In this document: positions 1-27,222 of the stretch, piece after piece | Numbering within the stretch: position 1 is the stretch's first letter | Layout of the letters: every line of letters starts with the position of its first letter | DNA from: Actinomycetes bacterium | Lineage (GTDB): Bacteria > Actinomycetota > Actinomycetes > Actinomycetales > Cellulomonadaceae | Direction: 5' to 3' | Assembly: GCA_021793115.1 (NCBI GenBank) | Contig: JAJYTJ010000037.1 | Span: 1-27,222, forward strand | Length of the DNA stretch: 27,222 bases | Translations under genes and position numbers: made by a program | The notes under the pieces: generated by a model | What the model saw: the letters and a program-made list of their open reading frames with translations, nothing else | Told to the model about the DNA's origin: nothing | Databases searched by the model: none

Positions 1-103
1 ACGCTCCGCGACCATCACGATCAACGGCCAACGCCTCACCCTCGAACCCGACCTCACCGACGCCGCCAGCGACATCCGCCGCCGCCTCGAAACAGGTCAC
101 TAA
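1..103 (+). CDS. 3' end of an unidentified protein gene (partial, cut by window start)
   Basis: Frame 2 is open from base 2 to a TAA at 101-103 and encodes the last 33 residues of a protein ending RRRLETGH. Nearly all codons end in G or C, as in the native genes of this window, whereas the neighbouring restriction-modification genes are less biased, so this looks like real coding sequence. The product is not recognised; the visible tail is hydrophilic and probably helical at its end. It runs toward mod and overlaps the end of that open frame by 50 bases, an unusual arrangement that suggests a recombination junction near base 100. The function is unknown, and the reading is uncertain because so little is visible. 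Confidence 0.4.
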   Translation, partial: RSATITINGQRLTLEPDLTDAASDIRRRLETGH

Positions 104-2039
104 GCCAGTTGGCACGAGTCAGGCCGGACACCTTGTCTACTCGCTCGCCGGTCGCGCCGGCTTTCAACCAAAGCAGCGGCGCAATAGAACTGAATCGACG
201 GCCCATTTCGACCATCTCGGCGTCCTCGTACGTCAGTGTGAAGAACTCCACGTTCTCCGCAAAACCAAGAGACATTGGGAACTCGTCCACGAATCGGTAT
301 TCGCCCTCGATTGGTTCTCCAGTAGGTGTGCGACCGGTGACCGCAGCCTCGATGCGAGGCTTAGTAATGTAGTCGCAGATTCCCCATCTCTCCCACTCGG
401 CGTCTCCAGGCTTCAGATGCCGAGCTCGCAATTGTGTTGCTTCTTCGACTGATACCTCATTGTTGGTGACGCAGATCGCGCGCCGGCGCCCTCCGTCGCC
501 ATGGTTGAGGCGCATCACGGCGTGGGCGGTGGTCCCAGACCCCGCGAAGAAGTCCAGCACCACGGCATTCTTGTTACCGGCTACGAAGATTCGCAGAGCA
601 TCCTCGACCGCGTAGAGTGACTTGGCGTACGGGAACTTACGATCCGGAAGCACTCTTCTAAGCAGCCCCGTGCCGTTTTCCTGAGCGTTGTGCGACGGTA
701 TGTCCCACTGTGTCTGAGGCATCGCAGTCTTGTCTTCGACGTACTCCGCAACGACCGATCCGTCTGGAGCTCGATCCACAACCCGCGCCCTACCCGCTGC
801 GATGTCTTCAATGACCCCACCCAAGATGTACTGGATCACGTACTTCTGGGGTTTGCTAGGCGTCGCCTTCCCGGCACGCACGTAACCCTGCGACCATCTC
901 AGGTCAAACGCAGTGTCTGTGAGGCTCCAATTCATCTCCGTCCCGTCATCGCGTGCGGGAAATACTGCAACGGTGCCCCTAGGAGGTCTGTAGTCGCTAA
1001 CCTTGAAGTCCAACGGCAGAGGTTCCCCACGGCCGACTATGGAGCCCGTCCGAGGGTCGACGTGGATCGCGAAGAACTGATTCGGGCCGCAAGCGCCGGG
1101 TCCTCTTCCACCCCGCCGCCCAGGAAGGCTACGTCGCCGCATGGTCTCCCACGCCACCCGTTCGCCAGCAGACTCCGCCTTACCCGGGGCCTGCAGTGTC
1201 ATGCCCGGAGTCCAAACGAAGTACACGAATTCGTTACTGCGTGAAAACTCGTTCCCGCGGACCACGCCTCGAGGATTGATGACCGACGAGATCATCTGGA
1301 TCTTGAAGCCGGGGAACGTCTGTTCGAGGAGAAGTCCGAGTCGCAGATACTCCTTCTCGTCAATAGTTACGATGAGTACCGATGCATCCGGTTTGAGCAG
1401 GCGCTTGGCCAGAAGCAGCCGCTTTTCCATGAACGAAAGCCACTTGCTGTGCCTGTCACCGTCGTTCTCGTCGACGTAGTCGTTGTCATACTTCCAATCA
1501 CGCGCACCTGTGTTGTACGGTGGATCAATGTAGATTGCATCGATTCGGCCCTCATACGCAAAGAGTAGCGCTTCCAATGCGTGATAGTTTTCGGCGGTAA
1601 TTACCGTGTGAAACGGTTTGCCGCCGTCGTCCCCCTCGATGCCGCCACCGCGCACGACTCGGCCGGTCGAGCGCAGGCCGGGAAAGATTGGGTCGCCGAA
1701 TTCAAAAGTCCGCACAAGCCGCGACGCCGCGACCTGGCGAGTTACCTCTTGAGCCTTCAGCAGCGCCATGCCGACGGGCAGCACGCCATCGTTAAGCGCC
1801 GCGACGGTCCAGACACCGGTACCGTCGAGCCGTGTCGGGTCGTCGCTTTGCGGAGCCATGACCTGCACCTTGTCGCCGCTCTGCACGGCAAACTTCGGGA
1901 TCGGGAGCGACTCCGGCAGATGGCGGTCAAAGACGAGCCCAAGGCTGCGGCCCTTGGTTGCCTTGTTCCATTCCGCCCGTAGTTCGGCACGCAACTTGTC
2001 GTCTTTGATAGACGCGATCAGGTTGTCCAGATGCGCCAC
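54..2039 (-). CDS. mod: Type III-like site-specific DNA adenine methyltransferase (Mod), apparently C-terminally truncated
   Basis: This 661-residue product would transfer a methyl group from S-adenosylmethionine to adenine in DNA, protecting host sites from the Res partner. The catalytic DPPY motif is at residues 172-175 and the cofactor motif DFFAGSGTT at 496-504. This N-terminal DPPY, C-terminal FxGxG order is that of beta-class methyltransferases. The middle carries the target-recognition region. The start is a GTG two bases after the res stop, so translation is probably coupled. Family members that I recall continue for tens of residues beyond the conserved IAPLLWLKAG block. Here the frame runs into an Arg/Gly-rich tail (RGGGGCRWRRR) read from the antisense of another gene, so the native end seems lost. 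Bases 541-600, counted by hand, hold 34 G/C of 60 against 41 of 60 for an aceE stretch (16501-16560), in line with horizontal acquisition. Activity is uncertain. Confidence 0.8.
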   Translation of the reverse strand: MAHLDNLIASIKDDKLRAELRAEWNKATKGRSLGLVFDRHLPESLPIPKFAVQSGDKVQVMAPQSDDPTRLDGTGVWTVAALNDGVLPVGMALLKAQEVTRQVAASRLVRTFEFGDPIFPGLRSTGRVVRGGGIEGDDGGKPFHTVITAENYHALEALLFAYEGRIDAIYIDPPYNTGARDWKYDNDYVDENDGDRHSKWLSFMEKRLLLAKRLLKPDASVLIVTIDEKEYLRLGLLLEQTFPGFKIQMISSVINPRGVVRGNEFSRSNEFVYFVWTPGMTLQAPGKAESAGERVAWETMRRRSLPGRRGGRGPGACGPNQFFAIHVDPRTGSIVGRGEPLPLDFKVSDYRPPRGTVAVFPARDDGTEMNWSLTDTAFDLRWSQGYVRAGKATPSKPQKYVIQYILGGVIEDIAAGRARVVDRAPDGSVVAEYVEDKTAMPQTQWDIPSHNAQENGTGLLRRVLPDRKFPYAKSLYAVEDALRIFVAGNKNAVVLDFFAGSGTTAHAVMRLNHGDGGRRRAICVTNNEVSVEEATQLRARHLKPGDAEWERWGICDYITKPRIEAAVTGRTPTGEPIEGEYRFVDEFPMSLGFAENVEFFTLTYEDAEMVEMGRRFSSIAPLLWLKAGATGERVDKVSGLTRANWLSDLFRGGGGCRWRRR

Positions 2040-2041
2040 CC

Positions 2042-4816
2042 TCAGTACCGCTTTCCGTGCGACAGGAAGAGGTCTCGCGCATCGTCGCCGTTGAATTCTC
2101 TCACGGTATCGCGCACCTTGGGGTCCTGATGGTTGAGCATCCAGTACACGTTTTCGATCGCGACAACGGACTGGATGCGAGCGAAACGGCTTCCGTGTGC
2201 CGCGGCGTAGGCCGCGAGACCCTTTAGTTTCGGCACGGTGTCACCGAGGTGCGTCCCGTGCGGGTCGACGATCGAGGCGGCAAGTTGACCACCGACATGT
2301 TCGAAGAAGATGAAGTCCGGGGCGAGGCGCTTGTACTGACCGCCCATCTGATAGGGCACGACCAAGGACGCCCGCCCGTTTGGCGGGTTGCGATACCAAG
2401 CCACTACGCCGGCCTCAAGCTCGGTGCGTAGCACATGCTCCTCCCAAGTGAGAAGCGTAACGTGGTATTTGCCCTCGGAGTCAGAGAGAACATGTTGCTC
2501 CCACGCCGGCCCGTCTGAAGAGACGGTGGACGCCTTGGGCAGGGTGACCATTGCGCGCACGGGGCGCGGCACTTCGGCCTTGATCTTGTCGATGCGATCT
2601 TGCTCCGGAATGGGTAGACGCGTGATGGCACCCCCGTACAGGTTGAGCCATTGTTCAAGAAGGTCGGCGGCGCGATGCTCTACCGCTTCCGACAGGCCAG
2701 GTGCGTTCGCCAGTGCGATAGTGGTTAGCATTGCCAGCCTCGCGGCGACTGGATCGTCGCTAGGCGCGAGGCGCTTCACGTAGTCGAGTGCAAGGCCCTG
2801 GGGGAGCTTAGCCTTCGCTCGATTCATCAGTATCCGAACTCCGCGCGCGTCCAGCACCAGGTCGCTAGTGGTTTCGGTGGGTGTCCCGTTTGGTTCAGCG
2901 AGACTCACGGTCGTTTCGCGAAGGCGTACGCGGCCAGCGGTGTGGACCATCGTCTCTAGCTCTCCGGACTCGGCAAGCACGTAGCGGCGAGCGTCAATTA
3001 CTGCCAGTAGTTCCGCGACGGCCTTGCTCGGTGCTTGCCGGTCCACGGCCCGTCCATCGTGTTCGACGGCAAATAGCGCAGCGAGCGAGGTTAGCAGTTC
3101 GACGGACGATCGATTGGAACGGCGAGGGATCGTGTATGACGGCAGCGACGTGAGAATGTCAAAGACGGAGTTCTCAGCCGCTTGCTTCACCTCATATTCC
3201 GGGATCTGTGACGAATCATCGAGCGTGGTCTCGTTGGGCGTTGCGGCTGTTCTCCCCGATGCGGCCGGTCTCTCCGATGCGGCCGGCGTGCGGTTGGGCC
3301 CCTCAGGGGTGGCCTCGGCGCGCCCAGGCTTGCTGACGGACCGGGCGGCCAGGTCGGCGGTCGCTTCGGCACTGCTGGCTAGGTCAAACCCCTCGACGCC
3401 CTCTGAGCTTGATTTCGGCTCTTGCGCGCGTTCCGGGACCGGTTCGGGCATGAGGTGCGGATTCCATTGCAGGTCGACGGGGTCGATAATTACGTCGGTG
3501 CCACCGGCGAGGCCATCGTCTTCAACGCCCAGCTGGAATTTCTCCGCGATGGCACTCACGGCAGCTTTGTCGAATTTGGGCAGGATGCACCGCACGGTGT
3601 TCAACCGTTGGTCGGTTGAGACTCTCTTCGCGAGAGGAGTTCGGACCATGCGGCCCATCACCTGTGTGATGTTGTCGAGGTCTCTGGCCACGCGCATTGA
3701 TAGGAGCACCTCGGCTCGCGGACAATCCCAGCCAGTCGTGATGGCGGTCTTGCAGAGCACGACGCGGACATCCCGGCGGTCTTGGATGTCTTCGGGCGGG
3801 CACCAGGGAATCGGGTAGCCGCCTGCGTCGACGTCGGAGTGATCACCAAACGTGTGCACGATCTGGGAGACCGTGATCTCTTTCCACTCGTCGAGCACGG
3901 TGTTGACGAGCTCGAAGAGGTCCTTCGACGTTGCCATGTCGGCGACCTGAACAACGAGGACGGGCTCCACGGTGGGTTCTCCCGCAGCTCTTGAATACGC
4001 CGTCCACTGGGCGTCGTAGTCGCGCACGCGACGTACCGCGAGCCTCACGAGGCCCGTCTCAGCGGCGTCAACGCCGCCCACGTCACCGATCACGATCTGA
4101 TCTTTCAGGAGCCCAGAAGCCCGGACGTCCTCAATCTTTACCGTGTGGCGCCGGATGGTTCGTCCGGTCGCATCCATGCGCTCAAGGAATTTGCGCGGTG
4201 TCGCAGATATGCCCCAAACGACGGGAACTGGCGGCTGGCCCGTCGTACCACCACCGATGATGCGGTTTACGATGGAGTCGCGGCCCGAGAGTGACGATGA
4301 GCCGCGGTGAGCCTCGTCCAGTACGACGACGAAGCCCTGCGGGCGAGTGGTCACAGTGTTGGCGATCGTCTGCCAGAGCGAGTACGTACGCGCCTCGGTG
4401 TCAGACCGGGATCGCGTCAGGGTGTTTGTCCCTGCAAGTTTCTGGACGTTCAGGAAGTACACAGCTCCGGGTTCGAACACCTCCTCGTCGAAATCCGTGT
4501 CGATTTCGATGAGGCGGTTCGGGGCGAGGGCCGATGAGGCGTCCATCATCTTGTGCCGCGTCTGGCGGTTCAGTGCTGGGTCGTCGGTGACCCAGAGGAA
4601 CGTCGCTCCATCCACCCCAGGAGTGGAGTCGTCGCCGTCGAGTGCCGCCTCGATGACGCCCGTCGCGATCACTGTCTTTCCCGCGCCAGTGGGTGCCACC
4701 AGTACAACGGCAGTGCGCTCGTCGGGGTCGTCGGCGTACTCGGCGGCCGCCTTGACGAGGTGCTTGGAGAGCACCCGTACCGCGTCGCTCTGGTAGTCGA
4801 AGAGCTCGTACTTCAC
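2042..4816 (-). CDS. res: Type III-like restriction endonuclease subunit (Res), DEAH-box helicase/nuclease
   Basis: This 924-residue product should be the ATP-driven motor and cleavage subunit of the restriction system. Superfamily 2 helicase motifs are clear: Walker A APTGAGKT at residues 41-48, the DEAH box at 167-170, SATP at 204-207, and a motif VI-like QVMGRMVRTP near residue 395. Residues about 470-540 form a low-complexity Ala/Pro/Thr/Ser linker with a short internal repeat. The C-terminal end has PDFIFF from residue 833 followed by IVDPHG (849-854), where classical type III nucleases carry an E-x-K type second half, so the cleavage site is non-canonical. The gene is first in the operon, with mod two bases downstream; in EcoP1I-type systems mod comes first. 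The start is GTG at 4816, preceded by TAGGGT and six bases, which fits a leaderless transcript. Codon use is less G+C-biased than in the core genes. Confidence 0.85.
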   Translation of the reverse strand: MKYELFDYQSDAVRVLSKHLVKAAAEYADDPDERTAVVLVAPTGAGKTVIATGVIEAALDGDDSTPGVDGATFLWVTDDPALNRQTRHKMMDASSALAPNRLIEIDTDFDEEVFEPGAVYFLNVQKLAGTNTLTRSRSDTEARTYSLWQTIANTVTTRPQGFVVVLDEAHRGSSSLSGRDSIVNRIIGGGTTGQPPVPVVWGISATPRKFLERMDATGRTIRRHTVKIEDVRASGLLKDQIVIGDVGGVDAAETGLVRLAVRRVRDYDAQWTAYSRAAGEPTVEPVLVVQVADMATSKDLFELVNTVLDEWKEITVSQIVHTFGDHSDVDAGGYPIPWCPPEDIQDRRDVRVVLCKTAITTGWDCPRAEVLLSMRVARDLDNITQVMGRMVRTPLAKRVSTDQRLNTVRCILPKFDKAAVSAIAEKFQLGVEDDGLAGGTDVIIDPVDLQWNPHLMPEPVPERAQEPKSSSEGVEGFDLASSAEATADLAARSVSKPGRAEATPEGPNRTPAASERPAASGRTAATPNETTLDDSSQIPEYEVKQAAENSVFDILTSLPSYTIPRRSNRSSVELLTSLAALFAVEHDGRAVDRQAPSKAVAELLAVIDARRYVLAESGELETMVHTAGRVRLRETTVSLAEPNGTPTETTSDLVLDARGVRILMNRAKAKLPQGLALDYVKRLAPSDDPVAARLAMLTTIALANAPGLSEAVEHRAADLLEQWLNLYGGAITRLPIPEQDRIDKIKAEVPRPVRAMVTLPKASTVSSDGPAWEQHVLSDSEGKYHVTLLTWEEHVLRTELEAGVVAWYRNPPNGRASLVVPYQMGGQYKRLAPDFIFFEHVGGQLAASIVDPHGTHLGDTVPKLKGLAAYAAAHGSRFARIQSVVAIENVYWMLNHQDPKVRDTVREFNGDDARDLFLSHGKRY

Positions 4817-5212
4817 GGCGTCACCCTAGTGACCGGTCGACGAGCTGAAGCCCAAGGCGGCACGAGCGGGCCTTGCCGTGGGGTGGCGCTCATCAGGGTT
4901 GGACGGAACCGGGGTCGCCGGTCCTGTCCGGGCACCGGACGCCATGGTGGTGCGGTGATCGGGGCTGATCGAGTCGCGCGACGAGCCGGTGGGCGTGGAC
5001 CTTGGGACGGAGCCTACGGCGGCCCCTCGGTGGGAGGGCGACGGGAGCGGCCGTGTGGCCGGTCGAAGGCTCGTCGGGCTGCACACGTCTTGCCTTGGCC
5101 GGGTTCCCATGCCGAGCGAACACGACGCGGGCGTTTACGTGGGGTAAGTGTGAGGTACGGCTACGCCGCGCCTGTTGGGAACGCCGAGCTGTGGTGCTGA
5201 CCTGGGGTGTTG
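4817..5212. other. 396-base stretch between res and tRNA-Asn without a convincing gene
   Basis: The frames open here, including a minus-strand frame ending at 4826, have no recognisable domain and read like G+C-rich shadows. A small perfect hairpin (GTCCGG, three bases, CCGGAC) lies at 4926-4940. As it adjoins the tRNA 3' end, this is where an integration scar would be expected, but I found no copy of the tRNA 3' sequence elsewhere in the left part of the window. Confidence 0.5.
4823..4828 (-). promoter_or_regulatory. Predicted -10 box of res (leaderless start)
   Basis: On the minus strand TAGGGT is followed by six bases and then the GTG start of res. A TANNNT box at this distance puts the transcription start at or next to the start codon. 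No good -35 box or Shine-Dalgarno sequence is visible. Confidence 0.45.
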
Positions 5213-5285
5213 CTCCCCCGACTGGACTCGAACCAGTAACCCTCCGATTAACAGTCGGATGCTCTGCCAATTGAGCTACGGGGGA
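5213..5285 (-). tRNA. tRNA-Asn (anticodon GTT)
   Basis: The minus strand folds into a full 73-base cloverleaf. Its acceptor stem is TCCCCCG with CGGGGGA, the anticodon loop is CTGTTAA with GTT, and the T arm is ACTGG/TTCGAGT/CCAGT with discriminator G. CCA is not encoded. The 3' end faces the restriction-modification genes, the side on which tRNA-targeting integrative elements insert. Confidence 0.95.
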
Positions 5286-5294
5286 TCGCGGTCG

Positions 5295-5311
5295 GCCCCC
5301 GCGCCGGGGGC
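5295..5311. terminator. Short G+C hairpin between a hypothetical gene and tRNA-Asn
   Basis: GCCCCC, five bases, GGGGGC forms a six-bp stem downstream of the 5361-5876 gene and just before the tRNA 5' end. It may end that gene's transcript or lie in the tRNA leader. No T tract follows. Confidence 0.3.
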
Positions 5312-5324
5312 GTTCCGACGGAAA

Positions 5325-5330
5325 ACTGTA
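5325..5330 (-). promoter_or_regulatory. Possible -10 box for tRNA-Asn
   Basis: TACAGT on the minus strand lies 39 bases upstream of the mature tRNA-Asn 5' end, a plausible distance for a processed tRNA precursor. No clear -35 hexamer was identified, so this is tentative. Confidence 0.3.
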
Positions 5331-5360
5331 GCAGCCGATCGAGCGGCCTCCGGACCGCCT

Positions 5361-5876
5361 TCAGGCGGGCAGGCCGGCGGCGTCGCGCACCGCGGCCTCG
5401 GCCTTCGCGAGTGCCGTGGCGACCTCGGGATCGGTCGGGTCGACGCCGGCGTTGCCGAGCGTCTGGGTGAACAGCCGGCCGTCCGGGCCACGCCGCAGCG
5501 CAACCTGCGCCTGCCCACCGCCGGGCAGCGTCACCGTCACCGCGTGCACCACTGACTGCTGCACGCGGTCGCGGAAGGTGCGGGCGAACCGGCGGGCCTC
5601 GGCGTCGTCGGGCACCACGAGGGCGCGGCGGGCCCCGGACACCCACCACACCGTGAGGGTGCGGGTCTCCGGAGCCATCGAGCCTCGGTCGATGTCGCAC
5701 CACGGCGTCGCGGCGTCGGCCCCCGTGGCATCCGCGGTCAGGAGGTGCAGGGACCGCAGCGACGCGACCGCCCAGCCGCCGCCGTCCAGCTGCACGCCGG
5801 CCAGGACGGTGTCGCCCTGGGGGAGGTCGAGGCGGGCCGCGACGTCGCGGGGGAGGCGGTGACGAAAGCGCGGCAC
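5361..5876 (-). CDS. Conserved hypothetical protein, 171 aa
   Basis: The product is a soluble 171-residue protein with no signal peptide or membrane segment. Its N-terminal two thirds alternates short hydrophobic strands with charged turns, including a GDTVLAGVQLDGGGWAVAS stretch and a later PWCDIDRG. This resembles the PH-like fold of small actinobacterial proteins with a 'value ... PW..ID' pattern, but that is only an impression. The C-terminal 40 residues look helical and acidic (DPTDPEVATALAKAEAAVRD). The start is GTG at 5876; TACGGT lies eight bases upstream and no good Shine-Dalgarno sequence is seen. The gene runs toward tRNA-Asn and diverges from the CAT-anticodon tRNA. No function can be assigned. 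Confidence 0.7.
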   Translation of the reverse strand: MPRFRHRLPRDVAARLDLPQGDTVLAGVQLDGGGWAVASLRSLHLLTADATGADAATPWCDIDRGSMAPETRTLTVWWVSGARRALVVPDDAEARRFARTFRDRVQQSVVHAVTVTLPGGGQAQVALRRGPDGRLFTQTLGNAGVDPTDPEVATALAKAEAAVRDAAGLPA

Positions 5877-5901
5877 GGCGATCCACCGTACTCGCTGCCG
5901 C

Positions 5902-5907
5902 TACCCT
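5902..5907 (+). promoter_or_regulatory. -10 box of the CAT-anticodon tRNA
   Basis: TACCCT lies nine bases before the mature tRNA start. The same hexamer precedes rnpB at 27097-27102, so it appears to be a stable-RNA promoter form in this genome. Confidence 0.5.
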
Positions 5908-5916
5908 GGCGACGCC

Positions 5917-5990
5917 GGGGCAGTAGCTCAGCCGGTCAGAGCAGCGGACTCATAATCCGTCGGTCGCGGGTTCAAGCCCCGCCTGCCCCA
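5917..5990 (+). tRNA. tRNA with CAT anticodon (elongator tRNA-Met or lysidine-type tRNA-Ile2)
   Basis: This is a 74-base cloverleaf with acceptor GGGGCAG/CTGCCCC and discriminator A. The D arm is GCTC..GAGC, the anticodon stem-loop GCGGA-CTCATAA-TCCGT, and the T arm GCGGG/TTCAAGC/CCCGC. CCA is not encoded. The first base pair is G-C, so it is not the initiator. A CAT anticodon cannot separate elongator Met from the TilS-modified Ile tRNA by eye. Confidence 0.93.
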
Positions 5991-6100
5991 CACGCCGCCT
6001 CCCGGGTCCACATCACCCGCGCGCCTCGGACGAGGGCCCTGCCCGGGGCCGCGGAACGCGATTTCACCCGCCCGCCGAATCAGACATTCGCGGGCACACG

Positions 6101-6130
6101 TTGTCCCATGACGCCCAAATGGGGCATAGT
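6101..6130 (+). promoter_or_regulatory. Predicted promoter of the bldC riboswitch transcript
   Basis: TTGTCC at 6101-6106 and CATAGT at 6125-6130 are separated by 18 bases, a good sigma-70-type arrangement. An imperfect inverted repeat, GCCC-AAAT-GGGGC (about 6113-6125), fills the spacer and could be an operator. Transcription would begin near 6137, at the riboswitch edge. Confidence 0.5.
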
Positions 6131-6138
6131 GCCTTTGT

Positions 6139-6215
6139 CAGCGACAACGGCAAACCCGACCGCAAGGCGGGGACGCAAAGCCACGGGACCCCTTGGGCCA
6201 GCCGAGCTACCGAAC
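6139..6215 (+). promoter_or_regulatory. GEMM-I (cyclic di-GMP class I) riboswitch upstream of bldC
   Basis: The conserved landmarks of the GEMM aptamer are present in order: GGCAAACC, a helix capped by a GNRA tetraloop (GCAA at 6162-6165), GGACGCAAAGCC, then ACGGG with a second hairpin (GGACCCC/GGGCC), and the closing AGCCGAGCTACCG. It ends a few bases before the AGGAG of bldC, with no terminator stem between, so control of translation initiation is the likeliest mode. The ligand is inferred from family knowledge to be c-di-GMP. The related GEMM-Ib subclass senses cyclic AMP-GMP, and I cannot exclude it by eye, although the base I align with the key guanine of Vc2 is G here. Confidence 0.88.
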
Positions 6216-6218
6216 GAC

Positions 6219-6223
6219 AGGAG
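6219..6223 (+). promoter_or_regulatory. Shine-Dalgarno site of bldC
   Basis: AGGAG lies seven bases before the ATG at 6231 and decides between it and the out-of-frame ATG at 6226. It sits within GACAGG, which can pair with TTTGTC upstream of the aptamer, suggesting a possible masking mechanism. Confidence 0.65.
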
Positions 6224-6230
6224 TCATGAG

Positions 6231-6446
6231 ATGGCACCGACCCCCCACACCACGCTCTCGCAGGGTTCTCTGCTCACGCCAGGCGAGGTCGCGGTCCTGT
6301 TCCGGGTCGACCCGAAGACGGTCACGCGCTGGGCGCAGGCCGGCAAGCTCTCGACCGTGCGCACGCTCGGCGGCCACCGCCGGTTCCACGAGGACGAGGT
6401 GTGCCAGCTGCTGGGAGAGGTCCCGCAGCAGCGCGCGGGCGACTGA
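6231..6446 (+). CDS. bldC: BldC-family MerR-like DNA-binding regulator
   Basis: This 71-residue protein is a single winged helix-turn-helix of the BldC family, DNA-binding developmental and metabolic regulators of actinobacteria. The core LLTPGEVAVLFRVDPKTVTR (residues 14-33), followed by WAQAGKLSTVRTLGGHRRFH, matches my memory of Streptomyces BldC closely, and the family length is about 68-70 residues. It lacks any MerR effector domain, so ligand control has to come from elsewhere; here a GEMM riboswitch lies immediately upstream. In Streptomyces c-di-GMP acts through BldD and RsiG. Riboswitch control of bldC would be a separate route to development or motility genes in this organism. A 12-bp terminator hairpin follows, so the unit is monocistronic. 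The start is fixed by AGGAG seven bases upstream. Confidence 0.92.
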   Translation: MAPTPHTTLSQGSLLTPGEVAVLFRVDPKTVTRWAQAGKLSTVRTLGGHRRFHEDEVCQLLGEVPQQRAGD

Positions 6447-6464
6447 GCGCACCAGCACCGCAGC

Positions 6465-6493
6465 GACGCCGGCGGGTTCGTCCCGCCGGCGTC
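6465..6493 (+). terminator. Intrinsic terminator hairpin of bldC
   Basis: GACGCCGGCGGG and CCCGCCGGCGTC form a perfect 12-bp stem around a five-base TTCGT loop, 18 bases after the bldC stop. No T tract follows, as is common in actinobacteria. Confidence 0.75.
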
Positions 6494-6530
6494 CCCATGT
6501 CCGGGACTCTCGCCATGGGAGGATCAATGC

Positions 6531-7022
6531 ATGGCCATGCGTGAGATCCGCGTCGTCGGCGACCCCGTGCTGCGCACGCCGTGCGACCCCGTCACCACCG
6601 TCGACGACCGCGTGCGCGGGCTCGTCGCCGACCTGCTCGAGACGGTCGACGAGGACGGCCGCGCGGGCCTGGCCGCCAATCAGATCGGTGTCAGCCTGCG
6701 CGCCTTCTCGTGGAACATCGACGACGAGATCGGGTACGTCCTCAACCCGGTGATCGTCGAGCTCTCCGAGGAGGAGTACCAGGACGACGACGAGGGCTGC
6801 CTGTCGGTCCCGGGCCTGTGGTTCCCCACCCGCCGTTCCTGGTACGCCCGCGTGGTGGGCGAGGACCTCGAGGGCAAGGAGGTCGTCGTCGAGGGGACCG
6901 GCCTCATGGCGCGCTGCCTGCAGCACGAGGTGGACCACCTCGACGGCCACCTGTACGTTGACCGCCTCGAGCGCTCCGTGCGCAAGAAGGCGATGAAGGC
7001 GATCCGCGAGCAGCTCGGCTGA
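6531..7022 (+). CDS. def: Peptide deformylase
   Basis: The enzyme removes the formyl group from the N-terminal methionine of nascent proteins in the cytoplasm, using a divalent metal, usually Fe2+. All three family motifs are present in the 163 residues: GLAANQIG (46-53), EGCLS (88-92, with metal ligand Cys90), and QHEVDH (131-136, ligands His132 and His136, catalytic Glu133). An acidic [10 protein letters not shown] stretch precedes motif 2. The first ATG, at 6531, has GGAGG eight bases upstream; a second in-frame ATG at 6537 is possible. The gene is separated from bldC by that gene's terminator. This is likely one of several def copies, as actinobacteria often have more than one. Confidence 0.95.
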
Positions 7023-7171
7023 CCGCCGCAGGGCGAGACGCGCCGCCTGCGTGCTGGCGCGCCGGCCGCTCGTCGGGCATCCTGGGTACCGCACGCCGCG
7101 TGCGCCACGTGCTCCCGGTTGGGCAGAGGTCGTTGGGGAAGACGAACCTCGGACCACCTACGGAGGACGAC

Positions 7172-7672
7172 ATGGCCGGTGCCATCACCCGCGGTGTTCT
7201 TTTCGTGCACTCAGCGCCCCGGGCGCTGTGTCCGCACGTCGAATGGGCCGCCGGCAACGTGCTCGGCGGGCGGGTCGCCTTGGACTGGACCGTGCAGCCC
7301 GCCGGAGCCGGCTTCTACCGCGCCGAGCACTCGTGGCAGGGCGTGCAGGGGACCGGTGCCAGGCTGGCGTCCGCGCTGCGCGGCTGGGCGCACCTGCGCT
7401 ACGAGGTGACCGAGGAGGCGAGCCACGGCGCGGACGGCTCGCGCTGGAGCCACACGCCGGAGCTCGGCATCTTCCACGCCGCCACGGACGTGCACGGCAA
7501 CATGGTGGTGCCCGAGGACCGGATCCGTGCGGCGCTGCAGTTCGCGGACGACCCGCTGCGCCTGCGCGAGGAGCTCGACATGGCGCTCGGGCAGGCCTGG
7601 GACGACGAGCTCGAACCCTTCCGCTACGCCGGCGCCGGCGCGCCGGTGCGCTGGCTGCACCGCGTCGGGTAG
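7172..7672 (+). CDS. DUF3145 family protein
   Basis: The 166-residue product matches the actinobacterial DUF3145 family. It starts RGVLFVHSAPRALCPHVEWA, has a tryptophan-rich middle (LDWTVQP, EHSWQG) and ends with a PFRYAGAGAPVRWLHRVG tail. It has no signal peptide or membrane span, and the function is unknown. In other actinobacteria, as I recall, this gene lies beside fabF at the end of the fatty-acid cluster, which hints at a link to lipid synthesis. Here it is still close but is separated from fabF by a two-gene redox unit. GGAGG seven bases before the ATG supports the start. Confidence 0.85.
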   Translation: MAGAITRGVLFVHSAPRALCPHVEWAAGNVLGGRVALDWTVQPAGAGFYRAEHSWQGVQGTGARLASALRGWAHLRYEVTEEASHGADGSRWSHTPELGIFHAATDVHGNMVVPEDRIRAALQFADDPLRLREELDMALGQAWDDELEPFRYAGAGAPVRWLHRVG

Positions 7673-7682
7673 CTCCCCACTG

Positions 7683-7696
7683 GTTGCGTCTTCAAC
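7683..7696. promoter_or_regulatory. Operator-like inverted repeat 1 (GTTG-N6-CAAC)
   Basis: GTTGCGTCTTCAAC has four-base inverted ends six bases apart and overlaps the predicted -35 box of the following operon. Its layout and arm sequence equal those of the second site 35 bases downstream, as expected for a dimeric MarR/HxlR-type repressor. The regulator identity is inferred. Confidence 0.55.
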
Positions 7697-7712
7697 TAAC
7701 TCGTCGTAGAGT
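7684..7712 (+). promoter_or_regulatory. Promoter of the 7739-9278 redox operon
   Basis: TTGCGT at 7684-7689 and TAGAGT at 7707-7712 are spaced by 17 bases. Operator-like repeats overlap the -35 box and lie just past the -10 box, a configuration suited to repression. Confidence 0.55.
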
Positions 7713-7716
7713 CCAC

Positions 7717-7732
7717 GGTTGTAGGTACAACC
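7717..7732. promoter_or_regulatory. Operator-like inverted repeat 2 (perfect six-base arms)
   Basis: GGTTGT-AGGT-ACAACC is a perfect inverted repeat at the predicted transcription start, containing the same GTTG-N6-CAAC core as the first site. Repressor binding here would block transcript initiation. Confidence 0.6.
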
Positions 7733-7738
7733 AACGAC

Positions 7739-8332
7739 ATGACGAGGGTGGTCAACGTGGCACGGTTCAGCATCATCGGCACCGGCAGCATGGCGAACGC
7801 GATCGGCGGCCTGCTGGCCGACGGCGGCAACGACGTGACGTACGTCGCCCGCGACCAGGTGGGCACCACGGCGCTGGGCGACGTCGTCGTGCTCGCGCTG
7901 CCGTACGGCGCGGTCGAGGGCGTCCTGGCCGCCTACGGCGAGGCGCTGGACGGGAAGGTCGTCGTCGACATCACCAACCCGGTGAACTTCGAGACCTTCG
8001 ACTCGCTCGTCGTGCCCGCCGGCAGCTCGGCGGCCGCCCAGATCCAGGCCACGCTGCCGAACAGCTCGGTGCTCAAGGCCTTCAACACCACCTTCGCCGC
8101 GACGCTGGCGACGAGGAAGGTCGGCGACCTGGCCACCACCGTGCTGATCGCCGGTGACGACGCCGCCGCCAAGGCCGCCCTCGTCGCCGCGGTGGAGGCC
8201 GGCGGGGCCCGTGCGCTGGACGCCGGGCCGCTGGCTCGGGCGCACGAGCTGGAGTCCATCGGCTTCCTGCAGATCGGGCTCGCCGCCGCCGGCACGATCC
8301 CGTGGACCGGCGGCTTCGCGCTCGTCCGCTGA
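7739..8332 (+). CDS. F420/NADP oxidoreductase-type dinucleotide-binding protein
   Basis: The product (197 aa from ATG 7739) has a Rossmann fold. RFSIIGTGSMANAIGGLLAD holds the GxGxxxxxxG dinucleotide motif at the N terminus, followed by DVVVLALPYGAVEGVL and VVDITNPVN, typical of the NADP-dependent F420 oxidoreductase family (PF03807). The C-terminal half carries the conserved KAFNTTFA segment and a final helix with IGFLQIGL. Such small members reduce unidentified substrates or F420 with NADP(H). An alternative GTG start at 7757 is better supported by GAGGGTGG upstream and would begin at VARFSIIGTG. It is first of two genes under a promoter with paired operator-like sites. Pairing with a VOC dioxygenase suggests a response to quinones or aromatic electrophiles; that role is inferred. 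Confidence 0.8.
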   Translation: MTRVVNVARFSIIGTGSMANAIGGLLADGGNDVTYVARDQVGTTALGDVVVLALPYGAVEGVLAAYGEALDGKVVVDITNPVNFETFDSLVVPAGSSAAAQIQATLPNSSVLKAFNTTFAATLATRKVGDLATTVLIAGDDAAAKAALVAAVEAGGARALDAGPLARAHELESIGFLQIGLAAAGTIPWTGGFALVR

Positions 8333-8357
8333 GGATCCGGGACGAAGGAGGGGTGGC

Positions 8358-9278
8358 GTGAACGTCGACGAGCGCGTGATCAGTGCGGCGGCCGGGATGG
8401 GCGCGCCGACGCTGCGCGTCGGCGACCTCGAGCCGATGTCCTCGTACTACGAGGAGGCGCTGCTCTTCGAGCCGCTCGAGGAGCGCGTCGTCGCCGGCCT
8501 GGTGCACCGGGTCCTCGGCCGGGGAACCACGCCGCTGCTACGGCTGGTGCACACGCCGAACCTCCCGGTCGCCGGGCCGCACCAGGCGGGGCTGTTCCAC
8601 AACGCGTTCCTCTTCGGCGACGCGGCGAGCCTGTCCGCGACGGTGCTGCGCGCCGCCCGGGACCCGCGAAGCCGGTTCGCAGGCTCGGCGGACCACCTGG
8701 TCAGCGAGGCGTTCTACTTCACCGACCCCGAGGGCAACGGTGTCGAGCTCTACCGTGACCGGCCGCGCGACCAGTGGGTCTGGCAGGACGGGTCGGTGCG
8801 CATGGACACCATCGGCCTCGACCCGAACGCCTACCTGCGCAGCCACGTGACGCCGGACGCGGTCGCGGCCGGCGGGCAGCTGCCGGGCACCGTCGGGCAC
8901 GTCCACCTCCAGGTCGGCGACCTCGCGGCTGCGAAGGCCTTCTACGTCGACGCGATCGGCTTCGAGGCGACCCTGAGCGATCTCCCGGGGGCGCTCTTCG
9001 TGTCGGCGGGCGGCTACCACCACCACCTGGCGATGAACGTCTGGAACAGCCGCGGCGCGGGTCCGCGGGCGGCGAGCCTCGGGCTGGCGCAGGTGGCGGT
9101 CACCGTGCCCGCGCGCGAGGACCTCGACGCGATGGTCGGGCGGCTACGGGCGGCCGGCATCTCCTACGCCGACGACGCCCGCTCGGTCACCGCGCGCGAC
9201 CCCTGGGACACCCAGGTGACCGTCGCGCTCGACGGCACGACGGTGGACGAGCTGCTGGACAGCCCTCGGTCCGCCTGA
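8358..9278 (+). CDS. VOC-family ring-cleaving dioxygenase-like protein (CatE/MhqA type)
   Basis: The 306-residue product has two vicinal-oxygen-chelate modules. The first ends in the signature AFYFTDPEGNGVELYRDRP (about 118-136). The second contains GHVHLQVGDL (180-189) and GGYHHHLAMNVW (218-229). This arrangement matches the CatE/YfiE/MhqA group, Fe(II) extradiol dioxygenases that open catechol or hydroquinone rings in the cytoplasm. The usual DPxGN motif near the C terminus is altered here to DPWDTQVTV, so metal binding in that loop is uncertain. The start GTG at 8358 is preceded by AGGAGGGG. It lies 25 bases after the dinucleotide-binding gene and is probably co-transcribed. Bacillus MhqR regulates similar genes in response to quinones; a similar role here is inference. 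Confidence 0.82.
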   Translation: MNVDERVISAAAGMGAPTLRVGDLEPMSSYYEEALLFEPLEERVVAGLVHRVLGRGTTPLLRLVHTPNLPVAGPHQAGLFHNAFLFGDAASLSATVLRAARDPRSRFAGSADHLVSEAFYFTDPEGNGVELYRDRPRDQWVWQDGSVRMDTIGLDPNAYLRSHVTPDAVAAGGQLPGTVGHVHLQVGDLAAAKAFYVDAIGFEATLSDLPGALFVSAGGYHHHLAMNVWNSRGAGPRAASLGLAQVAVTVPAREDLDAMVGRLRAAGISYADDARSVTARDPWDTQVTVALDGTTVDELLDSPRSA

Positions 9279-9283
9279 CCCGG

Positions 9284-9308
9284 GCCAGGCCTGGCGGACC
9301 GGCCTCGG
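9284..9308. terminator. Possible bidirectional terminator between the dioxygenase gene and fabF
   Basis: The 32-base gap between converging genes contains GCCAGGCCTGGC, a perfect palindrome, and an imperfect longer pairing of GGCCAGGCC with GGCCTCGGCC. It lacks a T tract. Confidence 0.35.
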
Positions 9309-9310
9309 CC

Positions 9311-10555
9311 TCAGACGTTCGTCACGACGAGCGCGACGTTGTGACCGCCGAAGCCGAACGAGTTGTTGATCGCGGCCACGTCACCGGCCGGCAGCGTGCG
9401 CGGGGTGTCGCGCACCAGGTCCAGCACCAGCTCGGGGTCGGGGTTCGCGACGTTGATCGTCGGCGGTGCGAGCCGCTCGTGGAGGGCGAGCACCGTGAGG
9501 ATGGTCTCGAGCGCGCCGGCGCCGCCCAGCAGGTGGCCCGTCATCGACTTCGTCGCCGACAACGCGACGTGGTCGGCCTCGTCGCCCAGCACCGCACGCA
9601 CGGAGCGCGCCTCGATGAGGTCGCCCACCACGGTGGACGTCGCGTGCGCGTTGAGGTGCACCACCTGGCGAGCATCGACGTCCGAGTCGGCGAGCGCCGC
9701 CCGCATGGCACGGATCTGACCGTCGCCGCTCGGCTCGGGGGACGTGATGTGGTAGCCGTCCGCGGACAGGCCGACGCCGGCGATCCGGGCGTAGACCCGG
9801 GCACCACGGGCGGCGGCGTGGGCAGCGCTCTCGAGCACGACGATCCCGGCGCCCTCGCCGAGCACGAAGCCGTCGCGGTCCACGTCGTACGGCCGGGAGG
9901 CGCCTGCCGGGTCGTCGTTGCGCAGCGACAGCGTCCGCGACGCGGCGAACGAGGCGATGGGCATCGGGTGGATGCAGGCCTCGGTGCCGCCCGCGACCAC
10001 CACGTCGGCGCGACCCGACCGGATCATGTCGACCCCGTAGCCGATCGCCTCCGAGCCCGAGGCGCACGCCGAGACGAGCGCGTGCGCGCCGGCCCGCGCG
10101 TGCAGCTCGAGCGAGACGTAGGCCGCGGGCGAGTTCGGCATGAGCATGGGCACCGTCATCGGCAGCATGCGCCGGGCGCCCTTCTCCCGCAGCGTGTCCC
10201 AGCCGTCGAGCGTCGTCTGGATGCCGCCGATGCCGGAGGAGACCACGGCGCCGAGGCGCTCCGGCTCGACCTCCGGGGCGCCGGCGTCCGACCATGCCTC
10301 ACGTGTCGCCACGATCGCGTACTGCGCGGACGGGTCCATGCGCTTGATCTCGGGGACCGTCAGCACGTCCGACGCCGGCACGGCCAGCGTGGCGGCAAAG
10401 GTCACGGGCAGGCCGTAGCGCTCCACCCACTCGGGGTTGAGCAACCGGGCGCCCGAGGTGCCGGCCAGGGCGGCCGCCCAGGTGGAGCGCACGTCGCCGC
10501 CGAGCGGCGAGGTGGCCCCGAGCCCGGTGACGACGACGTCGATGGTTCCGGTCAT
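9311..10555 (-). CDS. fabF: 3-oxoacyl-[acyl-carrier-protein] synthase II
   Basis: The enzyme condenses malonyl-ACP with a growing acyl-ACP in the elongation cycle of type II fatty-acid synthesis. The 414-residue product has the thiolase fold of KAS I/II. The nucleophile is Cys164 in SACASG, with His304 in NAHATST, Lys336 in ATKSMTG, and His341 in GHLLGG. The C-terminal INNSFGFGGHNVALV loop is the usual family end. It is last in the fabD-fabH-acpP-fabF order on the minus strand. A strong hairpin lies between acpP and fabF, which may lower fabF expression relative to ACP. The start ATG at 10555 is preceded by CGAGGAGC, a good Shine-Dalgarno match. Confidence 0.96.
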   Translation of the reverse strand: MTGTIDVVVTGLGATSPLGGDVRSTWAAALAGTSGARLLNPEWVERYGLPVTFAATLAVPASDVLTVPEIKRMDPSAQYAIVATREAWSDAGAPEVEPERLGAVVSSGIGGIQTTLDGWDTLREKGARRMLPMTVPMLMPNSPAAYVSLELHARAGAHALVSACASGSEAIGYGVDMIRSGRADVVVAGGTEACIHPMPIASFAASRTLSLRNDDPAGASRPYDVDRDGFVLGEGAGIVVLESAAHAAARGARVYARIAGVGLSADGYHITSPEPSGDGQIRAMRAALADSDVDARQVVHLNAHATSTVVGDLIEARSVRAVLGDEADHVALSATKSMTGHLLGGAGALETILTVLALHERLAPPTINVANPDPELVLDLVRDTPRTLPAGDVAAINNSFGFGGHNVALVVTNV

Positions 10556-10610
10556 GGTGCTCCTCGGGGGCTGGTCCGACCGGTGGCCGGGGGAGGTTCG
10601 GGGTCCGGGC

Positions 10611-10637
10611 GCCGGCGGCGCGTGGTGCGCCGCCGGC
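10611..10637 (-). terminator. Stem-loop between acpP and fabF
   Basis: GCCGGCGGCGC, loop GTGGT, and GCGCCGCCGGC make a perfect 11-bp stem eight bases past the acpP stop. It may act as a partial terminator or as a 3' stabiliser of the acpP message, since fabF follows on the same strand. Confidence 0.55.
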
Positions 10638-10645
10638 CGCCGGTG

Positions 10646-10894
10646 TCAGGACTGGGCGCCCGCGATGAAGCTCACCGCGTCGGCGACCGTGGTGAGGTTC
10701 TTCACCTCGTCGTCCGGGATCGTGACGGAGAACTTGTCCTCGGCCAGGGTGACGATCGTCATCATCGACAGCGAGTCGATGTCGAGGTCGTCGGTGAAGG
10801 ACTTCTCCGGCAGCACGGTCTCGACGGGCAGGCCGGTCTCCTCGCTGACGATCTCGGCCAGGCCGGCCAGGATCTCCTGCTCGCTGTACGCCAT
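10646..10894 (-). CDS. acpP: Acyl carrier protein
   Basis: ACP carries growing acyl chains on a phosphopantetheine arm through all steps of type II fatty-acid synthesis. The 82-residue acidic product has the four-helix ACP pattern. The attachment serine is Ser41 in DLDIDSLSMM, followed by the recognition helix (LAEDKFSVTIPDDEV). The start ATG is preceded by AAGGAG at good spacing. It lies third in the cluster, and both flanking gaps hold stem-loops (10941-10959 and 10611-10637). That arrangement suggests its message is separately processed or stabilised, in line with the high ACP demand of cells. Confidence 0.97.
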   Translation of the reverse strand: MAYSEQEILAGLAEIVSEETGLPVETVLPEKSFTDDLDIDSLSMMTIVTLAEDKFSVTIPDDEVKNLTTVADAVSFIAGAQS

Positions 10895-10940
10895 TCGGGT
10901 GTCTCCTTGGGTTCGGTGGGGCAGGTCGGTCGGAACGCTA

Positions 10941-10959
10941 CCGCCCGCTCGTCGGGCGG
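10941..10959 (-). other. Stem-loop between fabH and acpP
   Basis: CCGCCCG, five bases and CGGGCGG form a seven-bp stem three bases past the fabH stop and 46 bases before the acpP start. With the hairpin beyond acpP it brackets the acpP message. Confidence 0.45.
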
Positions 10960-10962
10960 CGG

Positions 10963-11970
10963 CTACGGGAGGACGACCACCTGGGCCGCGTAGACCAGGC
11001 CGGCGCCGAACCCGATCTGCAGCGCGAGCGCGCCGGGTTCGACGAGACCCTCGCGACGCAGCCGCTCGGCGGCCAGCGGGATGGAGGCGGCGGACGTGTT
11101 GCCGGTCTCGGCGATGTCGCGGGCCACGACCACCGACTCCGGCAGCTTCAGCTGCTTGATCATCAGGTCGATGATCCGCATGTTCGCCTGGTGCGGGATG
11201 AACGCGTCGATCTGCTCCGCCGTGACGCCCGCCGCGTCGAGCGCGCGCTGCGCCACCGGGGCCATCTGCCACACCGCCCACTTGAAGACCGTCGGGCCCT
11301 CCTGGCGCAGCGTGGGCCAGCCGAGCGACGCGTCGTCGCGCCACTGCAGCCACGAGTGCGTCTGCCCGATCGCCTGTGCCTGCGCGCCGTCCGAGCCCCA
11401 CACCGTCGGGCCGATGCCCGGTGTGTCGGACGGCCCGATGACCACGGCGCCGGCCCCGTCGCCGAGCAGGAACGAGATGGACCGGTCGGTGGGGTCGACG
11501 AACTCGCTCATCTTCTCGGCACCCACGACGAGCACGTGCCGCGCGCTGCCGGCCCGGACGAGCGCGTCGGCCTGCCCGATCCCGTAGCAGTAGCCGGCGC
11601 AGGCCGCGGAGATGTCCCACGCGGCGGCCGGGGTGGCGCCGATGCGATCGGCGATGACGGCGGCGGCCGAGGGTGTCTGGTGGAAGTACGTGACCGTCGA
11701 GACGATGACCGCGTCGATGTCGGCACCCGTCAACCCGGCGTCCGCGATGGCGGCCTGCGCGGCGGCGGTCGCCAGCGCCAGCAGGTCGACGTCGGCGCCG
11801 GCGCGGCGGCGGGTGACGATGCCGGTCCGCTGCCGGATCCACTCGTCGGAGGAGTTGATCGGCCCGGCGATGTCGTCGTTGGTCACGACGAGATCGCCCC
11901 GCACGCCGCCGAGCCCGAGGATCCGGGTGTGGGCGGGGCCGGTGGCCTGCCGCAGGGTGGGACGGCTCAC
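10963..11970 (-). CDS. fabH: 3-oxoacyl-[acyl-carrier-protein] synthase III
   Basis: FabH starts fatty-acid synthesis by joining a short acyl-CoA primer to malonyl-ACP; in actinobacteria the primer is often a branched-chain acyl-CoA. The 335-residue product shows the full Cys-His-Asn triad: Cys124 in SAACAGYCYG, His260 in AFIPHQANMR, and Asn291 in ETGNTSAAS. The N-terminal SSDEWIRQRTGIVTRR segment is typical of the family. Its GTG start overlaps the fabD stop by four bases (GTGA), so the two are translationally coupled. Primer preference cannot be read from the sequence alone. Confidence 0.96.
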   Translation of the reverse strand: MSRPTLRQATGPAHTRILGLGGVRGDLVVTNDDIAGPINSSDEWIRQRTGIVTRRRAGADVDLLALATAAAQAAIADAGLTGADIDAVIVSTVTYFHQTPSAAAVIADRIGATPAAAWDISAACAGYCYGIGQADALVRAGSARHVLVVGAEKMSEFVDPTDRSISFLLGDGAGAVVIGPSDTPGIGPTVWGSDGAQAQAIGQTHSWLQWRDDASLGWPTLRQEGPTVFKWAVWQMAPVAQRALDAAGVTAEQIDAFIPHQANMRIIDLMIKQLKLPESVVVARDIAETGNTSAASIPLAAERLRREGLVEPGALALQIGFGAGLVYAAQVVVLP

Positions 11971-12917
11971 GCTTGCTCCTCCTGGTTCGTCGTGCCGGAA
12001 TGGCGTGCCATCAGGTCGCGGGCGGCGTCGAGGTCGGCCGGCGACTTGACGGCGACCCGCTCGACGTCGGGCAGCGCCCGGCGCGCCAGACCCGCGAGCA
12101 CGCCGCCGGGAGCCAGCTCGAGCAGCCCGGTGACGCCGAGCGCCGCCATCGTCTCCTGGACGAGGTCCCAGCGCACGGGCCGGGCCACCTGGCGAACGAC
12201 GAGCGCGAGGGCGTCGCCGCCGGTGCGGACCGGCGTGCCGTCGGCGTTCGTGAGCAGGGCGATCGACGGGTCGGCGGGCGTCACGGTGGCCGCCGCCGCA
12301 CGCAGCTCGTCGACCGCCGACGCCATGACGTCGGTGTGGAAGGCGCCGGCGACCTGCAGCGCGACCACCTTGCTCCGGGCCGGCGGCGCCGCGGCGAGCT
12401 CGGCCAGCGCCTCGAGCGCACCCGCGGCGACCACCTGGCCGCCGCCGTTGACGTTCGCCGCCGTCAGCCGCAGCTCGGTGAGGCGTGCCAGCACGTCGTC
12501 GGGGTCGCCGCCCAGCACCGCGCTCATGCCGGTAGGGACGCGCGCCGCCGCGCGCGCCATCGCACGGCCACGCAGCGCGACGAGGCGCAGCGCCGTCGCC
12601 GGGTCCAGCACGCCGGCGAGCACCAGCGCCGTGAACTCGCCCACGGAGTGCCCGGCGACGACGTCGGGACGCGGCGTCTCAGGTGCGAGGAGGCCCAGGG
12701 CTCGTGCCGTCGCGAGCGCGCTGGCGACGAGCAGCGGCTGTGCCACCGCGGTGTCCCGGATCTCCTCGGCGTCGGCCGTGGTGCCGAGCCGCACCAGGTC
12801 CAGACCGGTGACCTGCGAGGACGTGTCGAGCTCGGCAGCGACCCCGGGCACCTCGAACCACGGCGCGAGCATGCCGGGGGACTGGGCGCCCTGACCAGGG
12901 CACACGACGGCTAGCAC
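11967..12917 (-). CDS. fabD: Malonyl-CoA:ACP transacylase
   Basis: FabD moves malonyl from CoA to ACP, supplying the extender units used by FabH and FabF. The chosen start, GTG at 12917, gives 316 residues beginning VLAVVCPGQGAQSPGM, the normal family start. The open frame extends to an ATG at 12962, but the extra 15 residues do not fit the family. The catalytic Ser91 is in GHSVGEF and His194 in GAFHTDVM. It is first in the fab operon, 78 bases downstream of the fasR stop, leaving room for its own promoter. The end overlaps fabH. Confidence 0.95.
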   Translation of the reverse strand: MLAVVCPGQGAQSPGMLAPWFEVPGVAAELDTSSQVTGLDLVRLGTTADAEEIRDTAVAQPLLVASALATARALGLLAPETPRPDVVAGHSVGEFTALVLAGVLDPATALRLVALRGRAMARAAARVPTGMSAVLGGDPDDVLARLTELRLTAANVNGGGQVVAAGALEALAELAAAPPARSKVVALQVAGAFHTDVMASAVDELRAAAATVTPADPSIALLTNADGTPVRTGGDALALVVRQVARPVRWDLVQETMAALGVTGLLELAPGGVLAGLARRALPDVERVAVKSPADLDAARDLMARHSGTTNQEEQA

Positions 12918-12982
12918 GCCACCACTCTGCCTTTCCGCTGTCCGGCGCCCGGGTGGCGCCACCGACCAGGATGTTTCGACGA

Positions 12983-13004
12983 CCTTGTCGCAGTCCTACA
13001 AAGG
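12983..13004. promoter_or_regulatory. Inverted repeat upstream of fabD, candidate FasR site
   Basis: CCTTGT at 12983-12988 and ACAAAGG at 12998-13004 form an imperfect inverted repeat across the fasR stop codon, 66 bases upstream of fabD. The position suits an activator site, but I cannot match it to a known FasR consensus. Confidence 0.25.
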
Positions 13005-14249
13005 GCCCGGACCCGCCGCGGCCGCCCCGTCGAGCCGTCCGAGCGCGAGCGCGGTCTGCAGCACGTACGAGTCGCGCGCGTCCAGCGGGTCCCACCCGGT
13101 GACGTCGGTGACGCGCCGCAGCCGGTAGCGCACGGTGTTGGGGTGCACGTACAGCGCGCGGGCGGCGGCCTCGAGCGAGCGGCCGGTGCCGAGGTACGCC
13201 TCGAGCGTGTCGAGCAGCGCGCCGGTGCTGGCGGCGAGCGGCGCGTACGCCCGGGCGACGAGCTGCGCGCGTGCGGCGGCGTCCCCGACGAGCACGCGTT
13301 CGGGCAGCAGCTCGTCCGCCGCCACCGGGCGTGGCGCGTGCGACCAGGCGGGCGCCGCGAGCAGGCCTGCCAGCGCGGCGCGCGCCGAGCGCGCGCACTC
13401 CGCGAGGTCGCGCGCGGCGGGGCCGACGACGACCGGTCCGGGCCCGAAGCGTGGCACGATCGCGGCGATGGCGGGGGCCAGGTCGCCGTTGCCGCGCAGG
13501 AACAGCAGCAGCCGGTCGCCCTGGATCCCGATGAGCACGTCCGCCTCGCGGCGGGTGGCGCGGCGCAGGTCGGTCGACCGGCGGGGGTCGAGACCACCGT
13601 CCGTGGTGCCGGCGACCACGACCATGGTCTCGCCGTGCGACCACCCCAGCGCCGCCACGCGGGACCGCAGCGAGTCGTCGATGTCGTCTCGCACCAGCGC
13701 GTCGACGACGAGCGCCTCCAGCCGGGCGTCCCAGGCGCCGCGCACCTCGGCGGCGCGGGCGTACACCTCGGCCGCGGAGAACGCGACCTCGCGGCTGTAC
13801 CGCAGCACCGCCTCCCGCAGGGCGCGCTCCTCGCCGGGTGCCGCGAGCCGCGCGCTGTGCGCCTCGACGACGTCGACGCCGATGCGGACCAGCTGGAGCG
13901 TGTGCTGCAGCGAGATGGAGCGCGTGAGCTCCGGCGGTGCGCCCGAGAAGATCTCGCCAGCGCCGGCCGGACGGCGCGTCGGGTCCGTGAACCAGTCGAC
14001 GAAGGCCGTGATGCCGGCCTGCGCGACCAGCCCTACCCACGACCGGTCCTCGGCGGGAAGGGCGCGGTACCACTCGAGGTCCGTCTCCAGGCGTCGCATC
14101 GTCGCCGCGGACAGCTCACCGGCCGCGCCCTTGACGCGCTTCTGCGTCTCGCTGCTGGTCTCGGGCGACGGTGCGACGTGCGGGCCGGGGGCCGGATGAC
14201 GTTCGCCGCGCGGGTGCTCGTGCCCCGCGTTCGCGTCGCTGGTCGCCAT
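12996..14249 (-). CDS. fasR: PucR/CdaR-type transcriptional regulator of fatty-acid synthesis (FasR-like)
   Basis: The 417-residue product has the PucR layout. The first 45 residues are disordered. A GGDEF-like or activator middle region follows. The C-terminal PucR helix-turn-helix starts near residue 345, with YLGTGRSLEAAARALYVHPN then TVRYRLRRV and a TGWDPLDARD segment. In Streptomyces a protein of this family directly upstream of fabD, FasR, activates the fab operon; position and domains match here, so the assignment rests on context plus family. TATGCT lies six bases before the ATG, with TTGTCG 19 bases further upstream, so a leaderless transcript is likely. It diverges from a TPR-like gene across 112 bases. 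Confidence 0.88.
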   Translation of the reverse strand: MATSDANAGHEHPRGERHPAPGPHVAPSPETSSETQKRVKGAAGELSAATMRRLETDLEWYRALPAEDRSWVGLVAQAGITAFVDWFTDPTRRPAGAGEIFSGAPPELTRSISLQHTLQLVRIGVDVVEAHSARLAAPGEERALREAVLRYSREVAFSAAEVYARAAEVRGAWDARLEALVVDALVRDDIDDSLRSRVAALGWSHGETMVVVAGTTDGGLDPRRSTDLRRATRREADVLIGIQGDRLLLFLRGNGDLAPAIAAIVPRFGPGPVVVGPAARDLAECARSARAALAGLLAAPAWSHAPRPVAADELLPERVLVGDAAARAQLVARAYAPLAASTGALLDTLEAYLGTGRSLEAAARALYVHPNTVRYRLRRVTDVTGWDPLDARDSYVLQTALALGRLDGAAAAGPGPL

Positions 14250-14255
14250 GGGGCG

Positions 14256-14286
14256 AGCATACGCAACGGTTGTGGAGACCCGACAA
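14256..14286 (-). promoter_or_regulatory. Predicted fasR promoter, leaderless
   Basis: On the minus strand TTGTCG (14286-14281) and TATGCT (14261-14256) are 19 bases apart, and the fasR ATG follows after six bases. Transcription would start at the ATG itself. Confidence 0.5.
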
Positions 14287-14349
14287 ACGTTGCTGAGCGT
14301 GACTGCCGGCCGGAACGCCGGAAGCCGGGTGCGTGCCGAACGCCTCGGC

Positions 14350-14355
14350 TATGGT
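14350..14355 (+). promoter_or_regulatory. Predicted -10 box of the TPR-like gene, leaderless
   Basis: TATGGT is followed by six bases and the ATG at 14362, mirroring the divergent fasR start. No -35 box or Shine-Dalgarno sequence is evident. Confidence 0.5.
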
Positions 14356-14361
14356 CGCTGC

Positions 14362-15048
14362 ATGGCACTCCTGCCACGCCTCCGCCAGCTGATCCGCAGA
14401 CCGATGTCTGCGTCGAAGGTCGGCGCCCGGCGTCCGACGTCCGCCAAGCAGAACGGCGACACGCTCCACGAGGACGCCCTGCGCTCCATGCTGTCGGACG
14501 ATCCCAACAACGAGCGGGCGTTCCGGGCGCTGGCTGACATCGTGCGGCGCCGTGCCGCGGACTCGTTCGACGAGCACGACCCGCTGGCAGCGCCGGTCGA
14601 CGACGAGGAGCGCGAGCAGGCCGAGGACCTGGCCGTCTGGGCGCTGGCAGAGGAGTTCGCCGGAAACCCCCGCGGCTGGTACCCGTTGGTCGAGCTGGCT
14701 CGGCTCTCCGTGCACAACGACCACGACGCCACCATCCGCCGCCTGGTCACGGCGGCCGAGCGCGATCCCTCGGGGCGCGCGCTGGCCGCGGGACTCGAGC
14801 TGCTGCGCGACGCCGGGATGCCGGTCGAGGCGCTCGGGCTCGGCGTCGGGCACTGGCGTGCCCGGGAGCACGACCCGGAGGTCGCCCGGCACCTGGTCAA
14901 CGCCGCGCTGGAGGCCGGCCGCCCGCTCGAGGCCAAGCAGTACCTGGCGGCGCTCGGCGAGCGCGAGGACGCGGCCCAGCTGACGGCGCTGCGCGCGGAG
15001 CTGGCGCAGACGATCGCGCAGGCCGAGCACACCGTCCCCGGCGCCTGA
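14362..15048 (+). CDS. Hypothetical TPR-like helical repeat protein, 228 aa
   Basis: The product starts with a basic segment (about residues 1-30, rich in Arg, Lys and Ser). About 190 residues of predicted amphipathic helices follow, with repeat-like pairs such as NPRGWYPLVELARLSVHNDH, DPSGRALAAGLELLRDAGMP and DPEVARHLVNAALEAGRPLE. Their spacing of about 34-38 residues suggests tetratricopeptide-type repeats, usually used for protein contact. There is no signal peptide or membrane span. It ends before a long inverted repeat shared with convergent aceE. Its place between fasR and aceE suggests a conserved neighbourhood, but no function is known to me. The start choice rests on the -10 box and spacing; an internal ATG at 14404 is possible. 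Confidence 0.75.
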   Translation: MALLPRLRQLIRRPMSASKVGARRPTSAKQNGDTLHEDALRSMLSDDPNNERAFRALADIVRRRAADSFDEHDPLAAPVDDEEREQAEDLAVWALAEEFAGNPRGWYPLVELARLSVHNDHDATIRRLVTAAERDPSGRALAAGLELLRDAGMPVEALGLGVGHWRAREHDPEVARHLVNAALEAGRPLEAKQYLAALGEREDAAQLTALRAELAQTIAQAEHTVPGA

Positions 15049-15164
15049 CGCGCGGGACGTCGTCCCCGGCCTGACACCGTCGGGGCGCTGCCGCCACGGA
15101 CCCGCGTCTCGCGGGCCCGCCCACCGCTGGCGCCACGGGCCGAGTCCGCTGACCGTCGTCCCGT

Positions 15165-15224
15165 CACCAGGGGGACGATGAGGCCGGCACGCCGACGGCG
15201 CGCGGTCTGCTCGTCCCCCTGGTG
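15165..15224. terminator. Long inverted repeat (14-bp perfect arms) between TPR-like gene and aceE
   Basis: CACCAGGGGGACGA at 15165-15178 and its exact complement at 15211-15224 enclose 32 bases that can themselves form a G+C hairpin. It sits between converging genes, so a bidirectional terminator is the simplest reading. No T tract is present on either side. Related GTCGTCCC blocks occur nearby at about 15060 and 15155. Confidence 0.6.
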
Positions 15225-15235
15225 CGGTCAGTCGA

Positions 15236-17983
15236 TCAGGAGTCGCCGCCGGCCACGCCCGAGGTGCCGGCCGTGACGTCGTAGAGCCGGTACCGCTCGA
15301 TGGCCTGAGCGGGCACCGACGGGTCCACGGCCCCCTCGGCGACGAGCTGCTCGAGCACCCGCACCACGACGGACGCGCCGTCGATGTGGAAGTACCGGCG
15401 TGCCGCCGCACGGGTGTCGGAGAACCCGAAGTCGTCCGCGCCCAACGTGTCGTAGCGGCCCGGCACCCACGCGCGGACCTGGTCCGCGACGAGGTGGTTG
15501 AAGTCGGTCGTCGCGACGAACGGGCCCTGCGCGCCGGCGAGCTTGGCCGTCAGGTACGGCGTCGGCGTCGGCTCGCCCGGTCGCAGGAACGCGGCCTCGT
15601 CGGCCGCCAGCCCGTCCCGCCGCAGCAGGGACCAGCTGGTCACCGACCACACGGCCGCGCGCACCCCCCAGTCGTCGGCGAGCAGCTGCTGCGCCTCGAG
15701 CGCCCACGGCATCGCGACGCCGGAGGCGAGGATCTGGGCGCGCGGACCGTCGCCCTGAGCGGGCGACAGCAGGTAGATGCCGCGCTTGATGCCCTCGACG
15801 TCGACGCTCTCCGGCTCGGCCGGCTGCGGCATGGGCTCGTTGTAGACGGTGAGGTAGTAGACGACGTTGGGGTCACGCCCGTCCGAGCCGTCGCCGTACA
15901 TCCGCTCGAGCCCGTCCTTGACGATGTGACGGATCTCGTACCCGTAGGCGGGGTCGAAGTGGATGACGTGCGGCATGGCGGTGGCCTGCAGCGGCGAGTG
16001 CCCGTCGGCGTGCTGCAGCCCTTCGCCGGTCAGCGTGGTGCGGCCCGCCGTGGCGCCGATGAGGAAGCCACGCGCCATCTGGTCGCCGGCCGCCCAGAAC
16101 TGGTCGCCGGTGCGCTGGAACCCGAACATCGAGTAGTAGAAGTAGAACGGGATGAGCGGCTCGCCGTGCGTCGCGTACGACGTGCCGACGGCCTGGAACA
16201 CCGACGCAGAGCCGGCCTCGTTGATCCCCATGTGCATGATCTGGCCGGACTCGGACTCTCGGTAGGAGAGCATGAGGTCGGCGTCGACCGGCGTGTAGTG
16301 CTGGCCCAGGGTGTTGAAGATCTTCGCGCTGGGGAAGATCGCGTCCAGGCCGAACGTGCGGGCCTCGTCAGGGATGATCGGCACGATGCGCTTGCCGATC
16401 TCCGGGTCCTTGATGAGGTCCTTGAAGAGCCGCACGAGCGCCATCGTGGTGGCCACCGGCTGGGTGCCGGAGCCCTTGGCGAGACCGGCGTAGACCTTGT
16501 CCTCGGGCAGCGTGAGCGGCTTGTACGTCGAGCGACGCTCAGGCAGGAAGCCACCCAGCTGGCGGCGCCGCTCGAGGGCGTACGCGACGGCCTCGTCCTG
16601 CGGACCCGGGTTGTAGTACGGCGGCAGGTACGGGTTCTCCTCGAGCTGCGCGTCGGTGAACGGCAGCTGCAGCGTGTCACGCAGCTGCTTGAGGTCGTCC
16701 ACCTTCATCTTCTTCATCTGGTGCGTCGCGTTGCGTCCCGCGAAGTGCGAGCCCAGCGCGTAGCCCTTGATGGTGTGCGCGAGGATGACGGTCGGCTGGC
16801 CGGTGTGCTCGCGGGCCGCCTTGTAGGCCGCGTAGACCTTGCGGTAGTCGTGGCCGCCGCGCTTGAGCGCCCAGATCTCGTCGTCGGTCATGTGCTCGAC
16901 GAGCCGGGCGGTGCGCGGGTCGCGGCCGAAGAAGTGCTCACGCACGTAGGCGCCGTCGTTGGCCTTGAACGTCTGGTAGTCGCCGTCGAGCGTGGTGTTC
17001 ATGAGGTTGACGAGGGCGCGGTCCTTGTCGGCGTTGAGCAGCACGTCCCACTCGCGGCCCCAGATGACCTTGATGACGTTCCAGCCGGCGCCGCGGAAGA
17101 ACGCCTCGAGCTCCTGGATGATCTTGCCGTTGCCGCGCACCGGGCCGTCGAGCCGCTGCAGGTTGCAGTTGACGACGAACGTCAGGTTGTCGAGGTTCTG
17201 CTGCGCGGCCTGCTGCAGCATGCCGCGGCTCTCCGGCTCGTCCATCTCGCCGTCGCCGAGGAACGCCCACACGTCCTGCTGGCTGGTGTCCTTGATGCCG
17301 CGGTTGTGCAGGTACTTGTTGGTCCAGGCCTGGTAGATGGCCGACGAGGGGCCGAGGCCCATCGAGACCGTCGGGAACTCCCAGAAGTCGGGCAGCAGGC
17401 GCGGGTGCGGGTACGACGGCAGGCCACCGCCGGGGTTGGACTGCTCCTGGCGGAAGCCGTCCATCTGCTGCTCGGAGAGCCGCCCCTCGAGGAGCGCGCG
17501 GGCGTAGACGCCGGGGGAGGCGTGGCCCTGGAAGTAGATCTGGTCGCCGCCGCCCGGGTGGTCCTTGCCGCGGAAGAAGTGGTTCAGGCCGACCTCGTAG
17601 AGCGTGGCCACGGAGGCGTACGACGACAGGTGGCCGCCCACCGCGATGTGGGAGCGCTGGGCGCGCTGCACCATGACCGCGGCGTTCCAGCGGATCATCC
17701 GGCGGAACCGGCGCTCGATGGCCTCGTCGCCGGGGAAGTACGGCTCGTTGTGCACCGCGATGGTGTTGACGTAGGGCGTGTTGAGCGACACCGGGATCGC
17801 GACGTTGCGCTCGCGTGCGTGCCGCAGCAGGCTCATCAGGACGTAGCGGGCGCGGGGGCCGCCCTCGGAGTCGATGAGGCCGTCGAGCGACTCGATCCAC
17901 TCGCCCGTCTCCGCGGGGTCGATGTCGGGCACCTGGCTGAGCAGGCCGCCGATCAGCGGGCCGGTCTCGTCGATCGAAGCCAC
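15236..17983 (-). CDS. aceE: Pyruvate dehydrogenase E1 component, homodimeric
   Basis: AceE decarboxylates pyruvate on thiamine diphosphate and passes the acetyl group to the lipoyl E2 subunit, feeding acetyl-CoA to the TCA cycle and to the nearby fatty-acid pathway. The 915-residue product has the thiamine-binding block [20 protein letters not shown] followed by [18 protein letters not shown] at about residue 240. A later segment, [20 protein letters not shown], aligns with the catalytic-histidine loop of E. coli AceE. The start GTG at 17983 has AAGGAG seven bases upstream; the open frame reaches back to 18022, but those 13 residues lack support. No E2 or E3 gene is adjacent, as is usual in actinobacteria. 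Confidence 0.97.
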
Positions 17984-18206
17984 CGGAAGCTCCTTCGTGT
18001 CTCGTCTGTGAAGTACCCCCATTGTCCGACCTTCCTGGGTCGAAAGTCACACGCGACGACAACCGGTGGCCGTGATCTGCGCGACACTCGCCGGGCGCCG
18101 CCGGCGGCTCGGCACCGCCATATCGCCGCCGGTGGGCTAGCGTCTGCACACATCGAGGCGTCCGGACGATCGGGCGCCGCGTCCCGTTCGGGGAGGGAGA
18201 GGTCCG
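17984..18206. promoter_or_regulatory. Divergent regulatory region between aceE and the DUF3052 gene
   Basis: Toward the right, TAGCGT at 18138-18143 is a likely -10 box for the DUF3052 gene. Toward aceE, GACAAT on the minus strand near 18020 is a weak -10 candidate, with an inverted repeat CGACC-N6-GGTCG just upstream (about 18027-18042) that could be an operator. No regulator can be named. Confidence 0.35.
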
Positions 18207-18626
18207 GTGTCTGAGACCGCGGACGATGCCGCACAGGCGGCGGCGCGCCTGGGGTTCACCTCCGGTCAGGTGATCCAGGAGTTCGGGTACGACGAGGACG
18301 CCGACGAGGACCTGCGGTCCGGGCTGGAGACCGTCACCGGTTCCGCCCTGGTCGACGAGGACTACGACGACGTCACCGACGGCGCCCTCATCTGGTTCCG
18401 TGACGACGACGGCGACCTCGCGGACGCGCTGGTCGACGCCCTGACGGTCCTCGACGACAGCGGGCCCATCGTGCTGCTGACGCCGAAGGCCGGACGTCCC
18501 GGCCACGTGTCGCACTCCGACATCGAGGAGGCCGCGACGACCGCCGGGCTCCACCCGATGTCGACGTTCGCGGCGGCGCCCGAGTGGTCGGCGACGCGGC
18601 TGGCGACCAGGGGTCGCGGGCGCTGA
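18207..18626 (+). CDS. DUF3052 family protein
   Basis: The 139-residue product is strongly acidic, begins with an LGFTSGQVIQEFGYDEDADED segment split by short charged runs, and continues with LIWFRDDDGDLADALVDALT and IVLLTPKAGRPGHV. These are features of the actinobacterial DUF3052 family, whose function is unknown. As I recall it usually sits beside aceE and a peroxiredoxin gene. Here aceE diverges on one side and a peroxiredoxin remnant follows on the other. The C-terminal AAPEWSATRLATRGRGR is basic. The start is GTG at 18207 with GGGAGAGG upstream. Confidence 0.85.
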   Translation: MSETADDAAQAAARLGFTSGQVIQEFGYDEDADEDLRSGLETVTGSALVDEDYDDVTDGALIWFRDDDGDLADALVDALTVLDDSGPIVLLTPKAGRPGHVSHSDIEEAATTAGLHPMSTFAAAPEWSATRLATRGRGR

Positions 18627-18651
18627 CACGGATGCCGCCTCGCCTGGCGGG

Positions 18652-18864
18652 GTGACCGGCCGCACCCTCGGCGTCGCGGCGCCCGGCTTCACGCTCCCGT
18701 CGACGAGCGGTGCTCCCGTCTCGCTGAGCGCCCTGCGCGGCGGGCTCGCGATCCGCGGTTCGTTCCTCGTCGACGGCGATGGCATCCTTCGGTGGAGCGC
18801 CGTCAACCCACGGTCGCAGGCCCGCCCGCTGGCCGCGCACCGCGAGGCCCTCGCGACGCTCTGA
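18652..18864 (+). pseudogene. Peroxiredoxin (AhpE/Bcp type) remnant with internal in-frame deletion
   Basis: The 70-residue frame joins the two ends of a thioredoxin-fold peroxidase. Residues 1-30 (GVAAPGFTLPSTSGAPVSLS then ALRGG) match the N terminus of AhpE-type peroxiredoxins. Residues 32-70 (IRGSFLVDGDGILRWS and on) match their C-terminal strand and helix. About 80 central residues are absent, including the PxxxTxxC loop with the peroxidatic cysteine, so the product cannot be a peroxidase. The frame is kept across the join near 18748-18752, so the loss is a clean deletion. A full gene at this place after DUF3052 is, as I recall, the usual actinobacterial arrangement. Whether the mini-protein is made is unknown. 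Confidence 0.75.
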
Positions 18865-18890
18865 GCGTCCCTCCTCACCGAAGGTCCACC

Positions 18891-19514
18891 ATGGCGAAGC
18901 TGCTCGTCGTCCGCGCCCACCCCCTGACGAGCGAGTTCTCCCGCTCGATGCAGCTGACGGACGAGTTCGTCCGGGTCTACCGGCAGGCCCACCCCGACGA
19001 CGACGTCCTCGACCTCAACCTCTACGCCCGTGCGGTCCCGGAGATCGACCTCGACCTGCTGTCGGCATGGCAGAAGCTCGGCGCCGGCACGCCGTTCGCC
19101 CACCTGGAGGAGCGTGAGCAGAACAAGCTCACCCTGTTCGACGGGTACACCAGCCAGTTCCTCACCGTCGACAAGATCGTCGTGGCGAACCCGCTGTGGA
19201 ACCTCAACGTGCCGACCCGGCTCAAGGCGTGGATCGACACCATCGCGGTCGCCGGGCAGACCTTCCGGTACACCGAGGACGGCGTGGCGGTGGGTCTGGT
19301 GCACGGCAAGAAGGCCGTGCACATCCAGACGTCGGGTGGCGTGTTCGAGGGGCTGGACCCGGCCAGCCTGTACGTCCGGACGATCTTCACCTTCCTCGGG
19401 GTGGAGGACTACCAGCAGATCGTCGCCGAGGGCATGGACCACGACCCGGAGCATGCCGGCGAGATCGTCGCCACGGCGCTGGACCAGGTGCGCGAGGTCG
19501 CGGCGGCGTTCTGA
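18891..19514 (+). CDS. azoR: FMN-dependent NADH-azoreductase-like flavodoxin-fold protein
   Basis: The 207-residue product belongs to the flavodoxin-like AzoR/NQO family, which uses NAD(P)H and FMN to reduce azo dyes and, more likely in vivo, quinones by two electrons. The N terminus KLLVVRAHPLTSEFSRSM is the FMN phosphate loop. PLWNLNVPTRLKAWIDTIAV (about 102-121), then AGQTFRYTEDG and HIQTSGGVFEG, are the family blocks around the flavin. Length matches the family. GAAGG just upstream of the ATG supports the start. It lies 26 bases after the peroxiredoxin remnant and may share its transcript. Together with the dioxygenase unit at 7739-9278, it suggests quinone handling; that is inference. 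Confidence 0.88.
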   Translation: MAKLLVVRAHPLTSEFSRSMQLTDEFVRVYRQAHPDDDVLDLNLYARAVPEIDLDLLSAWQKLGAGTPFAHLEEREQNKLTLFDGYTSQFLTVDKIVVANPLWNLNVPTRLKAWIDTIAVAGQTFRYTEDGVAVGLVHGKKAVHIQTSGGVFEGLDPASLYVRTIFTFLGVEDYQQIVAEGMDHDPEHAGEIVATALDQVREVAAAF

Positions 19515-19682
19515 CCGGGCGGAGCCGGCCCGTCGTGGTCGGTGGGCCGTGTCCTGGTCGAACGTCGAGGTCGTCGTCGGCCGCCGCGCGGACGCTGCTG
19601 AAGATCACGGCGTGCAGGGACGCTTCGGCGGGTCGGCGATCGTGCCGCTCACGGCGCGAGCCGTAGCGACCGGGTGCTGGCG

Positions 19683-19756
19683 TGGGCCCGGCCGGTCTCG
19701 AACCGACGACCTCCGCGGTGTAAGCGCGGCGCTCTGACCAACTGAGCTACAGGCCC
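19683..19756 (-). tRNA. tRNA-Val (anticodon TAC)
   Basis: The minus strand folds into a 74-base cloverleaf. The acceptor is GGGCCTG/CGGGCCC with discriminator A, the anticodon stem-loop CCGCG-CTTACAC-CGCGG, and the T loop TTCGAGA. CCA is not encoded. The gene diverges from the alcohol dehydrogenase gene. Confidence 0.95.
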
Positions 19757-19766
19757 GACGGCGGCG

Positions 19767-19772
19767 AGCCTA
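19767..19772 (-). promoter_or_regulatory. Predicted -10 box of tRNA-Val
   Basis: TAGGCT on the minus strand lies ten bases before the mature tRNA 5' end. It is back to back with the start region of the alcohol dehydrogenase gene. Confidence 0.4.
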
Positions 19773-19782
19773 CCGGGCACGG

Positions 19783-19788
19783 CAGGAT
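19783..19788 (+). promoter_or_regulatory. Possible -10 box of the alcohol dehydrogenase gene
   Basis: CAGGAT keeps the key A2 and T6 of the -10 consensus and lies six bases before the ATG at 19795, which would give a leaderless message. AGGA could instead be read as a weak ribosome site. Confidence 0.35.
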
Positions 19789-19794
19789 GGGCCC

Positions 19795-20844
19795 ATGCGC
19801 GCAACCGTCATCCACGGCCCCCACGACATCCGCCTGGAGCAGGTGCCCGACCCGCGGGTCCAGCTGCCGACCGACGCGCTGGTGCGCGTCGTGGCGGCGT
19901 GCGTGTGCGGATCGGACCTGTGGCCGTACCGCGGGGTCGCCCCCACGCCGCAGCCGCGGCGCATCGGCCACGAGTTCGTCGGCGTCGTCGAGGAGGTCGG
20001 TGCGGCGGTCGGGACGCTGCGGCCCGGGGACTTCGTCGTCGCGCCCTTCACCATCAGCGACAACACCTGCGTGCACTGCCGCAACGGGGTCCAGACCTCG
20101 TGCGTGCACGGCGGCTCGTGGGGCGCGGTGAACGACGACGGGCTGCTGGCCGACGGCGGCCAGGGCGAGTACGTGCGGGTGCCCCATGCCGACGGCACGC
20201 TCGTCGCGGCTCCCGGGGTGCCGTCCGACGAGCTGATGCCGGGCGTGCTGGCGTGCAGCGACGTCATGGGCACCGGGCACCATGCCGCGCGCTCCGCGCG
20301 CGTGCGGGAGGGGTCGACCGTCGTCGTCGTCGGCGACGGCGCGGTGGGCCTGTCCGCCGTCATCGCCGCCCGCCGGCTCGGCGCGGAGCGGATCGTGGCG
20401 ATGAGCCGCAACCCGGCGCGCCAGGCGCTCGCCACCCGCTTCGGGGCCACCGACCTCGTCGCCGAGCGCGGCGCGGAGGGGGTGGCGCACGTCCTCGACC
20501 TGCTCGACGGCGTCGGTGCGGACAGCGCGCTCGAGTGCGTCGGGACGAAGGAGTCGATGCAGCAGGCGCTCGACGTGGCACGGCCCGGCGGGCTCGTGGG
20601 GTTCGTCGGCGTGCCGGCCGGCGGTCCGGAGGTGTCGGTACGGCAGATGTTCGGCACCAACGTGGGTGTCGTCGGCGGCGTGGCGCCGGTGCGCTCCTAC
20701 CTCCCCGAGCTGCTGGCGGACGTGTGGTCCGGGGCCATCGATCCCGGACCGGTGTTCGACCTGACCCTGCCGCTCGACGAGGTGGCGCAGGCCTATGCCG
20801 CCATGGACGAGCGGCGCGCCGTCAAGGTGATGCTCCGTCCGTAG
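19795..20844 (+). CDS. Zinc-dependent alcohol dehydrogenase (MDR family)
   Basis: The 349-residue medium-chain dehydrogenase oxidises an unidentified alcohol with NAD(P). The catalytic zinc ligands appear as Cys38 in VCGSDLW and the HE pair at 59-60 in GHEFVG. The coenzyme fold carries VVVVGDGAVGLSAVIAARRL near residue 180. The structural-zinc lobe has only three cysteines (92, 95, 103) because the first position is Asp89 in SDNTCVHC. Related actinobacterial proteins with this SDxTCxxC pattern exist to my knowledge, so this is a subfamily trait and not damage. It is a single gene, followed 37 bases later by nif3. The substrate cannot be named. Confidence 0.9.
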   Translation: MRATVIHGPHDIRLEQVPDPRVQLPTDALVRVVAACVCGSDLWPYRGVAPTPQPRRIGHEFVGVVEEVGAAVGTLRPGDFVVAPFTISDNTCVHCRNGVQTSCVHGGSWGAVNDDGLLADGGQGEYVRVPHADGTLVAAPGVPSDELMPGVLACSDVMGTGHHAARSARVREGSTVVVVGDGAVGLSAVIAARRLGAERIVAMSRNPARQALATRFGATDLVAERGAEGVAHVLDLLDGVGADSALECVGTKESMQQALDVARPGGLVGFVGVPAGGPEVSVRQMFGTNVGVVGGVAPVRSYLPELLADVWSGAIDPGPVFDLTLPLDEVAQAYAAMDERRAVKVMLRP

Positions 20845-20869
20845 CCACGCCGGGCCGCAGCGCCGCCGG

Positions 20870-20875
20870 TAGGTT
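20870..20875 (+). promoter_or_regulatory. Predicted -10 box of the nif3 operon, leaderless
   Basis: TAGGTT is followed by six bases and the GTG at 20882. No Shine-Dalgarno sequence is present, consistent with a leaderless start. Confidence 0.45.
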
Positions 20876-20881
20876 GCGGCT

Positions 20882-22066
20882 GTGACCACGACCCCCACCC
20901 TCGCTGACCTCGTCGCCGCCCTCGAGCGGCGCTATCCCGTGCGGGGCGCGGAGAGCTGGGACGCGGTGGGGCTCGTCGTCGGCGACCCCGCGCAGCCCGT
21001 GCGCCGCGTGCTGTTCGCGGTCGACCCCGTCGCGGTGGTGGCCGACGAGGCCGTCGCCTGGGGCGCCGACCTGCTCGTCACCCACCACCCGTTGTTCCTT
21101 CGTGCGGTCCACGGCATGCCGGCCACCACGTTCAAGGGTGCGGTGGCGCACCGCCTGGTCCGTGGCGGCGTGGCGCTGTGGGCCGGTCACACCAACGCCG
21201 ACGCCGCGCCGGGCGGCGTGGCGGACGCGCTCGCGGAAGCGATCGGCCTGGTCGACCTCGCGCCGCTGGTGGCCGCGCCGCGCGAGCCGGTGGACAAGCT
21301 CGTCGTCATGGTCCCCGCCGGCCACGTCGACGCCATGGTCGACGCGCTCGCGGCGGCCGGCGCCGGCGCCCTGGGGGAGTACACCCGCGCCGCCTTCACC
21401 TCGACCGGCGAGGGCACGTTCGTCCCCGGGGCGGGTGCCCGGCCCGCGATCGGCACCCCGGGGACCCGGGAGAGCGTCGTCGAGGCGCGCATCGAGATGA
21501 TCGCCCCGCGTCACCGCCGTGAGGCGGTCGTCGCGGCGCTCCGCGCGGCGCACCCGTACGAGGAGCCGGCGTTCGACGTGCTCGAGGAGGCGGCCCTCGC
21601 CGGAGGCAGCGGGCTGGGACGGGTGGGCCGGCTGCCCGTGCCGCAGCGGCTCGACGAGTTCGCGGCCGCCGTCGCCGCGGCGATCCCGGCCACGGCGCAG
21701 GGCGTGCGGTACGCGGGCGACCCCGGGCTCGTCGTGCGGCGCGTCGCGGTGCTCGCCGGCGCGGGCGACGGTGAGTTCGAGCCGGTGCGGGCGGCCGGCG
21801 TCGACGCGTACGTCACGTCGGACCTGCGGCACCACCCTGCCTCCGAGGCGCGGGAACGGGCGCTGTTCGACGGCCATGGCACCCCCGCTCTCGTCGACAC
21901 CGCCCACTTCGCGTCCGAGTGGCCCTGGCTGGACCGAGCGGCGCGAACGCTCGTCGCCGACCTCGCAGCCGCGGGCACTACCGTGGAGACCCGGGTCAGC
22001 ACGCTGTGCACCGATCCGTGGACCGCCCGGGTGGGCGGCGTCTTCGACCGGAAGGACAGCGTGTGA
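20882..22066 (+). CDS. Nif3-like dinuclear metal-centre hexameric protein
   Basis: The 394-residue product belongs to the Nif3/YbgI/YqfO family, toroidal hexamers with a two-metal site; some members are reported as GTP cyclohydrolase I type 2 proteins, but the role is unsettled. Metal-site motifs are THHP with His68-His69, GHTNAD with His103 and Asp107, and HFASE near the C terminus with His342 and Glu346. An inserted PII/CutA-like domain of the YqfO type occupies the middle, from about KLVVMVPAGHVDAMV to HPYEEPAFDVLE. It opens a three-gene operon and overlaps the next gene by four bases. The same trio occurs in mycobacteria (Rv2230c-Rv2228c, as I recall). Confidence 0.92.
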   Translation: MTTTPTLADLVAALERRYPVRGAESWDAVGLVVGDPAQPVRRVLFAVDPVAVVADEAVAWGADLLVTHHPLFLRAVHGMPATTFKGAVAHRLVRGGVALWAGHTNADAAPGGVADALAEAIGLVDLAPLVAAPREPVDKLVVMVPAGHVDAMVDALAAAGAGALGEYTRAAFTSTGEGTFVPGAGARPAIGTPGTRESVVEARIEMIAPRHRREAVVAALRAAHPYEEPAFDVLEEAALAGGSGLGRVGRLPVPQRLDEFAAAVAAAIPATAQGVRYAGDPGLVVRRVAVLAGAGDGEFEPVRAAGVDAYVTSDLRHHPASEARERALFDGHGTPALVDTAHFASEWPWLDRAARTLVADLAAAGTTVETRVSTLCTDPWTARVGGVFDRKDSV

Positions 22067-22794
22067 CCAGCGCCCCCATCGCCGACCAGCGTCAGCTGCT
22101 CGGCGTGCAGGACCTCGACACCCGGCTGGACCAGATCGCGCACCGGCGCGCCCAGGTTCCCGCGCTCGCCGAGATCGCCGCGCTCGACGCCCGGCTCAAG
22201 GACCTGACGACGGCGCTGGTGACGAGCCGTACCGCGGCCAGCGACCTGCGGCGCGAGCTGGCGAAGGCGGAGGCGGACGTCGAGCAGGTGCGCGCCCGCG
22301 CCCGGCGTGACCAGGAACGCCTCGACTCGGGCCAGGCCAGCGTCCGGGACACGCAGGCGCTCACCAGCGAGATCGACCACCTGGTGGGACGCCAGGCCGA
22401 CCTGGAGGAGATCGAGCTCGGCGTCATGGAGCGGCTCGAGGCGCACACCGCGGTGCTCGACGAGCTCGAGGCGGCGAACACCGAGGTCGAGCGGCAGCGC
22501 GCCGCGGCCGAGGCCGACCGCGACGCCGCGTTCGCGGCGCTGGACGACGAGGCCACCGGGGTGCGTGCCGAGCGCGCGCGGGCCGTCGAGGGTCTCGACG
22601 CCGGGCTCGTCGGGCTCTACGAGAAGCTGCGCTCCCAGCTCGCCGGTCGCGGTGCGGCTGCGCTCGTCGGGCGGCAGTGTCAGGGTTGCCGCATGGAGCT
22701 CAACCCGCTCGACCTCGAGAAGGTCAAGGCGGCCCCGGCCGACGACGTGGTCCGGTGCGAGGAGTGCGGCCGGATCCTGGTGCGCACCCAGTGA
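22063..22794 (+). CDS. Coiled-coil C4 zinc-ribbon protein
   Basis: The 243-residue protein is a long antiparallel helical hairpin, with heptad-like Leu/Ala spacing from about residue 20 to 190. It is capped by a zinc ribbon with two CxxC knuckles, CQGC and CEEC, about 30 residues apart near the C terminus. This is the actinobacterial family of Rv2229c, known structurally as a zinc-ribbon coiled coil and proposed to bind nucleic acid or partner proteins; its job is not settled. Its GTG start overlaps the nif3 stop, and its stop overlaps the start of the phosphatase gene, both as GTGA, so the trio is translationally coupled. Confidence 0.9.
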   Translation: MTSAPIADQRQLLGVQDLDTRLDQIAHRRAQVPALAEIAALDARLKDLTTALVTSRTAASDLRRELAKAEADVEQVRARARRDQERLDSGQASVRDTQALTSEIDHLVGRQADLEEIELGVMERLEAHTAVLDELEAANTEVERQRAAAEADRDAAFAALDDEATGVRAERARAVEGLDAGLVGLYEKLRSQLAGRGAAALVGRQCQGCRMELNPLDLEKVKAAPADDVVRCEECGRILVRTQ

Positions 22795-23498
22795 CGAGCA
22801 CGACCTTCGTCTCGGGCAAGGGCGTCCGGTTCGACGACGAGGCGCCGGTGACGGTCGTCCTCGTGCGGCACGGCCAGACCGAGATGACGGTCGCCCGGGG
22901 CTACTCCGGGTCGGGGGAGCCTGGACCGTCGCTCGACGAGACGGGCCGCCAGCAGGCGCGCGACGCCGCCGCGCTGGTGCACCGGGTCGGCACCGACCTC
23001 TGGGACGACATCGCCTACCCCAGCCAGGTGATCGCCTCGCCCATGGTGCGCACGCAGCAGACCGGGCGGATCGTCGCCGAGCGGCTCGGCCTGCCGTTCT
23101 CCCTCGACGCGACGTTCCAGGAGGCCGACTTCGGCGCCTGGCAGGGGCTGACGGCCGAGCAGATCGAGGAGAGGTGGCCCGGACAGCTCGAGCCGTGGCA
23201 CACCGAGGGGCTCGTCCGTCCGGCGGGCGGCGGCGAGTCCGTGGCCGATGTCGGCACGCGGGTCCGGGAGGGCCTGGTCCGGCTGCAGCAGCTGGGTGGC
23301 CCGCGGACCGTGGTGGTGGTGTCGCACGCGGTGGCGATCCGGGCGATGCTCGGCGTGACGATGCGGGCCAACCCGGGTTCCTGGAGCCAGCTGCGGGTGG
23401 CGCCGGCCTCGGTGAGCATCATCCGGCTGTACTCCGACCGCCGCGACGAGATCGCGGTGGTCGGCGTCCCGGGCCAGGGCTGGTCGGCCGTCCCGTAG
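22791..23498 (+). CDS. Histidine phosphatase family protein
   Basis: The 235-residue product is a branch-1 histidine phosphatase. It holds the RHG phosphohistidine motif at residues 26-28 (VLVRHGQTE), the acid FQEADFGAWQG, and the second histidine in VVSHAVAIRAML. The substrate is not evident. In mycobacteria and Streptomyces the protein at this operon position is, as I recall, a fusion of RNase HI with an acid or alpha-ribazole phosphatase. Here the RNase H part is missing and the frame starts directly after a short basic N-terminal stretch. It is last in the operon and ends before tandem stem-loops. Confidence 0.9.
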   Translation: MTSTTFVSGKGVRFDDEAPVTVVLVRHGQTEMTVARGYSGSGEPGPSLDETGRQQARDAAALVHRVGTDLWDDIAYPSQVIASPMVRTQQTGRIVAERLGLPFSLDATFQEADFGAWQGLTAEQIEERWPGQLEPWHTEGLVRPAGGGESVADVGTRVREGLVRLQQLGGPRTVVVVSHAVAIRAMLGVTMRANPGSWSQLRVAPASVSIIRLYSDRRDEIAVVGVPGQGWSAVP

Positions 23499-23538
23499 CC
23501 GTGCCGGGCGCCCGACGAACCGTGCGCCGGGCACCGCG

Positions 23539-23577
23539 GACGGGTGGGCGGCCGCAGCACGCGGCCGCCCACCCGTC
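23539..23577. terminator. Strong bidirectional terminator hairpin
   Basis: A perfect 17-bp stem (GACGGGTGGGCGGCCGC and its complement) with loop AGCAC lies between the converging phosphatase and ABC permease genes. An imperfect hairpin of GTGCCGGGCGC with GCGCCGGGCAC precedes it at about 23503-23534. Confidence 0.8.
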
Positions 23578-23586
23578 TCGGCTCCG

Positions 23587-26133
23587 CTACTCCTGGGAGA
23601 TGGCGTCCAGGACCGGCAGGCGCGCCGCGCGGATCGCCGGCCACACCGCAGCCGCGACGCCGACCAGCACCGCGAGCACGAGCATGCCGAGCAGGCTGGC
23701 GACCGGGACGGCCAGCTGCGACAGGCCCTGGTCGTGGAACACCCGGGGGAGCGAGGCGGCCAGCGCCACGCCCGTGCCGAGCCCCACCACGGTGCCGCAC
23801 ACGGCGGTCAGCACGGACTCCGTGGTGATGGTCCCGGCCAGCTGCAGCCGGCCGAGGCCGACGGCCCGCAGCAGCCCGATCTCGCGCGTCCGCTCGATGA
23901 CCGACAGCGCGAGCGTGTTGACGATGCCCAGCACCGCGATGACGATCGACAGCCCGAGCAGCGCGTACAGCACGGCGAGCACCTGGTTGACCTGCGCCGC
24001 CAGGCCGGCGACGAACTCGCCGGAGGTCATCACCGAGACGACGTAGTACGGCTTGACGATGCCCGCGAGCTGCGTGCGCAGCGCCGTCAGGTCGGTGCCG
24101 GGGGCGGCGACGACGGTCACGGTCGTGTCGGTCTGCTGCTCGACCGGGACGAGCGCGTCGAGCGTGGCCGGCGAGGCGACCACGGCCGCGTTGACCGCGA
24201 CCGAGTGGTACAGGCCGCCGACGGTCAGCGTCCGCTCGCCGGCCGGGCCGGTGACGCCGATCCGGTCGCCGATCGCCAGCCCGTGGCCGGTGGCGAAGTC
24301 CGTGTCGAGCACGGCCTCGCCCCGGGCCAGGGCGTCGGCCACCGGACCCTGCAGCGTCTCCGGCGTGAGCACCGAGCCGAGCATCGCCGGGTCGATCGCG
24401 ACCACGCCCTGCGTGCTCGTCGTGCCGTGGGCGGCGACCGTCGCCGACGCCCACGGCAGCCCGTACACGGACGCGACGTCCGGCAGGGCCTTGACCTGGT
24501 CGACGACCTCGGGCGCCACGGTGTTCGGCATATCGGTGCGCAGGATGTAGTCCGCGTGCATCTCGCTGACGACGACGTGGCGCACGGAGGCGCTGGTCGA
24601 GGCGGCGAGCACGGCCGCGGCGCCGACCAGCGCCATGCCGATGGTCAGCGCGCCCGCGGTGCTGGCGGCGCGGCGCGGGTTGCGGACCACGTTGCCACGG
24701 GCCAGCCGCCCGACCGGTCGCCACCAGGCGACGGCCGGCGCGGAGAGCCACCGCACCACCCACGGCACCAGGACCGGGCCGACGACGAGCACGCCGACGA
24801 CGACGGCCGCGGCCCCGAGCCCGACGAGCAGGCCCGCGCGGTCGGCGGCCGGGCGCAGCACGGCCGCCAGGACCGCGGCCGCACCGGCGGCGACGAGGAC
24901 GAGGCCCGCCCAGCCGCGGCGGTGCAGCGACCGCTCGTGCACGGTGACCTCGTCGCGCATCGCCTCGACGGGCGGCACCACGGCGGCACGGCGTGCCGGC
25001 AGTGCGGCGGCCGCCACGGAGACCACGGTGCCGACGACGAGCCCGATGACGACGGTCGACGCGGTCACCGGCACCTGGCTGGACAGCGTCATGTCCATGC
25101 CCCGCAGCACGGCGCCGATGCCCTCGACCAGCCCGAACCCGCCGAGCACGCCGATCGCGGAGCCGGCGACCCCGACGACGGCGGCCTGCACCACGATCGA
25201 GCCGAACACCTGCGCCGGCGAGGCGCCCACGGCGCGCAGCAGCGCGAACTCCCGCATCCGCTGGCGCACCGACATGGTGAAGGTGTTGGCGATGATGAAG
25301 GCGCCGACGAACAGCGCGAGCAGGGCGAAGACCAGCAGGAACGTCGAGATGAACCCGAGCTGCTGGGCGATGGTGTCGCGGGTCTCCTGACGCAGCTGGG
25401 CACCGGTGACCACCTCGGCCCCGGCGGGTGCGACGGACTGCAGCCGCTGGACGAGCTGGGCCGGCGAGACGCCCGGCTGCGCGTAGACGCTGAGCGAGGC
25501 GACGGTTCCTGCCGGGGCGAAGTCGGCGCGCATCGTCGCCTCGTCGAGCAGCACGATCGTCGCGCCCGCCATCGGGGCGGAGAAGTCGGCCTCGCCGACC
25601 ACGGTCACCTCGGTCGCCTTGCCCAGCACGACGAGGTGCGTGCGGTCGCCGACGTGCAGGCCGGACGACTCCAGCGTGTGCCTCTCGAGCATCACCTCGG
25701 AGGCGTTGGCCGGGCCCCGTCCCTCGAGGTGGGCGAACGACGGGTCGTCGGCGTGGAACGGGAGCGCGAAGCTGGGTGCCTGCGTGCTGCGCACCGCGGT
25801 GCCGTCGGCACCGACCAGCGTCACCGGCCCCTGGATGTCGGCGTTGGCCAGGCGCACGCCCGCGGTCGAGCGGACGGCGTCCAGCGCGGACAGCGGCACG
25901 CCCCGGCCCACCGCGCCGGCCGACGTGAGGTCGGTCGCGTTCGAGGTGGTGGGCATCCGGACGTAGGCGTCCGCGGTGGCGGACGCGTTGACGATCTCGT
26001 CGAACGTCGAGGAGAGCATGTGGCGCAGGGCGAACGTGCCGGTGACGAACGCGACGCCGAGCGCCACGGCCAGCACCGACATGACGAAGCGGGCGGCGTG
26101 CGAGGTGACCGCCCGCAGACCGATGCGGCCCAT
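23587..26133 (-). CDS. FtsX/MacB-type ABC transporter permease
   Basis: The 848-residue membrane protein has two repeats of an extracytoplasmic MacB-like core plus an FtsX helix bundle. One membrane helix lies near the N terminus (FVMSVLAVALGVAFVTGTFA), then a group in the middle (including LGFISTFLLVFALLALFVGA and VVIGLVVGTVVSVAAAALP), a second start helix (GALTIGMALVGAAAVLAAST), and a C-terminal group (LYALLGLSIVIAVLGIVNTL, LLGMLVLAVLVGVAAAVWPA). Such permeases export lipoproteins or peptides or transmit mechanical force rather than pump bulk solutes. It pairs with the ATPase just upstream; the stop of that gene and this start share a base (TGATG). AGGAG lies five bases before ATG 26133, so that ATG is preferred over the GTG at 26136. 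The substrate is unknown. Confidence 0.92.
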   Translation of the reverse strand: MGRIGLRAVTSHAARFVMSVLAVALGVAFVTGTFALRHMLSSTFDEIVNASATADAYVRMPTTSNATDLTSAGAVGRGVPLSALDAVRSTAGVRLANADIQGPVTLVGADGTAVRSTQAPSFALPFHADDPSFAHLEGRGPANASEVMLERHTLESSGLHVGDRTHLVVLGKATEVTVVGEADFSAPMAGATIVLLDEATMRADFAPAGTVASLSVYAQPGVSPAQLVQRLQSVAPAGAEVVTGAQLRQETRDTIAQQLGFISTFLLVFALLALFVGAFIIANTFTMSVRQRMREFALLRAVGASPAQVFGSIVVQAAVVGVAGSAIGVLGGFGLVEGIGAVLRGMDMTLSSQVPVTASTVVIGLVVGTVVSVAAAALPARRAAVVPPVEAMRDEVTVHERSLHRRGWAGLVLVAAGAAAVLAAVLRPAADRAGLLVGLGAAAVVVGVLVVGPVLVPWVVRWLSAPAVAWWRPVGRLARGNVVRNPRRAASTAGALTIGMALVGAAAVLAASTSASVRHVVVSEMHADYILRTDMPNTVAPEVVDQVKALPDVASVYGLPWASATVAAHGTTSTQGVVAIDPAMLGSVLTPETLQGPVADALARGEAVLDTDFATGHGLAIGDRIGVTGPAGERTLTVGGLYHSVAVNAAVVASPATLDALVPVEQQTDTTVTVVAAPGTDLTALRTQLAGIVKPYYVVSVMTSGEFVAGLAAQVNQVLAVLYALLGLSIVIAVLGIVNTLALSVIERTREIGLLRAVGLGRLQLAGTITTESVLTAVCGTVVGLGTGVALAASLPRVFHDQGLSQLAVPVASLLGMLVLAVLVGVAAAVWPAIRAARLPVLDAISQE

Positions 26134-26921
26134 CACTTCTCCTTGGGGAAGCCGTCGAGCTGCGCGAGCGTGGCCAGCACCGAGGCCTGCGTGGGCGAGG
26201 TGAGCTCGGCGACGAGCTCGCCGTCGGCGAGGAACAGCACGCGGTGCGCGTACGAGGCGGCACGCGGGTCGTGCGTCACCATGACGACGGACTGGCCGAG
26301 GACGTCGACCGACCGGCGGAGGAAGGCCAGCACCTCACCCGAGGCGTGCGAGTCGAGGTTGCCCGTGGGCTCGTCGGCGAAGATCACCGACGGGCGTGCC
26401 ACGAGCGCCCGCGCGCACGCGACGCGCTGCTGCTGGCCGCCGGAGAGCTCGGCGGGCTTGTGGCTCAGCCGGTCGCGCAGCCCGACGGCGTCGACCACCT
26501 CGTCGAACATCGCCCGGTCCACGGGCCGGCGCGCGATGTCGAGCGGCAGCGTGATGTTCTCCGCCGCGGTCAGGGTCGGGACGAGGTTGAACGCCTGGAA
26601 GATGAACCCGATGCGGGTGCGCCGCAGCTTCGTCAGCCGGCGCTCCGACATCGAGGACACCTCGAGGCCGTCGACGAGCACGGAGCCGCTCGTCGGGCGG
26701 TCGAGCCCGGCGAGGCAGTGCATCAGGGTGGACTTGCCGGACCCGGACGGACCCATGATCGCGGTGAGCTCACCGCGGGCCAGGTCGACGTCGATGCCCC
26801 GTAGGGCGTGCACCTGGGCCTCGCCCGTGCCGTAGACCTTCGTCAGGCCGCGCGCCGAGGCGATGGCCTGGGCCTCGGCGGCTGCGGGGTGGGTGGGATC
26901 GAGCTCTGCTGTCGTAGTCAC
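26133..26921 (-). CDS. LolD/MacB-type ABC transporter ATP-binding protein
   Basis: The 262-residue ATPase powers the adjacent FtsX-like permease. It has Walker A GPSGSGKST at residues 57-65, a Q loop in FIFQAFNLVPTLT, the signature LSGGQQQR, Walker B VIFADEPTGNLD, and the switch histidine in MVTHD. The NLVPTLT and DEPTGNLD forms are those of the MacB/LolD/FtsE group. The start at GTG 26921 is preferred because CACGAT lies six bases upstream, fitting a leaderless message. The open frame extends to an ATG at 26957 with AGGG upstream, an alternative that adds 12 residues. It runs away from rnpB, with a gap of some 190 bases. Confidence 0.92.
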   Translation of the reverse strand: MTTTAELDPTHPAAAEAQAIASARGLTKVYGTGEAQVHALRGIDVDLARGELTAIMGPSGSGKSTLMHCLAGLDRPTSGSVLVDGLEVSSMSERRLTKLRRTRIGFIFQAFNLVPTLTAAENITLPLDIARRPVDRAMFDEVVDAVGLRDRLSHKPAELSGGQQQRVACARALVARPSVIFADEPTGNLDSHASGEVLAFLRRSVDVLGQSVVMVTHDPRAASYAHRVLFLADGELVAELTSPTQASVLATLAQLDGFPKEK

Positions 26922-26927
26922 GCGGTC

Positions 26928-26933
26928 ATCGTG
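26928..26933 (-). promoter_or_regulatory. Possible -10 box of the ABC exporter operon
   Basis: CACGAT on the minus strand is followed by six bases and the GTG at 26921. The match to TANNNT lacks T1, so this is weak support for a leaderless start. Confidence 0.3.
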
Positions 26934-27096
26934 GCGGGCCGCTGCCGGTGCACGCATCGGGATTTACCCTGGCTCAGCCCTGATCTGCGAGCCACTGACC
27001 TGCGGTGACGTCCGGGAGACCACCCCGGCCGAAGGTCCCGTCCGCCGCCACGGCCAGCGGCGGCGCGCGGTGTGACCTCGCACGTCCTGGAGCCGC
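26934..27096. other. Intergenic region between the ABC exporter and rnpB
   Basis: No gene is seen. A hairpin of CCGCCGC and GCGGCGG with eight loop bases lies at 27042-27063, and the end of the region should hold upstream promoter elements of rnpB. Confidence 0.4.
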
Positions 27097-27102
27097 TACC
27101 CT
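27097..27102 (+). promoter_or_regulatory. -10 box of rnpB
   Basis: TACCCT, the same hexamer as before the CAT-anticodon tRNA, lies six bases before the predicted RNA 5' end. Confidence 0.55.
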
Positions 27103-27108
27103 GGGCCT

Positions 27109-27222
27109 GCGGATGAGCCAGCCAGGCGGCCGCGTCGGGTGCTCGCACCCGCCGAGGAACGTCCGGGCTCCGTAGGGCAGGGTGGTGGGCAACACCCACC
27201 CGGGGTGACCCGCGGGACAGTG
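27109..27222 (+). ncRNA. rnpB: RNase P RNA, 5' part (cut by window end)
   Basis: This is the catalytic RNA of RNase P, which trims tRNA precursors. The conserved blocks of bacterial type A RNA appear in order: GAGCCAGCCAGGCGGCCGCG, then GAGGAACGTCCGGGCTCC, GTAGGGCAGGGTGGTGGGCA and ACCCGGGGTGACCCGCGGGA. The window ends in GGGACAGTG, so most of the specificity and 3' domains lie outside. The 5' end is estimated from the -10 box. Confidence 0.95.

What the first reader, a model, noticed from the sequence alone, without database searches (positions are those of the whole stretch)
6101..6446. GEMM-I riboswitch directly controlling a bldC gene
The aptamer landmarks GGCAAACC, a GNRA-capped helix, GGACGCAAAGCC and the closing AGCCGAGCTACCG lie between a plausible promoter and the ribosome site of bldC. 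BldC has no ligand domain. In Streptomyces, c-di-GMP reaches development through BldD and RsiG. A cyclic-dinucleotide riboswitch on bldC would give that second messenger a separate, RNA-level route to the same circuit. I do not recall this arrangement being described.
Basis: partly seen in the sequence, partly recalled or inferred. Interest (0 to 1): 0.75.

Follow-up and report, generated by a model that had tools for sequence, protein, structure and literature searches.

The report
c-di-GMP riboswitch before BldC paralogue
In Cellulomonas and its close relatives an RNA switch of the kind that senses the messenger c-di-GMP sits directly in front of an extra copy of the developmental regulator gene bldC, whereas the original bldC copies that were examined lack it.

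Summary
Rfam's c-di-GMP-I (GEMM-I) model matches 6139-6214 (54.1 bits, cut-off 35), 16 nt before a BldC-family ORF at 6231-6446. Of 81 Cellulomonas genomes, 77 carry this BldC type, and all 77 have the element before it.

Correction: this is not the canonical bldC. 74 of the 81 genomes have two or more BldC matches; the other type lies beside purF/purM (22 of 23 loci), as in Streptomyces, and has no element (0 of 18 loci). In the 37 other element-bearing genomes of the family, 50 of 82 BldC genes have the element, 11 genomes have two to four such units, and 31 keep an element-free BldC. In 57 of 105 element-free relatives no BldC scores above 79.3 bits.

A P1 helix, compensated in one clade, joins the predicted 5' end of the mRNA to the bases next to the Shine-Dalgarno. 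No terminator was found, so control of translation is likely. A competing hairpin that hides the Shine-Dalgarno slightly favours an ON switch; folding does not settle the sign. G20 and A47 point to c-di-GMP. Ten full-text searches listed no paper describing this. Binding and regulation are untested.

The parts
6101..6130 (+). Predicted promoter: -35 TTGTCC (6101-6106), 18-nt spacer, -10 CATAGT (6125-6130)
   Evidence: 73 of 82 leaders have TTG at 16-19 nt before a CATAGT-like -10, then 6-9 nt to the GUC/GUUG that starts P1. mRNA start about 6136-6138 (inference).
6136..6139 (+). P1 helix, 5' strand (UGUC), at the predicted 5' end of the mRNA
   Evidence: pairs with 6216-6219; changed together to GUUG:CGAC in one clade (12 of 71 rows)
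6139..6214 (+). c-di-GMP-I (GEMM-I) aptamer
   Evidence: RF01051, 54.1 bits, gathering 35, E 3.8e-8
6149..6149 (+). Ligand-selecting residue equivalent to Vc2 G20 (G here)
   Evidence: G in 70 of 71 leaders, A in one (L222); role of the position from passages of PMC9262584 and PMC6274999
6155..6171 (+). P2 with GCAA tetraloop; an extra A at 6159 found only in the window
   Evidence: all 71 loops are GNRA; only the window has a letter in that column
6177..6177 (+). Residue equivalent to Vc2 A47 (A here)
   Evidence: A in 71 of 71; numbering recalled
6207..6211 (+). CU(A)CC at the 3' end of the aptamer core, able to pair with the Shine-Dalgarno GGAG in a competing fold
   Evidence: competing fold within 4 kcal/mol of the aptamer fold in 57 of 70 leaders (50 of 70 with 30 nt of coding sequence)
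6216..6219 (+). P1 helix, 3' strand (GACA), touching the Shine-Dalgarno
6219..6223 (+). Shine-Dalgarno AGGAG
   Evidence: GGAG 2-9 nt after GAAC in 70 of 71 leaders
6231..6446 (+). BldC-family gene (71 aa), the element-linked paralogue, here called BldC-A
6465..6493 (+). 12-bp perfect hairpin after the stop codon; possible end of the transcript, no T run
   Evidence: read; the scan found no standard terminator

Best explanation
A c-di-GMP-I riboswitch forms nearly the whole predicted 5' UTR of a BldC paralogue (BldC-A) and sets its translation. Shown by sequence: the aptamer; its covarying helices, P1 included; a near-constant 42-53 nt from the GACGCAAAGC block to the start codon; linkage to one BldC type across the family; absence from the syntenic bldC loci examined. 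Inferred: transcription starts at the 5' strand of P1. Without ligand the Shine-Dalgarno GGAG can pair with CU(A)CC at the 3' end of the aptamer; c-di-GMP binding uses that stretch and closes P1, which leaves the Shine-Dalgarno free, so high c-di-GMP would raise BldC-A (ON; about 0.5, against about 0.35 for OFF). BldC-A keeps the DNA-contact residues of BldC and should bind BldC-type direct repeats, alone or mixed with canonical BldC.
For: Rfam match. 77 of 77 BldC-A leaders in 81 Cellulomonas genomes carry it. Own covariance model: 15 of 80 BldC loci match at 84 bits or more, each ending 4-61 nt before the aligned part of BldC; next best 20.3 bits. No match in 18 canonical and 8 single-BldC loci (best chance hit there 12.9 bits). 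50 of 82 BldC genes in 37 further genomes. Whole structure: 98.3% of cells paired, 89 cells changed on both sides against 15.6 in shuffles, 0 of 500. P1 alone: covariation score 0.541 against 0.180, 0 of 500. GGDEF: 5-49 matches in 14 Cellulomonas genomes. BldC contact motifs in all 229 BldC locus hits, 134 element-linked and 95 not, duplicates included.
Against: No binding or expression data. The P1 compensation is mostly one clade, perhaps one event; two of five P1 measures do not beat shuffles. Folding gives no uniform sign: the Shine-Dalgarno is more open in the aptamer fold in 26, less in 18, about equal in 24 of 68 leaders scored (71 given). Requiring P1 costs about 2 kcal/mol without ligand. 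With 30 nt of coding sequence the aptamer fold is on average 1.4 kcal/mol worse than the competing fold. The competing hairpin has no independent control. The window leader does not fold better than shuffles (z -0.22). The window's P2 has an extra A seen in no other of 71 leaders. G016 has 6 GGDEF matches but neither element nor BldC-A.
Confidence: 0.75

Rival explanations
1. OFF switch: c-di-GMP closes P1, whose 3' strand touches or lies a few nt from the Shine-Dalgarno, and the compact aptamer blocks the ribosome.
For: P1 abuts the Shine-Dalgarno and is compensated. Vc2 is described as a translational OFF switch whose key is P1 stability (PMC9262584, passages), although PMC12564702 calls Vc2 a 'gene-on switch' (passages).
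Against: In many leaders one to three nucleotides separate P1 and Shine-Dalgarno, so the Shine-Dalgarno itself is not in the helix; the competing fold pairs it only when the aptamer is open.
Confidence: 0.3
2. The aptamer acts on mRNA stability: ligand binding hides the 5' end in P1 and protects the transcript.
For: The predicted transcription start lies at the 5' strand of P1 in 73 of 82 leaders.
Against: Only predicted 5' ends, no decay data; the tight spacing to the Shine-Dalgarno is simpler to explain by translation.
Confidence: 0.1
3. The element senses cyclic AMP-GMP (GEMM-Ib) or is promiscuous.
For: GEMM-I with G20 changed to A binds cGAMP (PMC6274999, passages); one leader, L222, has A there. 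The position is described as a selectivity factor, not a hard filter (PMC9262584, passages).
Against: 70 of 71 leaders, the window included, have G; GGDEF domains are present in all 14 Cellulomonas genomes searched.
Confidence: 0.05
4. A fossil or chance match without function.
For: The window's element scores lower than that of its nearest relative (54.1 bits, against 64.8 in G015).
Against: E 3.8e-8, covariation, ligand-site residues kept and family-wide linkage.
Confidence: 0.02

Closest known systems
c-di-GMP-I (GEMM-I) riboswitches, RF01051, e.g. Vibrio cholerae Vc1/Vc2 and Clostridioides difficile Cd1
   Same: Aptamer core, G20, A47, P2 with GNRA loop, P3, closing P1; Vc2 also controls translation (PMC9262584, passages).
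   Different: Target is a BldC paralogue. P3 is short: Rfam consensus positions around CUAA...UAUG are gaps in the window, and loops are GCAA or GCGA in 68 of 71; perhaps the second of two GEMM types told apart by loop and receptor (PMC12564702, passages). P1 runs from the predicted 5' end to the Shine-Dalgarno.
BldD-(c-di-GMP) in Streptomyces (RsiG/WhiG recalled)
   Same: c-di-GMP acting on a developmental regulator network (PMC6428758 and PMC5859096, passages).
   Different: There the messenger binds protein; here an mRNA of a BldC-family regulator. BldD was not searched for in these genomes.
Canonical BldC of Streptomyces (6ama, 6amk)
   Same: BldC-A matches at about 85 bits and keeps the motifs of Lys26, Arg30 and His46 (residues from PMC5859096, passages).
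   Different: BldC-A lies elsewhere: none of the 15 element-linked loci holds purF/purM, 53 of the other 65 do.
c-di-GMP-II riboswitch (RF01786)
   Same: Same ligand.
   Different: No match in 6 genomes searched, but no control genome rang either, so absence is not shown.

Membership tests
c-di-GMP-I riboswitch (RF01051) | Score above the curated cut-off over the full model | tested here: met
   54.1 bits against 35, model 1-87
c-di-GMP-I riboswitch (RF01051) | Three-stem junction P1, P2, P3 with covariation | tested here: met
   8 of 22 pairs have changes on both sides; P1, mainly one clade, two of five measures no better than shuffles
c-di-GMP-I riboswitch (RF01051) | Ligand residues G20 and A47 and the CC holding C92 | tested here: met
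   70 of 71, 71 of 71, and 70 and 71 of 71 for the two C; numbering partly recalled
c-di-GMP-I riboswitch (RF01051) | GNRA tetraloop on P2 with a receptor in P3 | tested here: inconclusive
   Loop GNRA in 71 of 71; consensus positions that hold the usual receptor are gaps; another receptor was not tested
c-di-GMP-I riboswitch (RF01051) | Binds c-di-GMP and changes expression | not testable with these tools
   Needs in-line probing and reporters
BldC family (NF033787) | Score above the curated cut-off | tested here: met
   98.9 bits against 77
BldC family (NF033787) | DNA-contact residues Lys26, Arg30, His46 | tested here: met
   Motifs DPK..TR and GGH in 134 of 134 element-linked locus hits, duplicates included
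bldC orthologue of Streptomyces | Synteny with purM/purF | tested here: not met
   purF/purM region of L240 matches 22 of 23 BldC-B loci and none of the BldC-A loci; the fair test is the window (27 kb) and the 10-kb loci, since the loci L165-L236 are only about 1.7-3.3 kb; 0 of 15 element-linked loci. Window neighbours: a tRNA gene and peptide deformylase
3',3'-cGAMP (GEMM-Ib) riboswitch | A at position 20 | tested here: not met
   G in the window

The most novel reading that the evidence does not exclude
Riboswitch plus bldC is a regulatory unit that has multiplied in this family: an extra BldC acquired a c-di-GMP riboswitch, and units then arose up to four times per genome while one element-free BldC was usually kept. 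Since BldC binds DNA as head-to-tail oligomers, c-di-GMP would tune the make-up or length of mixed BldC filaments, giving the messenger an RNA-level input into BldC control of whole regulons.
Probability: 0.3. Interest if true: 0.78.

Novelty: new member of a known kind. Interest (0 to 1): 0.6.

Why it matters
c-di-GMP is known to steer Streptomyces development by binding proteins. Here the same messenger would act through RNA on a BldC-family regulator in relatives that, as far as I recall, do not sporulate, and the unit has multiplied. It offers a ready test of how a second messenger gained a new output through gene duplication plus a riboswitch, and of what BldC does outside Streptomyces.

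Tried and rejected
First family scans used the wrong frame (6232 instead of 6231) and found nothing; repeated in the right frame. No whole genome is held for the window, so c-di-GMP enzymes and the canonical bldC of this very organism could not be checked.

A direction of switching from Shine-Dalgarno openness alone was rejected: no uniform sign. The competing hairpin is slightly favoured but has no independent control, since CUACC belongs to the conserved aptamer and GGAG to a common Shine-Dalgarno. RNAalifold's pairs 9-20 and 10-19 were set aside because they clash with G21-C46 and C22-G45 of Rfam's structure. A local 5' hairpin (UGUC...GACA) seen in single folds was considered as a competitor of P1; by eye it is weakened in leaders with GCGAA, GCGAG or GCGAT; no count was made.

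The tree of BldC cores (122 rows, 58 columns, quick method, careful search unfinished) shows element-linked sequences clustered (3 changes against 39 in shuffles) but leaves 75 of 118 inner branches open; one group of nine element-linked rows (Actinotalea type) falls, weakly, with the element-free rows. L271 and L279 were labelled 'none' by my pattern although one search shows the element 53 and 76 nt upstream; corrected, tree not rebuilt.

c-di-GMP-II search: nothing rang, controls included. Literature: ten full-text searches, judged by their listings, show no paper that links a c-di-GMP riboswitch with bldC. Opened by passages only: PMC11626248, PMC11678152, PMC9262584, PMC6274999, PMC4255298 (no mention of a riboswitch), PMC5859096, PMC6428758 (abstract 47, passages 66), PMC12096830, PMC12564702, PMC2374992, PMC12691653. 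The 2007 GEMM paper is not held, so its gene lists were not seen.

Full report
1. What is in the window. The Rfam c-di-GMP-I model RF01051 matches 6139-6214 on the + strand over its full length (54.1 bits, gathering score 35, E 3.8e-8). Upstream is TTGTCC - 18 nt - CATAGT (6101-6130); downstream are AGGAG (6219-6223) and a 71-aa ORF at 6231-6446. The ORF matches NCBIfam HTH_BldC (98.9 bits, cut-off 77), Pfam HTH_17 and MerR and the solved BldC chains 6ama and 6amk. It lies between a tRNA gene (5917-5990) and a peptide deformylase gene (6531-7022).

2. Conservation. One scan of species genomes with this BldC kept the best 80 loci, the top 12 from Cellulomonas. All 81 genomes returned as the genus of C. 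chitinilytica have a BldC. In 77 the best match scores 93-136 bits (window type, BldC-A); in G016, G017, G083 and G098 the only match scores 84-88 bits. I held DNA for all 77 (L165-L194, L195-L236, L122-L125 and L135). A pattern found the element upstream in 75; the covariance model found the other two, L222 and L225. So 77 of 77. The distance from the GACGCAAAGC block to the start codon is 42-53 nt in 82 leaders parsed of 83 tried (L169 was not parsed but matches). The 82 include five from outside that genus list (L012, L014, L016, L018, L126).

3. Two BldC types. 74 of the 81 genomes show two or more BldC matches. Eighteen loci of the second type (BldC-B, L237-L254, chosen from those listed) carry no element (0 of 18). 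Neighbours in L240 include PurF and PurM (Pfam GATase_6/Pribosyltran and AIRS); they match 22 of 23 BldC-B loci and Streptomyces- and Kineosporia-type bldC loci, and no BldC-A locus. Most BldC-A loci are too short for that test; the fair ones are the window and the 10-kb loci, where 0 of 15 element-linked but 53 of the other 65 loci hold purF or purM. By synteny BldC-B is the orthologue of Streptomyces bldC, and the window gene is a paralogue.

4. Beyond the genus. RF01051 is over its cut-off in 116 of 221 genomes of the family (stricter filters that lose some weak matches). All 37 element-bearing genomes outside the 81 were searched with both queries. Of 82 BldC matches, 50 have the element on the same strand, 23-76 nt before the aligned part of BldC; 36 of 37 genomes have at least one such gene and 11 have two to four (G027 has four). 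In 31 genomes an element-free BldC remains; six (G023, G025, G031, G033, G034, G036) show none, which may be loss or incomplete assemblies. 50 of their 134 elements are BldC-linked. Of the 105 genomes without a match I searched 57: 54 have a BldC, 50 of these just one, none above 79.3 bits; the eight whose DNA came with the answer all hold purM and have no element. Score alone cannot tell the two types apart outside Cellulomonas, where element-linked BldCs score 53-103 bits. In a sample of 394 genomes of the class, 43 have the element; of the 60 matches listed I fetched and tested 29 loci (L136-L164), and none holds a BldC.

5. c-di-GMP enzymes. GGDEF matches: 5 to 49 in 14 genomes titled Cellulomonas, 0 or 1 in six element-free relatives. 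G016 has six but neither the element nor BldC-A, so the link is not strict.

6. Structure. Alignment A1 holds 71 distinct leaders of the 82. With the named structure 98.3% of 1561 cells pair; 89 cells are changed on both sides against 15.6 in shuffles (0 of 500). RNAalifold by itself found a P1 helix that is not in Rfam's consensus line: UGUC at 6136-6139 with GACA at 6216-6219. In 12 leaders of one clade it reads GUUG:CGAC. Alone it scores 0.541 against 0.180 in shuffles (0 of 500), above every slid version (highest 0.230), but 'pairs with a change on both sides' and 'further pair types' do not beat shuffles (405 and 410 of 500), and the changes are probably one event. In 73 of 82 leaders a -35/-10 pair ends 6-9 nt before P1, so the mRNA probably begins with P1.

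7. Ligand. The position equivalent to G20 is G in 70 of 71 leaders and A in L222; A47 is A in 71 of 71; the two C around C92 are kept in 70 and 71 of 71. Passages of PMC9262584 and PMC6274999 treat position 20 as a selector between cyclic dinucleotides and P1 as crucial in Vc2. c-di-GMP is therefore the likely ligand.

8. Mechanism. No terminator-like site was found in 5990-6560, and only 16 nt separate the Rfam match from the start codon. Control of translation is the simplest reading. Leader folding gives no uniform sign (more open 26, less 18, same 24 of 68). A hairpin between CU(A)CC at the end of the aptamer and GGAG of the Shine-Dalgarno lies within 4 kcal/mol of the aptamer fold in 57 of 70 leaders (aptamer minus hairpin -0.4, sd 2.6; mean probability 0.33); with 30 nt of coding sequence in 50 of 70 (+1.4, sd 3.1; 0.32). 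The two exclude each other, so binding would free the Shine-Dalgarno: an ON switch, about 0.5. P1 touching the Shine-Dalgarno could instead make an OFF switch, about 0.35; the rest is mRNA stability or other.

9. The protein. All 229 BldC locus hits (134 element-linked, 95 not; 122 distinct sequence and label pairs) keep the motifs holding Lys26, Arg30 and His46 (residues from PMC5859096, passages). BldC binds direct repeats as head-to-tail oligomers and in Streptomyces acts as a brake on development (PMC5859096, PMC6428758, passages). That BldC-A binds the same sites or mixes with BldC is inference.

10. Novelty. Ten full-text searches of the held library list no paper with this link. The library is open-licence only and the first GEMM paper is not in it. 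The aptamer is a member of a known class and the protein of a known family; the pairing, its restriction to a paralogue in the loci examined, and its multiplication appear undescribed.

Noticed in passing
L081-L083, L086-L091, L093, L098, L112, L113, L116, L121, L127, L129, L131, L133, L134: In these 20 fetched loci the GEMM-I element precedes a 43-58 aa ORF (mostly MDQ.G...VP.Q). One of them has no Pfam match and 28 homologues in the protein database, called 'hypothetical protein' where a source names them. A perhaps related small ORF (MGDF...PPQ...RWAA) follows the element in L111, L114, L120 and L128.
   Followed up: partly
L222 894-994: This BldC-linked element has A at the position of G20, a mark of cyclic AMP-GMP (GEMM-Ib) riboswitches; a natural candidate for a changed ligand.
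   Followed up: partly
G033 contig C31 119577-120301; G027: G033 has two element-BldC units in tandem within about 730 bases; G027 has four element-linked BldC genes and nine elements in all.
   Followed up: no
window 6159: An extra A bulges from P2; none of the other 70 leaders has it. It may be strain variation or a sequencing error.
   Followed up: no
L094, L100, L115, L138, L139, L141, L143, L144: Other actinobacterial GEMM-I elements precede ORFs that look like secreted proteins, and in L138 a response regulator (judged by eye).
   Followed up: no
window 6465-6493: A 12-bp perfect hairpin follows bldC without a T run; possibly a terminator of a GC-rich type.
   Followed up: no
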